Positions 1 to 62,856 of a DNA stretch of 62,856 nt are shown piece after piece. The stretch lies in NCBI GenBank assembly GCA_902761735.1, contig CACWLL010000006.1, positions 258,681 to 321,536 of the forward strand, given 5' to 3'. The position numbers were made by a program, and so were the translations under genes. Positions within the stretch are counted from its first letter, which is position 1; each line of letters opens with the position of its first letter. The DNA is from an uncultured bacterium. GTDB taxonomy: Bacteria > Cyanobacteriota > Vampirovibrionia > Gastranaerophilales > Gastranaerophilaceae. The notes under the pieces were generated by a model. It was not told the origin of the DNA and did not search any database. It was given only the letters and a program-made list of their open reading frames with translations.

Positions 1-22
1 TTGATATTAAGTTTTCAAATGT

Positions 23-102
23 CCCGTGCGGCTCGGTGCTACCTCTCCTCGGAAGATACTTAATCTTCCTCGTCGGCAGAGTCAAACTGCGCCACATCCG
101 GA
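23..102 (-). ncRNA. Structured RNA element, copy 1 (unknown class)
   Basis: Read on the minus strand, a 43-nt core (82 down to 40) matches a core at 32259-32301 in 37 of 43 positions. It folds as CTCT/AGAG outer pairs, an internal loop with GCCGA, and a 7-bp stem (GGAAGAT/ATCTTCC) capped by TAAGT. An outer stem pairs 91-101 with 23-32 (TCCG..TGTGGC with GCCGCA.CGGG), closing an 80-nt domain. At the stem base a tandem G.A/A.G replaces two Watson-Crick pairs of copy 2. A promoter lies just upstream and no Shine-Dalgarno or ORF is visible inside, so it is a riboswitch-like leader of an unseen gene to the left, or a small RNA. I do not recognise the class. Confidence 0.6.
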
Positions 103-143
103 GGTTAAATACATTTTTAACAGGTTGTTCACCCGTCAATGCA

Positions 144-172
144 ATTCTAGTGTAAACATATTTTAAAGTCAA
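144..172 (-). promoter_or_regulatory. Promoter for RNA element copy 1
   Basis: On the minus strand TTGACT (172-167) and TAGAAT (149-144) are separated by exactly 17 nt. Transcription would start near 137, about 35 nt before the outer stem of the RNA domain. It sits right after the stop of the 877-aa gene. Confidence 0.6.
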
Positions 173-183
173 GTGAAAGATTG

Positions 184-2817
184 TTATAGAGGATATGCCT
201 TTACTTCCGCTCCATATATGGAGTTCTTTGGCACAGCTCCGCCATATATGTCAAGGTAAATGCTTTGTGATGCTATATCACCTATAAAACTCAATCTGAT
301 ATTTTTCATAGGTGCTAAATCCTTTGTTGGTACATCATTAAATTTTGTGCCGAGTATTATCGGGATATCATCTTTCCCTGAGACCTCTTTGGTTATATTT
401 TGGGCATATTCTTTTATTGCGGTTCTTAATTTTTTGCCGATATTTTCTGCCGGTATATAGTTTCTGTTGATTTCTATATTATCAATTACAAATATTTGTT
501 GTCCGTTATTATTAGCAAAATAACACAGGGCATTACCGATGGTGTTCCCGCTCTTGTTATCTACAAATTCTATCATGTTAAATGCCGTATTCATAAGATA
601 TTGTGGCATATAATGCCCGTTTGTCTGCCCTATTCCTATGCAGCAAGTTGAATAATTGCCTTGGAACAAATCCTTTTGCGGATTTCTGTCCCACATTTTT
701 ATTGTTAAATCAAGCGGTTCTGTATTTATTATATCTGGGTCGTTGCTGCAAGAATTTATTTCTTTTAATCTTGCGTTCAGATGATTTTTTATAGTAAGGG
801 TGTTTATAGCATTGTTACTGTTTTGAATATTATTACTTGAATATAATTCCGCACTCGCAAACTCATTCAGATTTTCTTCTGCTCTTTTCCATATTCTTTT
901 TAATCCGTTTATCAGACCTTTTGTAAATTTGTCCAAATTTGCTCTGTTTTTTGTATATTCTTTAGGTACTACAAATTTCCCGTTTTTTATACATTTTGGG
1001 AAACTCTTATCAATAAATTTTTTCATTTCCGGATTTGAAGAACGTAATTCTTCTATATCTTCCGTTATGTGTTCTACTATAATATCTAAATTGTTAGTAG
1101 TTTTATCATTATTTTTAAACAATATATTATTTGCTGAGGATGGGTTTAACCATTTTGAATAATCAAGTCCGTAGCATTGAAAATATTTTTGTGTACTGGC
1201 ATTTGCCAAACCGTAAATATTTGTATAATCATTGATATAACTTCTAAAATCATTCAGTGTGGCTGAATATATTAAATCTTTTAAAGCTTTTGAAGTTGAA
1301 TGGTTTGATAAGTCATTTGCAATATTGTGAATATAATTTATATTCCAACCGTAGAGTTTAGCCAGAGGAATTTTTGAAATTCCGGTTTCGCTAATTCCCG
1401 CAAGTGACATTGTATATTTGTATATATCCCTTTTTAATTCATTTATATCAACGCAATCATTGATTTGCATGTTAAGCATATTGCGAAAGCTTATATTGCT
1501 TTGTTTATATACTCTGTATAAATCAACAAGCTCAAGCTTTTCTGTCGGGGTTTGTTCTCTTCCGTATATATTTTTGCTGGATATAAGTCCTTTTAGAAGT
1601 TTCAAGTCCTCATAATCCATATCAAGTGCAATCTTTTCGGTAAATTTTTGTACGGCATTTGTCCTCTTTCTAAACAGTGCATCCATACTTTCTTTATCGA
1701 GCAGTGATGCGACCAGCATTAATTCAACAAATTTTGTTGTAAAAAATCGGTGTTGTACGTCTTTTGGAGAATGAACTTCCCAATCAAGATATCTGTTTGT
1801 TAATATTGTTAAATCGTTAGTTGCAATATATTTATCAGGGGATTTATCTACCAATGCTTTTTGGTATTTCACACGTTCTATTAATTCATTTATATTTTGT
1901 TCTTTCAGATATTTATCATTTGCATTAAAGGTTTCCATATTGGTAACCATATCATATGCGCCTGCAGAGTATTCTGCTGTGGTTTTGAAAATCGGTAAAG
2001 TTTTGGTGTTTATTATTTCAAATAAGTCTTTACTTGCTTTTCTTCCTATGTAGTCACAATTATAAAGATATTTCATTAAATCTAAATCTTCTTGGCTGAT
2101 ATCTTTTGAGAAAATTTTGGCTATATCATCCGGATATTCTTCTCGCATTGACAGATAATTTGTCCTGCATATTTGCGCGAAGCATTCAATAGGGTCTTTA
2201 TCGTATAATCTTAGTAAATCTTCAAAGTAAAACATTGTATTGTTGTATTTGTGTTCATAAAGATATTGAGCCAACGGAAGGGTATTTTTATTAACGTATT
2301 TCAAAATACCGTCCATATCAAATTTCGTGAATTTTTTATCTTCTAATAATGACATTGCAAAATCATGATTATCTTTATTAACAGCTTCAATAACGCTATC
2401 TATGTTAATCTCTTTCTTGTTAACATTTCCGGTGTAAAGTATAAAATTTGCGATATCATTATTTTCTGAATTTATTATTTTTAGCAGATTTATGCTTTCT
2501 CCGTTGATGAAGCCGTAATCATCCCGAGATAGTCTTTCGGCAATTCGTACATTATCTTTGTTCACATAGCTTAGAGCTTTATTTATATTTTCTTGAGGAA
2601 TTCTTTTATGAGAATTTAGTTGTCCTTTTATTTTGTTATATAATTCCCCATATTCTTCATCGGTCATATCTGTTTTTGACGTAAATGTCGGTCGATAACA
2701 AATATTGGATATTTCCTTTTTATAATCCGGAATTTCTTCACAAGGAGAAGTGTTCCGGGTGTATTCTGCCGGAATTTTACTGTATAAATTTGTATATTTA
2801 AGGGCAAGGATTTTCAA
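184..2817 (-). CDS. Large repeat protein with C-terminal CC-motif domain (paralogue 1)
   Basis: An 877-aa protein of unknown function. The N-terminal part has a TFTSKTDMTDEEY segment and then roughly 40-residue degenerate helical repeats built on a YVNKDN..A..L pattern (residues about 80-200). The C-terminal 160 residues hold a W-D-R-x-P-x-x-D-L-F-Q-G-N-Y-S-x-C-C-I-G motif, then IGNALCYF, a VIDNIEI strand and an EYA helix; this arrangement is reminiscent of a GNAT-like acetyltransferase fold, which is a guess. No signal peptide or clear membrane helix. The start is TTG, inside the TGA stop of the upstream gene (TTGA) with GGAG 10 nt ahead, so translation is coupled to its paralogue. Confidence 0.8.
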   Translation of the reverse strand: MKILALKYTNLYSKIPAEYTRNTSPCEEIPDYKKEISNICYRPTFTSKTDMTDEEYGELYNKIKGQLNSHKRIPQENINKALSYVNKDNVRIAERLSRDDYGFINGESINLLKIINSENNDIANFILYTGNVNKKEINIDSVIEAVNKDNHDFAMSLLEDKKFTKFDMDGILKYVNKNTLPLAQYLYEHKYNNTMFYFEDLLRLYDKDPIECFAQICRTNYLSMREEYPDDIAKIFSKDISQEDLDLMKYLYNCDYIGRKASKDLFEIINTKTLPIFKTTAEYSAGAYDMVTNMETFNANDKYLKEQNINELIERVKYQKALVDKSPDKYIATNDLTILTNRYLDWEVHSPKDVQHRFFTTKFVELMLVASLLDKESMDALFRKRTNAVQKFTEKIALDMDYEDLKLLKGLISSKNIYGREQTPTEKLELVDLYRVYKQSNISFRNMLNMQINDCVDINELKRDIYKYTMSLAGISETGISKIPLAKLYGWNINYIHNIANDLSNHSTSKALKDLIYSATLNDFRSYINDYTNIYGLANASTQKYFQCYGLDYSKWLNPSSANNILFKNNDKTTNNLDIIVEHITEDIEELRSSNPEMKKFIDKSFPKCIKNGKFVVPKEYTKNRANLDKFTKGLINGLKRIWKRAEENLNEFASAELYSSNNIQNSNNAINTLTIKNHLNARLKEINSCSNDPDIINTEPLDLTIKMWDRNPQKDLFQGNYSTCCIGIGQTNGHYMPQYLMNTAFNMIEFVDNKSGNTIGNALCYFANNNGQQIFVIDNIEINRNYIPAENIGKKLRTAIKEYAQNITKEVSGKDDIPIILGTKFNDVPTKDLAPMKNIRLSFIGDIASQSIYLDIYGGAVPKNSIYGAEVKAYPL

Positions 2818-5714
2818 TTTTTCTTCTCCAAATTATATACTTTGACTGTTTTACTTGCTTTGTATGGAGATATTCGTCCGCTAAATACATCCAAATAAAT
2901 AACCATACAATTTTTATCACATTTCCCTATCAAACTGAGTGGTTTATGTTCCAAAGTTAAATCATCCACATTAACATCATTGTAAGAAATACCGAGGTAA
3001 ACAGGGGTATCTTCTTTTCCCGTTACGTCTTTAGCGATATTTTTAGCATATTCTGATATAGCTTCTCGAACTTTTAACTTACTGATTTCATCTTTTATGG
3101 CATTTGTCTTAATTTCAATATTATCAAGTACAAGGGCAACTTTGGATTCTTCTGATTCTTCATCTTTTACGAAGTAGCAAAGAGCATTGCCGATAGTTTT
3201 TCCGGTATTCTTATCAATTATTTCAATCATATTAAATGCAGTATTCAATATATAGTCAAACATTGCATAAGAATGACTGTCATCCATGCCTATACAGCAG
3301 TTTGAATAATTACCCTGAAAAATGTCCTTTTGCGGTATTCTATCCCACATTTTTACTTTAATATCCAAAGGTTTATATGAATGCGGCTTAGACTCAGCTT
3401 CATTTTTTAAGTCTTTTAAAAGTAATTTTAAATGATTATAAATAATAAGAGTATCATGTGCCATCAATATTAAATCGTTTGATTTGCTGTTTATATTAAA
3501 TTCTGCACGTTTCCAAACCCCGCTAAGTTGGGCGAGGATTGATTCTAGAGTATGTATCAATGATGCGTAATTTTCTTTATCGTTGGAAGGTATATTAAAT
3601 TTGCCGTCTTTCATCCATGGGGTTAGTTGCTTGAAAATAAAATCTCTTGCCGGAGTAGCGCATAAAGCCCGAATATCTTTTTCAATCAGTGTGGCAGTTC
3701 CATCTAAGTGTTGTTTGTTATAATTTTTAAATTTATAATTAACTTCATTACTCAAAGAAGGATTGAGCCATTTATTGTAATTTAGTCCTAATTCTTTAAA
3801 TTGGTTTTCAGTTTGTCGGTTTGCTTTTCCGTATATATTTGAGGTGTCCGTAATATATTTTTTGAAGTCCCCAAGGCAAGCCGCTTTTACTATATCTTTT
3901 GTTCTGTCTTTGTCTGCCCATAGTTGAGAATATTCTCGGATAAGTTTATGAAAGTTTTCAAAATCCCAGCCTAAAAGCTTTTCTGCAGGGGCATTTTTAA
4001 TCGCTTTTGATGAAATATTAAATTTTGACAGAATTGATATTATTAAATTCTTGTTCAATTCTCCAATATCAACTTTTCCGGTTTTTATCATCTTTATAAT
4101 CTTGTTAGTATCTGCATCTATGCTGGTATAGGTAATATAAAGATTTAACAATTCAATTTTCTGGTTAGGCAGTAAAGGTTTCCCGAATCGGTTTGTGCAA
4201 TTAAGTGCATCTTTTAATGTTTTTAATTGCTCATAACTTAAATTATTTATTTCATCTTTAAATTTAATGACCGTAAGATGTCTTTTCCTAAATAGCACAT
4301 CCAAACTTTCTTTATCCAATAAATCAGCAAGAATTATCAATAACGGTGTATCATTTCTGAATATAGTGTCGCTCAAATCTTCAACATCATAAAAATTTAT
4401 AATTTGCCCATTTATATATTTTTCAGGGTATTTGAAGAATAATTTTTCTTGTCGGTCAAGTGTTTTCAGGTTTTTCTTTATATCCGTATCAGCATAAAAC
4501 TCGGCAGCTTCAGGTTTTATATTATCAATATAACTTAATCTTTTTATTTCTTCCGGAGAGTATCCTTTATCATATAATTTTTCCAAAATTTTCGAGGAAT
4601 TTGTAACAGATTTTTTTAAACTTAATTCGCTAAGCTCTAATTTACTTTTTATAGGTATATTTTTATCGCTTACTAATTTTAAAATAAAACTGTGATTTTC
4701 TTGATTTATCCTATCCAATATTTTTATATATGAATTTATATTTTCTTGAGTTGCTATTGATACAATTTTCTCCATTACTTTTTCGTTATAAGGTGTTATT
4801 TCAGTGAACAGATTGTAAGCTCTGCATTTTGAAAGTCCTTTATTATTTAATGCGGTTCGTAATATATGTATATTCGATTTATCAAGAAGATCCATTGTTC
4901 CTATCTTTTGATGTTTATATATTTCTGAATCAAAATAAATATCATTTATAAAATTTATATCCGACTTGGATATATTTTCAGGTAATGCAGCTAAGGCGAA
5001 CTCAGGATACGGTAAGTTGTTTTTGATAGCCCATGCTGCAATTGTGCTAAATGTTGAAATGGAATCATTATAAGAAGCTATATTTAATATCTGCGGTAAC
5101 ATTGATGTGTAGTTATAACTCTCATTATAAAGGGCTTTTGCAAGTTTTATTGTTTTTTTATTTGTATAAATCAATGTCTGAGCTATGGTTTCACTGTAAA
5201 CTTTTCTATCTCTGCATAATTGCTCCGCAAATTCGCTGTTATCTTTGTTGATACATTGTAAGATGTGCGGGAAGTCATAATCTCTTTGGTCAATCTTATC
5301 ATCAAACAATACATTCAAAGCGAATTGTTCATTATCCTTATTTACATTGCGCATAATTGCTGCGTATTGGTGAAAAGCGTATCGTAAATCCTCTGCAAAT
5401 TTATTTGCAACCGCAAGGTTGTCTTTTCTGACGTATCTGATTGCCGTTGTAGCATTAGATACGTTGCCTCCTAAAAATATATTCGGTGATTTTAAAAACT
5501 TGTTGTATAATATGTCCTTTTTGGCTTCAAATTCTTCATCGGACATTTCATCTTTTTGCGATGTAAAAAACGGATAATAAAAACATTTGTTCCAAAATTT
5601 ATCATTTTGCACGACATTGACATCCGTGTTTTTTGGAACACTATTTGGTATTGGATTATAGTTATATCTATTTAAAGATTTGTTTTTTGGAGTAACTGTA
5701 TAACTTACTAACAC
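2814..5714 (-). CDS. Large repeat protein with C-terminal CC-motif domain (paralogue 2)
   Basis: A 966-aa paralogue of the following gene: the same FFTSQKDEMSDEEF segment near residue 50, the same ..NKDN..FA..L repeats (about residues 95-220), a shared DKESLDVLFRKR stretch in the middle, and the same C-terminal domain (WDRIPQKDIFQGNYSNCCIG, IGNALCYF, LDNIEI). Start is GTG with GGTGA 5 nt upstream; it is the first gene of a two-gene operon formed by tandem duplication. The Q-G-x-x-S-x-C spacing superficially recalls papain, but no matching His is apparent. Function unknown; the solenoid plus a compact terminal domain would fit an effector or protein-binding role, which is inference only. Confidence 0.8.
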   Translation of the reverse strand: MLVSYTVTPKNKSLNRYNYNPIPNSVPKNTDVNVVQNDKFWNKCFYYPFFTSQKDEMSDEEFEAKKDILYNKFLKSPNIFLGGNVSNATTAIRYVRKDNLAVANKFAEDLRYAFHQYAAIMRNVNKDNEQFALNVLFDDKIDQRDYDFPHILQCINKDNSEFAEQLCRDRKVYSETIAQTLIYTNKKTIKLAKALYNESYNYTSMLPQILNIASYNDSISTFSTIAAWAIKNNLPYPEFALAALPENISKSDINFINDIYFDSEIYKHQKIGTMDLLDKSNIHILRTALNNKGLSKCRAYNLFTEITPYNEKVMEKIVSIATQENINSYIKILDRINQENHSFILKLVSDKNIPIKSKLELSELSLKKSVTNSSKILEKLYDKGYSPEEIKRLSYIDNIKPEAAEFYADTDIKKNLKTLDRQEKLFFKYPEKYINGQIINFYDVEDLSDTIFRNDTPLLIILADLLDKESLDVLFRKRHLTVIKFKDEINNLSYEQLKTLKDALNCTNRFGKPLLPNQKIELLNLYITYTSIDADTNKIIKMIKTGKVDIGELNKNLIISILSKFNISSKAIKNAPAEKLLGWDFENFHKLIREYSQLWADKDRTKDIVKAACLGDFKKYITDTSNIYGKANRQTENQFKELGLNYNKWLNPSLSNEVNYKFKNYNKQHLDGTATLIEKDIRALCATPARDFIFKQLTPWMKDGKFNIPSNDKENYASLIHTLESILAQLSGVWKRAEFNINSKSNDLILMAHDTLIIYNHLKLLLKDLKNEAESKPHSYKPLDIKVKMWDRIPQKDIFQGNYSNCCIGMDDSHSYAMFDYILNTAFNMIEIIDKNTGKTIGNALCYFVKDEESEESKVALVLDNIEIKTNAIKDEISKLKVREAISEYAKNIAKDVTGKEDTPVYLGISYNDVNVDDLTLEHKPLSLIGKCDKNCMVIYLDVFSGRISPYKASKTVKVYNLEKKN

Positions 5715-5801
5715 TTTTTCACCGATTTTACATTTACATTAAAACGAAACATGTAATAAAATGCTTTATTTGGCGTGTTTTGTAACAAAATTTAATGTAT
5801 A

Positions 5802-6632
5802 TTATTGCGCAAACGAAATTACGTTATTAATGACTCCTGCAAGTGCTAAAACGTTTTCTAATTCTTGATAATAGCCGTATCTCAATCGTTCAAAAAATAA
5901 TTTTGAAGCATTTGGTGCTAATGCACAAGTCCAATCTTTATCGATATATAAGCCTTCGACAAAGCGTGCAAACAATTCATTCGGTTTGGTGTAATATTTA
6001 TTTAGTTTACTTATTCTTGCAGCAACTCGCCCTTGCTTTTTTTGTGCTGATTTAAGTCGTATGTATGCAACAAAACTTTTAGGCATGTCCGGAAAATCTT
6101 CTTCTATTGATGATATTGATAACAGTCGTTGCTTTTTTATCCAAAAACCCGTTATAATGCGGACTCTATCATATTTTAAAAGATATTTTGCATCGGAGCG
6201 TTTAATATATTTATCAAATTTTTTAAAAGGTTTTGAGCGCATAAAATCAGGATATTCGGATTTTATAATTGTTTCATATTCTTTAATTTTATTTTTAATT
6301 CTGTCTTTATGTTCGTATAACTTTAGGCATAATGAATTTTTATCAACAAAATTTGTTACTTTGATTAATTCGTCAATAATTTCTTCTTCTTTAACCCCAA
6401 ATAATATATCTAAATTCCCTCCGGTTCTGTTCATGTCCGGTTCAATTTTTGAGTGAATATAATGTGCAAATTCATGAATAAGTGTTGGTATTATTCTGTG
6501 CTCGGGAATGCTCTTGGATATGTCGATTCTGTTTCTTATAAAAAAGCCCTGATGTCCGCGAGCTTTTGTCCCTGTATTCACGTGTAATCCCAAACTTTTG
6601 ACATATTTAATTATCTCTTTTTTATTATCCAT
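5802..6632 (-). CDS. Putative zinc metallopeptidase (HExxH)
   Basis: A 276-aa protein with HEFAHYIHSKI (HExxH zinc motif) near residues 53-63 and NELFARFVEGLYID near residue 217, where the Glu could be the third ligand as in gluzincins of the ImmA/IrrE type. Between them lies a basic, helical stretch. No signal peptide, so probably cytoplasmic. ATG start follows the stop of the upstream ThiE-like gene by 2 nt, with GGGCGGA ahead, so the two are co-transcribed. Family assignment below the level of HExxH peptidase is uncertain. Confidence 0.65.
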   Translation of the reverse strand: MDNKKEIIKYVKSLGLHVNTGTKARGHQGFFIRNRIDISKSIPEHRIIPTLIHEFAHYIHSKIEPDMNRTGGNLDILFGVKEEEIIDELIKVTNFVDKNSLCLKLYEHKDRIKNKIKEYETIIKSEYPDFMRSKPFKKFDKYIKRSDAKYLLKYDRVRIITGFWIKKQRLLSISSIEEDFPDMPKSFVAYIRLKSAQKKQGRVAARISKLNKYYTKPNELFARFVEGLYIDKDWTCALAPNASKLFFERLRYGYYQELENVLALAGVINNVISFAQ

Positions 6633-6634
6633 AA

Positions 6635-7129
6635 CTATATTAATTCCGCCCTTATAATGTTATCGTTTATTTCTTTTATAATATATTTTATGTTTGTATC
6701 GGAAAGGTTTTCCTCGTTTATTATAACAAAATCCGCCTCAGAAGCATTTGAAATTTCGCCAGCTTGAAGATATCCTATTAATGCATTGTCGGACAAAAGG
6801 TGTTTTATTTGATGTGGGGATAGTGAATTTTTATCTGTGATTATACCGTCTGCTTCAACCGTAAATGCAATATCCGCACGATTTTTTATTAATAAAGTGC
6901 TTTCAAATTCCTCCGTTAAAAGCTTTATTTTGTCACATAATTTTATAAATTTTTTATCTGTAATTGAATTTCCGTCAAGAACAATAATACAAGGTTCATA
7001 CATTAGTTTTTCAGCTATTGTATTTAATATAGAATCTTCATTATAATCAGCTGATATTTTAAAAATAAAAAGATTCTTTTTGGCTTGTATTTTTATTCGA
7101 ATAATATTTTGTTTTAATAAATCGGTCAT
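6635..7129 (-). CDS. ThiE/TenI-like (thiamine phosphate synthase superfamily) degenerate protein
   Basis: 164 aa. The central stretch STLLIKNRADIAFTVEADGIITDKNSLSPHQIKHLL follows the order of the ThiE/TenI family (LLINDRvDlAlav.ADGvHLGq.dl....R.ll), including the R-x-D-I-A and ADG motifs. It is about 45 residues shorter than ThiE, the HLGQ segment is altered and the C-terminal phosphate-binding Gly-rich loop is not recognisable, so activity as thiamine phosphate synthase is doubtful. It heads an operon with the metallopeptidase. The ATG lies 6 nt after an extended -10 (TGCTATACT), with no Shine-Dalgarno, implying a leaderless mRNA. Confidence 0.6.
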   Translation of the reverse strand: MTDLLKQNIIRIKIQAKKNLFIFKISADYNEDSILNTIAEKLMYEPCIIVLDGNSITDKKFIKLCDKIKLLTEEFESTLLIKNRADIAFTVEADGIITDKNSLSPHQIKHLLSDNALIGYLQAGEISNASEADFVIINEENLSDTNIKYIIKEINDNIIRAELI

Positions 7130-7135
7130 AATTGA

Positions 7136-7141
7136 AGTATA
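7136..7141 (-). promoter_or_regulatory. Extended -10 of a leaderless promoter
   Basis: On the minus strand TGC-TATACT is followed by 6 nt (TCAATT) and then the ATG at 7129. The -35 region is weak and overlaps the terminator stem. There is no Shine-Dalgarno, so the transcript should begin at or next to the start codon. Confidence 0.5.
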
Positions 7142-7159
7142 GCATAAATTTCACAAAAA

Positions 7160-7190
7160 AAGGTAAGATATTTTACTGAAATCTTACCTT
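7160..7190 (-). terminator. Intrinsic terminator after ctp gene
   Basis: Perfect 10-bp inverted repeat AAGGTAAGAT / ATCTTACCTT with an 11-nt loop, A-rich on one side and T-rich on the other, so it can act in both directions. On the minus strand it ends transcription of the S41 protease gene before the next promoter. Confidence 0.75.
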
Positions 7191-7214
7191 TTTTATTGTT
7201 GTTAACTTTAAAAA

Positions 7215-8456
7215 TTAATAATATCTTGAAAAACTTGCAACGCTTGCTCCGCTTTCAAGTTGTTTAACTATCTCAATAGCTTTTTTTAGCTGAACATCAT
7301 TTTTATTCTTGATATCGTCCTCAGAAAGTTTAATTTCAACATCAGGAGAGATACCTCTTTTGTTAATATCTGTTCCATTTGGCGTCAGGTATTTTTGAAT
7401 TGTGATGTGCGCACTGATATCGCTGCCTAATTTTGTAACCTCTTGAACAACACCTTTTCCAAATGTCGTTTCTCCAACTAGCACAGCCCTGCGGTTATCC
7501 TTCATAGCTCCGGAGAATATTTCACTTGCTGATGCTGAACCTTTATTGATAAGGATTACAACAGGCTTTCTTGTTTTAACTCCTTTTATAGCATGGGTTA
7601 TGTCTTTGTAATTATTTCTGTCTACCGTAGATACTATATCACAGTTTTCAAGAAACATATTTGAAATTACAATTGCATTATTTAATAATCCGCCCGGATT
7701 TGAACGCAAATCAATAATATAACCTTTTTTGTTGTAATTTTTGTCGATTATTGCTCCGAATTCATCTGCGGCAGCTCTGCTCATAAATGTGCTCAAACGA
7801 ATATAGCATATATCATTTGGCATTGTTACATTATCAGGAATCTTTTGGGATACTGATTTTAATTTAATTTGAGCACGAGTAACCGTATAAGTTTTTGGTT
7901 CCTGTTCTCCGCGTTTGATTAATAATGTTACTTGAGTTCCTTCCGGTCCTCTTATTTGATCGGCAGCTTTATCTACGGTAATTGTTTTTGTGCTTTTACC
8001 GTTAATTTCCAGAATTATATCTCCGGCAAGTATCCCTGCTTTTTCGGCAGGGGTGTCTTCAATTGGTGCAATTACGGTAAGTTTACCGTCTTTCATACCG
8101 ATTTGTATACCTATCCCCTTTAATGAACCGTTCATGGAATTCGCTTCTTCTCTGAACTCTTTTGGTTCAAGGAATCTTGTATAAGGGTCATTTAAACTTG
8201 CTAACATGGTGTTAATTGCAACATAAGCATCTTCATCGGTTTGGATGTAGTTGTCATATTTGTGACGCCATTTTGTTTCCCAGTCTTGAGAATTTTTGCT
8301 TCTGTCAACGTATCTTGAATTCACTAACTTCCATACCTGATCATATAACTGTGTCGGACTTTGATATACGGCAAGTACATTATTGTGAATTAGGCAGCCA
8401 TACATAAAGACAAATAAACCTAATGCTATTAAACTTTTTTTCATAAATTTTCTCAT
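7215..8456 (-). CDS. ctpA: C-terminal processing peptidase (S41, CtpA/CtpB-like)
   Basis: A 413-aa periplasmic serine protease that trims C termini of exported proteins. An N-terminal signal peptide (SLIALGLFVFMYGCL) is followed by a helical region, a PDZ domain (about residues 95-180, GSLKGIGIQIG onward) and the S41 catalytic domain. The Ser/Lys dyad is visible in GSASASEIFSGA and ETTFGKGVVQ. Length is typical for the family. Start ATG has GGAGG about 10 nt upstream; a second in-frame Met occurs 4 codons later. Single-gene transcript ended by the terminator at 7160-7190. Confidence 0.93.
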   Translation of the reverse strand: MRKFMKKSLIALGLFVFMYGCLIHNNVLAVYQSPTQLYDQVWKLVNSRYVDRSKNSQDWETKWRHKYDNYIQTDEDAYVAINTMLASLNDPYTRFLEPKEFREEANSMNGSLKGIGIQIGMKDGKLTVIAPIEDTPAEKAGILAGDIILEINGKSTKTITVDKAADQIRGPEGTQVTLLIKRGEQEPKTYTVTRAQIKLKSVSQKIPDNVTMPNDICYIRLSTFMSRAAADEFGAIIDKNYNKKGYIIDLRSNPGGLLNNAIVISNMFLENCDIVSTVDRNNYKDITHAIKGVKTRKPVVILINKGSASASEIFSGAMKDNRRAVLVGETTFGKGVVQEVTKLGSDISAHITIQKYLTPNGTDINKRGISPDVEIKLSEDDIKNKNDVQLKKAIEIVKQLESGASVASFSRYY

Positions 8457-8719
8457 TCTTTAAACGTTCCTCCAGATTATCCTCATTTTTACCTAGCTCA
8501 AGCCTAATTTATAAGATGTGGTTTTATAAAAAAAGTTCCTGAGAAATAAAAATTCGAATACTGCTAGAAAAATATTACCACAAGTATAAATATTTGTATA
8601 TTATAATGAATATTTCAATCTTAACAAAAATAAACTAACAGGTTATTTATAGTCTGTTTACCGTTATATTTAAAAAATTGTATTTATAAAATTAATAAGG
8701 TAACTGATTGGAGGGAAAA

Positions 8720-9013
8720 ATGGGAAAACCTATATCAAAAGCAATTAAAAAAGTATCAGAAAATGTTGGCTCAAACAAGGTTGTAATCATAACAAATCAT
8801 TTAAAGATTGATGGGATTATTTACGTCGAGGATGGGAAATGTGATGAATGTCATGATGATGTAATTACACTTACTGACGCTACGGTTTGTCGGTTGAATG
8901 ATTATTGTACCTGTGAGGGCGATGATTGCAACTGCAGCGATTATGTATGTTTTAAATATGACTGGATTAATATTACGGTGCCTTCGGTCGTTGCATATAG
9001 TATAATTGCGTAA
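8720..9013 (+). CDS. Small Cys-rich hypothetical protein
   Basis: 97 aa, beginning MGKPISKAIKKVSENVG, with GGAGG 6 nt before the ATG, so this start is preferred to an upstream TTG at 8708. The C-terminal half has clustered cysteines and acids (CDECHDD ... CRLNDYCTCEGDDCNCSDYVC), which could bind metal, but no known zinc ribbon or ferredoxin spacing is obvious. The segment TNHLKIDGIIY looks like a beta strand pair. Convergent with the Ycf23 gene across a shared terminator. Function unknown. Confidence 0.7.
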   Translation: MGKPISKAIKKVSENVGSNKVVIITNHLKIDGIIYVEDGKCDECHDDVITLTDATVCRLNDYCTCEGDDCNCSDYVCFKYDWINITVPSVVAYSIIA

Positions 9014-9030
9014 ATTTTATTGCATCAATA

Positions 9031-9065
9031 AAAAAGAGCCCTCTTTCTGTCAGAGGGCTCTTTTT
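9031..9065. terminator. Bidirectional intrinsic terminator
   Basis: A 14-bp stem (AAAAAGAGCCCTCT / AGAGGGCTCTTTTT) with a 7-nt loop lies between two convergent genes and serves both strands. Confidence 0.9.
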
Positions 9066-9077
9066 TTAACTTTTGTT

Positions 9078-9836
9078 TTATACTAAAGCTTCAATTTTTT
9101 GTTCATTTCTTGAAGCAATTTCAACAAGCTGTTTTGCTGTTGCAATCATAGAAAGTTCGGAATTCATCTTGTTAATGCAAGAACCGCAGCCGATAGCGCT
9201 TGCACCTGCTACAAAAGCGAACGGAGCTGTTGTAGGGTTGATACCTGTTGCTGTCATTACAGGAATATCAACGTTTCTTGTTAACTCAATAGTGTTGGAA
9301 ATAGTTAATTCTGCTCTTTCCATCAAACCTCTAACGCCGTCAGAAGGAGTTTCAGAAGAGAAGTGACCTTCTGTTTGAATTAAATCAATGCCTCTTGTTT
9401 CTAATGCTCTTGCTAATTCAATTTGATCGGAAATTGAAATTTCACCCGGGATAGTAACAGAGAAAAATACTCTGTTATCGCCTAACAATTTCAAAGTTTC
9501 ATCAACAAGATTCATAACGTCAGTCTTAGAAAAAGACATACCTTTTTTATACATAACATCAAAGTTGCCCAATTCAATAGCATCAGCACCTAATTCAACT
9601 GCTCTTGCCAATTCTGAAGGTACGATTGATGATACAAAAATAGGCATTTCTGTCATATTTCTGATAGTTGAAACAATTGTTTCGTCAGCACAAATATCAA
9701 CTGCACTTGCACCGGCTGTAACAGCTGCACTAACAACTTTTCTTATGTTATCAAGGTCAAAATTATCAATACCTGCAATAATTTTGACAGCTTTTTTAGC
9801 TTCCAAATCTCTCTTGAATAAATCAATTCTGCTCAT
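9078..9836 (-). CDS. ycf23: Ycf23/DUF561 family protein (TIM barrel)
   Basis: 252 aa with FKRDLEAKKAVKIIAGIDNFDLDNIRKVVSAAVTAGASAVDICAD at the N terminus, the signature of Ycf23/DUF561, a (beta/alpha)8 family encoded in cyanobacteria and red-algal plastids and related in fold to thiazole synthase. ATATGINPTTAPFAFVAGASAIGCGSCINKM near the C terminus resembles a phosphate-binding barrel loop. Its biochemical role is not established. ATG start with AAGGAG 8 nt upstream. The family is one of the better clues that this genome belongs near the cyanobacteria. Confidence 0.85.
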   Translation of the reverse strand: MSRIDLFKRDLEAKKAVKIIAGIDNFDLDNIRKVVSAAVTAGASAVDICADETIVSTIRNMTEMPIFVSSIVPSELARAVELGADAIELGNFDVMYKKGMSFSKTDVMNLVDETLKLLGDNRVFFSVTIPGEISISDQIELARALETRGIDLIQTEGHFSSETPSDGVRGLMERAELTISNTIELTRNVDIPVMTATGINPTTAPFAFVAGASAIGCGSCINKMNSELSMIATAKQLVEIASRNEQKIEALV

Positions 9837-10004
9837 TTTTTTCTCCTTTTTATTGGTTATAATTGTTTTTTACATAATTATTGTATCGTTGACATTTATT
9901 ATACATTATAATTGTAATAATTTCAAGAATATCCCCTAAAAAAATATTTTAGGACAATGAAAAACCTTAAAATAAATGGATAATTATAGGATAAAGGGGG
10001 AAAT

Positions 10005-10694
10005 ATGATAATTAGAACCTTGATTGTAACACTCGCATTAATGATAAATACTTGTATGATGGGCGATATTGTGTATGCTGGTAGTCTTAATTCTGACGAA
10101 GAAGTGAATATATCGGTATATGAGGCGATTAATCCTGCAATTGTTGCAATAGATGCGGAAATAGAAGACGGTGTATCCTCAGGTACCGGTTGTATAGTTT
10201 CTGCGGATGGTTACATATTGACGGGTTCTCATGTTATAGAAGGTTATAAATCTGTTAGCGTAAAAACCAGCTCCGGACAAAATTATAAGGCACAAGTAAT
10301 TGCGGCAATGGGAAAGAATAAAGATTTGGCATTGTTGAAAATTTCTCCTAAAAAACCTTTGCAAACAATAAAATTTGGTGATTCTGATACAATAAAGGTT
10401 GGACAAAAAGTTCTTGCGATAGGCAATCCTTTTGGATTCAGCGGGACTTTGACTCAAGGTATAATTTCAAGAATAGACTATAAAAAAGGGAAAATACAAA
10501 CGGATGCTGCTATAAATCCGGGTTGTTCGGGCGGTCCATTACTAAATTCTTCGGGAGAGGTAATCGGTATAAATCAATCGATATACAATCCTGACAATAA
10601 TATATCTAATATTGGAATTGGATTTGCAATACCAATAAATGATGCAAAAAAGTTTATGCAGTTGGTTCGAGCAACAAATGTTGCAAAAAAATAG
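10005..10694 (+). CDS. Secreted trypsin-like serine protease (HtrA/DegP protease domain only)
   Basis: 229 aa: signal peptide (residues 1-25), then an S1C protease domain. The triad is visible as His in TGSHVIEG, Asp in KNKDLALLKI and Ser in NPGCSGGPLLN. The oxyanion-loop motif is GCSGGP instead of the usual GNSGGP, and the His motif is SHVI instead of AHVI. No PDZ domain follows, unlike DegP/DegS, so substrate selection must differ. Strong RBS (AAAGGGGGAAAT) before the ATG. Located beside a lytic transglycosylase, fitting periplasmic maintenance. Confidence 0.88.
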   Translation: MIIRTLIVTLALMINTCMMGDIVYAGSLNSDEEVNISVYEAINPAIVAIDAEIEDGVSSGTGCIVSADGYILTGSHVIEGYKSVSVKTSSGQNYKAQVIAAMGKNKDLALLKISPKKPLQTIKFGDSDTIKVGQKVLAIGNPFGFSGTLTQGIISRIDYKKGKIQTDAAINPGCSGGPLLNSSGEVIGINQSIYNPDNNISNIGIGFAIPINDAKKFMQLVRATNVAKK

Positions 10695-10929
10695 AAAATT
10701 TACAACAACATAATTGTAATGTTTACACTTTTTACATTTATCTAAAAATCAATAATAGTATGCGTTTTAGCGTTTGTTAAAGACGTAAAATTCTATTTAG
10801 GGGTTGAAATTAAAAATTTTTTGTACTACGATAAGTGTACAAATTATTCTTGCTAGTCGAAACTTGACATATACAAAGAGAGAGCAGAGGCTTACAAGAA
10901 TTTCCAATTTACAACTAGAGGATTACATT

Positions 10930-11658
10930 TTGAGAAAACTATTACTTTTCACTATTGTGTTAGTGACATTGTGCTTTGTACCGGCTCAGGCTACAGATGT
11001 TAATTCGGTAAAGGCAAAGATTGCAAAACACGCTATTGAAATGGGAGTTGATCCTGCTATGGCGTTAAGTATAGCAAGAACCGAATCAGGATTTAATCAC
11101 AATGCACGAAGCCATCATGGTGCAGTAGGAGTGTTTCAATTAATGCCATCCACGGCGAGAAGAATGGGGCTTAATCCATATTCACTGACCGATAACATCA
11201 AAGGTGGTATAAAGTATTACAAAGCTATGTATAAGATGTTTGGTTCGGTTGAATTGGCGTTAGCTGCGTACAATGCAGGACCAGGAAATGTTAAAAGATA
11301 TAACAATTCTATTCCTCCGTATGCAGAAACAAAACGTTTTGTAAGTAAAATTATGACGGATTATAAGAATTACAAAGTAAATCCGGATCCGGCAATAAAA
11401 GCGGCAAAGGCTGCGGCAGCTAAACCAAACCCTACGGCATCTACGGCAAAAGCGCCTGTTGCTAAACCTAATGATGCAGCTACAGCTCAAGCAAAAGTTA
11501 CTCCTGTAAATGATGCTAAAGTTGTTGCCGTTCAGGTTAAGACACAGCCTGCGCCTGAATTGATTCATACGAAGGATATCAAGTCCGCTCCGAAGGTGGA
11601 AAATGTTAATGAAGCTCCTGTTGATTTAGAATTAGAAGCTACTTCTTTAGCAATATAA
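10930..11658 (+). CDS. Lytic transglycosylase (SLT family)
   Basis: 242 aa. A signal peptide (LLLFTIVLVTLCFVPAQA) leads into an SLT/goose-lysozyme-like domain: catalytic Glu in RTESGFNHNARS, GVFQLMPSTARRMG, and AAYNAGPGNVKRY. It cleaves glycan strands of murein to give anhydro-muropeptides. The C-terminal 70 residues are an Ala/Lys/Pro-rich linker-like tail. TTG at 10930 is preferred because AGAGG lies 7 nt upstream and it places the signal peptide at the N terminus; an upstream in-frame TTG at 10804 would add 42 unlikely residues. A terminator follows at 11682. Confidence 0.88.
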   Translation: MRKLLLFTIVLVTLCFVPAQATDVNSVKAKIAKHAIEMGVDPAMALSIARTESGFNHNARSHHGAVGVFQLMPSTARRMGLNPYSLTDNIKGGIKYYKAMYKMFGSVELALAAYNAGPGNVKRYNNSIPPYAETKRFVSKIMTDYKNYKVNPDPAIKAAKAAAAKPNPTASTAKAPVAKPNDAATAQAKVTPVNDAKVVAVQVKTQPAPELIHTKDIKSAPKVENVNEAPVDLELEATSLAI

Positions 11659-11681
11659 TTCCGGATTAACTGAAAATTTTT

Positions 11682-11713
11682 AAAGGGAATGATTTTTAAT
11701 TGTCATTCCCTTT
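11682..11713. terminator. Bidirectional intrinsic terminator
   Basis: An 11-bp stem AAAGGGAATGA / TCATTCCCTTT followed by T residues, between convergent genes at 11658 and 11734. Confidence 0.88.
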
Positions 11714-11733
11714 TTTAGTGTTATCAATTATTC

Positions 11734-12081
11734 TTAGAACGGTCGCGTCTGATTCAGCTTGAGTCTTAATTCTCTAAATCTTGCAATATCTTCTTGCGTT
11801 TTCCCTGAGTCTTTGAATACTGCTTGGGTTGACGGATGTACCATAAGAACATAATCCATATGTATTTCTAAGAAATTATATTTTCTAGGTGTTTGATTAC
11901 CTGTTCGAGGATATATTTCAGCATTTGTAACTGCTAAAAATCTTCTTTCTTTATCATTTAATAAATCTGTTAATTCTCTGTTTGTATTTGTATATTTTGA
12001 AACGTGAACAATCCCCTTAATATCGTGATCTACCGTTAAAATACTTACTTCTATAGGTACTGTATCTACATTTTTTGCCAT
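11734..12081 (-). CDS. Conserved hypothetical protein (small beta protein)
   Basis: 115 aa starting MAKNVDTVPIEVSILTVDHDIKGIVHVSKYTNTNRELTDLLN. The pattern (alternating hydrophobic strands, then RFLAVTNAEIYP, FLEIHMDYVLMVHPS) resembles the DUF6812-type small beta-barrel proteins that I associate with cyanobacteria and Melainabacteria; the assignment is from memory. No signal or membrane segment. ATG with AAGGAT upstream. Function unknown. Confidence 0.7.
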   Translation of the reverse strand: MAKNVDTVPIEVSILTVDHDIKGIVHVSKYTNTNRELTDLLNDKERRFLAVTNAEIYPRTGNQTPRKYNFLEIHMDYVLMVHPSTQAVFKDSGKTQEDIARFRELRLKLNQTRPF

Positions 12082-12161
12082 TTATTTTATCCTTAAATTC
12101 TCATCTTCTTTTAAAATAAAGTATAATACATTTTCAAACAATTGTCTATACTTTAACTACA

Positions 12162-13037
12162 TTAAATCTTGTCAATCCCTTTTCTCATCCTTGTTCCGTA
12201 TACTTCATGAACATCAACGACAGATAAGAATGCGTGAGAATCAATCTGTTTAACGACTTCTTTAACTTTACTTAATTCAATTCTTGAAACTACACAATAT
12301 ATAATAGTTTTATCCTGTTTTGAGTAACCTCCGATTCCGCTCAGATATGTGACACTGATATCATAATCAGAAATGAGCATTTGTCCGATTTCCTCTGCTT
12401 TATCACTGATTATACGTATAGATTTAGAGCTGTTCAAACCTTCCAGTACTGCATCTATGACTCGATAAGCAATAAAATATGTTATAATGGAATACATTGC
12501 ACTTTCCCAGTTTAAGACAAATCCTGCAACGCCGTATATTAAAATATTAAATCCCATTACAATTTCGCCAACGGAAAAACCGAATTTTTTTGATAAAACA
12601 AGTGCCATAATCTCGGTTCCGTCAAGGGAGCCTTCATTTTTTAGAATCATTCCGACTCCGGTACCGAGAATTATACCGCCAAATATTGTCGATAATAAAA
12701 CATCATTTGTAACGACAAAATTTATGTGGTTGAATACGTTAGTAGCTAATGCCAACATAGAAACAGCAAATGCGGTTTGTAAAACGAAATACTTCCCCAT
12801 TTTTGTGAACGCTAAACATATAAATGGCAGGTTGATACACAAAATTGCAAGGCCTAAATTGAAGTTGAATATGTAGTTCAACATCATTGAGATACCTACA
12901 ACACCCCCATCAATAATTTTATTTGGAACTAAAAAACATTCCAGTGCAAAACCTGCAATAAATGCGCCCACTGTCAGAAAAAAGGCATTTCTTATACGTT
13001 GGATAAATCTTTTTTTGTGCCTTTTTTTTGTCGTCAT
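12162..13037 (-). CDS. YitT family membrane protein
   Basis: 291 aa. Five hydrophobic helices (residues about 12-195) form the YitT_membrane region, with GVVGISMMLNY and DGTEIMALVLSKKFG motifs; a C-terminal cytosolic DUF2179 domain (about residues 205-285) contains VTYLSGIGGYSKQDKTIIYCVVSR. Transport substrate is not established. The ATG follows the cdaA stop directly, with CGGGAG ahead, so it is the last gene of the lysA-cdaA-yitT operon. Pairing with a c-di-AMP synthase is suggestive but no binding site can be read from sequence. Confidence 0.9.
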   Translation of the reverse strand: MTTKKRHKKRFIQRIRNAFFLTVGAFIAGFALECFLVPNKIIDGGVVGISMMLNYIFNFNLGLAILCINLPFICLAFTKMGKYFVLQTAFAVSMLALATNVFNHINFVVTNDVLLSTIFGGIILGTGVGMILKNEGSLDGTEIMALVLSKKFGFSVGEIVMGFNILIYGVAGFVLNWESAMYSIITYFIAYRVIDAVLEGLNSSKSIRIISDKAEEIGQMLISDYDISVTYLSGIGGYSKQDKTIIYCVVSRIELSKVKEVVKQIDSHAFLSVVDVHEVYGTRMRKGIDKI

Positions 13038-13952
13038 TTATTTCTCCCGTATTTGAGGTTTATCTTTTTTTATTCCAAGGAAGTGATTAAAGCTGAAAAT
13101 AGCCTTTTTTTCGTCAGAAGCTAATTGTGGTTTTACTCCCAAAATTTGTTCCAAATCAGCTTTTAAAGTTGTTAAATCTTCATACTTTTTTAAAATTCCG
13201 TCGAGAGCAATACTTACATCTCCGGTTTCTTCCGAAACAACAAGACACGCGGCATCACTTGTTTCGGACATACCAAGAGCTGCCCTATGACGAGTTCCGT
13301 ATTTCCAGCTTAATTTAGGGTCTTCTGTTAGCGGTAAGAGAACGCCGGCAGATATAACTTTAGAACCGTTTATAACAACAGCTCCGTCGTGTAATGGTGT
13401 ATTCGGATGGAATATTGTTAAAAGTAATTCCATTGAAACTTCTGCATTTAGTCTTGTGCCTACGTCATAATATGTGTTACTTAAATCCTGCTGAAAAACT
13501 ATCAAAGCGCCGGTATGTGATTTTGACAAGAATTTTACGGTTTCTATTAATTCTTTTATAACGTCAACTTTTATATCGGTTTCAGATTTATTATGAGTGC
13601 TCTCAAAGAATCTTGCAAATAAATCTGCTTGTCCTAAAAATCCCAAAAAACGACGAAGTTCCGGTTGGAAAATTACAACCAAACTTAATGAAACTAATGT
13701 GACTATTGATTTTAAGAACATTCCTAAAATCTTTAAATTCAACCGCACCAAAATCTCGGAAAGTACCCATAAAAATATAAGGATAAAAATCCCTTTAACA
13801 AACTTTTCCGATTGGGAATCTTTAATAAATTTTTTATAAAAAAAACATAATATCCCGACAATAACAATGATTTCAAGCACATTAGTCCAACTCAAAGACC
13901 AATCTAAAGTTCCTAATTGAAATTGTAAGTAAGAAAAAATATTATTCAACAT
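13038..13952 (-). CDS. cdaA: Diadenylate cyclase CdaA (c-di-AMP synthase)
   Basis: 304 aa. Three N-terminal membrane helices (residues about 24-95) precede a DAC domain with the two hallmark motifs, DGAVVINGSKVISAGVLLP (DGA) and KYGTRHRAALGMSE (RHR), that bind ATP for synthesis of cyclic di-AMP. Architecture is that of CdaA/DacA rather than DisA. The start overlaps the end of lysA by 11 nt, so translation is coupled. Usual partners CdaR and GlmM are absent here. The KtrAB-type potassium transporter at 47.5-49.5 kb is a family often controlled by c-di-AMP. Confidence 0.95.
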   Translation of the reverse strand: MLNNIFSYLQFQLGTLDWSLSWTNVLEIIVIVGILCFFYKKFIKDSQSEKFVKGIFILIFLWVLSEILVRLNLKILGMFLKSIVTLVSLSLVVIFQPELRRFLGFLGQADLFARFFESTHNKSETDIKVDVIKELIETVKFLSKSHTGALIVFQQDLSNTYYDVGTRLNAEVSMELLLTIFHPNTPLHDGAVVINGSKVISAGVLLPLTEDPKLSWKYGTRHRAALGMSETSDAACLVVSEETGDVSIALDGILKKYEDLTTLKADLEQILGVKPQLASDEKKAIFSFNHFLGIKKDKPQIREK

Positions 13953-15282
13953 TGTCTCTCAGCCTGTCAGGTACTACATCGTGTGAAATCAAATCATCCA
14001 AGGACTCTCTATATATTATAATATCAGATTGTGAATTATTTACAAGTACCATAGCGGATTTTTCTATCCTATTATAATTTGATGCCATAGAATAATTATA
14101 AGCACCGGTATTAAATACACACAGGATGTCACCTTCATCAATTTCCGGAAGCGAAATCGACTTGATTAAAATGTCGCCGCTTTCACAAAATCTGCCTGCA
14201 ATTGTAACGTTTTGTGAAGTTGGAATTTCGGGTTTGTTGGCAAGAACTGCGGAATATTCTGCTTGATACATTGCCGGACGAGCGTTATCTGCCATACCAC
14301 CGTCAACGGCAAAATATTTTTTACCGTTTGGAACTTGTTTTGAGGTGCCCATTGTATATAACGTTACTCCTGCGGTAGAAATAATACTTCTTCCGGGTTC
14401 TATGTATATTGTTGGGAGTTCTGTTTTATATTTTTCTGCAGATTTATTTATTGTGTTTATTATAATTTCGGCAATATCAAAAGTAGAAGGCGGGTTGTCG
14501 CTTTCAATATATTTAACGCCTAACCCTCCGCCAAGATTAATTTCATCAAGATTTAGACCATATTTATTATTTATGCGGGTAATTTCTCCTATCAGTATGT
14601 CAACCTCGTCTTCGAATACTTTTGTTTCAAAAATCTGTGAACCTATATGTGCGTGCACTCCTCTTAGATTAAGGTTTTTATATGCGGTTACTATTAAATC
14701 AACAGCTCGATCTGTTTGCGACAAATCAAAACCGAATTTTGAATCAAGATTACCTGTTTGAATATATTCATGAGTGTGGCATTCTATGCCGGGGGTAACG
14801 CGTAGTAGTATGTCAACAGTTTTATTCCGGCTCTGTGCAAGTACATTCAATAATGAAAGTTCAAAAAAGTTATCCACGGAGAATCTACCGACACCCAATT
14901 TTAGTGCAAGATTTATCTCATCAACAGATTTGTTGTTCCCGTTAAATAAAACTTTTTTCATATCAGAACCGGCTTTATATACTGTATAAATTTCTCCGCC
15001 TGAAACTACGTCGAATCCAAAGCCCTCATCCGATATTATTTTAGAAGTAGCCAGAGAACATAGAGCCTTTGATGCATAAAGCATATTAATTTTTTCATAT
15101 CCTGAAAAAGCTTTTTTATAATCTCGACAAATACTTCTAAGAGTATGCTCATCTATTACGTATAAAGGTGTTCCGTATTTGTCTGCCAATTCTGTTAAAT
15201 CGCAGCCTCCTATTGACAAATTCCCGTTATCATTGATTTTTGTTGTAAGTGGTCTTATAAACTGATTGGTACTGTTTGGCAT
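13942..15282 (-). CDS. lysA: Diaminopimelate decarboxylase
   Basis: 446 aa PLP-dependent enzyme that converts meso-diaminopimelate to L-lysine. The alanine-racemase-like barrel carries the PLP lysine in YASKALCSLAT and HAHIGSQI; the Gly-rich NLGGGLGVKY and EPGRS motifs bind phosphate; the C-terminal beta domain has CESGDIL, contributing the catalytic Cys and active-site residues across the dimer. ATG start with AGGAG upstream. First gene of the operon with cdaA and yitT, divergent from the gene at 15444. Confidence 0.96.
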   Translation of the reverse strand: MPNSTNQFIRPLTTKINDNGNLSIGGCDLTELADKYGTPLYVIDEHTLRSICRDYKKAFSGYEKINMLYASKALCSLATSKIISDEGFGFDVVSGGEIYTVYKAGSDMKKVLFNGNNKSVDEINLALKLGVGRFSVDNFFELSLLNVLAQSRNKTVDILLRVTPGIECHTHEYIQTGNLDSKFGFDLSQTDRAVDLIVTAYKNLNLRGVHAHIGSQIFETKVFEDEVDILIGEITRINNKYGLNLDEINLGGGLGVKYIESDNPPSTFDIAEIIINTINKSAEKYKTELPTIYIEPGRSIISTAGVTLYTMGTSKQVPNGKKYFAVDGGMADNARPAMYQAEYSAVLANKPEIPTSQNVTIAGRFCESGDILIKSISLPEIDEGDILCVFNTGAYNYSMASNYNRIEKSAMVLVNNSQSDIIIYRESLDDLISHDVVPDRLRDNVE

Positions 15283-15443
15283 TATGGGGCTCCTATATCC
15301 TTTTGTAAGCTGTTATGATTGTAACATAAAAATTAAAATTTAAAAAAATAAATTATTCATAAAACTTTATAAATTCACTGAAGAATGCAAATAAAAGTTT
15401 TCTTATGGTTTTATATAAATAGATATAAGTTCAAGGTTAGTTT

Positions 15444-17210
15444 ATGAGTATTAGACGTATAAATTTTACTTCTTCTCTTTTGGATGGTGCAAAAGCTAAT
15501 ACCGTAGTGAAAAAAGATGAAGAAAACAACAAAGAACATCAAAATAGTCATGTGCAAGAAGATAAACCGGAAGAAGTTGTTCAAACAAATTCGGAAGATT
15601 TATCATCAATTCCGCAATCTTCTATATATGAAAAGCCAAATCATACCCTCAGAAATTGGTCTATTGGTTTGAGTACAGCCGCAACATTGATTGTACTTGG
15701 TGTTGCAGGGAGAAAAGGAAAGTTGGGTGAAGATATACAAAAGCTTCTTGGCGGAATAAAAAAAGATGCTAAAAATTTAGCAGATGACGCGGGAGAAACT
15801 TTAAAAGATGTCCCAAAAGTTAAATCAGGCGGGGCAAGGTGTTCGTCTGAGCAGGTTATGCAGTACGTTGACGGTTATAATGTAAAGCCGCCGGCAAAGG
15901 ATTTTGAACCCGTAAAAATTCAAAATACTGAAATCTCTTTACCAAAAACTGCGGATGATATTGATGTTGAAAAGATAAATGCCGCATTTGACAGAACTTT
16001 GCCTCATGTTGATAAATCTATGTTCAAAGTTGAAGGTGATATTGCAGATTCAATTTTAGCTGAAGCTAAAAATCTTAAACCTCAAGATATTGACCCGACT
16101 AAAATAGTTAACGGAGTGTATGAATATCCTCTTAAAGACGCTACAAAATTGACAATTATGTTTGATTCTACAAACAGTCAATTTGAAGTTATAACAAGGC
16201 ATAAAGACCAATTTGAGTTCCTCGGACGTATCCAATATGACAAAGGTAAACGTGTATACGCATATGATAATATTCGTACGGATTATTATAATAATGACGG
16301 TACACTATCATATATTATGCTTGAAGTAGGAGGAAAAAGATATAAATATAATGGCTCAAACAGAGCATTAGAACGCCTGACGGAATCGGATGCCAAAACA
16401 GGTGCCGATAAGATTACCTGCTTTGATGCTCTTGGCGATGTAAAAAGTATTTCTTATTGTATAAGAGATAAAGAGGGTTATATGATTACAATAAAAAGCG
16501 AAGAATTTGACCACAACAATAATTTGTTATCCGAAAAATTCTTCTACACCGAAGAAGTAAAATATTGTGCCGCTAAAAAAATCACAAATCAGCAGGTTAA
16601 AGAAAATTATGATGTAGCCGTAGATAAAGCAAAGGCTATTGTTGAGCCAAGATTACAAACTCAAGCCGAAAAGATGATAAAAGATTCGGAAAGCAGATTT
16701 TACAATGATGCCGTTGAATACATAAGATTATTTGATATATATGAAGGTAGCCAAAGTAAATTTGTAGGTTTCTTTAAACGTAGAGGTTTTTCAGCTTTGG
16801 AAAACGATGGTAAATATAATGTATTGTCAAAATCTAAAACTCAAATAAAATTGCAAAATAAACAAGACGGTACAACTATAGTATTTATAAAAGCCGAAGG
16901 CGACAAGCCTGATAGCTTGTTTGTTACTAAAAACGGAATAGAATATAATGTCGAATTTACCCGCAATAAAAAAGAAAATGACCTTATTGAGATATCAAGA
17001 AATGGCGGTAACGAAAGAATAACTTATTCATCGGATAAAGAAAATAAACTTGTATTGCAATACTATCGACCTGAAGAAGTTGGAGAAATAGACTCTATAT
17101 TTCCACCAACATTGGGCGAAGGTTATTATGTGAGCTATTGTACTCCTGCACAAATAATCTCAGGACAAAAGTTACCTGAATTAAATTCTTGTTTTTTTGT
17201 GAAACAATAA
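15444..17210 (+). CDS. Hypothetical protein with N-terminal membrane helix
   Basis: 588 aa, unrecognised. It begins MSIRRINFTSSL, then a hydrophilic Glu/Lys/Asn-rich stretch, a single hydrophobic helix (WSIGLSTAATLIVLGVAG, residues about 72-90) and a long mixed region containing DGTLSYIMLEVGGKRYKYNG and ITCFDALGDVKSISYC, which look like repeated beta-hairpin units of the MORN/RHS-like type. The short INFTS motif near the N terminus recalls FTG/FTS motifs in neighbouring lineage-specific proteins. Monocistronic; convergent with 17220. Confidence 0.75.
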   Translation: MSIRRINFTSSLLDGAKANTVVKKDEENNKEHQNSHVQEDKPEEVVQTNSEDLSSIPQSSIYEKPNHTLRNWSIGLSTAATLIVLGVAGRKGKLGEDIQKLLGGIKKDAKNLADDAGETLKDVPKVKSGGARCSSEQVMQYVDGYNVKPPAKDFEPVKIQNTEISLPKTADDIDVEKINAAFDRTLPHVDKSMFKVEGDIADSILAEAKNLKPQDIDPTKIVNGVYEYPLKDATKLTIMFDSTNSQFEVITRHKDQFEFLGRIQYDKGKRVYAYDNIRTDYYNNDGTLSYIMLEVGGKRYKYNGSNRALERLTESDAKTGADKITCFDALGDVKSISYCIRDKEGYMITIKSEEFDHNNNLLSEKFFYTEEVKYCAAKKITNQQVKENYDVAVDKAKAIVEPRLQTQAEKMIKDSESRFYNDAVEYIRLFDIYEGSQSKFVGFFKRRGFSALENDGKYNVLSKSKTQIKLQNKQDGTTIVFIKAEGDKPDSLFVTKNGIEYNVEFTRNKKENDLIEISRNGGNERITYSSDKENKLVLQYYRPEEVGEIDSIFPPTLGEGYYVSYCTPAQIISGQKLPELNSCFFVKQ

Positions 17211-17219
17211 AAACTTAAT

Positions 17220-17903
17220 TTATTGTGAAATTTTAGGTTTTACGCTTTTGTCTGGATTATAGTTATTCTGAGTTTCCGGATGCAGAGTTGAAGTTTTTTT
17301 ATCTCTGTTCATAATTTCTTCTGCTTTACTTGCAAGCGGAGTTGCAATAAACGGAACAATAATACGTTTTCCGATTGTAGTTGCGGCAATCAATGAAGTA
17401 AGTGAACCGAATGCATCACAGACTTCTCCTTTGTATCTGTTAACGGTTTCATTAACTGCTTGTTGAGAAACTCCTTTATATTTATCTGTTTTTTGTAGTA
17501 TGGAGTGAACCATTTTGGCAGTATTTCTGTCAAACTGTTTGCCAAACAGTTTGTTGAACATTTTTGCTTGAACTATCTTGCTTGAAATCGTCAGGTGCAT
17601 AATAATTTGTGCGGCAATCATCAATCCGCCGTTGGTCAAATCTAAAGCTGCAACGAATTTTCTCTTATCATCAGGTATGCTCTTGTTATTTAAACTCTGC
17701 GTTACGTACATATAACATCCTACACCGTCTTTTAGGACAATAGATGCAATGCCTATTCCGTCAATGAATTTGCGTGAATTGGAACGGTATGCGCCGTATC
17801 CTCGCTGCATAAAATTACTCTCTGACAAATTTACCATAGGATTAACAAAGCCTTTTTGATAAATTTTTGATAACGCTGATGATATAGGTGAAATTCTTGA
17901 CAT
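17220..17903 (-). CDS. Lineage-specific membrane-associated protein
   Basis: 227 aa, unrecognised family. Hydrophobic segments include FIDGIGIASIVLKDGVGCYMYV, GGLMIAAQIIMHLTI and SLTSLIAATTIGKRIIVPFIATPLASKAEEIMNR. The last segment resembles the C-terminal membrane part of the frameshifted gene at 60698-61659. Start codon overlaps the stop of the upstream 501-aa gene (TAATG) with GAGGTGG just ahead, so the two proteins are translationally coupled and probably act together. Confidence 0.75.
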   Translation of the reverse strand: MSRISPISSALSKIYQKGFVNPMVNLSESNFMQRGYGAYRSNSRKFIDGIGIASIVLKDGVGCYMYVTQSLNNKSIPDDKRKFVAALDLTNGGLMIAAQIIMHLTISSKIVQAKMFNKLFGKQFDRNTAKMVHSILQKTDKYKGVSQQAVNETVNRYKGEVCDAFGSLTSLIAATTIGKRIIVPFIATPLASKAEEIMNRDKKTSTLHPETQNNYNPDKSVKPKISQ

Positions 17904-19408
17904 TACACCACCTCAGCTTTCTTTTTATCAAAACTGTCATTATTAATTCTTGTTTCTTCCAATATTTTCTTTGGAGCCATCTCTACCAATTTTGCAGACT
18001 CATTGTTGTGTTTTTTACTTGACAAGTTAGGGAAGAAAACATCCATAAAACGCGGATATATCCAGTTAAGCAAGGTACATGTAAACGGTAATATTGAAAG
18101 TGATACAAAGACTCCGACAAATTGCTTGTACCATTTCATATGTTTGCTATTTCTGTTTATTAATTGGTTTGCAACTTCTTTGATAAAATCTTTATTTAGA
18201 CCGCTATCTTCAATTTTTAATTCTTTACTTTTATTTGCAATTCTATGACTTAAATCTTTAACTGTTGTATTTTCATCAAGAGTTTGTTTTAGCGATTCAT
18301 AAAAATTCAGAGCCGATTGGAATTTGGATTTTTCTTCTGCGACAAGTTTCTCTACCATTTTTTCGACTTCTGCTTCTGTTGGTACATCTTTATATACTTT
18401 AGCGTGTTCTTGCATTTTTTGAACTTTTTCAATCAATGCTTCTTGTATTGCACTGAACGGTATTGCTCCAACGCTTCCTGATGCGACTTTTGCACGGCTT
18501 CGTACTTCATTTAATATAGAAACCATTTCTGAGGATTCTTTACTTTTGCCAAAGCTCTTAATTTTATCATTTAAATAATTACTGATTTCTTTTATATTTT
18601 TTGAGGAGGTTATTTTCGCCTCTAATTCAGATAAGGTAGTAGCGGCTTCCTGATATCTTGCCCGATAATATTTGCTTCGGGCGGTTCTTTTATTTATTGT
18701 TTCATTAATATTGTCTAAGGACTCTTTATCCCCTTTAGCTAAAATATCTATGGTTTCTGTCACAAGATTTCGATAAGCATTGTTACTGATTTTGATTTTA
18801 CTCTTGTCTTTTCGTGTAAATTCAACAGTATTCTCATCTCTTATCATTCTTAACAGGGTATTTCTTTGATTTGCTTTTTCTTTTGAAACCATTATATTAA
18901 TTTGTTTTTTCGTTGCGTTCGGATGTTGTGATTTTATAATTTTCTTTATGTAATATTCATCCTGAAAAGGAGTTTTATTTAGCATTTCTCCAAATGTGCC
19001 GTTATTTGCCCAATTGTCAAATATTTTATAAAATGGCGCAGTCAGTCCGGCTTGAGTCAAAATCGCAAGAACTGCAGATACCGGTTGTCGCCATGCGGAA
19101 TATGTACGGGTATCTTCATCCGCATCGGACAAAAAATTATATTTAATAAATATTGGCGCAACCATACCTGTACCGATTGCATTAATTATAATGTTTTGGA
19201 TTTCACCACCGTTTGAACCGAGTTTTCGGAGTACTTTTGCAGAGTTTGGAAGTATGTATTCAACTGCTGATTTCATTGAAGATGTAGGTATGGCAACACC
19301 CGGAACTCTTCCCGTAAAATTTTGAGAATGGTTCTTCCTTATTTGGCTCTTAACCCCGTTATAATTATATTTCCTTGTGTTGTATCCTGATTCGGTTACC
19401 TTAATCAT
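17903..19408 (-). CDS. Lineage-specific membrane protein with coiled-coil centre
   Basis: 501 aa, unrecognised. Near residue 30 is NFTGRVPG, then SAVEYILPNSAKVLRKLGSNGGEIQNIIINAIGTGMVAPIFIKYNF and AVLAILTQAGLTAPFYKI, hydrophobic segments; residues about 160-420 are charged and helical, probably coiled coil; a hydrophobic segment near residue 440 (VGVFVSLSILPFTCTLLNWIYP) anchors the C terminus. Upstream of and coupled to the 227-aa partner. Related proteins seem to be a recurring family in this lineage (inference from similar segments at 61 kb). Confidence 0.75.
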   Translation of the reverse strand: MIKVTESGYNTRKYNYNGVKSQIRKNHSQNFTGRVPGVAIPTSSMKSAVEYILPNSAKVLRKLGSNGGEIQNIIINAIGTGMVAPIFIKYNFLSDADEDTRTYSAWRQPVSAVLAILTQAGLTAPFYKIFDNWANNGTFGEMLNKTPFQDEYYIKKIIKSQHPNATKKQINIMVSKEKANQRNTLLRMIRDENTVEFTRKDKSKIKISNNAYRNLVTETIDILAKGDKESLDNINETINKRTARSKYYRARYQEAATTLSELEAKITSSKNIKEISNYLNDKIKSFGKSKESSEMVSILNEVRSRAKVASGSVGAIPFSAIQEALIEKVQKMQEHAKVYKDVPTEAEVEKMVEKLVAEEKSKFQSALNFYESLKQTLDENTTVKDLSHRIANKSKELKIEDSGLNKDFIKEVANQLINRNSKHMKWYKQFVGVFVSLSILPFTCTLLNWIYPRFMDVFFPNLSSKKHNNESAKLVEMAPKKILEETRINNDSFDKKKAEVV

Positions 19409-19471
19409 GTTTACACTACATACCTTCTGTTATTATATAAATTCAGAAAAAATAATTTTGCGCTTTTTGAA

Positions 19472-21094
19472 TTATTTATTAAGTTTTGTGAATTTAACAA
19501 TACTCCAATCTCCAAGTTTTTCAACTCTTACAACACTTAATTTTTTTGATAAATAAGAATAACTTTGATTTTTCAGGTAGGAAAATATCATAAACATTAG
19601 AGGTGTTTTTTTGTAATAAAAATCATCTTTTGCAATTCCGGAAACTATTTCAGGAGGATATAATGCTACACTGTCATTAATTAGTAAAAATAAACTTTGA
19701 CCTTGTTTCATGTTTTGCACAATATCTTTTTGCAGGTTATATTCAAGGTATCCCGATTGGTTTTTTATGAATTGGTCTTTATAAATGTTTTTCCCGTCTT
19801 TATACACGTTGTCATATGTTGTATTTGGAGTTATATAAGAATAAAAATTTCCCTTATGAATTGAATATGTATTATATTTTGATAAATCAATATATTTTCC
19901 AAACCTTTCAGCCGGATAATATTCAAAAAGAATAATATCGTTATCTTTAATCTGTCCGTTTTCCAAGAGAATAGCGGGAAGTTTGTGTCCTTGCGGACGA
20001 GGCATCCTTTGTGCTGAAACCGGACTTAAGTTTAAATACCACAGATTAATTACACAAAAAATTGTAAATATAGTGCGGCTTATGTATTTGTTCTCATAAT
20101 TAGTTATACCTGCTGCGAAAAGGAATATCAATATCGGATAAATTTCTATTGAATATTTGGTGATAAAAACGAGCTTACCTGTCATTGCCGTAATTGCAAG
20201 CGTAATAATGACGCCGGCAGCAACAAATGCAAGTACAATATTTTGTTTGCTTTTGTATAATGCTCGACCGATGAAGAATATTGCAATCAGAGCAGGGATG
20301 AATGTAAAAATTATAAAACTTACGCTATGGATATATAAAATTTTGTCCGGCGCATTGACAAGATTTGTCAAAACCGGAGAAAACCAGTCCGTGAATAAAA
20401 ATATTATATTTGATAATGAGAAACTTCCCCACCACTGTGAGAATGATTTTGTTGTTAAAATTAAGTAAATATGCGGAGCCAGCAGTGCAAGAAGTAATGT
20501 TAAACTCCCCCACAACCATAAGAGCTGTTTTTTGTATTCCTTAAATAATAAGATTGTTAATCCGATAAGTTGGAAAAATAAAAATACAAATCCGATAGTA
20601 TGCGTAAACATTATCATAAAATCAAATAAAATAAGCCCGCAAAGATTCGTAAAATTTTTATTTTTGATAAATTTTAAAAAATACAATAAAGATAAAGCCG
20701 AGAATAAAAATAAAATAGAATAAATTCTTACTTCTTGCGAATAATATATTAAAAAAGAGCTCAAAGCAGTAATCCCTGAGGCAAGAAGCGCAGTTCGTTT
20801 ATCCTTTTGGAGTCCTACAAAATACATAACAATTATAGACAGCACCCCCGGGATAAATGAAGAAATTCTCAATAGCAAATCGCTTTGTCCGCCAAGTGCC
20901 ATACACATTTTCAAATATATATAATAAAACGGCATATGGCATTGCGTTTTTATAACATCTATTAACCAATCGTTTAAGGGTTGAGAGGCTATATACCACG
21001 AAACATATTCATCGTTCCATAAACCTTCAGGTTTTACTATTCCGACAGAACGGTATATTATCCCTAAAACGGTAATTATTATCAATCCCAACAT
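19472..21094 (-). CDS. GT-C glycosyltransferase (family 39/83-like membrane protein)
   Basis: 540 aa with about 11 membrane helices. The first periplasmic loop has KPEGLWNDEYVSWYIASQP, where the D-E pair matches the catalytic acidic motif of PMT/ArnT-like enzymes that transfer sugars from polyprenyl-phosphate donors. The C-terminal 150 residues form a soluble periplasmic domain. ATG with GGGGA 9 nt upstream. Acceptor unknown; glycolipid or envelope glycan modification is likely. Confidence 0.8.
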   Translation of the reverse strand: MLGLIIITVLGIIYRSVGIVKPEGLWNDEYVSWYIASQPLNDWLIDVIKTQCHMPFYYIYLKMCMALGGQSDLLLRISSFIPGVLSIIVMYFVGLQKDKRTALLASGITALSSFLIYYSQEVRIYSILFLFSALSLLYFLKFIKNKNFTNLCGLILFDFMIMFTHTIGFVFLFFQLIGLTILLFKEYKKQLLWLWGSLTLLLALLAPHIYLILTTKSFSQWWGSFSLSNIIFLFTDWFSPVLTNLVNAPDKILYIHSVSFIIFTFIPALIAIFFIGRALYKSKQNIVLAFVAAGVIITLAITAMTGKLVFITKYSIEIYPILIFLFAAGITNYENKYISRTIFTIFCVINLWYLNLSPVSAQRMPRPQGHKLPAILLENGQIKDNDIILFEYYPAERFGKYIDLSKYNTYSIHKGNFYSYITPNTTYDNVYKDGKNIYKDQFIKNQSGYLEYNLQKDIVQNMKQGQSLFLLINDSVALYPPEIVSGIAKDDFYYKKTPLMFMIFSYLKNQSYSYLSKKLSVVRVEKLGDWSIVKFTKLNK

Positions 21095-21144
21095 TTAAAA
21101 ATCCCCAATCTTTATAACAAAAATATTTTATCATAAAAATAAAT

Positions 21145-21777
21145 TTATATTTCTTTGTACGTTTTAAAATGTGTTTTACAAACCTCAGATAATTTTTCTC
21201 GCCCATAGCGAGCCACAAACTCTCTTGCCGCATCTTTGACTTGAGGGGCACATCCTTTTGGGAAATTTATACCATAAGTATTTTCCATTTCTTGTATCTT
21301 ATGTACGAAAGCTGCTCTTGCCAGAATTGAAGCTGAGGCAACGGCAATATCACTTTCTGCTCTTACCATTTGTTCCAGTCTGATACTTCTGCCGTTCTTC
21401 ATTAGAGCGGACTGAATAAGTTTTTCGTCCCCGAATTTGTCGGATAATGCATATTCACAAGTTTCTTTTTCCAAAACATTTTCAATAGCTCTTGCATGTC
21501 CCCATGCAAGGAGTTTGTTTAGGTTTTTTATTTTATTGTAAAGTTCATTGTATCTTCCGTTGGAGATTGAAATAACGGAATAAACCGAATTAGTCTTGAT
21601 TAACGGTTCTAATGCAAGTATTTTTTTATCGGTAACCTTTTTACTGTCTTTAATTCCGGCATCAAGAAACATCTTAGCTGCTTTTTCATCAACCATTACT
21701 CCTGCAATAACAAGAGGTCCGAAAAAATCTCCTTTGCCTGATTCGTCAGTTCCGATATGTGTAATATATTGTCCCAT
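21145..21777 (-). CDS. rnhC: Ribonuclease HIII catalytic domain
   Basis: 210 aa. GTDESGKGDFFGPLV is diagnostic of RNase HIII (DEsGKGD.FGPLV), with further acidic catalytic residues in GIKDSKK and AESDIAVASASILAR. It degrades RNA in RNA-DNA hybrids. Family members normally have about 300 residues with an N-terminal TBP-like substrate-binding domain; here the catalytic domain starts at residue 8, so that domain is missing. ATG begins 1 nt after the PBP stop, RBS GGAGAG inside that gene, so co-transcribed. Confidence 0.88.
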   Translation of the reverse strand: MGQYITHIGTDESGKGDFFGPLVIAGVMVDEKAAKMFLDAGIKDSKKVTDKKILALEPLIKTNSVYSVISISNGRYNELYNKIKNLNKLLAWGHARAIENVLEKETCEYALSDKFGDEKLIQSALMKNGRSIRLEQMVRAESDIAVASASILARAAFVHKIQEMENTYGINFPKGCAPQVKDAAREFVARYGREKLSEVCKTHFKTYKEI

Positions 21778-21778
21778 A

Positions 21779-23989
21779 TTATCTTACGCTCTCCGGAACA
21801 GCCATCGGAATTGGTGCAGGTGAAGGAACAGGAGCACTACCGGATGTTTGATTTGTGTGAGTTTGTGGTGTTGCAGCCGGAGTTTGCACTTTCTTTACCT
21901 GAGGCTCCGTAATTGATACCGGAGAGCCTTTAACTACTGTTGGATCCGAAGTTTCCGGTGACAGTACGGCTCTTTCATTATTAGCCGGAGTTTGTGTATC
22001 TTCGGGAATATCTTCTTCATCCCCGATTTTACGAGCATCTCCTTGTTTAAGAACCCAACTTGGTTTTAATTCTATTTCAGGATAATTGAAATCATTTTTA
22101 CCAAATTTTTCAATTGCAACGAGCATCACATCGTGCCATATTCTTGCCGGCACTGAACCTCCTTGTACGGAATGGGTGGTGGTATTGTCATCATTACCTA
22201 CCCAAACACCGGTAACAACAGTCGGTGTATATCCGACAAAGCTTGCATCTTTGTAGTTATCAGTTGTCCCTGTTTTGCCCGCACACGGAACGCCGATATT
22301 TGCACCTCTGCCTGTTCCGTGAGTTATGACGGTTTTGAGCATTGCCGTCATTTCTGCTGCTGTTATAAAGCTTATTTGCCTAGAAGCTCTTGCTTTTGGG
22401 GCTCTATATACAATTTTTCCTCGTGATGTTTCAATTCTTTCGATTGCAAACGGTTGAACAACGTATCCTCCGTTTGCAAAAGCTCCATACGCTCTTGTTA
22501 ATTCAAATAACCTGCTACCGTTTGAGCCCAGGGCAATTGTATAATCATATTCTAAAGGTGTAGTGATTCCGAGAGTTCTTGCTGTTTGTATTACTGCTCT
22601 GATACCGACTTCTTTTATTAATCTTACGGCGCAAACGTTTGAAGATATAGTTAAAGCAGAATACAACGGGATATATCCTCTATAGTTTGAACCGTAATTT
22701 TTAGGAGCCCAGCTGCCTATTTTTATGGGTTTGTCTTCAATAAGATCGTTTGGTGTCATTCCGTGTTCCAATGCTGTTGCATATACGAACGGTTTAAATG
22801 CTGAACCTGCAGGCCTGATTGCTTGCACACGGTCATATTGAGATTCCGTATAATCTTTCCCGCCTGCGTATGCGATAATTCTGCCGTCAACAGGGGAGAA
22901 TGAAAATACTGCCGCCTGTTGGTTTTTGCCGGTAAGTCCGTAATTACGCATATTTTTTATAATTACTTCATTCAGCTTTTCTTGAGTTTTATAGTCAATC
23001 GTTGTTATAATCTTGTATCCGCCTTGAGAAATATCGGTTTCATCAAACCCCATTTTCTCCAATTCTTTCATTACATAATCAGTAAAATATGGAGCTTTAT
23101 TGGTTGTATAAAATCTTGGAACTTTTGAAAGTCTTATTTTCTCAGATTTTGCTTTTTCAAATTCATCTTTAGTAATATATTTCATTTTATACATTCTTTG
23201 AAGAACTTGATTTCGTCTTTGTTCGGCAAGATTTTTATTGTTAAACGGCGAGTATACCGACGGAGCTTGAGGCAGACCTGCAATTAAGGCTATTTCTGCT
23301 AAAGTGCATTGATTCAGTTTTTTGTTGAAATATGTTTCGGCAGCACTCCCGACTCCGTAGGCTCCTGAGCCTAAGTAGACATTATTCATGTACATTTCAA
23401 GAATTTTATCTTTAGGAATTGATTTTTCAATTCTTGAGGCGATAATTATTTCTTTTATCTTTCTGTCGAAAGTTTTTTCATTGGAAAGGAATAAAATTCT
23501 TGCCAATTGTTGAGTAATAGTACTTGCACCTTGGACGACGTGTCCTGCCATTATATTTTGAATGGTTGAACGGGCAAGTCCTGATAAATCATAACCGTGA
23601 TGAGAATAAAAATTCTTATCTTCTGTTGCTATTAATGCTTTTTTTAATTCATCTGGTACGGTGTCTATATCAATTTTTTTAGAAGAATATGCGGTAAAAG
23701 TTTTAATAATCTCTCCGTCGTGAGAATAAAATTGGGTAACAATATTAGGCTTGAATCCTTCAAGATTTTTGATTGGGGAAAGGGATGACAGATATAATTC
23801 GAATGCCGCAATTCCTGCAAGAGCACAGGCAATTATAAAAATTGTAAAAGAGCGAAGGTTGCTCCAAAAAGAATTTTTCTTACCATTTTTATTTTTTCGA
23901 ATTTCTTCTGCAGGGTGTGATTTAACTCTCTGTTGGTTAGTACGAGATCTCTCCGCTGCATACAAATCTTCTCTGCGAATTCTTGCCAT
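21779..23989 (-). CDS. Class A penicillin-binding protein (PBP1A-like)
   Basis: 736 aa bifunctional murein synthase. Short basic cytosolic tail, one membrane helix (SFTIFIIACALAGIAAFELYL), glycosyltransferase domain GT51 (EDKNFYSHHGYDLSG, GASTITQQLARI, EIYMNNVYLG-like EMYMNNVYLGSGAYG), then the transpeptidase domain with SxxK (GSAFKPF), SSN and KTGTTD. The C-terminal 90 residues are Pro/Thr-rich and disordered. Start at 23989 is chosen for AAGAGGT upstream; an in-frame ATG 18 codons earlier has no RBS. Co-transcribed with rnhC. Confidence 0.95.
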   Translation of the reverse strand: MARIRREDLYAAERSRTNQQRVKSHPAEEIRKNKNGKKNSFWSNLRSFTIFIIACALAGIAAFELYLSSLSPIKNLEGFKPNIVTQFYSHDGEIIKTFTAYSSKKIDIDTVPDELKKALIATEDKNFYSHHGYDLSGLARSTIQNIMAGHVVQGASTITQQLARILFLSNEKTFDRKIKEIIIASRIEKSIPKDKILEMYMNNVYLGSGAYGVGSAAETYFNKKLNQCTLAEIALIAGLPQAPSVYSPFNNKNLAEQRRNQVLQRMYKMKYITKDEFEKAKSEKIRLSKVPRFYTTNKAPYFTDYVMKELEKMGFDETDISQGGYKIITTIDYKTQEKLNEVIIKNMRNYGLTGKNQQAAVFSFSPVDGRIIAYAGGKDYTESQYDRVQAIRPAGSAFKPFVYATALEHGMTPNDLIEDKPIKIGSWAPKNYGSNYRGYIPLYSALTISSNVCAVRLIKEVGIRAVIQTARTLGITTPLEYDYTIALGSNGSRLFELTRAYGAFANGGYVVQPFAIERIETSRGKIVYRAPKARASRQISFITAAEMTAMLKTVITHGTGRGANIGVPCAGKTGTTDNYKDASFVGYTPTVVTGVWVGNDDNTTTHSVQGGSVPARIWHDVMLVAIEKFGKNDFNYPEIELKPSWVLKQGDARKIGDEEDIPEDTQTPANNERAVLSPETSDPTVVKGSPVSITEPQVKKVQTPAATPQTHTNQTSGSAPVPSPAPIPMAVPESVR

Positions 23990-24051
23990 CACTATACCTC
24001 TTATTACCAGACATATTTTATTATAAAAGCATAATATTGGCAAATTCGTGA

Positions 24052-24057
24052 TATAAT
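24052..24057 (+). promoter_or_regulatory. -10 of leaderless promoter
   Basis: TATAAT followed by 6 nt and the ATG at 24064; no Shine-Dalgarno. The -35 region is not convincing. Confidence 0.45.
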
Positions 24058-24063
24058 TTTAAT

Positions 24064-24456
24064 ATGTTTGATTTCTTGTGTAGTGTTTGGAATGAATTTT
24101 TATCATATTTTGTGCCGGAAAGAGTTTCTTATGAAGTAACCGGTGAATGCAAAAAATGTGGGAAATGTTGTAATTATATGTACAGTATTGATACTTATAC
24201 GGAAAAAGAATTTAAAATAATGCAATTTTTATTTCCTAAATATAAGAGATTTTATATAAAGGGGCGAGATGAGGAGGGAAATTTAATATTTGCGTGCAAG
24301 CTTGTTACAGAAGATGGCTTGTGTTCCGACTATAAACACAGATTAAGAATGTGTAAAAATTATCCGGCAAAGCGTGTTTTTTATCCGGCAAAACTCCATG
24401 AAGGATGCGGTTACACGGTCCATATTAAGCATTTTAAGGATTACTTGAAAAAGTAG
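24064..24456 (+). CDS. YkgJ-like metal-cluster (CxxCxxCC) protein
   Basis: 130 aa with TGECKKCGKCCNYM near residue 30, then CKLVTEDGLCSDYKHRLRMCKNYPAKRV and HEGCGY, the cysteine arrangement of the YkgJ/CxxCxxCC family thought to hold a zinc or iron cluster. Specific role unknown. Short hydrophobic N terminus, no clear signal peptide. No Shine-Dalgarno; the start codon sits 6 nt after TATAAT. Confidence 0.8.
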   Translation: MFDFLCSVWNEFLSYFVPERVSYEVTGECKKCGKCCNYMYSIDTYTEKEFKIMQFLFPKYKRFYIKGRDEEGNLIFACKLVTEDGLCSDYKHRLRMCKNYPAKRVFYPAKLHEGCGYTVHIKHFKDYLKK

Positions 24457-24533
24457 TATAAATCACTATGTGTAGGCATAATTTGTTACAATATTTTACA
24501 TAATAATGTGGAAAAATTTTATTTTCAGCGTTT

Positions 24534-24539
24534 TATAAT
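24534..24539 (+). promoter_or_regulatory. -10 of leaderless promoter
   Basis: TATAAT followed by 5 nt and the ATG at 24545; no Shine-Dalgarno present. The -35 is weak. Confidence 0.4.
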
Positions 24540-24544
24540 GACGT

Positions 24545-26044
24545 ATGAGGCTAAATATTACATGCCCGATATTATCAGATTATTCGGCATCCATAAATCA
24601 TAATAATAAAAAGCAAAGGTCAGAAAGTTCCGTTTCGGAAAAGTCTGATAGCATGGCTTCTTCGGTTTATAATGAAAGCGGTAATTACAGTATTCCGTTA
24701 CTTAATTCCGAGGTGAGAAAACTTTTTTCTAAAGAACTACCGTTTACGGGATATTATGGAGATATCCAGCCTTTAAAGAAATTGTTTTGGATATGTACAA
24801 ATAGAAATGATGTATATGAGGACAATTGGACTAAAGAAAGAATTTATGATACCGGATTTTACAAATGGGTAAATGCTACTCCGACCGAGCTTTTATTCAG
24901 AACGCCTGAACAGGCTATTCAATCTACTTGTACAATTACAAAACCCGCATTACACTATCCTGAAATTCCGTCATATATTCCTTCTCCGGATTATGGTGAT
25001 AAATGGGGAAGGTTTGCCAATTATATAGAAATTAACCCGAGAATTGTTGCCAAATATTCAGATGATAATGTTACGGAAGGTTTATTAGGTATTATGAAAT
25101 TGTTACCGGCAATCCCGCCATCATCCGGTAAATGTGCAAATTGTATTGTTCTTTCTCAATTGTATCCTTCATTGTATGGTGACGGAAAATTATACGGAGA
25201 TTCTTTGTATTGTACAAATTTACATTCAGGTATAAGTAATAATCTTACATCAGAAGGTTTGTACGGGAAAATGGGAGCTGATGAACAGGTAAAAGCTTTT
25301 AATGATTTAGCACATTTGTTAGGATTTAAAACCGGATTCAGGATGCCTCTGTCTGCTGGTCAACTAAGAGTTCAAGGTAGAGAATTTAACTGGGGAGAAC
25401 ACGAAAGAGCCTTTATTGATGCTTGTGTTTGGGGTATAGAACTCGGTTTTGATTCAATATATTTTGATAGCGGGAAACATATTTTGGATTTGGAAGGATA
25501 TGCGGGTATAGGTGATTTGCCAAATCATAAACAATTTGCATATATGATGAATCAAATAAGACTGCAAACCGGCAGGACAGATATAGCATTTATTGGGGAA
25601 AAATGTAATGATAATTACAACTATAAAGAATTAGGGCTGACTGCCGGTACAGACTGGGGAAAAGCCGACAATATATACAGTGTAAAACACGAATCGATAA
25701 AACAAGCGTATAACAGAGAATATGCAGCCGGTCCTGAAGTGTCTAATGATAATGATTATGGTGATATAAGTTTTGATAACAGATTGAATAGAATAAATTC
25801 TTGCTTGTGGGGATATGAAAATCAAGAAGATAAACTCCCTTCATTTATGCAGCTGCATGATATTTTTCCGTTGTCACCGTATACAAACACTCATGAAATA
25901 ATGATGCAGGCAAAAAAGATGAACGGTTCCGATGCCTGGACAGATTGTGAAAGACATTGGGCAGGCATATTTGATACTTCGGAGGAAGCAAAACAATACA
26001 CCCAAAATGTGTATCATGCCTTTGAAAATGCAATTAGAAATTAG
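24545..26044 (+). CDS. Putative TIM-barrel (glycoside-hydrolase-like) protein
   Basis: 499 aa, not confidently assigned. Residues 1-50 are Ser/Asn-rich, followed by LPFTGYYGD (an FTG motif as in other proteins here). The core has barrel-like strand/helix alternation: LLGFKTGFRMPLSAG, FIDACVWGIELGFDSIYFDSGKH and TDIAFIGEKCND, each ending in acidic residues as in alpha-amylase-type or GH-A barrels. Cys pairs (CANC, YCTN) are present. No signal peptide is obvious. Polysaccharide processing is possible given the glf-galE-exporter genes next door, but no catalytic motif is certain. Confidence 0.55.
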   Translation: MRLNITCPILSDYSASINHNNKKQRSESSVSEKSDSMASSVYNESGNYSIPLLNSEVRKLFSKELPFTGYYGDIQPLKKLFWICTNRNDVYEDNWTKERIYDTGFYKWVNATPTELLFRTPEQAIQSTCTITKPALHYPEIPSYIPSPDYGDKWGRFANYIEINPRIVAKYSDDNVTEGLLGIMKLLPAIPPSSGKCANCIVLSQLYPSLYGDGKLYGDSLYCTNLHSGISNNLTSEGLYGKMGADEQVKAFNDLAHLLGFKTGFRMPLSAGQLRVQGREFNWGEHERAFIDACVWGIELGFDSIYFDSGKHILDLEGYAGIGDLPNHKQFAYMMNQIRLQTGRTDIAFIGEKCNDNYNYKELGLTAGTDWGKADNIYSVKHESIKQAYNREYAAGPEVSNDNDYGDISFDNRLNRINSCLWGYENQEDKLPSFMQLHDIFPLSPYTNTHEIMMQAKKMNGSDAWTDCERHWAGIFDTSEEAKQYTQNVYHAFENAIRN

Positions 26045-26050
26045 ATTTAC

Positions 26051-27856
26051 CTACACCACATTTTCCGCTTGTTCTTGTTTTTTGAATTGCATATCATATA
26101 GAGCTTTGTATGCACCGTGTTCAATTTGTAGTAATTCTTCATGGGTGCCTCTTTCGACAATTTCGCCCTGATTAATTACTGCAATCATATCTGCATTTTG
26201 TATTGTAGAAAGTCTGTGAGCAATGACAAATACGGTCTTATCTTTCATTAAGTTATCAATTGCTTTTTGAACAATAGCTTCAGCCTTATTATCTAATGCA
26301 CTTGTAGCTTCATCAAGAATAATTATAGGTGCATCTTTTAAGAATGCACGGGCAATTGCAACCCTTTGTTTTTGTCCTCCCGAAAGTAAAATACCTCTTT
26401 CTCCAATTTCTGTATCTAAGCCATTTGGTAATGAGTCAATAAAATCAGTCAAATATGCCATATCAACAGCTTTTTTGATATCTTCTTCCGATGCATCCTC
26501 TCTGCCTAATAAAATGTTTTCTCTTATAGTTCCTGAGAACAAGAAGTTGTCTTGGAATACAACTGCAATATTTTGTCTCAGTGAATGTAAAGTGTAATCC
26601 CTTATGTCAGTATCATTAATGGTTATAGAACCGGATTTAATATCATAAAATCTTGGTAACAGATTAACCATTGTTGTTTTCCCGCCGCCGGAATTCCCGA
26701 CAAATGCTATCGTTTGACCCTTTTGAACATTTAAATTGATGTTTTTAAGTACAGGGACATTCTCTACGTATTCAAAACATACGTCTTTAAATTCAATATT
26801 TAAATTATTTGATGTTAATTCAATTGCATTTTCTTTGTCATATATAGACGGTTTTGCTTCCAATTGATCAAATATGGTTTCTATCGCAAAGAATGAGAAT
26901 TGTACTGCATTTAAATTGTTTCCTATATTTTTTACAGGGGTATATAATAATATTAATGCGGTAATGAAGGATACAAAGTTACCACTGGTAATTTGATTTG
27001 TCAAAATCAAATGGCTGCCGTATCCGATAGCTGCAGCAATACCAACTGATACAATAACGTGCATCATAGGGGATAACCATTGTGTTTTTTGTACCATTTT
27101 TATTCTTAATGTAAAAATGTTTCCTAATATCCATTTGAAGCGGTTGGTTTCGTGTTCTTCCAAGTTGTATGATGTGATTGTTTTGTTACCTGCAAATGTT
27201 TCATTATAAGCTGTAATAATTGCAGAGTCCGCAACAACGGTTTTTTCCATTACGCTCTTAATACGTTTTTGAATTTTTGCAACAGGTGCAAACGCACATC
27301 CTAAAACTACAACAGCTATAAGGGCAAGCTGCCATGAATTATAAAACAGCACGCATACTAATGAAATTGATGAAAATATTCTTTGTGTAAATACACTTAA
27401 ATTATCAAGTAAACCTGAACATGCAGAATCTGCCATATTATTAAATTGGAATATTACATCGCCCGAATTCCGCTTATCGTAGAATTCTGTAGGAAATGTA
27501 AGCAATTTTTTGTACAAATCAAATTTTAGTGCATTTGTAATTTTTGAACCGACCCAAGTCGCAAGGTATGATGACATGTATTTTAGTCCGCCCTGAATTG
27601 ATGTAAATGCGACAATCCCTAATGGAATATACCATGGCGATTGGATACTCTTATCAACCATTACCAAGTCCATGTATGGTTTTAATGCTAATGCAATTAC
27701 GGCATCCAATGAACCTATCGGAATACAAATTAACATTGAACATAGTGCCCTAAACCATACCGGCTTAACATAAGGCCACATTCTGCCATAGTTTATAACA
27801 AATCTTTGATTTTTTATAAAATTTTTTATTTCATTAAAGCTCATAAATTTTGCCAT
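26051..27856 (-). CDS. ABC exporter, MsbA-type (fused membrane and ATPase domains)
   Basis: 601 aa. Six membrane helices (residues about 35-310) precede an ATPase domain with Walker A GNSGGGKTTM, Q-loop FQDNFLF, signature LLSGGQKQRVAIARAF, Walker B IIILDEATSALD and H-loop IAHRLS. This is the architecture of MsbA/HlyB-class lipid or polysaccharide flippases. Start at 27856 has GGAG embedded in the end of galE; galE stop is 4 nt upstream. As third gene after glf and galE, it probably exports a lipid-linked galactose/galactofuranose-containing glycan (inference). Confidence 0.93.
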   Translation of the reverse strand: MAKFMSFNEIKNFIKNQRFVINYGRMWPYVKPVWFRALCSMLICIPIGSLDAVIALALKPYMDLVMVDKSIQSPWYIPLGIVAFTSIQGGLKYMSSYLATWVGSKITNALKFDLYKKLLTFPTEFYDKRNSGDVIFQFNNMADSACSGLLDNLSVFTQRIFSSISLVCVLFYNSWQLALIAVVVLGCAFAPVAKIQKRIKSVMEKTVVADSAIITAYNETFAGNKTITSYNLEEHETNRFKWILGNIFTLRIKMVQKTQWLSPMMHVIVSVGIAAAIGYGSHLILTNQITSGNFVSFITALILLYTPVKNIGNNLNAVQFSFFAIETIFDQLEAKPSIYDKENAIELTSNNLNIEFKDVCFEYVENVPVLKNINLNVQKGQTIAFVGNSGGGKTTMVNLLPRFYDIKSGSITINDTDIRDYTLHSLRQNIAVVFQDNFLFSGTIRENILLGREDASEEDIKKAVDMAYLTDFIDSLPNGLDTEIGERGILLSGGQKQRVAIARAFLKDAPIIILDEATSALDNKAEAIVQKAIDNLMKDKTVFVIAHRLSTIQNADMIAVINQGEIVERGTHEELLQIEHGAYKALYDMQFKKQEQAENVV

Positions 27857-27860
27857 TTGA

Positions 27861-28895
27861 TTATATCTCCGCCATTTCTTTTTTTTGTATTCTTTCTTGT
27901 AAAATCTTTTCCCAATTATATGCACTTGTTATGCTGTCTCGAAGTGTTTTTTCCGGACTCCAACCCATAACGGATTTTGCTTTATTATTGGCTGCAATTA
28001 GCAATGCCGGATCGCCGGCTCTTCGCGGATGAATTTCTATAGGAACAGATTTGCCAACAACATCTTCGCAAGTTTTAAATACTTCTTTTACGCTGTTGCC
28101 TTCCGTTGTGCCAAGGTTAAAGAAATTTGTTTCTCCTCCGTTATTCAAATATTTTATTGCTAAAACGTGAGCATTTGCCAAATCTTCAACATTTATATAA
28201 TCTCTTATACACGTTCCGTCTTTTGTATCATAATCATCCCCAAAAAGTGTGAAAGTTTTTCCGTCGCTAAAAGTTGATTTTAAAATATTTGGAATCAAGT
28301 GAGTTTCAGGATTATGCCATTCCCCGACTCTTGCCTGATAGTCTGCACCTGCTACATTAAAATATCTTAAACGAACAGATTTTAATCCGTATGCTTTATC
28401 ATAATCGTCCATAATATTTTCAATCATTAATTTTGTTTTTCCGTATGGATTTACCGGAATTTGAGGATGCTTTTCATCGATAGGTGCATAAACAGGATTT
28501 CCGTATGTTGCCGCCGTGCTTGAAAAAACAATATTTTTAACATTATTTTCAAGCATTGCATTTAAAAGATTCAACGTTCCATACACGTTATTATAGTAAT
28601 ATTTTTGAGGTTCTTTTACGGATTCCGCCACCTGAGAATATGCCGCAAAGTGCACAACCGAATCAATATTATGTCTTTTAAACACATCCGATATTTCAGA
28701 TAAATTTTGTAAATTCCCTTGTATAAAATCTACAACGGAGCCTTTTGCCTGAATGCTTTGCAGAGTTTTAACAGTTTCAATATGTCCGATTTCCAAACTG
28801 TCAAACATAACCACATCATATCCTGAATTTATAAGTGCTATAACGCAGTGACTGCCAATATATCCGGCTCCTCCGGTTACTAATATTTTACCCAT
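27861..28895 (-). CDS. galE: UDP-glucose 4-epimerase
   Basis: 344 aa short-chain dehydrogenase-type epimerase. NAD-binding GGAGYIGSH at residues 8-16, catalytic FSSTAATYG and YGKTK (Tyr-x-x-x-Lys), and GDDYDTKDGTCIRDYINVEDLANAH typical of GalE. It interconverts UDP-glucose and UDP-galactose, supplying the substrate for the upstream Glf mutase. Start overlaps glf by 8 nt. Confidence 0.96.
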   Translation of the reverse strand: MGKILVTGGAGYIGSHCVIALINSGYDVVMFDSLEIGHIETVKTLQSIQAKGSVVDFIQGNLQNLSEISDVFKRHNIDSVVHFAAYSQVAESVKEPQKYYYNNVYGTLNLLNAMLENNVKNIVFSSTAATYGNPVYAPIDEKHPQIPVNPYGKTKLMIENIMDDYDKAYGLKSVRLRYFNVAGADYQARVGEWHNPETHLIPNILKSTFSDGKTFTLFGDDYDTKDGTCIRDYINVEDLANAHVLAIKYLNNGGETNFFNLGTTEGNSVKEVFKTCEDVVGKSVPIEIHPRRAGDPALLIAANNKAKSVMGWSPEKTLRDSITSAYNWEKILQERIQKKEMAEI

Positions 28896-30009
28896 TTGTT
28901 TTTTCCTTTATGTGTTCAAATAATTCTATTGCTCTTAATATTGCTTTATCCATATCATAATATTTGTAATCGCCCAATCTGCCTAAGAAATAAACTTTTT
29001 CCAATCTTTTTCCGTCTTCAAAATATTTGCGATAAAGTTCGTCGTTTTCTTCTGTCGGAATAGGGTAATATCTTTCATTTTTACCCAACTCAAAAAATTC
29101 GGAATATTCTTTAGCGATTACGGTTTTATCGGTTTGGTCATCCAAGTAATATTTATATTCATGAATCCTTGTAAAATCATAATTGCAAGGATAATTTACA
29201 CAAGCGGCACTCTGATAATACGGTTTGTTGTAAGTTTCAAATTTGAAATTTACGCTTCTATAAGGGAGCGGACCGTATTTGTATTCAAAAAATTCATCAA
29301 TAGGACCGGTATAGAATATTCTATCAAAATCATCAGGGTTTATGTCCTTATATTCCGTATTTAGTTTAACCTTAATGTTTTTGCAGTCTAATATTCTTTC
29401 AACAACTTTGGTATATCCTTCAAGAGGAATCCCCTGAAATCTGTCTTGAAAATATCGATTATCTTTACTCAAATATACCGGCACTCTTGCAGTAACCGCA
29501 CCATCAACCTCTTTTGGAGATACTCCCCATTGTTTTGTCGTGTAGTACAAAAAGATTTTTTCATAAACGTAATTTGCAAGAAATTTTAAATCGTCATCAT
29601 CTTGTTTTTGAAATTCTAATATAGGAACTTTGGTATTTATTGCAAATACATCGAGTAGTTTTTCTTCAAGTTTTGTTGCAAAACTGTTAGGAAAGACGTC
29701 ATATAGTGTATTTAAGTTAAAAGGAATATGGGTTTCTATACCGTCTAAAATTCCTATAACTTTGTGCATATATGTATTAAAATCGGTAAATTTTCTGATA
29801 TAATTCCAAACTTTTTCGGATTTGGTGTGGAAAATATGGGAGCCGTATTTATGAATCATTATACCGTTTTCATCTCGATAATCATAACAATTTCCTGCAA
29901 TATGGTCTTTTTTATCGATTACAAGAACTTCTTCTCCCAATTCTTCTGCAAGTAAATTTGCCATTACCGCACCGGAGAACCCTGCCCCAACTACTAAATT
30001 CTTTGTCAT
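28888..30009 (-). CDS. glf: UDP-galactopyranose mutase
   Basis: 373 aa flavoprotein that contracts UDP-galactopyranose to UDP-galactofuranose. FAD motif VVGAGFSGAVMANLLAE at the N terminus, then DKKDHIAGNCYDYRDENGIMIHKYGSHIFHT, the Glf signature; KQWGVSPKEVDG and the C-terminal YKYYDMDKAI are also family-typical. ATG with GGAGAG 8 nt upstream. First gene of glf-galE-ABC exporter, indicating galactofuranose in a surface glycan. Confidence 0.96.
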   Translation of the reverse strand: MTKNLVVGAGFSGAVMANLLAEELGEEVLVIDKKDHIAGNCYDYRDENGIMIHKYGSHIFHTKSEKVWNYIRKFTDFNTYMHKVIGILDGIETHIPFNLNTLYDVFPNSFATKLEEKLLDVFAINTKVPILEFQKQDDDDLKFLANYVYEKIFLYYTTKQWGVSPKEVDGAVTARVPVYLSKDNRYFQDRFQGIPLEGYTKVVERILDCKNIKVKLNTEYKDINPDDFDRIFYTGPIDEFFEYKYGPLPYRSVNFKFETYNKPYYQSAACVNYPCNYDFTRIHEYKYYLDDQTDKTVIAKEYSEFFELGKNERYYPIPTEENDELYRKYFEDGKRLEKVYFLGRLGDYKYYDMDKAILRAIELFEHIKEKTNG

Positions 30010-30112
30010 TTAAACTCTCCATTGTTTTAATACATATCTTTTCCAAAATCATAACATAAATACATACAATTTTATATAATTTGTTATTTTTTGTTATATT
30101 AGTTTTCAAATT

Positions 30113-30910
30113 TTATCTGCCAAGTTGATTAGCTTTTATTGCCGTCTGCTCAATGACATCGTTAAATAATTTTTTTGAATTCTCATCATTCATTACGGAA
30201 ATGCCGACAAATGTGCAGCCTCCTTTTGTTGCTACATTGTCAATCAGTGTTTGAACAGGAATTTCTCCTCTGTTAAATATCATTTTAGCGGACCCTAATG
30301 CTGTTTGTGTGGCTAACATTAATGATTTATCATAATCTAATCCCAAATTTTCTCCTGCTCTTGCCATATCTTCAATTACCTTATAGAAAAAAGCGGGACC
30401 TGAGCCTGAAATTGCAGTTACAATATCCATTTGTTCTTCTTGTACTTCTACAACTTTACCGACTTGTGTGAGAATTGAGGATACGAAACTTATATCTTCA
30501 TCAAAAGCATATGTACCCTTACATATTCCAAACATTCCCTCTTTAATAAGGGCAGGTGTGTTTGGCATAATTCTTACTACACGATGTCTGCCAAGAATAT
30601 TTTCTATTTTTCCCGTACTCACACCGGCAGCAATAGAAACAATTAGTTTGTCTTCTGTTAATTCGGATTTAATTTCTTCCAAAATATCAGTAACCTGATT
30701 TGGTTTAACGGCAATAAAAATGACATCGTTTTCAATGACTAAAGCTTTATTATCCGTCCATACCGGAATTTTGAGTCTGCTTTGAGCATCTTGTGCTATG
30801 TCAGTATTTATTTCTGCTCCGATAATTTTGCCATCATAAGAATCCGATATTCCCTTAATAATGGCACTTGCCATTTTGCCGCAACCAATAAAACCCAATC
30901 TTTTCTTCAT
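30113..30910 (-). CDS. proC: Pyrroline-5-carboxylate reductase
   Basis: 265 aa. NAD(P)-binding LGFIGCGKMASAIIKG at the N terminus, VRIMPNTPALIKEG, AISGSGPAFFYKVIEDMARAGENLG and the C-terminal VATKGGCTFVGI (family: sPGGtT). Last step of proline synthesis. ATG at 30910 is chosen because GGAG lies 11 nt ahead; a GTG at 30922 would touch the RBS. Divergent from rpmH. Confidence 0.95.
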   Translation of the reverse strand: MKKRLGFIGCGKMASAIIKGISDSYDGKIIGAEINTDIAQDAQSRLKIPVWTDNKALVIENDVIFIAVKPNQVTDILEEIKSELTEDKLIVSIAAGVSTGKIENILGRHRVVRIMPNTPALIKEGMFGICKGTYAFDEDISFVSSILTQVGKVVEVQEEQMDIVTAISGSGPAFFYKVIEDMARAGENLGLDYDKSLMLATQTALGSAKMIFNRGEIPVQTLIDNVATKGGCTFVGISVMNDENSKKLFNDVIEQTAIKANQLGR

Positions 30911-30936
30911 TATGTTAAGCACTCCTTAATTATTTG

Positions 30937-30965
30937 TTGACTATTTTCTTTTTTTAATTTACATT
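30937..30965 (+). promoter_or_regulatory. Promoter of rpmH
   Basis: TTGACT and TACATT separated by 17 nt, about 40 nt before the rpmH start; AAGGAA acts as RBS. Confidence 0.6.
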
Positions 30966-31005
30966 TGAATTATACGACAAATAAAGTTAAAAGGAAATTG
31001 GAAAA

Positions 31006-31158
31006 ATGAGACGTACACTAGAAGGAACAAAAATTAAAAGACAACACGTGAGCGGTTTCCGTGCCAGAATGGCAACCCCGGGCGGCAGAGAAGTTATAAA
31101 CAGACGTCGTGCAAAAGGTCGTCATACCCTTGGTATAGTTGCTAAAAAACGTGCATAA
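31006..31158 (+). CDS. rpmH: 50S ribosomal protein L34
   Basis: 50 aa: [43 protein letters not shown], the standard L34 pattern apart from a slightly longer N terminus (family usually begins MKRTYQPS..RKR). Structural protein of the large ribosomal subunit. Classic rpmH-rnpA order. A strong terminator separates it from rnpA, which has its own promoter. Confidence 0.97.
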
Positions 31159-31178
31159 TTATTAACTATAAATAGTAT

Positions 31179-31218
31179 CTAAAAGAAACTTTTTACGTGT
31201 GTAAAAAGTTTCTTTTAG
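31179..31218 (+). terminator. rpmH terminator, 18-bp perfect hairpin
   Basis: CTAAAAGAAACTTTTTAC and its exact complement flank a GTGT loop. It lies between rpmH and rnpA, so rnpA depends on the promoter at 31227-31255. Confidence 0.8.
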
Positions 31219-31226
31219 CTTAAAAA

Positions 31227-31255
31227 TTGCAAGAAAAATGTTTGTTTGATATAAT
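31227..31255 (+). promoter_or_regulatory. Leaderless promoter of rnpA
   Basis: TTGCAA, 17-nt spacer, TATAAT, then 6 nt to the ATG at 31262. No Shine-Dalgarno exists, so the mRNA likely starts at the A of ATG. Confidence 0.65.
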
Positions 31256-31261
31256 TTAACT

Positions 31262-31618
31262 ATGTTACCGAAGGAATACAGATTAAAGAGCAAAGCCGCT
31301 TTTAGTGCAACATATCGTATAAAAAATTCTTTTTATAAAGATGGGATAGTTTTATATGCGGGGAAACCTAAAACTGATTTTGAAACAACAACTCGTGTCG
31401 GTTTTGTGGTCAGTAAAAAAACTCATAAACGAGCTGTCAAAAGAAACCGACTAAAAAGACTTATGAGAGAGAGTTATCGTTTAATGCTTAAAAGTGGTGA
31501 GGTTGGGGCTGCACAAAGTTATATGTCACTAATTTTTGTCGGATATGAAAAAGCTGTCGGAAAATCATTTGACGAAATTCAAAACAGCATTAAAGATTTA
31601 GTAAAGAGGTTAAAATAA
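31262..31618 (+). CDS. rnpA: Ribonuclease P protein component
   Basis: 118 aa. LPKEYRLKSKAAFSATYR, TRVGFVVSKKTHKRAVKRNRLKRLMRESYR contain the RNase P protein signature (KK..KAV.RNr.KR..RE..R). It binds the RNase P RNA and helps 5' processing of tRNA precursors. Transcribed from its own leaderless promoter; its TAATG overlap couples it to the next gene. Confidence 0.95.
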   Translation: MLPKEYRLKSKAAFSATYRIKNSFYKDGIVLYAGKPKTDFETTTRVGFVVSKKTHKRAVKRNRLKRLMRESYRLMLKSGEVGAAQSYMSLIFVGYEKAVGKSFDEIQNSIKDLVKRLK

Positions 31619-32139
31619 TGCTTGAAGGTGCTTTTGTTGAAACGCTAATGATGCATCCGAATACTCGTCCGTATCCTCAGATGCCGCAGGAAACGTCAGG
31701 TGTATATTTGTCATCAAAAACTTATATCCGATATGCACTAAGAGAATCTGATTACCCGACATTGATAATAGTTGACCCTATATATGACGGAGATAGAGAT
31801 GTAATAAAGCCCGGCTATTATGAGTTGGCTCTTTCTGACGAACATGATTTTTTAATTTTGATTCAAAGTAAAGAAGCGGTTGCTGTGATTCCGGTATTTA
31901 AAGTAGAAGAAGATGCAAAAGAACCTCAAAGATTAAATGATAAAAAGTATAAAAAAGAATTAAAAAAAGAAGCAAAAGAACGTGAAGATACCAATAAAAA
32001 GAGAGCAAAAGTCGGTATGCCGCCTGACGAACCGAAAGTGTATATGGAAGCAACAATTGAATATAATCCTAACGGAGATTATTATTTAATAAAATACGAG
32101 CGAGGAACAATAAAAGCTTGGGGTGCAATTAAAAAATAA
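31618..32139 (+). CDS. Conserved hypothetical protein coupled to rnpA
   Basis: 173 aa, family not recognised. N-terminal half (YPTLIIVDPIYDGDRDVIKPGYYELALSDEHDFLILIQSKEAVAVIPVFKVEED) looks like a small beta domain; a highly charged Lys/Glu helix follows (residues about 105-140), then a short strand region YMEATIEYNPNGDYYLIKYERG. No signal or membrane segment. Its ATG overlaps the rnpA stop (TAATG). It occupies the place where yidD often lies, but shows no YidD motif. Confidence 0.8.
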   Translation: MLEGAFVETLMMHPNTRPYPQMPQETSGVYLSSKTYIRYALRESDYPTLIIVDPIYDGDRDVIKPGYYELALSDEHDFLILIQSKEAVAVIPVFKVEEDAKEPQRLNDKKYKKELKKEAKEREDTNKKRAKVGMPPDEPKVYMEATIEYNPNGDYYLIKYERGTIKAWGAIKK

Positions 32140-32230
32140 TTTGCAAAATTGGATATTAAATTTTACAAAATTAATAAAGGGGTTGATTTTATATTTTCAG
32201 CATACAATAATATGATTGTTGAGAGGAAAT

Positions 32231-32326
32231 CTTGGCGTGAACAAAAATAACGCGGGATACTCTGCCGACGAGAACGATTAAGTATCGTTCTCGGAGAGGT
32301 AAGTCTGGGGACCGGACTGCGGCAAG
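32231..32326 (+). ncRNA. Structured RNA element, copy 2, upstream of initiator tRNA
   Basis: The 43-nt core at 32259-32301 matches copy 1 (minus strand, 82-40). Here the stem is a perfect 10 bp (CGAGAACGAT/ATCGTTCTCG) with the same TAAGT loop, so two pairs are changed compensatorily compared with copy 1 (G-C to A-T and A-T to C-G). CTCT/AGAG pairs close it; a 7-bp hairpin AGTCTGG/CCGGACT follows, and CTTGGCG may pair with CGGCAAG as the outer stem with one mismatch. Just 5' of the core, AATAACGCGGGAT (32246-32258) repeats the 5' end of the tRNA at 32347-32359. A TTGATT/TACAAT promoter-like pair lies at 32183-32208, with a suboptimal spacer. Confidence 0.6.
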
Positions 32327-32351
32327 TAAATCGCAAATGACAATTTAATAA

Positions 32352-32428
<77 letters not shown>

Positions 32429-32435
32429 TTTAGTA

Positions 32436-32460
32436 AAGACTACGAAAGTAGTCTTTTTTT
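32436..32460 (+). terminator. tRNA terminator
   Basis: AAGACTAC-GAAA-GTAGTCTT hairpin followed by a T tract, 7 nt after the tRNA CCA. Confidence 0.92.
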
Positions 32461-32556
32461 GTAGGTCGCTTGGATTTTCACCGAGGTTCACCCTCGCACA
32501 ATGTGCTCGGGATACTAGCTCACAAGGCTCACTTCGTGTCGCCAGTTCGTTTTGTA

Positions 32557-32574
32557 AAATCCAGCTCCCGCAAC
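32557..32574 (+). repeat. Copy of tRNA-fMet 3' end (possible att remnant)
   Basis: An exact 18-nt repeat of the tRNA 3' portion at 32409-32426 (AAATCCAGCTCCCGCAAC), 148 nt downstream. Duplicated tRNA 3' ends mark attachment sites of integrative elements; the 130 nt between the copies hold only small hairpins (for example CGAGG-TTCAC-CCTCG) and no gene. Confidence 0.7.
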
Positions 32575-32631
32575 TATTTTACCGGAAGTATCAAACCCTA
32601 CAAACTTACCGTTTTGTTGCATAATTATTTT

Positions 32632-33507
32632 TTATTTAAATTTTAACCTTATTCCAAGGATAGTAATAACTTTGTGATATCCTATTTTTTTAATAGAAAA
32701 TATTCTTTCTAAAAATCCGTTATATTTGAATATTCTCTTTTTATATAATTTGTCTTTCCATTTTTCTAAGAATTTAGCACGATTTTTGTCAATTATTGCA
32801 GAAGCTTTTTCATTATAAGTTTTACTATGGAAGTGATATATCTGTGCTTTAGGTTGACATACAACTTTTTTGCCCAAAATATATTTTATTTGAAAGCATA
32901 AATCTGTATCCTCATAATATGCAGGAACAAACCTTTCATCAAAACCGCCCAGTTTATCCCAATCTTCTTTAGAAAACATTATTCCGCAGCCTGAGCAATA
33001 ATCTGCATCATATAATTCAGAGGTATCAATCTGTTCTTGTCCGGCATAATTACATTCCGATGAACCATTAATATATACCGTTCCGCCAACTTCTTGTATA
33101 GTTTCATCTTCATTTAGCATCATTGCTCCAACAACACCTATTTGTCGATTATTGTTAATGGTGTTATAAAGGTAATCTAAAAATCCTTGTTTCGCTATCA
33201 TATCATTATTCATCAGAAAAATATATGATCCTTTTGCATGTTGTACCGCATTCTTGACATTCAAGAGAAATCCCATATTTTCAGGTGTTTTTATCAACCT
33301 GACATTATTATAATATTTTTCAAGGTTTAATGTTTCATCAGTTGAACCATCGTCTGCTACAATAATTTCATAACCCGTTTTTAATTCAGCATTATTAATT
33401 GAATCAATACAATTTTTAGTTAGTTCGAAATTATTATAGACAGGTATCACTATAGAAATTTGCGGCATTGATGCTTTTTCAAGTTCATTATAGACATCTT
33501 CTTTCAT
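32632..33507 (-). CDS. Glycosyltransferase family 2
   Basis: 291 aa GT-A enzyme. ISIVIPVYNNFELTKNCIDSI, IIVADDGSTDETLNLEKYY, and FLMNNDMIAKQGFLDYL (DxD-like NND) are followed by GCGIMFSKEDWDKLGGFDERFVPAYYEDTDLCFQIK with the typical ED motif. It transfers a nucleotide sugar, probably in surface polysaccharide synthesis. No membrane helix. RBS GGAGAT 9 nt before ATG. It stands alone downstream of the tRNA remnant. Confidence 0.92.
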   Translation of the reverse strand: MKEDVYNELEKASMPQISIVIPVYNNFELTKNCIDSINNAELKTGYEIIVADDGSTDETLNLEKYYNNVRLIKTPENMGFLLNVKNAVQHAKGSYIFLMNNDMIAKQGFLDYLYNTINNNRQIGVVGAMMLNEDETIQEVGGTVYINGSSECNYAGQEQIDTSELYDADYCSGCGIMFSKEDWDKLGGFDERFVPAYYEDTDLCFQIKYILGKKVVCQPKAQIYHFHSKTYNEKASAIIDKNRAKFLEKWKDKLYKKRIFKYNGFLERIFSIKKIGYHKVITILGIRLKFK

Positions 33508-33863
33508 GGAATTTTATCTCCTGCAAAATTATTGACAAATTTTATGTATATATTGGTAGTATTATTACCCTTTTCAAGACAAATTTTGTTTAAATACGTT
33601 ATTTCTAATTCCCCGTGGGCAGAAGGTTTTAACTTTTTGTATATTCAACAGCAGAATAATAAAAACTTTTGATTTTACCCAAATTACATCTTTAATTTTT
33701 TGTTTTTCAAATTCAAGCGGTGTAACAACCCCCTTTACGTTGAAATTATAGTACAAAATTGTAATGTTGTAAAATTATAACTTTTATAACATTTTTTTGC
33801 CTGAAAATTTTATCATATTTATAATAATGTGCTACAATAATATCTGTTAACGGGGTATTTTTT
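33508..33863. other. Intergenic region, no convincing gene
   Basis: 356 bp between divergent genes. On the minus strand TTACAA and TATAAT with a 16-nt spacer (about 33742-33770), followed by AAAGGGGG, form a plausible promoter and leader for the glycosyltransferase. A 60-codon ORF (33756-33574, minus) has little support. The plus side holds AT-rich promoter sequence for the cation transporter. Confidence 0.5.
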
Positions 33864-34769
33864 ATGTATTCGGATGAAAAGAAAAAGTTTGCGGCTGAGC
33901 TATCAATAATATCAAATATAGTATTAACATTAATGAAGTTAATTGTCGGGTTTATATCCGGTAGCATGAGCATAATTTCTGAGGCAATTCATTCATTCAG
34001 TGATTTTTTTGCATCAATTTTAACTTATTTTTCTGTGATGAAATCTTCTCAGCCGGCTGATGATGACCACCCGTACGGGCATGGAAAATATGAGGATATG
34101 GCAGGCTTTATTGAGGGCTTGCTGATTGTTTTTGCCGCAATTTTCATAATTTATAAATCAGTAAAAACTATTATATTTAAAGTTCCAATTGTCCCGGAAA
34201 ATGATTTGGGTATTACGGTTATGTTTATATCTGTAATAATGAATATTTTTGTAAGCTCACAACTTTTTAAAGCGGCTAAAGAATCAAATTCGGTATCATT
34301 ATATGCTGATGGCGAACATTTGAGGACTGATGTATATTCATCTTTAGGTGTATTAATCGGTTTGATATTAATAAAAATTACGGGACATGGGATACTTGAC
34401 CCCATTATTGCAATTGTTGTTGCTGTATTTATATATAGAGCTGGATATTCAATTTCAAAAAAATCTTTCAGACGTCTGATGGATTATTCATTACCTGATG
34501 AAGATATTGAAAATATAGCGCAAATAATAACAGAGTATCCTTCTTCCGCAAAGTTAAAAGCTAATAGCATAAAAGCTCGCCAAACAGGGCCTTCAACGGA
34601 TATTGATTTAATACTTCAATTCCCTGGAGAAACTCCTATTTGTGAATGCCATAAGGTATGTGATGAAATTGAGCGGCGAATACAGGATATTTATAAAAAC
34701 AGTTCAATATCAATACACTCCGAACCGATTTGCTATAACAATAATTGTAACAACTATTGTAATAAGTAA
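33864..34769 (+). CDS. Cation diffusion facilitator transporter (CDF)
   Basis: 301 aa with five to six membrane helices. The metal-site motif in helix 2 is SEAIHSFSDFFAS and the following loop reads DDDHPYGHGKYEDMAGF, both CDF hallmarks; the second site is in DGEHLRTDVYSSLGV. The C-terminal cytosolic domain (residues about 205-290) has CHKVCDEIERRIQ and a His/Cys-rich tail with PICYNNNCNN. Exports divalent metals (Zn, Mn, Co or Fe; not determinable). Weak RBS. Confidence 0.93.
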   Translation: MYSDEKKKFAAELSIISNIVLTLMKLIVGFISGSMSIISEAIHSFSDFFASILTYFSVMKSSQPADDDHPYGHGKYEDMAGFIEGLLIVFAAIFIIYKSVKTIIFKVPIVPENDLGITVMFISVIMNIFVSSQLFKAAKESNSVSLYADGEHLRTDVYSSLGVLIGLILIKITGHGILDPIIAIVVAVFIYRAGYSISKKSFRRLMDYSLPDEDIENIAQIITEYPSSAKLKANSIKARQTGPSTDIDLILQFPGETPICECHKVCDEIERRIQDIYKNSSISIHSEPICYNNNCNNYCNK

Positions 34770-34836
34770 AAATTTCATATCTTAGTAATAAAATTATCGG
34801 GTTATATTGTTCGTGTAGGTTTATTTTCTTAAAGAA

Positions 34837-34864
34837 TTGACCCAATCCAAAAAAATTGTAAAAT
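34837..34864 (+). promoter_or_regulatory. Leaderless promoter of the GH35 gene
   Basis: TTGACC, 16-nt spacer, TAAAAT, then 6 nt to the ATG at 34871; no Shine-Dalgarno. Confidence 0.65.
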
Positions 34865-34870
34865 AAGAAT

Positions 34871-37288
34871 ATGAATGTTACATACGACAAATATTCCCTG
34901 ATGGTTGACGGAAGTCGGGTATTTATTAAGAGCGGAGCTTTCCATTATTTCAGAACTCCCGGTGAGAAAATGGCTCGGGACAGATTTTATAAAATGAAAG
35001 CCGGCGGATATAATACCGTAGATATTTATTTTAATTGGAATTACCACAGTCCAAAGCTCGGAGAGTATGATTTTAGCGGAATAAAGGACGTAAGGAAAGT
35101 TTTGCAAGCGGCAAAAGATGCGGGATTATTTATTATTGCACGTCCGGGACCGTTTATTAATGCTGAAGTTAATGCCGGCGGATTGCCGTTTTGGCTTTTA
35201 AAAATGGAGGATGTTATCCCTCGAAACAGGATTGGTACGGAGTATAAATATTCCCCAAAATATATGGAATATATTTCTGAATGGTATGACCAAATAATTC
35301 CTATAATAAACGAATTTGACAATGTAATTCTTTTCCAAATTGAAAACGAATATGCAACAGATACTATGGAAGAGGATTATATGAAAGAGCTGTATAAAAT
35401 GGCTCGGGACCGAGGGATAACTTGTCCTATATTCCATAATGATGCGTATTTTGCGGGTTTATGGGCAGATTGTGTAGATATTTATGCTTTAGATTTATAT
35501 CCGTACATTAATCCGAATCAAAATTGGAGGCAGGATAATTTTTGTTTTGATACTTTAGATAATGTAGAAGATATTTTTCGCTCCGCCAAAGAATCTTCTC
35601 CGCCATTTATTGCGGAAATGCAATCAGGTTGGTTTGATAAGTGGGATGGCTCAGGATATAAGCATATAAGAGAAGCATTAGGTGATGAACATATTAATAT
35701 AATGACCAAAACAGCACTATCTCAGGGTGTTACTATTTTTAATCATTATATGACCGTTGGCGGTACGAATTGGGATGATTTAGCTTGTGATGAAGTTTAT
35801 ACGAGTTATGAGTTTACGGCACCTATTGATGAATTTGGAGTTCCGCAGAGTAATTTCTACAAAGCAAAAGAAATTAATTATTTTATAGATTCTTTTGATT
35901 TTACTTGTACAGAGCCTAAGGATTTTGAATTTTATCAGGAAAATATATATTCAAAGCTTAGACAAGATAATATTAATCATTGTGACTGGTTGTTTTTGAG
36001 AAATCTTAATTCAGAAGAAACCAATGTTGCTCTTCCAAATGGTAAAGTTGTAAAAATCAGACCGTATGATATGAAGATTTGTCCGATAGATTTGGATTTA
36101 TACGGATGTAAAATTGAGTTTTCCGATATAGAAATTTTTGCAAGAATAAAAAATGAAGCGGAAGAAGCAATTTTCCTTATTTCAGATAAAAAAGCAAAAA
36201 TGTACTTAGATGGCGGTACAATAATTTCCGGTGAGCAGAAGGATTTTAACAATTATATTTTTGAACGTAACGGGAAAAAGACACAATTTATATTTTTAAC
36301 AAAAGCTCTTGCCGATAAAAGCTGGTTTATGGGTGACAGAATTATTTTTAATGCTGATTATGTTCTTCCTAACGGTGCAGTTGCAGTTGATAAAAATACC
36401 GAAATAGCATATTTTGATTTGAAGTACAAATTCGGTAAAAAGAACTGTATTGTTGATGCGTTTTCAAATAGTGTTGAAACCAAGAATTTGCATATATCTG
36501 ATGTGGAATTTTGTTCTCCGGAAATAGATAATGATTATAATTATTCGGGATGGAAAAAAATTGGCGAAAAAACAGATGCGTTTTCTTGTGATATCTATGA
36601 TGAATTTATATGGTATAAGAGTAAAATTCCAAACAATATATCGGAAATCACGCTGAGTGCAAGACATCTTTTTGCTGTATACATAAATGGTAAAGAAGTT
36701 ATAAATCGGAACAGTTATAAACTTGAAAAATTGCAAGAAGTGCCTGAAACGATTTCTGTTCCTCTAAATAAAAAAATACTTTCAAAATCAGAAAATGAGC
36801 TTACTATACTTGTACAAAATTTGGGTTTTGATAAAGGTTTTTCGGGAGATACGAACAGCCCAAGGGGGCTTGTATCTTTTGAAACAAGTCCTCAAATACC
36901 GGTTGAATTTTATGTGAGAGATAAATTATCTATTGAGCATACCCAAAAGTATGAAAGTGAGAGTCCTTATCTTGCAAAAATATCAGCTGAATTTGATGTT
37001 GATATGCGCGAAGATGTTTTTTTTGCAAAATATGTTTCCTTTGAAAATTTTCGCTGCAGAAGAGCAACCATATATTTGAACGGGGTTAAAATCGGTCGCT
37101 ATATAAAGAGGCGTAACGTTCAGGAAAAATTTTACCTGATAAACGAATTTTTAAAACCGCATAATAAATTGGATATTGTTGTATGGGAAAAAGAGCGGAA
37201 TATAAAATCAAATTGGGACTTTAAATCTGATTTAAAAAATGTTATAATATTATTAGGTACATATAAAAAATGTCAGTTATTTAAATAA
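34871..37288 (+). CDS. Beta-galactosidase, GH35
   Basis: 805 aa. N-terminal TIM barrel with IKSGAFHYFRTPGEKMARDRFYKMKAGGYNTVDIYFNWNYHSP and IARPGPFINAEVNAGGLPFWLL, the GH35 signature. The acid/base Glu is in FQIENEYATD (residue about 157) and the nucleophile Glu in AEMQSGWFDKW (about 249). C-terminal beta-sandwich domains resemble GH35 jelly-rolls. No signal peptide, so it may act in the cytoplasm on imported galactosides. Shares no operon with glf/galE but fits galactose metabolism. Confidence 0.93.
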   Translation: MNVTYDKYSLMVDGSRVFIKSGAFHYFRTPGEKMARDRFYKMKAGGYNTVDIYFNWNYHSPKLGEYDFSGIKDVRKVLQAAKDAGLFIIARPGPFINAEVNAGGLPFWLLKMEDVIPRNRIGTEYKYSPKYMEYISEWYDQIIPIINEFDNVILFQIENEYATDTMEEDYMKELYKMARDRGITCPIFHNDAYFAGLWADCVDIYALDLYPYINPNQNWRQDNFCFDTLDNVEDIFRSAKESSPPFIAEMQSGWFDKWDGSGYKHIREALGDEHINIMTKTALSQGVTIFNHYMTVGGTNWDDLACDEVYTSYEFTAPIDEFGVPQSNFYKAKEINYFIDSFDFTCTEPKDFEFYQENIYSKLRQDNINHCDWLFLRNLNSEETNVALPNGKVVKIRPYDMKICPIDLDLYGCKIEFSDIEIFARIKNEAEEAIFLISDKKAKMYLDGGTIISGEQKDFNNYIFERNGKKTQFIFLTKALADKSWFMGDRIIFNADYVLPNGAVAVDKNTEIAYFDLKYKFGKKNCIVDAFSNSVETKNLHISDVEFCSPEIDNDYNYSGWKKIGEKTDAFSCDIYDEFIWYKSKIPNNISEITLSARHLFAVYINGKEVINRNSYKLEKLQEVPETISVPLNKKILSKSENELTILVQNLGFDKGFSGDTNSPRGLVSFETSPQIPVEFYVRDKLSIEHTQKYESESPYLAKISAEFDVDMREDVFFAKYVSFENFRCRRATIYLNGVKIGRYIKRRNVQEKFYLINEFLKPHNKLDIVVWEKERNIKSNWDFKSDLKNVIILLGTYKKCQLFK

Positions 37289-37301
37289 GAAAGGTTTCAT
37301 A

Positions 37302-37667
37302 ATGGTCATTGTTCCGGAATTTTTAATCAGAAGAATTTATCAAAAAGGCTCTCTTAAAAGACTGGAAAACGGTGCAAGTTTGAATTTAAAAAATGTATTG
37401 GGTCCTGGATTTATCAGCGGATTTAACTATGTAAAAATTAACGACGTGACTTACGAAGCAAAAGATGTAAAATTTATTACCAACAATAATGAAATTGCGG
37501 GTACTGATGTATCCGAAGAAAATCCGATTGCATTCAGATTGGGACAAACCGGAACATTGGTTATGACGGGCTCTGAATGTGTTTTAGATGGTAATAATAA
37601 GATTATTATTGAAGTAATGAATCCTGAAGCAGGCAAAGTCCAATTATCCGTTGAAGATGTAGTATAG
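37302..37667 (+). CDS. Conserved hypothetical protein, small beta domain
   Basis: 121 aa: MVIVPEFLIRRIYQKGSLKRLENGASLNLKNVLGPGFISGFNYVKIND and GQTGTLVMTGSECVLDGNNKIIIEV indicate a compact all-beta protein conserved in archaea and bacteria under uninformative names. No catalytic motif is apparent. Separated by 13 nt from the GH35 gene with AAAGG as RBS, so probably the same transcript. Confidence 0.75.
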   Translation: MVIVPEFLIRRIYQKGSLKRLENGASLNLKNVLGPGFISGFNYVKINDVTYEAKDVKFITNNNEIAGTDVSEENPIAFRLGQTGTLVMTGSECVLDGNNKIIIEVMNPEAGKVQLSVEDVV

Positions 37668-37677
37668 TTATTTTTTA

Positions 37678-38355
37678 CTATTCAACATCAAAATCAAAAT
37701 ATGTATCAGGATAAGGTTCATTCTTTAACGTAAAATGCCACCATTCGGAATCAATTCCGTTAAATCCGGCTTTAATCATTGCATCGTGCAATATTTTTCT
37801 GTTTTTCTTTTGTTCTTTTGTCAGCTTTTTGTAATCCGGATGTGAAATTTCGCTGAATAAATCAAAGGTTCCACCCATATCTACAAAACCGCCGTCTTTT
37901 TTAATTATGGTTAAGTCAACCGTTGAACCTCTGGTGTGACCGGATTTTTCTGCAATATAGTTGCCTTTAAGTAAATCGGATTTTTTTAATTTAGGGTAAA
38001 ACGTCTTATCGCCAGGGTCTTGCGGATTGTTAATCCAATCTACAAAATTGTAAACCGCTTTTTGTGGTCTGTATGTATCCCAAATTAATATTCTGTAACC
38101 TTGTTTTCTCAAATCTTCAGCTGCGACTGCCAATGCACTCAGCGCTTCTTTTGTCATATATGCAACAGGTGCTTTATAGCCTTTTATTTTATTTCCCGTA
38201 AAATTGTTTGAAGAGTAATATCTTAAGTCATAAGCCGCATCATCTATAACTGTATAGACCGGAGCAAAATCACTTTTGTCATAAGAAATTTGTGATGCAA
38301 TACTTGCTTGGATAAAACTGAATAATATCAAGGTAATTAATAAAAATTTTTTCAT
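37678..38355 (-). CDS. D-alanyl-D-alanine dipeptidase (VanX/DdpX-like, M15D)
   Basis: 225 aa with signal peptide (KKFLLITLILFSFIQASIA). Zinc ligands and catalytic residues are in SGHTRGSTVDLT (SxHxxGxxxD) and DSEWWHFTL (ExxH); an Arg-containing WDTYRPQKAV is also family-typical. It hydrolyses D-Ala-D-Ala; being secreted and lacking vanR/S/H/A neighbours, it more likely recycles murein peptides than confers glycopeptide resistance. Confidence 0.93.
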   Translation of the reverse strand: MKKFLLITLILFSFIQASIASQISYDKSDFAPVYTVIDDAAYDLRYYSSNNFTGNKIKGYKAPVAYMTKEALSALAVAAEDLRKQGYRILIWDTYRPQKAVYNFVDWINNPQDPGDKTFYPKLKKSDLLKGNYIAEKSGHTRGSTVDLTIIKKDGGFVDMGGTFDLFSEISHPDYKKLTKEQKKNRKILHDAMIKAGFNGIDSEWWHFTLKNEPYPDTYFDFDVE

Positions 38356-38530
38356 TCAATGTTTCCTTACTATAACTTTAATCACGCAGGTTATTATAGC
38401 ATATTTTCTAAATAATACAAATTATTATTCAATAATTAAAAATCTTCTGATATATGATTAACATATTGAAATTTTGGCGGTAGTGAATTAGAATTGAGTA
38501 ATAACAAAGGATATTAATAGGAGGCTTTAT

Positions 38531-39064
38531 ATGAAAAAGTTTATTTTATCGGCAATTCTTGTATCTATCGGTTTATTTTCGTCGGTTCAGGCCGATGTAT
38601 TGAAAGGGAAAGCTATTGGAGAAATTTCAACAGCCTCTCCTAAAGAAACTATTAGTATAGAGATATCAAGAAATTTTAATTTAACAGATGATATTGTGCT
38701 TAAAAAAGGTTACGTGTTAACAGGGAAAATGTTGGATGTTACTGAACCGGGGCAATGGCATCATAATGCTTCATTTACCTTTATCCCGACTGTATATACT
38801 GATTTAAAAGGAGAGAAACATACTATTACAAAAGAAATTAGAGCTACATACCGACAAAAAATGCAGCCGGATTATAAGCATTCTGAAATATCAGTAGGGA
38901 ATTTGATGTTTTCCCCTGCATATATTGATGATACAAAGAAGATTATCCATGGTGAAACAAAAGAGGTTTGGGATGATTATGCAAATCGCTCAACACCGTG
39001 GGGCAAAGGCACCCAAATTGATATAAAGCCTAATGAAACGATATATTTCAATTTCCCTGATTAA
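38531..39064 (+). CDS. Secreted hypothetical protein
   Basis: 177 aa with a clear signal peptide (KKFILSAILVSIGLFSSVQA). The mature part is beta-rich (ETISIEISRNFNLTDDIVLKKGYVLTGKMLDVTEPGQWHHNASFTFIP), similar in feel to small periplasmic beta-sandwich proteins. Good RBS (AGGAGG). No known domain recognised. Confidence 0.75.
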   Translation: MKKFILSAILVSIGLFSSVQADVLKGKAIGEISTASPKETISIEISRNFNLTDDIVLKKGYVLTGKMLDVTEPGQWHHNASFTFIPTVYTDLKGEKHTITKEIRATYRQKMQPDYKHSEISVGNLMFSPAYIDDTKKIIHGETKEVWDDYANRSTPWGKGTQIDIKPNETIYFNFPD

Positions 39065-39120
39065 TCTAATTAAATTCAAGTTAATTTTGTTACTAATATA
39101 AATATTAGAAGGTGATATTT

Positions 39121-39537
39121 ATGAATAAAAGTATAAAATCGGTATTTTTAATTCTTATAGCGTTATTGATAATGTCTAATGTTGCGTATTCGGCTCAAAA
39201 AGATGTTCTGTTAAAAACGACATCAACCTGGGATAACGCAGAATATAAAAAATTAAAAATTAAAAAACCTGAGGTATCGGTATTAAAAATTGTTATAGGT
39301 GTCGGAGAAAGACTTCCTATGCATAAACATGATATTGTTAATGTTGCGTATGTAAATAAGGGAATTTTAACGGTAGTAACAGATAAGAATGAACAGATAA
39401 CGGTAAAAGAAGGTGAATGTTTGCCGGAAATAGTAGGAAAATACCATTACGGCAAAAATACCGGAGATGTTCCGGTTGAACTTATAGTATTTTATATTGG
39501 CGAAAAAGGTTCACCATTATCTGTTAATGCCAAATAG
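39121..39537 (+). CDS. Secreted cupin-domain protein
   Basis: 138 aa: signal peptide (SVFLILIALLIMSNVAYS) and one cupin_2 barrel with GVGERLPMHKHDIVNVAYVNKGILTVV (motif 1, HxH) and YHYGKNTGDVPVELIVFYIG (motif 2). Motif-1 His residues probably bind a metal. ATG at 39121 is preferred because GAAGGTG is 7 nt upstream. Substrate unknown. Confidence 0.85.
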   Translation: MNKSIKSVFLILIALLIMSNVAYSAQKDVLLKTTSTWDNAEYKKLKIKKPEVSVLKIVIGVGERLPMHKHDIVNVAYVNKGILTVVTDKNEQITVKEGECLPEIVGKYHYGKNTGDVPVELIVFYIGEKGSPLSVNAK

Positions 39538-39613
39538 ATATAAGTCCATTAAATATAAATACAATTTTAGTATATAATTATTTTGTTAAAAGAATTTTAC
39601 ATGAGGATATCGC

Positions 39614-40552
39614 ATGCAAGATAATATATTAATGCCGGGGGATGCTGCCGGAAATTATGACGAAAAATGGACAAAGACCTTTGATTTGAAATTTTTAATA
39701 CTTTGGTTAATATTGTTTGCATTTTTGTTAACATGGACAATAGTTTTTGATTCAAGTCTTTTTAATGCAAAACATTTTTTCTTCAGGTCATTTATAAAAT
39801 TATTCATAATGATGATTTTAGCCCTATTAGGCGGAATGTTGTGTCGTCATTATTGTAATACTGATGAGAAAGGTTATATTACGACTTCTAAAAACAGTTG
39901 GTTTAAAGTAAATTATACAAGAAAAATACAGCACTTTGCCGCATATCTTGTCCCTTTATTAAGTCCTCCGACTGCACCTTTAGGGATACTTCCTCATCTA
40001 TGGGAATCGTTATTTGTACTTTTTATGTTTTTGGTTTTAATAAAACCTATAAGAGAATTTTCAACATTTTTTATGCTCCAGTTCAATTCGTTAGACAGAG
40101 TTGAGGACAGACCAAACACCTTAAAATGGATTATTTTAGGAAATATGTTGCCGGGGCTTTTGATTATAACTATATTTAAACAAATTTTTGAAACCTGTTT
40201 GAATTTGCCTTTGTTGGCTTCGGTTGTTGTTTTGACTGTTGCTATCGGAGATGGTTTTGCCGAACCTGTCGGAACATATTTAGGTAAAAAGAAGTATGTT
40301 GTACCTTCTTGGAATTTAAAAAACAGATATGTAAGGTCTTATGCCGGAAGTGCTTGTGTGTATATTGCGGCTATTGTATTTTTGTTATTATTTAAAGACC
40401 AATTTGCAAATGCTTATGAGTTTTGGACTGCAATGGTATTATTCCCTCCGATAATGACATTATCAGAGGCATTTGCACCTCATTCAATGGATACTCCAAT
40501 AATGATGATGATTGGTTTTTCATTGTTGTTCGGAATTTGCGCAATTTTTTAA
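39614..40552 (+). CDS. Membrane protein, possible phytol/dolichol kinase-like (CTP-dependent) family
   Basis: 312 aa with about eight membrane helices. Two motifs resemble the SEC59/VTE5 polyprenol/phytol kinase group: NYTRKIQHFAAYLVPLL (RK..H) after helix 2, and VAIGDGFAEPVGTYLGKKKY (GDG.AEpvG...G). If so, it phosphorylates an isoprenoid alcohol with CTP. RBS GAGG upstream. The assignment rests on these short motifs only. Confidence 0.55.
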   Translation: MQDNILMPGDAAGNYDEKWTKTFDLKFLILWLILFAFLLTWTIVFDSSLFNAKHFFFRSFIKLFIMMILALLGGMLCRHYCNTDEKGYITTSKNSWFKVNYTRKIQHFAAYLVPLLSPPTAPLGILPHLWESLFVLFMFLVLIKPIREFSTFFMLQFNSLDRVEDRPNTLKWIILGNMLPGLLIITIFKQIFETCLNLPLLASVVVLTVAIGDGFAEPVGTYLGKKKYVVPSWNLKNRYVRSYAGSACVYIAAIVFLLLFKDQFANAYEFWTAMVLFPPIMTLSEAFAPHSMDTPIMMMIGFSLLFGICAIF

Positions 40553-40568
40553 AGTCAAGTTGGCGAAA

Positions 40569-41753
40569 TTACTTGTTACGCATCGAGATTGCAGCTTGCG
40601 GACATATAATGCTGCATAAGGAGCAGCCTTGACATTTTTCTTTATCAAGTTTAATTTTTTTATCAATATTTGATAAAGCGTGATATTCCGATTCTTCACA
40701 GATTTTTGAGCATTTCCCGCATAAGATACATTTATTCTCGTCAATATCCGGTTTCAAGCAAACATTTTTGTTTAAAGCTTTGTGAGAAGTTATCTTATCA
40801 ATGGCTTTATTCTTTAAATCTGAAATGCTCTTCATTCCTTTTTCTTCAAGATAATTAAGTAAACCTGCATTTAAATTTTTAATAATACCATAGCCGTTTA
40901 CCATAACTTCTGTGGCTATTTGTACGGCATCAGAACCTACTGCAATATACTGTGCTGCATCTTGCCAATTTGAAATTCCTCCCGTTCCCAAAATCGGCAA
41001 TGAAGAATTTTGTCTTATTTGAGCTACGCATCTAAGACCTATTGGCTTTATTATTTCTCCGGAGCATCCGCCGTATGTTGTATATCCGTCAATACAAAGA
41101 TTTGGCTCTAATGTATCAAGGTTTATTCCCATAAATCCCTGAACAGTATTAATGGCAGCAATTCCGTCAGCACCGGCTTTTTCTACTGCTTTGGAAATTT
41201 GAGTAATGTCGGTTACATTTGGTGTTAATTTGGTAAATACCGGTTTTTCAGCTACATCTTTTACCCAAGATGTAATCGTGCTTGAAATTTCGACGCTTGT
41301 TCCGATAGCCATACCGATATGTTTTTCAGGCATTCCGTGAGGGCAGGAAAAATTTAATTCATAAGCATCAATCGGGGTATTGTTTAATTCTTTTACAAGA
41401 TTTTTCCATCCGTTTTCATCTATCGGTGCCATAATGCTTGCAATAATTACTTTTTGCGGATATTTCTTTTTTAAGTATTTGATTCCGTCGCCCCAGTATT
41501 TTAATGTTTGATGGCTTAACAGTTCAATATTTTGAAATCCGATTACCTTATTTTTTTCTTTTATTGCGGAATATCTCGGGCTTGTTTCGTACATTTCTAA
41601 ATTGTCAGGTGTTATTGTTTTAAGGACTGCACCGCCCCAGCCGAGTTCAAATGCTTTTTCAATACTTTCTATCGATGCCGATGGCGGAGCCGAAGCCAAT
41701 AAAAAAGGATTTTCAAAATCAATACCTAAAACAGATGTTTTTAATGTAGCCAT
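40569..41753 (-). CDS. preA: Dihydropyrimidine dehydrogenase-type subunit PreA with ferredoxin domain
   Basis: 394 aa. FMN-binding dihydroorotate-dehydrogenase-like barrel (LLASAPPSASIESIEKAFELGWGGAVLKT, ELNFSCPHGMPE, GTGGISNWQDAAQYIAVGSDAVQIAT), then a 2[4Fe-4S] ferredoxin domain with CILCGKCSKICEES and CQGCSLCSIICP. Reduces uracil/thymine in partnership with PreT, which is absent here. Start at 41753 has GGAAC upstream; 25 extra upstream codons look non-coding. Confidence 0.9.
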   Translation of the reverse strand: MATLKTSVLGIDFENPFLLASAPPSASIESIEKAFELGWGGAVLKTITPDNLEMYETSPRYSAIKEKNKVIGFQNIELLSHQTLKYWGDGIKYLKKKYPQKVIIASIMAPIDENGWKNLVKELNNTPIDAYELNFSCPHGMPEKHIGMAIGTSVEISSTITSWVKDVAEKPVFTKLTPNVTDITQISKAVEKAGADGIAAINTVQGFMGINLDTLEPNLCIDGYTTYGGCSGEIIKPIGLRCVAQIRQNSSLPILGTGGISNWQDAAQYIAVGSDAVQIATEVMVNGYGIIKNLNAGLLNYLEEKGMKSISDLKNKAIDKITSHKALNKNVCLKPDIDENKCILCGKCSKICEESEYHALSNIDKKIKLDKEKCQGCSLCSIICPQAAISMRNK

Positions 41754-41837
41754 AATATAGTTCCAACTTTTATTATATTTAAATCTAAGATTAATTATGC
41801 TTATATTTATTCGATAAGTCAAGAACAAAATACAAAC

Positions 41838-43259
41838 TTAGAGTTTTTTGTATACATAAATCAATGCAAAGATTGTTATCACAATTGCAATAATTTCAGC
41901 ATAAATCAGCGGTAATCCAAACCCGATTTGTTCGCTGAAAATAAATGCCATAGTTATAAATACATAAAACAGAGCAGGTATAATTGTCGGAATATAATTT
42001 TTCTTTTCTTTTGCTAAATAAATTGTTGCACACAATAGTGTAGGTATAGCTATCAGTTGATTGAAGAATGTGAAATAGCGCCAAATTAAACCAAAACTTC
42101 CGGCATTAAGTTTTGCCCATATTAAAATAGACAGAACGCTTAATACAATTGGTATAACAATAATCAATCGGTTAATTATTTTTTTCTGTTCTAAATTCAA
42201 TGCATCGGCAACAGTTATTCTTAAAGCTCTCAATGCGGTATCTCCTGATGTAATCGGTAAAATTATTACAGCAAGAGTTACAATAAATGCCAAATTGAAC
42301 GGTACAAATTTGTTTGCAATAATATTTACTACATTTGCTGTTCCTATTATATTTTGCGGTACCAAGTTGAGGCTGTATACATCCATAGCGGCGGCTGCCC
42401 ATATCATTGCAATGAGCGATTCCAGGCACATCATTCCATAAAATATTCTTTTTCCGTCAAATTCGCTCTCTACTGTTCTTGATATTATGGTTGCCTGAGT
42501 TGAGTGAAAGCCTGATAAAAGTCCGCAGCTCACTGTCATAAAGAACATTGGAATAATAGGTAAGTTATTAGGATGAATATTATATTTTGTAATATGAAAA
42601 TTTTGTAGATTTACTCCTTTTATGAAAAATCCTGCAAGTACCAGACCTGTTCCTAAAATAAGCATTAAGCCAAGTATCGGATAAAATTTTCCGATAATTT
42701 TATCTATCGGGAAAAGTGTTGCTATAATAAAATATGACAAAATTACTAGATATGTGCATAAAACTATCGGATTGGATATGGCAAAATCTTTTATTCCCAA
42801 AAATCTTTCTACAAAAATGTCACCTGACGTATAAACAAAAACTGTTGCTAATAATAAAAGCATAATTGAAACAATTACCATAAAAATTCTAAATGCCGTA
42901 TGCCCGAGATATTTGTGAATAAGACCTGTAATTTGAGCGCCTTTGTTTCTCATAGAAAGCATTCCCGCAAAATAATCGTGAACTCCGCCTGCAAAAACGC
43001 AGCCGAGCGGTATTAAGATAAAAGCTATCGGTCCGAATAATATCCCTTGAAGAGCACCGATTATAGGTCCCATTCCTGCTATGTTGAGCAAATGAATAAG
43101 AGCATTTTTGTTCTTTGAAATAGGCACAAAATCAACCCCGTCACGATTTTTGGTCGCCGGAGTATCCCTATCATCGGGTGAAAATAAATTGTTTATATAT
43201 CTTGAATAAAAAATATAACCAATTAATAAAATTAAAATTCCCAAAATAAATGTTTGCAT
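41838..43259 (-). CDS. cstA: Carbon starvation protein CstA family transporter
   Basis: 473 aa, about 14 membrane helices. HLLNIAGMGPIIGALQGILFGPIAFILIPLGCVFAGGVHDYFAGMLSMRNKG and the N-terminal TPATKNRDGVDFVP match the CstA N-terminal region; FHSTQATIISRTVESE and ITSGDTALRALRI are also typical. Transports peptides or pyruvate in characterised homologues. It is a short form compared with the 700-aa E. coli protein. Start codon lies 6 nt after TGCTATAAT, without a Shine-Dalgarno. Confidence 0.93.
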   Translation of the reverse strand: MQTFILGILILLIGYIFYSRYINNLFSPDDRDTPATKNRDGVDFVPISKNKNALIHLLNIAGMGPIIGALQGILFGPIAFILIPLGCVFAGGVHDYFAGMLSMRNKGAQITGLIHKYLGHTAFRIFMVIVSIMLLLLATVFVYTSGDIFVERFLGIKDFAISNPIVLCTYLVILSYFIIATLFPIDKIIGKFYPILGLMLILGTGLVLAGFFIKGVNLQNFHITKYNIHPNNLPIIPMFFMTVSCGLLSGFHSTQATIISRTVESEFDGKRIFYGMMCLESLIAMIWAAAAMDVYSLNLVPQNIIGTANVVNIIANKFVPFNLAFIVTLAVIILPITSGDTALRALRITVADALNLEQKKIINRLIIVIPIVLSVLSILIWAKLNAGSFGLIWRYFTFFNQLIAIPTLLCATIYLAKEKKNYIPTIIPALFYVFITMAFIFSEQIGFGLPLIYAEIIAIVITIFALIYVYKKL

Positions 43260-43265
43260 AACAGA

Positions 43266-43271
43266 ATTATA
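43266..43271 (-). promoter_or_regulatory. Extended -10 of leaderless cstA promoter
   Basis: On the minus strand TGC-TATAAT is followed by 6 nt and the ATG at 43259. No Shine-Dalgarno. Confidence 0.55.
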
Positions 43272-43367
43272 GCATACTTTCTAAATAAAAAAAACAAATC
43301 AAAAATCCAAAATTTTTTAAAGAGTACATCATAAAATATTTGTTTTTATGTTAAATGACAAAATAAA

Positions 43368-43395
43368 GCAGAGAGCGTGGATTTACGCTCTCTGC
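43368..43395 (-). terminator. Intrinsic terminator
   Basis: 11-bp stem GCAGAGAGCGT / ACGCTCTCTGC, T-rich on the minus strand after the stem; ends the gene at 43430-44476. Confidence 0.85.
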
Positions 43396-43429
43396 TCTGT
43401 TATACAAAATATTCTATAAATAGAATATT

Positions 43430-44476
43430 TTAGAATGTAATATTATGTACTTTCCCGTCAGCAAATTTTAAATTAAATTTGAGCGGTTTAGGGTCATCTT
43501 TGTATTTAAGAACTAAAATTCTCATCTCAGCTTGTGGTTTCAGTTCATAATTTTCAGGTAAAGCGTTGGCATATCTTTTTGACTCAGCTGTAATTCTGGC
43601 TAATCTTATCCAGTTAGGAACACTTAATAAAGCTGATGTCCCTGCAGTCATAACCAGTACCGGAGGGAACGTACCTACCGTATCAATCAAATCAAGTCTG
43701 TCTAAATCTACGAAAGATTCGGTAGTAACATCTTTAAGTGCGGCAAGTCTTTCACTTGTTGCAGTAACAGTTGCCGTTGAATTGTTTTTATTGGTTAAAA
43801 GATATTCAAAAGCGTGTACATACTTGTTTTCTTTTTGCTTTAGACGATATTCATTTTGTATAATAGAAATTTTTGCATTTTCATCATAATAAGTTGTCGA
43901 ATCTACGCAATCCAGATTAATAGGATCTTTATCAGGTGTGTATGGGAATACGGATGTTTTTTTATTATTTTTAGCCATACTGTTATTTAATTTTTTCATA
44001 CCGGTTTTTAGCGGTTTAACCAAATCCGGAGATATGTAGAAGTTACCTAATTGATTTTTTCTTGCAAACGTGTAGAAATCGAATTTATACTCTTTTAAGG
44101 CATCTTTGTCTTCCAGTTTTGCAAATTGATAACCATTCTGAGCCAGTAAGTCAGTCAACTCATTTTTTTCAACATCATATTTTTCATTTGAAACAACATA
44201 AATATTGGTATCAAGTTTTGCCGGATATAATTTTATAAAATATGTGCAATTCGTATCAGTATAAATATAAGCATTGCTAACATTTTCCAACGGGTTGAAT
44301 TTATCTTCACCCTTATATGCATTAATAGCACTATCTATTTCATATTTGAGTTGTCTTATGTTAACATTTTTTACCTGATAACCATAAAAATTCTTTGTAA
44401 TTTCAGCTGATACAATACCTGAATTGACTAATGTTACCAGCAATACTAAAATCAACAGTTTAAAAATCTTTTTCAT
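43430..44476 (-). CDS. Secreted hypothetical protein (paralogue of 55622-56647)
   Basis: 348 aa with a signal peptide. Unrecognised family, but clearly paralogous to the protein at 55622-56647: shared NKYVHAFEY, SERLAALKD(V/I)TT.(S)FVDLDRLDL, and a C-terminal M.RIL.LK.KDDPKPL.F. A hydrophobic stretch near residue 270 (FPPVLVMTAGTSALLSV) could insert in a membrane. RBS AAAGGATAAT upstream. Ends in a strong terminator. Likely an envelope protein; function unknown. Confidence 0.8.
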   Translation of the reverse strand: MKKIFKLLILVLLVTLVNSGIVSAEITKNFYGYQVKNVNIRQLKYEIDSAINAYKGEDKFNPLENVSNAYIYTDTNCTYFIKLYPAKLDTNIYVVSNEKYDVEKNELTDLLAQNGYQFAKLEDKDALKEYKFDFYTFARKNQLGNFYISPDLVKPLKTGMKKLNNSMAKNNKKTSVFPYTPDKDPINLDCVDSTTYYDENAKISIIQNEYRLKQKENKYVHAFEYLLTNKNNSTATVTATSERLAALKDVTTESFVDLDRLDLIDTVGTFPPVLVMTAGTSALLSVPNWIRLARITAESKRYANALPENYELKPQAEMRILVLKYKDDPKPLKFNLKFADGKVHNITF

Positions 44477-44590
44477 CTCGGATTATCCTTTCTTTTATTA
44501 TTTAAACTATTCATCCATATTTTTCAAATAAATCTCTGATTGCTTAATCCATGCAGAACATAATAACATTATTATAATGTACAATAAAAA

Positions 44591-44619
44591 TTTCAATAAT
44601 TCTATTTTTGTAATAATAT
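44591..44619 (+). promoter_or_regulatory. Leaderless promoter of AsmA-like gene
   Basis: TTTCAA, 17-nt spacer, TAATAT, then 6 nt to the ATG at 44626; no Shine-Dalgarno. Confidence 0.5.
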
Positions 44620-44625
44620 GTTAAT

Positions 44626-47217
44626 ATGAAAAAGATTTTTGAAGTAACTTTCGGTATTTTATTGTTATTCGTAATCACTCTTTATCTATGTGTAGTATAT
44701 GCTTTGCCGTCAATAATCAACAGTAAAACTGCAATAAATAAGCTGCAATCGTTAATTCATAATAAAACGGGAATTGAAACAAATATTACGGGATTAAATT
44801 TGAAAATATCTCCTAAGCTTGCAGTTTTTTTAAGGGTTGATAGTATTGATGCAAAAAATAACAATGTTTCCGTTGCGGATATTAAAAATCTTTCTCTAAA
44901 ATATAAGTTATTACAAAATCATCTGATATTGGTAAGTGCAAATAGTATATTTATTAACGGCGATAGTCTAAAACAGTTCAAAAGAAAAAGAAAAAAGAAA
45001 AAAGGGGGTAATTTTGAACTTAAAAAATTTCCGGAAATTCATATCGCAAATATAGTTTATAAATCAGATATAGTAAATGTTCGAGCACAGAATATAGATA
45101 CGATAAATGACATCCTACAATTAAAAATTGCTGTTAATACTCCGTTTTTAAAAGAAACTCTAAAATTGGGCGAGTCCGGTTCATTACAAGTTACGGAAGA
45201 CAAACTTAAGGCAAATAAATTAAAAGTAACATTAGGTAATTCTCACTTGTATTTAGATGGTATTTTGATTGATAAAAATAAATTCTCATACCTTGATATA
45301 AATGGTAAAAATCTTCCGGTATCCGAGATTATGCCTATAATCCTGCAAATCCAAAAAGCAAAAGAAACGGAAAGAAAGTTTATTGAGAATTTCAAAAATT
45401 TTAAAGGGACTGCTAACGTAAATTTAAGATTAAATAAGGATGGTATATGGGGAACATGCGTTGGAAACAACTTGAGTGCAAATGCAGTATGGTTTGATAT
45501 TCCTCTATACGTTAAAGAAGTAGTTTTTAATTTCAGGGGACAAAAGGTTGATTCGATTGCTGAAGGTATAATAGGAAAAGAAAAAGTTATCCACACTCTT
45601 AATATTACAGATTTATTAAATCCTCAAAAAAAATTGGTTATCGGAACGATGGACGCAACTATTACCAAAAAGTTTGACTATGTTCCAAATCTTACGGTTT
45701 TAAATTCTGTCAGGGCAAGTTTAGTATATAAAATAAAATTAAAAAAACCTGATGTGTATTATAATATAGATATTCCTGAGCACAGTGATTTGATTTATAA
45801 ATCTTTTTATTTAGGGTTAAGAGATTATAAAAGAAAAATATACGGTAATACATTCAAGGACAATAACAATTTGTATTTGAGAAAATATGGATATTCCTAT
45901 TTTGATTCAAACAAAGAAAATATTATTCTTTCAGGGGACGGTTTGTTTATCAAAAATATAGACAAACTTAATCCTGATAAATTTATTCCTCAATACATAG
46001 CTTGTCATACAAACGGATATGCTCCAATCTCTGTTACGGGTTCATTTGGTGAAAAAGTAAGAGGCGGGGAATTTAAAGGGGATTTAAAATACGATTTTAA
46101 TAGCAATCAGATTTTGGGAACTTTTGACATAATAAAAGCAAGACACAAGGCCTTTCTTATAGAAAATGCCCATGTCATATCAAAAAACGGGGTGTTTAAT
46201 ATAACATCAAACGGTTTGTTTAAGGGCGAAAAATACTCCGCAGAATTAAATGCAAAAAATAATATTTTTGGTGAAACCTTAATTTATAACATGAAATTGT
46301 TTTTAGACAAACTCGTTTTTAAAACTACTCCTGATACTCCCAAAAAGAATATAAAAATAGATTCAAAGGTATTATCAAAGAGAGTTAAAGATATTGCTAT
46401 TACAATCAATAATTGGGAAATAGCAGTTAATGAAATCAGAAGAGAGTCTTTTGTTCTTAATAATGTAAAACTTATCGGAAGTCTTAAAAACAATATCTTT
46501 GATTTCAATATGCAAGATTTGATGTTTGCAGACGGTACAGTGCATGCAAAGGGACTTTATAATTTTGTCAAAGATACATCCGAAATTACATTTGAAGCTA
46601 AAAACATCAACTCAAAGAAGGCTGCAAACATGATGCTTAATCTTCAAAATCAAGTAGAAGGTATTGCAAATGCTAAAGTTAATCTTAGTGCAAAAGATAT
46701 GTTCAAGTTTTTAGATGCTCATTGTGCTTTTGAGATTAAAGAGGGCTTTTTACCTAAACTTGGTGATACAGAGTTTAAGATTAAAGATTCAAAATACAAA
46801 TTGTCAAAGATAACAAATTTTGATTTGACTCAAAAAGATTTAATGAAAGATGATATAAAAGGTTCTTTTGATGTTCATAACACCGAGATTAAAAATATTC
46901 ATATAACAACCTGGCATGAATTGTCTGCAATGTTTTTAGAAGGCGATTATGAGATGGAAAAACAGTATGCGAATTTGCAATTGTTCTGGAAATACAGCAA
47001 AGAAGCTCCAAAAGGGATAAGAATTTTTTGCGTACCGTTAAGTTTGATATTAAGAGTTGTATTCAGACCGGAAAAGACGAAAGAAGTATATAAATCCAAA
47101 CTTTTAAATATCCCTGATATAAAAGCTGAAGAAAAAAACACCACATATTACAGGGTACAGTTAAACGGCGATATTAACAACAACAAATTTGACTTGAAAT
47201 TAAAAGAAATCAGGTAA
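44626..47217 (+). CDS. AsmA-like / bridge-type envelope protein
   Basis: 863 aa. A single N-terminal membrane helix (IFEVTFGILLLFVITLYLCVVYALP) anchors a very long, beta-rich periplasmic region. NKLQSLIHNKTGIETNITGLNLKISPKLAVFLRVDSIDAKNN is typical of the AsmA N terminus, and the C-terminal third (ADGTVHAKGLYNFVKDTSEITFEAKNINSKKAANMMLNLQNQVEGIANAKVNLSAKD) resembles the AsmA_2/DUF3971 region. Such proteins move phospholipids to the outer membrane, which supports a diderm cell. Monocistronic. Confidence 0.8.
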   Translation: MKKIFEVTFGILLLFVITLYLCVVYALPSIINSKTAINKLQSLIHNKTGIETNITGLNLKISPKLAVFLRVDSIDAKNNNVSVADIKNLSLKYKLLQNHLILVSANSIFINGDSLKQFKRKRKKKKGGNFELKKFPEIHIANIVYKSDIVNVRAQNIDTINDILQLKIAVNTPFLKETLKLGESGSLQVTEDKLKANKLKVTLGNSHLYLDGILIDKNKFSYLDINGKNLPVSEIMPIILQIQKAKETERKFIENFKNFKGTANVNLRLNKDGIWGTCVGNNLSANAVWFDIPLYVKEVVFNFRGQKVDSIAEGIIGKEKVIHTLNITDLLNPQKKLVIGTMDATITKKFDYVPNLTVLNSVRASLVYKIKLKKPDVYYNIDIPEHSDLIYKSFYLGLRDYKRKIYGNTFKDNNNLYLRKYGYSYFDSNKENIILSGDGLFIKNIDKLNPDKFIPQYIACHTNGYAPISVTGSFGEKVRGGEFKGDLKYDFNSNQILGTFDIIKARHKAFLIENAHVISKNGVFNITSNGLFKGEKYSAELNAKNNIFGETLIYNMKLFLDKLVFKTTPDTPKKNIKIDSKVLSKRVKDIAITINNWEIAVNEIRRESFVLNNVKLIGSLKNNIFDFNMQDLMFADGTVHAKGLYNFVKDTSEITFEAKNINSKKAANMMLNLQNQVEGIANAKVNLSAKDMFKFLDAHCAFEIKEGFLPKLGDTEFKIKDSKYKLSKITNFDLTQKDLMKDDIKGSFDVHNTEIKNIHITTWHELSAMFLEGDYEMEKQYANLQLFWKYSKEAPKGIRIFCVPLSLILRVVFRPEKTKEVYKSKLLNIPDIKAEEKNTTYYRVQLNGDINNNKFDLKLKEIR

Positions 47218-47249
47218 GATTAACTTACCGGAACAAAACGTTACTAAGT

Positions 47250-47447
47250 TTACTTTCTTGCAATACAATTGTGCCAAAATTCCATAATTTTAAACTGTTC
47301 CGATTGAGTTATTATCCCTTTTGCTTCTCCTTCCAAAACATAATCGGAATAAAATGCTATTAATTTTTTAGCTCTATTTAATGCAATAGCTTGAATATTG
47401 GTATCCGTATCTTGAAAATTTTTATAATAAAAAATTTTGGCAGATTT
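47250..47447 (-). pseudogene. Coding-like remnant or small protein without normal start codon
   Basis: The minus strand is open for 65 codons and reads AKIFYYKNFQDTDTNIQAIA, then LNRAKKLIAFYSDYVLEGEA and ITQSEQFKIMEFWHNCIARK before TAA. The composition looks like a real helical protein, but no ATG, GTG or TTG lies in frame before the upstream stop at 47448-47450 (only an ATT at 47435). Either a rare-start small gene or the 3' remnant of a decayed one. It fills most of the gap between two plus-strand genes. Confidence 0.4.
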
Positions 47448-47472
47448 TTATCAATTAATGAGGAATATTTTA

Positions 47473-47481
47473 TGCTAAAAT
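47473..47481 (+). promoter_or_regulatory. Extended -10 for potassium transporter gene
   Basis: TGC-TAAAAT, then 10 nt to the ATG at 47492, predicting a leader of only about 3-4 nt and no Shine-Dalgarno. Confidence 0.45.
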
Positions 47482-47491
47482 ATTTTTAGCT

Positions 47492-48844
47492 ATGAAAAAG
47501 ATATGTATAAATTTATACGACTCATTTGTCAATAATATATATTTAGAGGTAGTAAAGTCACCTGTTAGAATTTTGCCTGTAACATTTTTGTTTTTGTGTA
47601 TTTTGGGTGGCATTTTATTATTTCTTCCGATTTCAGGCACAATGTCATTTATTGATGCATTATTTACATCCGTAAGCGGAGTTTGCGTTACAGGACTATC
47701 AGTCAGCGATATTGCCACAAAACTAAGTACCTTTGGGCAATTTACTTTAATGCTTCTGATTCAGATTGGCGGGCTTGGAATTATGACCATATCTTCAGTT
47801 ATTTTTCTGCTTTTGGGTAAAAAAATGTCCGTAACTTATGAAAAAAATGCGAGAAGTATGTTTGATGCAGAAAGTAAAGAAGAGATAAAGGAATCTTTAT
47901 ATTTGATTTTTAAGTATACATTTTCACTTGAATTTATAGGTTTTATGATTTTATTTTTGAGATTTTCATATCTTAATCATGATTTTGTATTTGGATTTAA
48001 ACAAGCTATTTTCCTTGCGGTTTCTGCTTTCTGTAATGCAGGTTATGCGTTAATATCAGATAATTTGATACCATATAACAGTGATCCTTTTATTATTTTA
48101 ACCGTAGCATTTTTAATTATTTTTGGGGGGATTGCTCCTGTAATGGCAATAACATTGCCAAAATTTTTAAAAGGTGAAAGGTTATCACCAGTTCTAACTA
48201 TAGTTTTTTATACAACGATAATATTACTTGCAGGGGGAACATTACTCTTTTTAATATCGGAAACGAACGGTGTTTTAAGCGGAATGAGTTTCTCGGATAA
48301 ATTATTAAATTCATTTTTTCATTCTGTAAGTGCAAGAACTGCCGGGTTTGGTTCAGTTGATTTAAGTAATATATCCTGTGGAAGTTATTTGACTTTAGTT
48401 TTTCTTATGATAGTCGGAGGTTCTCCTGGAGGTACGGCAGGCGGTATTAAAACGACTACTTTTGCTATATTGATTATTACTTGTATTAATATTTTTTCAG
48501 GGAAAAAGAATGTTGTAAGAAATAAAGAGATTTCCTATGAAACGGTTTATAAGGCACTAGGTTTGACATTTGTTTATTTGTCTGTTTTAACAATTTCAAT
48601 TATGTTGCTTGTGACAACGCAGTCTGTTTCTCATTCAAAGCTTGCATTTGAAGCCGTTTCTGCTATGGGAACGGTAGGTCTTTCCATGGGAGCAACAACG
48701 GGGCTTGATACTTTCGGGAAAATAGTCATAATACTTACAATGTTTTTAGGCAGGGTTATGCCTGCAATGATTATATATTACTTAAATTCAAAGATTACGG
48801 AATTTGATTTGAGTTATCCAAAAGCAAAAATATCTTTAACATAG
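47492..48844 (+). CDS. ktrB: Potassium channel subunit, TrkH/KtrB family
   Basis: 450 aa with the four-fold M1-P-M2 layout. Selectivity-filter regions are visible: SVSGVCVTGLSV, SAFCNAGYALIS, SVSARTAGFGSVDLS and SAMGTVGLSMGATTGLD. The N-terminal PVRILPVTFLFLCILGGILLFLP and length match KtrB more than the longer TrkH. Forms the membrane pore of a Na/K-dependent uptake system with the RCK protein encoded next. Confidence 0.95.
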   Translation: MKKICINLYDSFVNNIYLEVVKSPVRILPVTFLFLCILGGILLFLPISGTMSFIDALFTSVSGVCVTGLSVSDIATKLSTFGQFTLMLLIQIGGLGIMTISSVIFLLLGKKMSVTYEKNARSMFDAESKEEIKESLYLIFKYTFSLEFIGFMILFLRFSYLNHDFVFGFKQAIFLAVSAFCNAGYALISDNLIPYNSDPFIILTVAFLIIFGGIAPVMAITLPKFLKGERLSPVLTIVFYTTIILLAGGTLLFLISETNGVLSGMSFSDKLLNSFFHSVSARTAGFGSVDLSNISCGSYLTLVFLMIVGGSPGGTAGGIKTTTFAILIITCINIFSGKKNVVRNKEISYETVYKALGLTFVYLSVLTISIMLLVTTQSVSHSKLAFEAVSAMGTVGLSMGATTGLDTFGKIVIILTMFLGRVMPAMIIYYLNSKITEFDLSYPKAKISLT

Positions 48845-48856
48845 GAGAATATATTT

Positions 48857-49504
48857 ATGAAAGAACAAATTTTAGTAATAGGTTTAGGCCAGTTTGGAAT
48901 GTCACTTGCCAGAACATTAACCGAAAAGGGCTTTCAGGTAATTGCGGTTGATATGGAGCAGAAATTGGTAAACGAGGCAGCAAACTTCGCAACTGATGCT
49001 ATTTGTTTGAATACTATAGATGAAATGTCATTAGCTAAACTTTCTCCAAAAGACAGAGATTTGGTCATTTGTTCAATCGGTTCAAGAGAACCTTCTATTC
49101 TAACCGTTGCTCTTTTGAAGCAAATGGGATGCGAAAATATTATAGCCAGAGCCTCTGAAACTGTTCATGCAAGAATTTTAAAAGCAATCGGTGCGAAACA
49201 GGTCATTAATCCTGAACTTGAATACGGTAAAAAATTTGCAAATAAAATCTTATTCAAAAATATATTCTTTGATAATACTTCTGATGAGCTTGACTTGCTC
49301 GAAATACCTATTCAACCTTTTATGATAGGTAAGACATTAGTAGAACTTCAACTACCGGATAAATTTAGGGTTATTGTTGCGGGAGTAATAAAAGAAAATA
49401 AACTTACCCGCCCAATGCCGCAGGAGAAGCTACAAGAGGGATACAGATTGCTTGTAACAGGGAATAGTGATGATATTGAAAAAATGACAGAGGAGAACAA
49501 ATAA
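48857..49504 (+). CDS. ktrA: Potassium uptake regulator KtrA (RCK)
   Basis: 215 aa. RCK_N Rossmann fold with VIGLGQFGMSLARTLTEKGFQVIAVDME and an RCK_C domain from about residue 135 (LDLLEIPIQPFMIGKTLVELQLPDKFRVIVAGVIKEN). Binds nucleotides and gates KtrB; RCK_C domains of KtrA in several bacteria bind c-di-AMP, whose synthase is encoded at 13 kb. RBS AGGAG; overlaps the next gene. Confidence 0.94.
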   Translation: MKEQILVIGLGQFGMSLARTLTEKGFQVIAVDMEQKLVNEAANFATDAICLNTIDEMSLAKLSPKDRDLVICSIGSREPSILTVALLKQMGCENIIARASETVHARILKAIGAKQVINPELEYGKKFANKILFKNIFFDNTSDELDLLEIPIQPFMIGKTLVELQLPDKFRVIVAGVIKENKLTRPMPQEKLQEGYRLLVTGNSDDIEKMTEENK

Positions 49505-50130
49505 TGAATTTTGCAAGGCGTATTTATTATTCCTTTATATTAATCTTAATATGTTCTACCGTAATTACTATTGCAGGAATTAAGGGCTTTCAACGACTGG
49601 AACCGTTTGTAAATACCTTAAACAGCAGTAATACCGAGTCTTTATGTTACGCAGAACAAATGTTATCAAGTATCTCAGCAAAAAAAGACTTAAAGACATT
49701 TGAAGAAAATTTAAATAATGCAAAAAATAACATAACTGAAGTCGGTGAAAAAGAGGCTCTCGATAAGATTTCTGATAATTATTTGCCGGCATTTAAAGGA
49801 AATAAAAAAATTGAAGAAGAAACAATCAATGAAATAACTGCATTTTCAAGAATAAACAGGGTTGCAATGGAGCAGGCCGGTTTGCAAGCAAAGAAAATAC
49901 AAACTGTCGGTATATGGATAATAGTATTTCCTTCAATCTTTATATGGGTAATGGGTCTTACTCTATTGGCAAGATTAAGGAGAACATTTATAAAACCGAT
50001 ACAAGAATTGAATAATGTGATTTCAGAATATAATAGCGGAAACCATATGCGAAGATGCCCATCTTATACTGCTTTGAAAGATTTGCAAAAACTATATGAT
50101 GGAATAAATCGTATTTTAGATGAAAAATAA
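49504..50130 (+). CDS. Two-helix membrane sensor-like protein with HAMP-type region
   Basis: 208 aa. Membrane helix at residues 8-26, a roughly 110-residue external helical domain, a second helix (VGIWIIVFPSIFIWVMGLTLLARL, about 140-163), and a short cytosolic HAMP-like segment (RRTFIKPIQELNNVISEYNSGNHMRR). No kinase, cyclase or methyl-accepting domain follows, so it is a truncated receptor or adaptor. ATG overlaps the ktrA stop (TAATG), so it may sense conditions for the K+ system. Confidence 0.75.
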   Translation: MNFARRIYYSFILILICSTVITIAGIKGFQRLEPFVNTLNSSNTESLCYAEQMLSSISAKKDLKTFEENLNNAKNNITEVGEKEALDKISDNYLPAFKGNKKIEEETINEITAFSRINRVAMEQAGLQAKKIQTVGIWIIVFPSIFIWVMGLTLLARLRRTFIKPIQELNNVISEYNSGNHMRRCPSYTALKDLQKLYDGINRILDEK

Positions 50131-50145
50131 CCCTCACTTGCTATG

Positions 50146-50161
50146 TCCATATCTGACGCAT
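50146..50161 (+). promoter_or_regulatory. Cassette operator/promoter site 1
   Basis: TGTCCATATCTGACGCAT reads as an imperfect inverted repeat TGTC..ATAT..TGACR. CTGACG with a 16-nt spacer to TAATAA could be the promoter for the 39-aa gene. Closely matches site 7. Confidence 0.5.
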
Positions 50162-50208
50162 ATATCATTCATCATAATAATGTAAGCAATAATAAAAGGA
50201 GTAAACCT

Positions 50209-50328
50209 ATGGATTTTATCTCATTTTTGTTAGGCGGTATGTTCGTTGCAGATGTATTAGATGAGTACGACCGTGAAGATGAAAACGACGATTATTTTGA
50301 TGATTATGAGGAGGACGACGATTTTTAG
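50209..50328 (+). CDS. Small acidic protein (39 aa)
   Basis: MDFISFLLGGMFVADVLDEY followed by an almost wholly acidic tail (about 14 Asp/Glu in the last 20 residues). ATG has AAAAGGAG 6-7 nt upstream. The hydrophobic N-terminal 17 residues could insert in a membrane. Strongly acidic small proteins can mimic DNA or block basic partners; next to a basic 23-aa peptide under a similar promoter, a toxin-antitoxin or inhibitor role is possible but unproven. First gene of the accessory cassette. Confidence 0.55.
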   Translation: MDFISFLLGGMFVADVLDEYDREDENDDYFDDYEEDDDF

Positions 50329-50343
50329 TATTAATTAATATTC

Positions 50344-50381
50344 CCATATCTGACATATTGATAATTTCTTGTATAGATGAA
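50344..50381 (+). promoter_or_regulatory. Cassette operator/promoter site 2
   Basis: CCATATCTGACATAT shares the site-1 core; CTGACA, 16-nt spacer, TATAGA forms a promoter for the 23-aa ORF. Confidence 0.5.
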
Positions 50382-50393
50382 AGGCGGTTAATT

Positions 50394-50465
50394 ATGTCAA
50401 TCGCAGGCAAAAAAAGTATCGGAATATATAAAATTATCAAAATCAAAATTCAGGAGCAGATTTAA
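50394..50465 (+). CDS. Tiny basic peptide (23 aa)
   Basis: Starts MSIAGKKSIG, continues IYKIIKIKIQ and ends EQI. It has its own promoter (site 2) and an AAAGGCGG RBS 7 nt before the ATG. Five lysines alternate with isoleucines, giving an amphipathic, cationic peptide like small type I toxins or membrane-active peptides. Too short for similarity to be meaningful; coding status rests on promoter, RBS and composition. Confidence 0.4.
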   Translation: MSIAGKKSIGIYKIIKIKIQEQI

Positions 50466-50476
50466 TCTATAAAACT

Positions 50477-50497
50477 ATATGACACAAAATGACGCAT
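50477..50497 (+). promoter_or_regulatory. Cassette operator site 3
   Basis: TATGACACAAAATGACGCA: two direct TGACRCA copies 10 nt apart. It precedes CATAATAAAAATAAAAGGA and the 112-aa gene; the stretch TGACGCAT.TATCATTCAT is also shared with site 1. Confidence 0.55.
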
Positions 50498-50536
50498 GTA
50501 TCATTCATAATAAAAATAAAAGGATACAAAGCGTTT

Positions 50537-50875
50537 ATGACATTTGCTGTAATTAAACCAAAACCAGGAAAAGACGATGTAATCAGAATAGTAAGAACAA
50601 AACGGTTTAAAATGAACTATTCAAAGCAGTTGAACGCTATGTTCATGTGTTTGACTATAACAAAACATATTGCTTTTAGTACATGGATAAGACCTTATTA
50701 TATATCTTTTGACAGTGGTAATTTGTCATTAGGTATTGATTTTCATTACAGGCGGAAAAATATAGACCACAAAGGAATTAATATAATTTTAAGACTTTTA
50801 TTTTTGGAAATTGAAATTGAATGTACAGACAATAGGCATTTAGAAGATTATAAGAATAAGGAGGGAAATGCTTAA
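50537..50875 (+). CDS. Hypothetical cassette protein A (112 aa)
   Basis: Begins MTFAVIKPKPGKDDVIRIVRTKRFKMNYSKQLNAMF. Unrecognised. N-terminal strand-like segment, then TITKHIAFSTWIRPYYISFDSGNLSLGIDFHYRRKN and a helix ILRLLFLEIEIECTDN. The ATG at 50537 is chosen since an in-frame ATG at 50489 lies within operator site 3. RBS AAAAGGA at about 12 nt. Its end overlaps the start of the next gene, so the two products are co-translated and may form a complex. Confidence 0.65.
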   Translation: MTFAVIKPKPGKDDVIRIVRTKRFKMNYSKQLNAMFMCLTITKHIAFSTWIRPYYISFDSGNLSLGIDFHYRRKNIDHKGINIILRLLFLEIEIECTDNRHLEDYKNKEGNA

Positions 50876-51254
50876 ATACAACAATATAATAAAACTATAT
50901 GCAGGATTAACAAAAGAAGATTTTTATTATGCGTGTACTCCGTTAAGTCAGAAAACTACAGGCTTAAATATGATTGTATTTGTTTGCCCCAATTTTATTG
51001 AAAATTTAAGCCCGAGAATTTGGGTGCAAAACAATTATGATAGACATTCTGACGGTAACATACTGCCTGTTGATATTGATACTCAAACTGTTTCAAAATA
51101 TTATCGCAAAAAGTCTCTGAATCTTACAAGTAAAGACTTTGAACAATTAAAACAGTTTATAATAGCGAACAAAAAATTATTGCTAGAGGTATGTGAACAG
51201 AACCCACCATACTCATCAATAGAAATTTGGGAAAGAATAAAAAAGATAAAATAA
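50868..51254 (+). CDS. Hypothetical cassette protein B (128 aa)
   Basis: MLKYNNIIKLYAGLTKEDFYYACTPLSQKTTGLNMIVFVCPNFIENLSPRIWVQNNY. Unrecognised, soluble, mixed alpha/beta, with a charged helical C terminus (SKDFEQLKQFIIANKKLLLEVCEQN). Strong RBS AAGGAGGG 2-5 nt before ATG, overlapping the end of protein A by 8 nt. Stops directly before operator site 4. Confidence 0.7.
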   Translation: MLKYNNIIKLYAGLTKEDFYYACTPLSQKTTGLNMIVFVCPNFIENLSPRIWVQNNYDRHSDGNILPVDIDTQTVSKYYRKKSLNLTSKDFEQLKQFIIANKKLLLEVCEQNPPYSSIEIWERIKKIK

Positions 51255-51275
51255 ATATGACACAAAATGACGTAA
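51255..51275 (+). promoter_or_regulatory. Cassette operator site 4
   Basis: TATGACACAAAATGACGTA, nearly identical to site 3, ends 8 nt before TATAAT (51284-51289), so it overlaps the promoter of the predicted small RNA. Confidence 0.55.
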
Positions 51276-51295
51276 TGGTATTTTATAATAATTAT

Positions 51296-51412
51296 ATAGG
51301 CAAGCGATTCGCTATATGCCACGAATAACAATCAGAAGGAACACCGTTACTCACTTCGTTCGTAACAGTAACCTTTTCAAGACCGACCTTAAAATTAAAG
51401 GTCGGTTTCTTG
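51296..51412 (+). ncRNA. Predicted cassette small RNA
   Basis: No ORF, but promoter (operator site 4 plus TATAAT), two hairpins and a terminator fit a transcript of about 115 nt. Hairpin 1: GGCA-AGCG/CGCT-ATA-TGCC (51299-51320), with an alternative ATATAG/CTATAT pairing. Hairpin 2: ACxGTTAC/GTAACxGT around 51343-51369. A strong GACCGACCTT/AAGGTCGGT terminator stem (51381-51406) ends it next to the reverse transcriptase stop codon. It may be the retron template, though it is opposite in strand to the RT and lacks clear a1/a2 repeats, or a regulator. Confidence 0.5.
51381..51406. terminator. Bidirectional terminator between sRNA and RT
   Basis: GACCGACCTT and AAGGTCGGTTTC pair around an AAAATTA loop, between convergent transcripts. 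Confidence 0.75.
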
Positions 51413-51413
51413 A

Positions 51414-52286
51414 TTAAAAAAATTTATGTTTCAAAAAAATAGTAACAACTACATAATATTTATGTTCTAATTTTTCAGCATACTGTTTTAGTTGTGTATA
51501 AAAATGACTGTCAACGTGTTTTATATAAGAAATGTACCCTTCCAGCTGCCTTATTCTTTTGGTATCCCAAGCTAAATGTTTTGTTTCTTTAATGCTTGAA
51601 TTACAAATATAGATTACATAACTATGCAGCATCGCCCTGATTTTTCTTTTAAAATCTTTTGGCAACCGTACCCGATAATTATTCACAACAAGTCCTAAAA
51701 TGTTTTGTTGCTTATTATCTGAGATATATTTTGTTTTCTTTTTGTTTATTTTGTACCCGTAAAATGCTAAGAGTGCAGTAACTTTCTTTTCTACAATTTC
51801 CAATGTTTCTTTGCAGTACGAAGAAAAAGTCAAATCATCAACATATCTGGTGTAATCAACACCAAAAGCAGAACTTACTGACCTGATTTCTTTATCAATT
51901 TTTTTAAAACAAGCGTTTGCGATATGTGATGATGTCGGAGCACCTGTCGGCAATTTACCGTTTATGGTTACAAGTGATAAATAACTAAAAGAATTATAAT
52001 TCTGATTTATCCTGCGACATACTTTTGACACTACCCGTTGAATTTCATAGCTCGGAACAGAATCATAAAAACTTTTAATATCCATTTTTAAAATCCATTT
52101 TTTACCGGAATGAATTTTTGCAGAATTAAGTGTGTCCGCTTTATACGGATAAAGCCATTTTATCGCATTTAGGAAAAATCTTTGTTTTGCTTTTAATTCA
52201 TCACAAGGAATATGTATTATGCGATTTTTAATTCTTTTTATTGTGTAATAATATTCATCGCTGATGTAAAATTTATTTGAAGTCAT
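51414..52286 (-). CDS. Retron-type reverse transcriptase
   Basis: 290 aa. The order of motifs is that of retron RTs: SAKIHSGKKWILKMDIKSFY (residues 57-75), where SAKIH replaces the retron X motif NAxxH; LPTGAPTSSHIAN (112-124); active-site YTRYVDDLTFS (145-155); and NILGLVVNNYRVRLP (about 195-210), equivalent to the retron VTG region. It should copy a structured RNA into msDNA. ATG with AAGGAG, 24 nt after the stop of the DnaB-like gene, same transcript. No msr-msd is directly upstream, so the template RNA is elsewhere. Confidence 0.9.
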   Translation of the reverse strand: MTSNKFYISDEYYYTIKRIKNRIIHIPCDELKAKQRFFLNAIKWLYPYKADTLNSAKIHSGKKWILKMDIKSFYDSVPSYEIQRVVSKVCRRINQNYNSFSYLSLVTINGKLPTGAPTSSHIANACFKKIDKEIRSVSSAFGVDYTRYVDDLTFSSYCKETLEIVEKKVTALLAFYGYKINKKKTKYISDNKQQNILGLVVNNYRVRLPKDFKRKIRAMLHSYVIYICNSSIKETKHLAWDTKRIRQLEGYISYIKHVDSHFYTQLKQYAEKLEHKYYVVVTIFLKHKFF

Positions 52287-52310
52287 AAGCACTCCTTAAA
52301 AAGCATCAAA

Positions 52311-53159
52311 TTAATTTAACAGTGGATTCAAAAACTTCATTATAGATGCTCTGAAAAGTAATCTAATAGTACCGACGCATCCTCCTCTGTTTTTGGCAAC
52401 AATTATTTCGGCTTCACCTTTTACGCGTGCATAATCTTCTTCATCATAATCAGGATTAGTGTAGTAGTCTCTTCTATAAATAAACATAACAACATCAGAT
52501 ATATTTTCTATTGCACCGCTTTCTCTCAAATCCGATAATAACGGTCTTTTATCACATCTTGACTCTAACGCTCTTGATAGCTGCGAAGTCATAAAAATAA
52601 TACAATTATTATCTTTTGCAATCATCTTTAAATCTCTCATAATTTTTTCAAAAGATTCCGAGCGAGGTTTCTTACTCGGTACATCAATAAGCTGTAAATA
52701 ATCTATAAAAACAAATTTAGGTTTTTCTTGTTCAATTTTTTCTTTTATTTCCTCTATATTATGAGAATTATCGATTATTGTGAGGTCATATTCTGAAATT
52801 TTATTAAGTGCTTCCGCAATTTTTTCTACACTTTGTTTTCTTCTTGAAATGTCTTCGGGATGTCTTAACAAAATAGCATCTACTTCTCCGATTTGACACA
52901 GCAGTCTTTTTATAAGTTGTTCATCACTCATTTCTAAAGAAAAAAATAAACATTTTTTATGCTGCTCAAGTAAATTCAGCATAATATTTGTCATAAAGCA
53001 GGTTTTGCCCATGGCAGGTCTTGCCCCGATTGTTATCAGACTTGAATTTTCAACCCTACTCAAAATATTGTCCAAATCTTTAAACCCTGTTTGCAATACA
53101 GGAGGTTTTTCCTCAAAAATACTTTCATAAACCTTTTCTAAAACTTCTTTTTTAATCAT
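52311..53159 (-). CDS. DnaB-like helicase C-terminal ATPase domain, standalone
   Basis: 282 aa RecA-fold ATPase matching only the C-terminal half of replicative helicase DnaB. TGFKDLDNIL, Walker A GARPAMGKT (about residues 45-53), FFSLEMSDEQLIKRLL, Walker B FVFIDYLQL, MTSQLSRALE, DLRESGAIENISDVVMFIYR and AKNRGG are in DnaB order. The N-terminal scaffolding domain is absent, so it is not the chromosomal replicative helicase. First gene of the operon with the retron RT; start at 53159 has AAAAGGAG 8 nt upstream. It is the best candidate for the effector or processing partner of the retron (inference). Confidence 0.88.
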   Translation of the reverse strand: MIKKEVLEKVYESIFEEKPPVLQTGFKDLDNILSRVENSSLITIGARPAMGKTCFMTNIMLNLLEQHKKCLFFSLEMSDEQLIKRLLCQIGEVDAILLRHPEDISRRKQSVEKIAEALNKISEYDLTIIDNSHNIEEIKEKIEQEKPKFVFIDYLQLIDVPSKKPRSESFEKIMRDLKMIAKDNNCIIFMTSQLSRALESRCDKRPLLSDLRESGAIENISDVVMFIYRRDYYTNPDYDEEDYARVKGEAEIIVAKNRGGCVGTIRLLFRASIMKFLNPLLN

Positions 53160-53197
53160 AATTTTTCTCCTTTTAATTTTATTATCCAACTCACTCC

Positions 53198-53215
53198 CGT
53201 CATTTTGTGTCATAT
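53198..53215 (-). promoter_or_regulatory. Cassette operator site 5
   Basis: On the minus strand ATATGACACAAAATGACG, identical to sites 3 and 4 over 18 nt, downstream of TATAAT (about 53223-53228) of the helicase-RT operon, a position suited to repression. Confidence 0.6.
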
Positions 53216-53258
53216 GTTTTTGTATTATAATAATCAAGTGTTGATAATGTTTTCATAG

Positions 53259-53277
53259 TGCGTCACAGATTGTCATA
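53259..53277 (-). promoter_or_regulatory. Cassette operator site 6
   Basis: On the minus strand TATGACAATCTGTGACGCA: same two TGAC half-sites and spacing as site 3 but a different centre. It lies in the divergent promoter region between the helicase and nuclease genes. Confidence 0.55.
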
Positions 53278-53321
53278 AGCGCATGCTATTCTGATATTAT
53301 AAAAATAGAAAGGAGTTAAGT

Positions 53322-54473
53322 ATGTCTGAAAATCAAAAAGGGAATTTATCAGAACTAATAAATGATTTATCAAAAAATGTAATGTTTAGGCTTTCTCTTG
53401 GCTCAAAAGAATTGTTTCACTCAAATTTTTGGGCTTGGTTATTAAATGAATATGGAAATAAAGCAACAAAAATATTTCAAGAAAACTGTGATAATGATAT
53501 TTGTGATGTATGTAGAGAAATGAGTCATACTGATTTGTCATTTGAATCTAATGGTAATTTAATTATCATTGAAAATAAGTTCAAGTCATATCCCAACTTG
53601 GAGCAATTACAAAGATATGCATATGAAAATTGTGATAATGGTCTTGATCATATTATTTTAGTTAGTTATTTTGAACCAACTTTTTTATCAGCTAATGGCG
53701 TTTCAAAGTTATCTGACAATTTGTATGAATATAAAGGCAATTACGAATATAAAAATAAAATTGTTGAATTATCTTTTAAGTTTAAGTATCTTTCATATAC
53801 TGATATTTTACTTAATTTAAGAAATTTTTGTCAAAATGTTTTACCGGAGCATAAAAAATATGTAGAGGATTATATATGGATGCTACAAAGTTTAATTGAT
53901 TTAAAAATATATTTATCTATGGAACATAATCCGAATAAAACTTTTCTTGATTTTATAAATGAGATAGATAAGGATGCAAATAAGGAAAAAGCAAAAGTTT
54001 TTAATTTTTATGAAACAATAAAAAAAATTTTTTGCTGTAATTTAATGACCAGTCTATTAAAAGATATAAATACTAAATTTGATAAGTGGGGAACTTTTAA
54101 TTATGCTTCAAGAGCAAATCACGTATACATGGATATTTTTATTTGTACCCCAAAACTAGGTATTATGAAAGATTTGGGTTTGCAATTAGTTTGTCAGGAA
54201 AATGAAAACCTACGTAAAAATATCCATGTTGATAAAGAAAGAGATAAAAACATAAGGGAAAAAATAAATAGTAACAGAAATGAGTATAAGTGGTTTTTTG
54301 AAAACACAAAAGATGGAAGTAGAAAAAAAATCCTTGGCTATGAATATGAAAAGGATGCTTGGTTATATAGGACATGTAATTCTGAAGTTTATGCGATAAA
54401 TAACAAGAAATATTCAGAAATACTTGCAATGTACCAAAACGAAGTCCAGGAAATAGAGAAATTATGTGAATAA
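53322..54473 (+). CDS. PD-(D/E)XK nuclease superfamily protein
   Basis: 383 aa. HTDLSFESNGNLIIIENKFKSYPNLEQLQRYA (about residues 67-98) carries a D...E-x-K catalytic core on two strands followed by a Gln-containing helix, as in the PDDEXK_4-type family; the N-terminal FHSNFWAWLL is also common there. Such proteins occur frequently near defence genes. The C-terminal half is charged and helical, ending with YEKDAWLYRTC. Strong RBS (AAAGGAG). Divergent from the helicase-RT operon, sharing its operator region. Confidence 0.75.
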   Translation: MSENQKGNLSELINDLSKNVMFRLSLGSKELFHSNFWAWLLNEYGNKATKIFQENCDNDICDVCREMSHTDLSFESNGNLIIIENKFKSYPNLEQLQRYAYENCDNGLDHIILVSYFEPTFLSANGVSKLSDNLYEYKGNYEYKNKIVELSFKFKYLSYTDILLNLRNFCQNVLPEHKKYVEDYIWMLQSLIDLKIYLSMEHNPNKTFLDFINEIDKDANKEKAKVFNFYETIKKIFCCNLMTSLLKDINTKFDKWGTFNYASRANHVYMDIFICTPKLGIMKDLGLQLVCQENENLRKNIHVDKERDKNIREKINSNRNEYKWFFENTKDGSRKKILGYEYEKDAWLYRTCNSEVYAINNKKYSEILAMYQNEVQEIEKLCE

Positions 54474-54503
54474 ATAAGAATCTTTTAAACCCTCAATACA
54501 TCT

Positions 54504-54539
54504 ATGTCCATATATGACACATGGCTGTTTTATAATATA
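54504..54539 (+). promoter_or_regulatory. Cassette operator site 7 and promoter of the WYL regulator
   Basis: TGTCCATATATGACACAT has the inverted form TGTC..ATAT..TGACA, almost identical to site 1. ATGACA with a 16-nt spacer to TATAAT is the promoter, so the regulator probably controls itself. Confidence 0.55.
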
Positions 54540-54567
54540 ATTGTCAGAAATAAAAAACAGGTGAAAT

Positions 54568-55551
54568 ATGCGTGAACAAAGCAGATTAAGAAAAGCAGAA
54601 GAAATAATTGAACTTGCGATGATGTTCCAAAACAGCTTCAGAGGCTTGTGTATATCAGATATTCAGGAGCATTTTGAATGTTCACGCAGGTCGGCAGAGA
54701 GAATGAAAACATTGTTATTTGATATGTTCCCCGAAAAGATTGAGGAAGTTGAATCAAATGACAAGAAAAAACGTTGGCGGTTTGTAAAAGGTACAATGAA
54801 TTCTCTTATAAGCTTTAATGCTGATGATTTTGCCAACCTTGAATATTTAAAAGGGTTGTCGCATGACGATACACGCAAACAAGAACTTGATGAACTTATC
54901 TCAAAAATTAAAGCATTAACGCCACAAAAGAATGCAAGAGGTTTAGAAACCGATATTGAAGCGATAATGGAATCTGAGGGCTTTGCAGTAAGACAGTATT
55001 CAAGAGTAAAAACAGACAGTAAAACGATGGAATTACTGCGTAATGCGATGCTCTCATTCAAGAGGATTCAGTTTAATTATGATATAGGGGGCAAATCAAA
55101 AACCATAATCCTTAATCCATACGGAATAATCATTGCTGATAAATACTATCTTGTAGGCTACAATGACTATGTGAAAGATTTAAGATTGTATAAGGTTGAT
55201 AAAATCAAGGGTTTAACTTTGCTTGATGAATATTTTGAAAAAGATGAAAACTTTTCTTTGACAGAATATTGCAATAATTCTTTCGGAATTTATCAGGAAA
55301 CACCGATAGATATAACCCTTGAATTTGATAAAGAGGTAAAAGATGATGTTCTGAACTACCATTTCCACCCGACACAAAAGATGAAAGAGCTAGATAACGG
55401 TAATATTCAGGTAAAATTCACATCAGGTGGAACATACGCAATCTGCCAGGAATTGTTTAAATGGGGGACGAGTGTAAAAATCAAGAAACCCGAATCCTTT
55501 AAACAATACTACAAAACCTACCTGTCAGACGTTTTAAAAAATCAAAACTAA
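54568..55551 (+). CDS. WYL-domain transcriptional regulator
   Basis: 327 aa. N-terminal winged helix-turn-helix (LCISDIQEHFECSRRSAERMKTLLFDMFPEKIEEVE, residues about 30-65), then a WYL domain (residues about 155-230) with NPYGIIIADKYYLVGYNDYVKDLRLYKVDKI, and a C-terminal WCX-like region. This is the layout of BrxR/CapW-type repressors that govern phage-defence operons. RBS AGGTGA. An operator-like palindrome in its own promoter resembles those at the other cassette promoters. Confidence 0.9.
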   Translation: MREQSRLRKAEEIIELAMMFQNSFRGLCISDIQEHFECSRRSAERMKTLLFDMFPEKIEEVESNDKKKRWRFVKGTMNSLISFNADDFANLEYLKGLSHDDTRKQELDELISKIKALTPQKNARGLETDIEAIMESEGFAVRQYSRVKTDSKTMELLRNAMLSFKRIQFNYDIGGKSKTIILNPYGIIIADKYYLVGYNDYVKDLRLYKVDKIKGLTLLDEYFEKDENFSLTEYCNNSFGIYQETPIDITLEFDKEVKDDVLNYHFHPTQKMKELDNGNIQVKFTSGGTYAICQELFKWGTSVKIKKPESFKQYYKTYLSDVLKNQN

Positions 55552-55572
55552 AGTAAAAATAGAATTTCAAAA

Positions 55573-55610
55573 AAATATCGGGTTGAATTCTTATTATCAA
55601 CCCGATATTT
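55573..55610. terminator. Bidirectional intrinsic terminator
   Basis: 14-bp stem AAATATCGGGTTGA / TCAACCCGATATTT with a 10-nt loop between the convergent WYL regulator and the gene at 55622. It marks the right edge of the cassette. Confidence 0.88.
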
Positions 55611-55621
55611 GCAAATATTTA

Positions 55622-56647
55622 TTAATATGTAAACTGATAAGTATGTCCCTGTTTTTTAATAGTAAATTGCAGAGGTTTCGGATCATCCTTAAATTTTAAA
55701 CAAAGTATTCTCATTGAAGAATTTGCTTTTAAGTCATAATTTTCAGGAAGTGAATGAGCAAATCTTGTAGCTTCTTTAATAACCATTCCGAGTCTTACAT
55801 TGTTTGCAACTGTAAAGCCCAATGATAAGCCGCCGGTAGCAACAGCTAACGGAACACCCAAGTTATCTGCAAGGTCTAATCTATCCAAATCTACAAATGT
55901 TGATGTTGTAATATCTTTTAGTGCCGCAAGCCTTTCAGAGTATACTTTTTCTACTTTTATATCGTAATTTGAATTATTTTTAACAATATATTCAAATGCG
56001 TGAACATATTTATTTTCTTTGTTTTTTAAGCGATATTCATTAATTGTTACCGTAACATTAGCCTCGGTATTATTAAACGTTTCCGAATCAACACATGTTA
56101 AATTAATCGGCTCTTTATCTTCTGAATATGGAATAGTAGAGGTCTTTTCATTCCCTTTTGACAATTTATCATTTAATTTACTCATACCTTTTTTGAGCGG
56201 TTTTAAACCGTCAGGAAGAGTAAATAAACCATCTAAAGCCCCTGATCTTGCATAGTCTATAAAATCAAACTTATATTCTTTATAAGCTTCTTTGTCTTCA
56301 AGTGTTTCGTATTTATAATTTTGACTTTTAAAGAAAGCGGTAACATCGTTGTTCTCTTTGTCATAATCTCCGTCTGTTACGATATATACATCTGTATCAT
56401 TCAAAGCAGGATAGAATTTCATATAATAGTGTTCTTCACCGTATGCTGCATAATACGCATTTCTTGCAAGTTTCTTTACTTCAACCTCTCTACTTAAAAT
56501 ATTGTCAACAACAGGAACTACTGTTCTTATGTTTTGGTCTTTTATTCTGTATGCGTGGTAGTCTTTAATCATGCCTGCGGCACTTGCGGTTGTCGCAAAA
56601 ATGACAAGCAATGATAGTGCACAAAAACTTTTTATTACTTTTTTCAT
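55622..56647 (-). CDS. Secreted hypothetical protein (paralogue of 43430-44476)
   Basis: 341 aa with a signal peptide (SFCALSLLVIFATTASAA). Shares with the 43-kb protein the HAYRIKDQNIRTV-type start, the PLKKGM.KLN repeat region, CVDSETF, NKYVHAFEY, SERLAALKDIT and a C-terminal MRILCLKFKDDPKPLQF. Function unknown; probably envelope-located. RBS AAGGAGG lies in the end of the AI-2E transporter gene just upstream, so both are co-transcribed. Confidence 0.8.
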   Translation of the reverse strand: MKKVIKSFCALSLLVIFATTASAAGMIKDYHAYRIKDQNIRTVVPVVDNILSREVEVKKLARNAYYAAYGEEHYYMKFYPALNDTDVYIVTDGDYDKENNDVTAFFKSQNYKYETLEDKEAYKEYKFDFIDYARSGALDGLFTLPDGLKPLKKGMSKLNDKLSKGNEKTSTIPYSEDKEPINLTCVDSETFNNTEANVTVTINEYRLKNKENKYVHAFEYIVKNNSNYDIKVEKVYSERLAALKDITTSTFVDLDRLDLADNLGVPLAVATGGLSLGFTVANNVRLGMVIKEATRFAHSLPENYDLKANSSMRILCLKFKDDPKPLQFTIKKQGHTYQFTY

Positions 56648-56648
56648 A

Positions 56649-57710
56649 TTAATTATCCTCCTTTGCTAATTTAACATTTTCTTCTTTTTCTCTTATGTTT
56701 TTTACATATAATTCATCAAGTAAGACGCAAACTGTTGCGGCCATCGCAGGTCCGAAAAGTACTCCGATAAAGCCGAAATATTTCCCGCCTAAAATTAATG
56801 ATAAGAAAATAATTGTCGGATGCAAATCCATTAATTTACTGAATGCATAAGGTCTAACCAAATTGTTTTCCACAAGTTGTGCAGCAACCATAACAATAAG
56901 TGTTGTAATAAGGACTTTAGCCCCAAATTCATAGACACCTATTAAACAAATAACAATTGCGACAGCCGGTCCGACAACAGGAACTATGTCTAAAATTGCA
57001 GCTATGATTGCAATAGAAATTGCATAAGGGTTTTGCAAAATTAATAAACCGACTGCATTTACAACAAAAACGCTTAACACAGCCATTGTTTGAGCAAATA
57101 CATATCCACCCATTTTTGAGGATATATTATCAATAATTTCTTCAGTTCTATTCTTTATATTTAATGGAAAATATTTCAAAACAGTTTCTTTAATGTTCTT
57201 TTTATCTTGCATAAAGAAAAACAGAAAGATTAAACCTGTTAAGCAATAAGCAAAACTTGAACCCATTCCTTTTATTAATCCTGCAATATAATCTATTGCA
57301 CCTTCGGTAGAATTTGCCATAGAAGCAGTAATTCCTTCAATGTCTATTTTTGTTATACCCATTGCTTGAAGTAAGGCACTGCCTTTGATGGTTGCATCTA
57401 AATTTTTAACATAATTAGGATATTCTTTAATTAATTCGCTAATTTGGTATGCCCCTAACATAAATATAAATGCAATTAGTATACCTAATATAGACAATGC
57501 ACCAAATAATACAATACATGCAGCAACGGGTCTTGGCATTTTCTTTTCTAATTTATCAACAATCGGATTTAATGAGCATGCAAAAACTAAAGTAATAAAC
57601 AACATTATTGCTACATCGACATTTGTGAACATGAAAAATAAAAAAAGGATAACAAAAATTCCAAAAAGGACGGAACTAATGGGAATTTCGTTATTAAACA
57701 ATTTTATCAT
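56649..57710 (-). CDS. AI-2E/PerM family transporter
   Basis: 353 aa, about eight membrane helices. FACSLNPIVDKLEKKMPRPVAACIVLF, a helical periplasmic-type region (LIKEYPNYVKNLD), and ILDIVPVVGPAVAIVICLIGVYEFG with LHPTIIFLSLILGGKYFGFIGVLFGPAMAATVCVLLDELY are the AI-2E family signature. Members export small molecules or act as Na/H antiporters; substrate unknown. RBS GGAGG. Confidence 0.93.
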   Translation of the reverse strand: MIKLFNNEIPISSVLFGIFVILFLFFMFTNVDVAIMLFITLVFACSLNPIVDKLEKKMPRPVAACIVLFGALSILGILIAFIFMLGAYQISELIKEYPNYVKNLDATIKGSALLQAMGITKIDIEGITASMANSTEGAIDYIAGLIKGMGSSFAYCLTGLIFLFFFMQDKKNIKETVLKYFPLNIKNRTEEIIDNISSKMGGYVFAQTMAVLSVFVVNAVGLLILQNPYAISIAIIAAILDIVPVVGPAVAIVICLIGVYEFGAKVLITTLIVMVAAQLVENNLVRPYAFSKLMDLHPTIIFLSLILGGKYFGFIGVLFGPAMAATVCVLLDELYVKNIREKEENVKLAKEDN

Positions 57711-57809
57711 ATTTCCTCCTATTAAATTTTTTAAAACAACAAAATAATCATATACAAAACTTAGTTATTATTCAATCTGTTGAATGAAAAATTAAAAATT
57801 TTCTACATA

Positions 57810-58322
57810 TTATCTTAATTTATTATATTCCTCGTTACTTACAGGCTCCAGCCATTCATTTGATGTTTCTACCCCATCAACTTCTACTGCCAAATGCGAG
57901 AACCACGAATCAGGAGCCGCCCCGTGCCAGTGTTTTACATTCGCCGGAATATTTATCACATCTCCGGGTTTCATTTCAATCGGTTCTTTACCCCATTCCT
58001 GATAATAACCTCTGCCGCCTATTGCAATCAATATTTGTCCGCCGCCTGATTTGGCTTTATGGATATGCCAATTATTTCTGCATTTTGGCTCGAAAGTTAC
58101 ATTATAAATTTTTACCTGCTCGGTTGATATAGGTGCAATATAACTTTGTCCGATAAAGTATTGCTTATAAGCATCATTTGTATTCCCGATAGGAAACATT
58201 ATGGTTTTAGAATATTCCTGTAATGTCAGCATTTTATCTCCTTTTTTACTAAAAATGCAAGCATAGCTTAAATTGGATGTTAAAAATAAAATCGTAATGG
58301 TTAATAATATTAGTTTTTTCAT
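57810..58322 (-). CDS. Secreted cupin-domain protein
   Basis: 170 aa with signal peptide (KKLILLTITILFLTSNLSYA) and a cupin barrel: NNWHIHKAKSGGGQILIAIGGRGYYQEWG (motif 1) and PGDVINIPANVKHWHGAAPDSWFSHLAVE (motif 2, with extra His). Such cupins often pair with carboxymuconolactone-decarboxylase-like proteins, as here, where the upstream gene encodes one. ATG at 58322 has AGAGGT 7 nt upstream. Confidence 0.9.
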   Translation of the reverse strand: MKKLILLTITILFLTSNLSYACIFSKKGDKMLTLQEYSKTIMFPIGNTNDAYKQYFIGQSYIAPISTEQVKIYNVTFEPKCRNNWHIHKAKSGGGQILIAIGGRGYYQEWGKEPIEMKPGDVINIPANVKHWHGAAPDSWFSHLAVEVDGVETSNEWLEPVSNEEYNKLR

Positions 58323-58335
58323 AAATATAACCTCT

Positions 58336-59172
58336 TTATTTTTCATTTATTACATCTTTAACCGTTTTTAAGGCTGCAAAGGAATTTGGAAAACCAACAT
58401 AAGGCATAACCTGAATAATTGCGGCAGTTATTGTTTCTATTGAATTGCCTGCTTTCAAATTTCCTTTGATGTGGCTTTTTAACACTCCTGTATTACCTGT
58501 TGTTGTAAGTATTGCTATTGTCATTAGTTCTCTTGTTTTAAGATTTAAGCCTTCTCTTGTATAAAAATCACCAAAGCAAACTTCTGTCAAAAATCTTGCA
58601 ACATCAGCCCCCATATCATCAGGCAATCCCTTCATATTTTGAACAATTTCATCGCCATACATAGGATTTTGAATTTCGTAGCCTTTTTTGTATCTGTTGT
58701 TTTCGTCAGTTGTTTTTGTGCTTTTTAATTCTTTTTCCAGACCTCTTTCTTTAATGACTTCGTTAAAGACAGAAATTGCATTTAAAGTTTTTGGAAAACC
58801 GATAAACGGAGCGCACTGATAAATTGTTTCTCTTATTTCAATCGGTGTATTTCCGACATTTAAGGCACCGTTTATATGTGCTTTTAACTGCGGCAGTGTC
58901 TGCATAACGGTCAAACTTGTAACTGTTAATAATTCTCTTGTTTTTATATCCAAATCTCCTATTGTAAATACTTCGCCAAAAATATATTTTTGCAAAATAT
59001 CCATAAAGTCTTTATCGGGACTGTTGTTGTTTTTAGTTGTGATATTAAACAATGTTTCTAAATTTTTATCAGCAATCTCTTGTCTTGTCATTTTCTCATT
59101 CTCCTTTGCTAACGCAGTCAAATTAAACATTAAAGCGGATAATAAAACAGTAATACATAATTTTTTAATCAT
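58336..59172 (-). CDS. Secreted protein with two carboxymuconolactone decarboxylase (CMD) domains
   Basis: 278 aa with signal peptide. Two CMD repeats: LDIKTRELLTVTSLTVMQTLPQLKAHINGALNVGNTPIEIRETIYQCAPFIGFP and NLKTRELMTIAILTTTGNTGVLKSHIKGNLKAGNSIETITAAIIQVMPYVGFP. The AhpD CxxC pair is missing (no Cys in the H-containing helix), so thiol peroxidase activity is unlikely; a decarboxylase or lactonase role is open. Upstream of the cupin in one operon. Confidence 0.9.
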   Translation of the reverse strand: MIKKLCITVLLSALMFNLTALAKENEKMTRQEIADKNLETLFNITTKNNNSPDKDFMDILQKYIFGEVFTIGDLDIKTRELLTVTSLTVMQTLPQLKAHINGALNVGNTPIEIRETIYQCAPFIGFPKTLNAISVFNEVIKERGLEKELKSTKTTDENNRYKKGYEIQNPMYGDEIVQNMKGLPDDMGADVARFLTEVCFGDFYTREGLNLKTRELMTIAILTTTGNTGVLKSHIKGNLKAGNSIETITAAIIQVMPYVGFPNSFAALKTVKDVINEK

Positions 59173-59231
59173 ATAAAATCCTCATTTATACATTAATTAT
59201 AATATAAATTTATTAGAGAGCATGATGATTT

Positions 59232-59552
59232 CTATTGTTTTGCAAAAAATTTTAATCCAATAACGCCAATAATAATTAGGATTATGGATATAATTTGCAG
59301 AACGGTTAATTTTTCGCTAAATAATAAAACTCCGAGAAGTGTTGTTCCGATTATTCCAAAAGCAACCCACATCACATAAGCCATTCCAAGGGGTAAATAT
59401 TTTAGTGCAAATGCTAAAAATACGGCACTTAGAATATATGCAACGGCAGTAATTATAGATGGTAGCAAAACGCTGAAACCGCTTGAGTATTTCATTGCAA
59501 TTGCCCATACGATTTCAAATATTCCTGCAAGTAATAGCATCAACCACTTCAT
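59232..59552 (-). CDS. SMR family efflux protein (SugE/Gdx-like)
   Basis: 106 aa with four membrane helices. MLLLAGIFEIVWAIAMKYSSGFSVLLPSIITAVAYILSAVFLAFALKYLPLGMAYVMWVAFGIIGT contains the essential Glu of helix 1 and the SugE-type WAIxMKxSxGF motif, which points to the guanidinium/quaternary ammonium exporter subgroup. No guanidine riboswitch is seen upstream. Lies 7 nt after a DUF6485-type gene in one operon. Confidence 0.92.
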   Translation of the reverse strand: MKWLMLLLAGIFEIVWAIAMKYSSGFSVLLPSIITAVAYILSAVFLAFALKYLPLGMAYVMWVAFGIIGTTLLGVLLFSEKLTVLQIISIILIIIGVIGLKFFAKQ

Positions 59553-59559
59553 TTTTAAT

Positions 59560-59772
59560 TTACCCCTTTACCTCATTTATATAAAACTCTGCATAATCTT
59601 TTGTTTTTGTCCCTTTGCGTTTATGTTCAGGGTCAATTTTATCAAAGAAACAATTTGGCATCTCATCCATTTTTAAATTCTTTTCAATGCAAGGAGTGCA
59701 TCCTAAATCGTGATTTAGCGGGTGCAATTTGCATTTTGTATTTTTACAGGTACATAATTCTTTTGCGTTCAT
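59560..59772 (-). CDS. Small Cys-rich protein (DUF6485-like)
   Basis: 70 aa: CTCKNTKCKLHPLNHDLGCTPCIEKNLKMDEMPNCFFDKID. Cysteine spacing CTC..KC...C..C suggests a metal site. Matches a small family I recall as DUF6485. RBS GAGGAG upstream. Middle gene of the operon with the TIGR04076-type and SMR genes; function unknown. Confidence 0.75.
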   Translation of the reverse strand: MNAKELCTCKNTKCKLHPLNHDLGCTPCIEKNLKMDEMPNCFFDKIDPEHKRKGTKTKDYAEFYINEVKG

Positions 59773-59774
59773 AT

Positions 59775-60065
59775 CTACTCCTCTGCTTCAATTTTAAATA
59801 TCACGGGGCGGAGTCCGTCATTACAGGAACATATCGCAACCCCAGGTTTTCTTATCCAGTCACCGTAATAGAAAAGTTCTTTTGTTGCTCCGCCATGCGC
59901 AAGCGCGAATACATATTGATAAATTGCTTTCCAAGCTTCGTTACAAAAACCTTCAGGACATTCCCAATCCGCATAGAAAACTTGTCCAACTTTTAGCATC
60001 GGGCAAGCAGTCAAACCCTCAACTCCGTATTCTTTAGCAAGTTCTTCATCAAAATTTCGTTTCAA
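59775..60065 (-). CDS. TIGR04076-like small protein
   Basis: 96 aa: LTACPMLKVGQVFYADWECPEGFCNEAWKAIYQYVFALAHGG and ICSCNDGLRPVIFKIE follow the TIGR04076 pattern (CP...G..f......PegfC.wa...i...v..l..Gg ... C.DG.RPVvF.i). Conserved cysteines may bind metal. Start is TTG; GAGGGG lies rather far upstream (about 17 nt). First gene of its operon, divergent from the DtxR-like regulator. Confidence 0.8.
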   Translation of the reverse strand: MKRNFDEELAKEYGVEGLTACPMLKVGQVFYADWECPEGFCNEAWKAIYQYVFALAHGGATKELFYYGDWIRKPGVAICSCNDGLRPVIFKIEAEE

Positions 60066-60162
60066 AACCGTTATTTTAAACCCCTCTTTTTATGTATATG
60101 TTAACACGAAAATACAAATAATTGTCAGATAGAATTGAGCAAACTATCTTTCTTGATAAATT

Positions 60163-60181
60163 ACCTTCTTTTAAAGAAGGT
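60163..60181. repeat. Perfect palindrome ACCTTCTTT-T-AAAGAAGGT
   Basis: A 19-nt perfect inverted repeat in the divergent region between the TIGR04076-like operon and the DtxR-like regulator. No T tract follows, so an operator or a weak hairpin is more likely than a terminator. Confidence 0.5.
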
Positions 60182-60215
60182 GCATTAAAAACTTCTACAG
60201 CAAATTTTTTTGCTC

Positions 60216-60244
60216 TTGACAATTTGTTAGGTATGCCTTACAAT
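60216..60244 (+). promoter_or_regulatory. Promoter with overlapping DtxR/MntR-type operator
   Basis: TTGACA, 17-nt spacer, TACAAT. Within the spacer TTAGGTATGCCTTA (60227-60240) is an inverted repeat of the DtxR/MntR box type (TTAGG..nn..CCTAA). Binding there would block RNA polymerase, giving metal-dependent self-repression. Confidence 0.7.
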
Positions 60245-60276
60245 CATGTCATAAGGAGAAATTATTATGGTAAATT

Positions 60277-60762
60277 ATGGCAGATAAAAATTTAACAGCA
60301 GGGCTTGAAGATTACTTAGAAGCAATCTTCATTGCACAAGAAGAAAATAAAACGGTAAAAGGTATAGATGTAGCACGTATGCTAAATATCTCCCGAGCAT
60401 CAGTATCAGAAGCTCTGTCTAAACTTGTCTCAAAAGAACTTATAACTTATGAGAGCTATGGAACAATTTCGTTCACTCCTACAGGCCTTTCAGAAGCCAA
60501 AAAAGTATATAACATACACAATACGTTAAAGTTATTTTTTCAAACAGTTCTCAACATAAGTCCCGAAGAAGCAAGCGAAAATGCCTGTAAAATAGAGCAT
60601 ATTATCTCTGACAATATACTAAGCGAAATAAAAGATTTTACCGATTATTGTAATAATCATCCTGAGATTATAGACAATTATAGACAAGGAAAAGACAATG
60701 AACGCAATCTCAGCAATAGGAAAATACCTCGACCAGCCGATTCTGACAGCAAAAGTAAATAG
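60277..60762 (+). CDS. DtxR/MntR family metal-dependent repressor
   Basis: 161 aa. TAGLEDYLEAIFIAQEENKTVKGIDVARMLNISRASVSEALSKLVSKELITYESYGTISFTPTG is the DtxR/MntR winged helix; the dimerisation/metal domain follows with ENACKIEHIISDNILSEI (E..C..EH). No SH3 domain. AAGGAG is 18 nt from this ATG; an ATG at 60267 is better spaced but opens only a 6-codon ORF (MVNYGR) that overlaps the true start, a possible leader peptide. The last 20 codons overlap the next gene by 65 nt and may be read-through sequence. Confidence 0.88.
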   Translation: MADKNLTAGLEDYLEAIFIAQEENKTVKGIDVARMLNISRASVSEALSKLVSKELITYESYGTISFTPTGLSEAKKVYNIHNTLKLFFQTVLNISPEEASENACKIEHIISDNILSEIKDFTDYCNNHPEIIDNYRQGKDNERNLSNRKIPRPADSDSKSK

Positions 60763-61659
60763 ATATGTACCATTAGGATTAAGCATAGGTGCAGCTTCAA
60801 TATTTGTAAATAAAGTTCATAAAACCCCAAATAGAGAGGATAAGAAAAAACAGCAGTTAAAAATGGTGTTATACTGGGGGCAACCGCCCTTTCTGCAATT
60901 TCAGCACCGTATATTGCATCTAAATTAACAGGTCGAAAAATGCCGTTTAAATTATCTACGGTTAAAGAACAAAACAAAAAACTGGTTGATAGTTTTATTA
61001 AAACAAATCCAAATACTGACTTGAAAAGTATATTGGAAAAATCAAAAAGTAACTTATTATCGCTAAAAGATATTTCTATACTTTTTAATAGAGAAAAAGA
61101 TTTAGCAAATAGACTTATTCCTCCTCCCGATAATATTCAGGCAAAAGATATATTTAAGGAGATAGGATATTTATCAATATATGGTGCTGTTCCAGTTGTG
61201 GGAGGTGTATTAGGTGGAATTGCGGCTGATAAAATAACTGAAGAAAATTGGAAGAGAAGGGTGCAGGACAAAGTAAACGAAGGTATGTATCAATATCTTG
61301 CAAATATATTTATGTGTAATATCGGAGCAGGTGCAGCTCTTGGAATATTAGAGAAAATGAATATTAAATCAAAAGCTGCAAGATGTATTGGAATGGTTGG
61401 AGGTATTATCTTAACAGGCGTTATCGGTGGAAGCAAAATTGCAAACTTTATAGCAAATAAGGTTGTTAATCCTGTAATCTGCAAAAACAAAGATATAAAA
61501 GAAAAAAGAACGCCTGAACTTTTGGATATTAGTTTGCACGCAGACGATATTGCGACTGTATCTTTGCTATCAGGACTTAAATGGATAGAGCCTGCTCTGC
61601 CATTATTGTACTCAATATCAGGTTATAAAGCAGGAGTTGGTTACAGAAATAATTCTTGA
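60698..61659 (+). pseudogene. Lineage-specific membrane protein gene, frameshifted
   Basis: An ORF from ATG 60698 (RBS AAGG) encodes LGLSIGAASIFVNKVHKTPNREDKKKQQLK; near 60840-60870 the coding sense moves by -1 to NGVILGATALSAISAPYIASKLTGRKMPFKLSTVKE, continuing to 61659. Both halves are needed for the hydrophobic pattern, so one base has been gained in the A-rich run or the sequence has an error. The C-terminal part has membrane segments (AVPVVGGVLGGIAADKITEENWKRRVQDKV, GMVGGIILTGVIGGSKIANFIANKVV). Similar in style to the proteins at 17-19 kb; function unknown. Confidence 0.75.
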
Positions 61660-61666
61660 TTTTGTA

Positions 61667-61695
61667 TTGACATAATCAAATAAGCGTGTTAGTTT
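61667..61695 (+). promoter_or_regulatory. Leaderless promoter
   Basis: TTGACA, 17-nt spacer, TAGTTT, then 6 nt to ATG 61702; no Shine-Dalgarno. Confidence 0.55.
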
Positions 61696-61701
61696 TTAAT
61701 T

Positions 61702-62295
61702 ATGAAATGTTGTCAAAAATCTAATTGGGGCGGAAAACGTGAAATGGCAGGAAGAAAGAAAACCTGTCTTAAAAAAGTACCGTTCAATAGAAGAATTAAC
61801 GAAAACATTTTAAATATTCTGCGAGATTACGCAAAAAGACATAATCTTACAGATACGCAAGCTCTTGAAAGTGCTATTTTACTACAAAGCAACATAGAAA
61901 AATTAAAAGGAGATATGGTTATGAAAATTTGTATTCCGACAAGTGAAGGAAAATTATGCGGACATTTCGGACATTGTGATTCATTTACTTTTGCTGAAAT
62001 TAACCCAGAAACACAGGAAATTTTAACTATAGAAGAAAAAATACCGGAAGAAGGTATTTCTTGTCAGAGTGCTGCCTGGATTTCAGAACAGGGTGTAAGT
62101 AAAGTTTTAGCAGGCGGAATGGGCGGGCGTCCAATGATGATGTTTGCTCAAAACGGAGTTGAAGTTGTTGCGGGTTGCCCTGAATTACCGATTAGAGAAG
62201 TATTAGAAAAATATATGGCAAATTCTCTTGAAACAGGTGAAAACGCATGCGGTGGCGAAGGTTATGATCACGCACATTGCCATCACCATGGGTAA
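61702..62295 (+). CDS. RHH-like N terminus fused to NifX/NifB-type (dinitrogenase cofactor) domain
   Basis: 197 aa. Residues 1-70 (RKKTCLKKVPFNRRINENILNILRDYAKRHNLTDTQALESAILLQ) look like a ribbon-helix-helix or short DNA-binding module with MKCC at the start. From residue 74, MKICIPTSEGKLCGHFGHCDSFTFAEINPETQEI and SEQGVSKVLAGGMGGRPMMMFAQNGVEVVAG form a PF02579 (NifX/NafY) domain, with a His/Cys tail (HAHCHHHG). AAAAGGAG precedes an in-frame ATG at 61921, so the NifX domain can also be made alone. No nif genes nearby; probably Fe-S or metal handling. Confidence 0.88.
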   Translation: MKCCQKSNWGGKREMAGRKKTCLKKVPFNRRINENILNILRDYAKRHNLTDTQALESAILLQSNIEKLKGDMVMKICIPTSEGKLCGHFGHCDSFTFAEINPETQEILTIEEKIPEEGISCQSAAWISEQGVSKVLAGGMGGRPMMMFAQNGVEVVAGCPELPIREVLEKYMANSLETGENACGGEGYDHAHCHHHG

Positions 62296-62336
62296 ATAAA
62301 AAGAGTAGCAACATTTTTAATTGTAAGGAGTAAACA

Positions 62337-62856
62337 ATGAAAATTCATCAAATCAGAAATGCAACAATTATAATTACGTACAATAATAAAAGATTTTTAA
62401 TTGACCCTTGGCTTATGCCGAAAGATTTTATGCCGGGGTTTGAGGGGGCAATGAACAGTAAAGTCAGACAACCGAGAGTTGATTTGCCAAAAGATTTTGA
62501 TATAAATCATTTACCACTGGATGCGATTATATTAACCCATTTTCACCCTGACCATTTTGATGAATTTGCTGTAAAAGCATTGGATAAAAACATTCCGTTC
62601 TATGTTCAGAATGAAATAGATTTGAACATTATAAAAAATTTTGGATTTAATGATGTTCGTATTATTTCTGAAAACGGAACAGATTTTGAGAGGATTACAT
62701 TATATAAAACTCAATGCCAGCACGGCAGACGTGAAGTTGTAAAACCGATGTGCGAGCAAATCGGAATGCCTTATGACGCTATGGGAATAGTGTTTAAATC
62801 TGACAAAGAGAAAACATTATACGTTGCAGGGGACACAATCTGGTGTGATGAAGTAA
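62337..62856 (+). CDS. Metallo-beta-lactamase fold protein, 3' end outside window
   Basis: 173 codons visible, open to the window end. MKIHQIRNATIIITYNNKRFLIDPWLMP, then ILTHFHPDHFDEFAVKAL (HxHxDH zinc motif) and LYVAGDTIWCDE match the UlaG/lipoprotein-type MBL hydrolases (PF12706/13483). Good RBS (AAGGAG) 8 nt before ATG, 41 nt after the NifX-like gene, so likely the same operon. Substrate unknown. Confidence 0.9.
   Translation, partial: MKIHQIRNATIIITYNNKRFLIDPWLMPKDFMPGFEGAMNSKVRQPRVDLPKDFDINHLPLDAIILTHFHPDHFDEFAVKALDKNIPFYVQNEIDLNIIKNFGFNDVRIISENGTDFERITLYKTQCQHGRREVVKPMCEQIGMPYDAMGIVFKSDKEKTLYVAGDTIWCDEV

Follow-up and report, generated by a model that had tools for sequence, protein, structure and literature searches.

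The locus

The window (the whole 62,856-nt stretch of DNA that was analysed) contains, at 51255-51413, a gap lying between two small genes of no known family and the stop codon of a gene for a retron-like reverse transcriptase (RT). The first-pass annotation had placed an operator, a TATAAT box, two hairpins and a terminator in this gap, and direct reading of the sequence confirmed them, the last as a terminator-like hairpin. On the opposite strand, the RT shares an operon with a gene encoding only the C-terminal domain (CTD) of the DnaB helicase. The same annotation had seen no msr-msd in the 24 nt upstream of the RT, and rightly so: only these 24 nt separate the DnaB stop from the RT start, so that such an element cannot fit there. 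The longer DnaB ORF with its start at 53237 is not genuine but results from a TTG codon. The features are collected in Table 1.

Table 1. Features of the DnaB–RT locus and its surroundings, in window coordinates.
Feature	Position	Strand	Basis or remark
Third operator copy	50480..50494	+	Exact core match; ahead of two small genes
Two small genes	50489-50875, 50868-51254		No known family; behind third operator copy
Operator TATGACACAAAATGACG	51256..51272	+	Lies over the RNA promoter's -35 region; direct reading and homologous loci
-10-like TATAAT (putative)	51284..51289	+	Position common to most homologous loci; exact -10 and start not fixed
Conserved RNA core, model R1 (hairpin 1, A-rich linker, hairpin 2)	51297..51368	+	72.3 bits, E 5e-16
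Hairpin 1, GGC-A-AGCG-AUU-CGCU-AUAU-GCC	51299..51320	+	Presumed 5' end; followed by ACGAA
Hairpin 2, GUUAC ... GUAAC	51346..51366	+	5/6 pairs changed on both sides among loci
Terminator-like hairpin, U-rich tail	51377..51413	+	Tail reaches the RT stop codon (51414-51416)
Retron-like RT, 290 aa	51414..52286	-	Pfam RVT_1, PADLOC retron models, PDB Ec86 RT
DnaB-CTD-only helicase/ATPase, 282 aa	52311..53159	-	DnaB_C E 1.6e-73; Walker A GARPAMGKT; in operon with RT
Second operator copy, DnaB–RT promoter	53198..53212	-	Exact core match
PD-(D/E)XK_4 nuclease, PDC-S26-like	53322..54473	+	Divergent from DnaB–RT
WYL-domain regulator	54568..55551	+	Domain match; often beside DnaB–RT in relatives

Folded as a 120-nt RNA, the + strand of the gap gives z = -5.5 against 200 dinucleotide shuffles. 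Single-sequence consensus scans of the gap called no terminator and gave promoter matches near chance, and Rfam had no family at gathering score within it. The predicted product is a structured RNA of roughly 115-120 nt, and the terminator-like hairpin at the RT stop could be used by both the RNA and the RT transcripts.

A conserved RNA convergent with the reverse transcriptase

Relatives were collected by querying the RT against related genomes and an RT alignment against 84,980 species genomes. All of them are MAGs, and the loci are related to each other, so that the counts given below are not independent trials. The element order found here, directly 3' of the RT stop and on the opposite strand, is kept in all of the first relatives except one. 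A 73-nt covariance model (R1) that spans both hairpins was built from 13 loci and also matches loci left out of its building. With this model, the RNA is found in 33 of the 38 DnaB–RT loci from species genomes, always 3' of the RT and antisense to it, with a median of 130 nt from the RT stop to the RNA 5' end. Of the five misses, two fall at contig ends, so that 33/36 testable loci have the RNA adjacent; in the draft assembly G226, DnaB–RT is present and the RNA was not detected. The R1 search of 42 RT loci that do not have this DnaB gave no RNA at all (0/42, best E 0.18). The RNA is thus tied to the DnaB–RT loci, with a Fisher p of 7e-19 when loci are treated as independent, though they are related.

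The base pairs covary in the alignment: the covariation score is 0.378, compared with 0.188±0.016 for shuffled and at most 0.113 for slid partners, a score that is favoured by the alignment having been fitted to the structure. Changes on both sides affect 8/13 base pairs. Hairpin 1 is the best-conserved part, far above the remainder of the RNA; its alignment is nearly gap-free, 97.7-100% of its cells are paired, and its double changes turn A-U into G-C in 11 sequences, G-C into A-U in 4 and C-G into U-A in 4. The stem of hairpin 2, on the other hand, varies strongly in length between loci. Since hairpin 2 and the terminator differ in length, the consensus fold of the full RNA is weak when derived from MAFFT alone, a difficulty that the model-based alignment overcame.

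Which strand encodes the RNA? In 9 sequences, a C-G pair of hairpin 1 has become U·G when read as the RNA, whereas the RT strand would have C·A there; the RNA strand is therefore the one convergent with the RT. This bears on the reading that the gap holds only DNA-level or termination signals, an operator plus a bidirectional terminator for the RT and its neighbour, and no functional RNA. The terminator-like hairpin abutting the RT stop and the unimpressive single-sequence scans would fit such a reading, but hairpins 1 and 2 lie upstream of the terminator and covary, the G·U pairs are seen on one strand only, the promoter spacing is fixed, and copies of the RNA occur away from any RT. Signals without an RNA are very improbable.

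The check proposed in the first-pass annotation, a covariance search of homologous loci, has thus returned a structure kept and covarying in about 30 of them. Together with the promoter architecture and the exclusive association with DnaB–RT, this lends strong support to its main claim, that a small RNA under operator control converges with a retron-type RT. We are highly confident that this RNA is real and is part of the DnaB–RT system.

A common operator

The 15-mer core of the operator, TGACACAAAATGACG, has three exact copies in the 2.0 Mb genome (51258, 50480 and 53198), all within 2.7 kb of the locus. Among relatives, the palindrome TAYGNC-N6-TGACR lies 23-27 nt ahead of hairpin 1 in 29/32 RNA loci, against a baseline of 5.6% of random 60-mers that match equally loosely; a perfect operator equivalent precedes DnaB in 20/38 loci, compared with 2.6% of random stretches. 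Half-operators, ATATCTGACGCATA and ATATCTGACATATTG, also occur at 50143-50400, ahead of a very acidic 61-aa ORF and of the next stretch, and the PD-(D/E)XK nuclease gene has an operator-like palindrome, TGCGTCACAGATTGTCATAAG, in its promoter at 53260-53285. Several relatives (e.g., L031, L033, L105, L107, L109-L111) also carry the small gene of 50489-50875, placed 3' of the RT.

From its usual nearness to DnaB–RT, the WYL protein is probably the candidate for binding this operator. In CapW/BrxR-type defence loci, which are WYL-regulated, the WYL protein is found by the defence operon and palindromic operators lie over the promoters. The arrangement described here is similar, with a WYL protein near a defence-like operon and palindromic operators over promoters; it differs in that a separate RNA, convergent with the operon, is under the operator as well, and WYL binding is putative.

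A common operator raises the question of whether the RNA is simply a trans-acting sRNA of the WYL regulon, base-pairing with mRNAs and merely co-regulated with DnaB–RT. The operator shared by the RNA and DnaB, the convergent position and the A-rich unpaired linker are in line with this. However, the pairing to its own DnaB or RT mRNA is no better than to swapped ones, the RNA co-occurs strictly with DnaB(–RT) across sporadic loci, and the conservation of hairpin 1 is strong, like that of a protein site. An sRNA of this kind has a slim chance of being the answer. For the same reason, own pairing being equal to swapped, antisense regulation of the DnaB–RT mRNA by the RNA is unsupported.

The DnaB–RT operon and its clade

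In all 38 loci of the clade (species genomes), the DnaB-CTD gene is directly upstream of the RT, while none of 42 further RTs retrieved has such a DnaB upstream. The DnaB C-terminal-domain gene is the constant partner, and it shares the operator of the RNA; both points were absent from the earlier reading. The protein is ~45-50% identical to the full-length DnaB of the same genomes and has no N-terminal domain. A second DnaB-like protein (460 aa, 35% identical) is encoded in L031:11318-12700, a few genes from DnaB–RT.

The 38 loci come from gut and rumen MAGs of Candidatus Gastranaerophilales / Melainabacteria, and the few bins bearing other names are probably binning errors. A search for the clade in IMG/VR viral contigs, phages and plasmids returned only distant RTs, at about 22-36% identity. 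One Bacteroidales-labelled bin holds two near-identical DnaB–RT–RNA copies (L118 and L119), a pair that is probably either binning contamination or a mobile unit. In the tree, the RTs of these loci form a single clade on a long stem, nearest to retron RTs, and keep YxDD/FxDD. At the locus the motif is YVDD, and the RT has SAKIH instead of NAXXH and ILG instead of VTG.

Is it a retron?

By similarity the RT is of retron type: the 25 best PADLOC matches listed are all retron models, the Ec86 RT is the best match in a PDB profile search (E 5e-40), and the DRT models Drt3a/Drt2/Drt4 score far below the retron ones. In validated retron RTs, NAXXH and VTG are each typical (14/16), the NAXXH outliers substitute the N, and the msr-msd is placed upstream of the RT (PMC6868368). 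In the clade RTs tested, the Asn of NAXXH is missing throughout (37/37, xAxxH), whereas the 46 other RTs retrieved mostly have NAXXH; likewise, the Thr of VTG is missing in 37/37 ([IVL]LG), and the 46 others all have VTG, ITG or VSG. No msr-msd was found ahead of the RT within its transcript; the sole conserved RNA found is 3' and antisense, or elsewhere in the genome. Pairing of the a1:a2 kind, between the 5' flank and the region after the terminator, amounts to -4.16 kcal/mol for own and -4.00 kcal/mol for swapped loci, the RNA ends being predicted ones. Furthermore, the promoter makes the RNA start at hairpin 1 or slightly ahead of it, which leaves little or no a1.

Could it nevertheless be a canonical retron, with a1/a2 and the branching G inside the RNA or its immediate flanks, missed as the true ends differ? 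Such a reading draws on the nearness of the RT to those of retrons and on the order hairpin-hairpin-long hairpin, which recalls msr plus msd, the length of hairpin 2 being variable like that of msd stems. It is quite improbable, given flank pairing no better than in swapped loci, the loss of the two motif residues in every tested RT of the clade, and an RNA that does not precede the RT in the operon and may be unlinked. Of the earlier suggestion that this RNA is the template candidate of the RT, the partnership is well supported, by trans copies among other things; an msr-msd that has a1/a2 and a branching G and serves as template is conjectural, as no a1:a2 was found and the RT clade departs from both motifs. 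DnaB–RT–RNA is not a proven retron.

The comparison with retrons (Ec86/Eco1, types II-A, III-A and X) is instructive on both sides. The RT is nearest theirs (PADLOC RT_II-A/X/III-A), and there are a structured ncRNA, a constant partner protein as possible effector and a defence-island setting. Unlike theirs, the RNA has a promoter to itself and is either unlinked or convergent on the 3' side of the RT, no a1:a2 was found, and the partner is a DnaB C-terminal domain, which is absent from the retron effectors of PADLOC and NCBIfam. To our knowledge, DnaB is not among the partners in published retron types; in the open-access literature, nothing relevant was found for retrons together with DnaB, and no mention of retrons in Gastranaerophilales.

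Like DRT2, DRT9 and DRT10, the locus combines an RT with a neighbouring structured ncRNA of ~100-200 nt and a possible protein partner, but this RT groups with retrons. In DRT10, an A-B-A' template repeat follows a stem-loop and the ncRNA is upstream in the operon (PMC12632851). The RNA described here is convergent and 3', or unlinked, and an A-B-A' repeat was not found in its linker, where the longest direct repeat is 3.6, compared with 3.9 in shuffled sequences.

The RNA away from the RT

A genome-wide R1 search found the RNA in 30/383 genomes of the order. Three of them, G090, G217 and G450, have DnaB–RT with no adjacent RNA and one RNA elsewhere, each preceded by an operator-like promoter and showing the order of three hairpins; the R1 matches of G090 (E 1.9e-4) and G450 (E 5.7e-4) are weak, and operator and architecture support both. 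As the RNA is unlinked from DnaB–RT in these genomes, it is probably able to act in trans. G102 has one additional copy of the RNA. Copies of the RNA that have an operator-like promoter but lack a neighbouring RT are L078:7781-7868, L271:4716-4808, L273:4850-4927 and L278:3662-3731, that in L273 adjoining an isocitrate/isopropylmalate dehydrogenase gene and that in L271 a phage-type integrase. Where 0.5-0.8 kb of extra DNA separates the RT from the RNA, the RNA is still 3' of the operon and antisense to it.

Two related genomes, G193 (L268:5634-6639) and G445 (L269:5734-6739), keep DnaB, the RNA and the operator, with the RT missing between them. A non-template role is thus possible; in these genomes the RNA may serve DnaB, or may be decaying. 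Is the RNA, then, a cognate cofactor instead of a template, scaffolding or inhibiting the RT and/or DnaB as an RNA antitoxin or assembly RNA, while the RT has another template or none? Besides these two genomes, the failure to find a retron or DRT10-type template signature in the RNA and the conservation of hairpin 1 far above the remainder speak for it. Nevertheless, an RT is present in nearly all RNA-positive genomes, G193 and G445 being the known exceptions, and it keeps YxDD/FxDD in a family whose members copy their partner RNA. On balance, a cofactor is rather unlikely.

A possible mechanism

The reading preferred here is that the gap encodes an RNA dedicated to a DnaB–RT system of three parts, in which the RT binds and copies the RNA and the DnaB-CTD is the effector. 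We give it an even chance, and copying of the RNA by the RT, taken by itself, is just as finely balanced. All of the following is predicted from sequence: that the RNA is expressed, that the RT binds and copies it, that the DnaB-CTD is the effector, that the system works against phages, and which regulator controls it. A locus-specific regulator, probably the neighbouring WYL protein, would bind the common palindrome and turn on DnaB–RT together with the convergent RNA. The RT would then bind the RNA, likeliest via the bulged 5'-terminal hairpin 1 and its ACGAA flank, and make a small DNA copy of the downstream part (the linker and the variable hairpin 2). The RT–RNA(–DNA) complex so formed would control, or be used by, the DnaB C-terminal-domain ATPase. 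This protein may be an effector or a client; its targets could be, for example, host or phage replication, and perhaps it mixes into replicative helicase hexamers.

In the retron literature consulted here, the template RNA is encoded in cis, upstream of the RT (e.g., PMC6868368). Tentatively, and with somewhat less than even confidence, the present loci can be seen as a retron-derived RT lineage with no msr-msd in cis: its RNA would be autonomous, independently transcribed and unlinkable, priming would proceed with no a1/a2, a DnaB CTD would have been captured as effector, and one operator would govern the whole. If this is true, a retron-like system can naturally have its RNA separated from its RT, an unexplored RT makes DNA from an RNA supplied in trans, and a replicative-helicase domain joins the known partners. 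The strict co-occurrence of DnaB, RT and RNA, together with the common operator, makes this a concrete, testable system in gut Gastranaerophilales.

Genomic setting

Another question concerns the purpose of the system. Genes of defence type, namely McrBC, ResIII and AbiEii-like ones, are found near DnaB–RT loci, and with the PD-(D/E)XK neighbour they suggest a role of DnaB–RT in defence. In that setting, the RNA is probably what was still lacking, the RNA component of a defence system that is built on a reverse transcriptase and has not been described before. In L036:6388-8376 and L043:6013-7995, a gene for a tandem AAA ATPase of ~660 aa adjoins DnaB–RT; other loci have a gene of similar length, which in L033 is an AbiEii-like AAA_21 instead.
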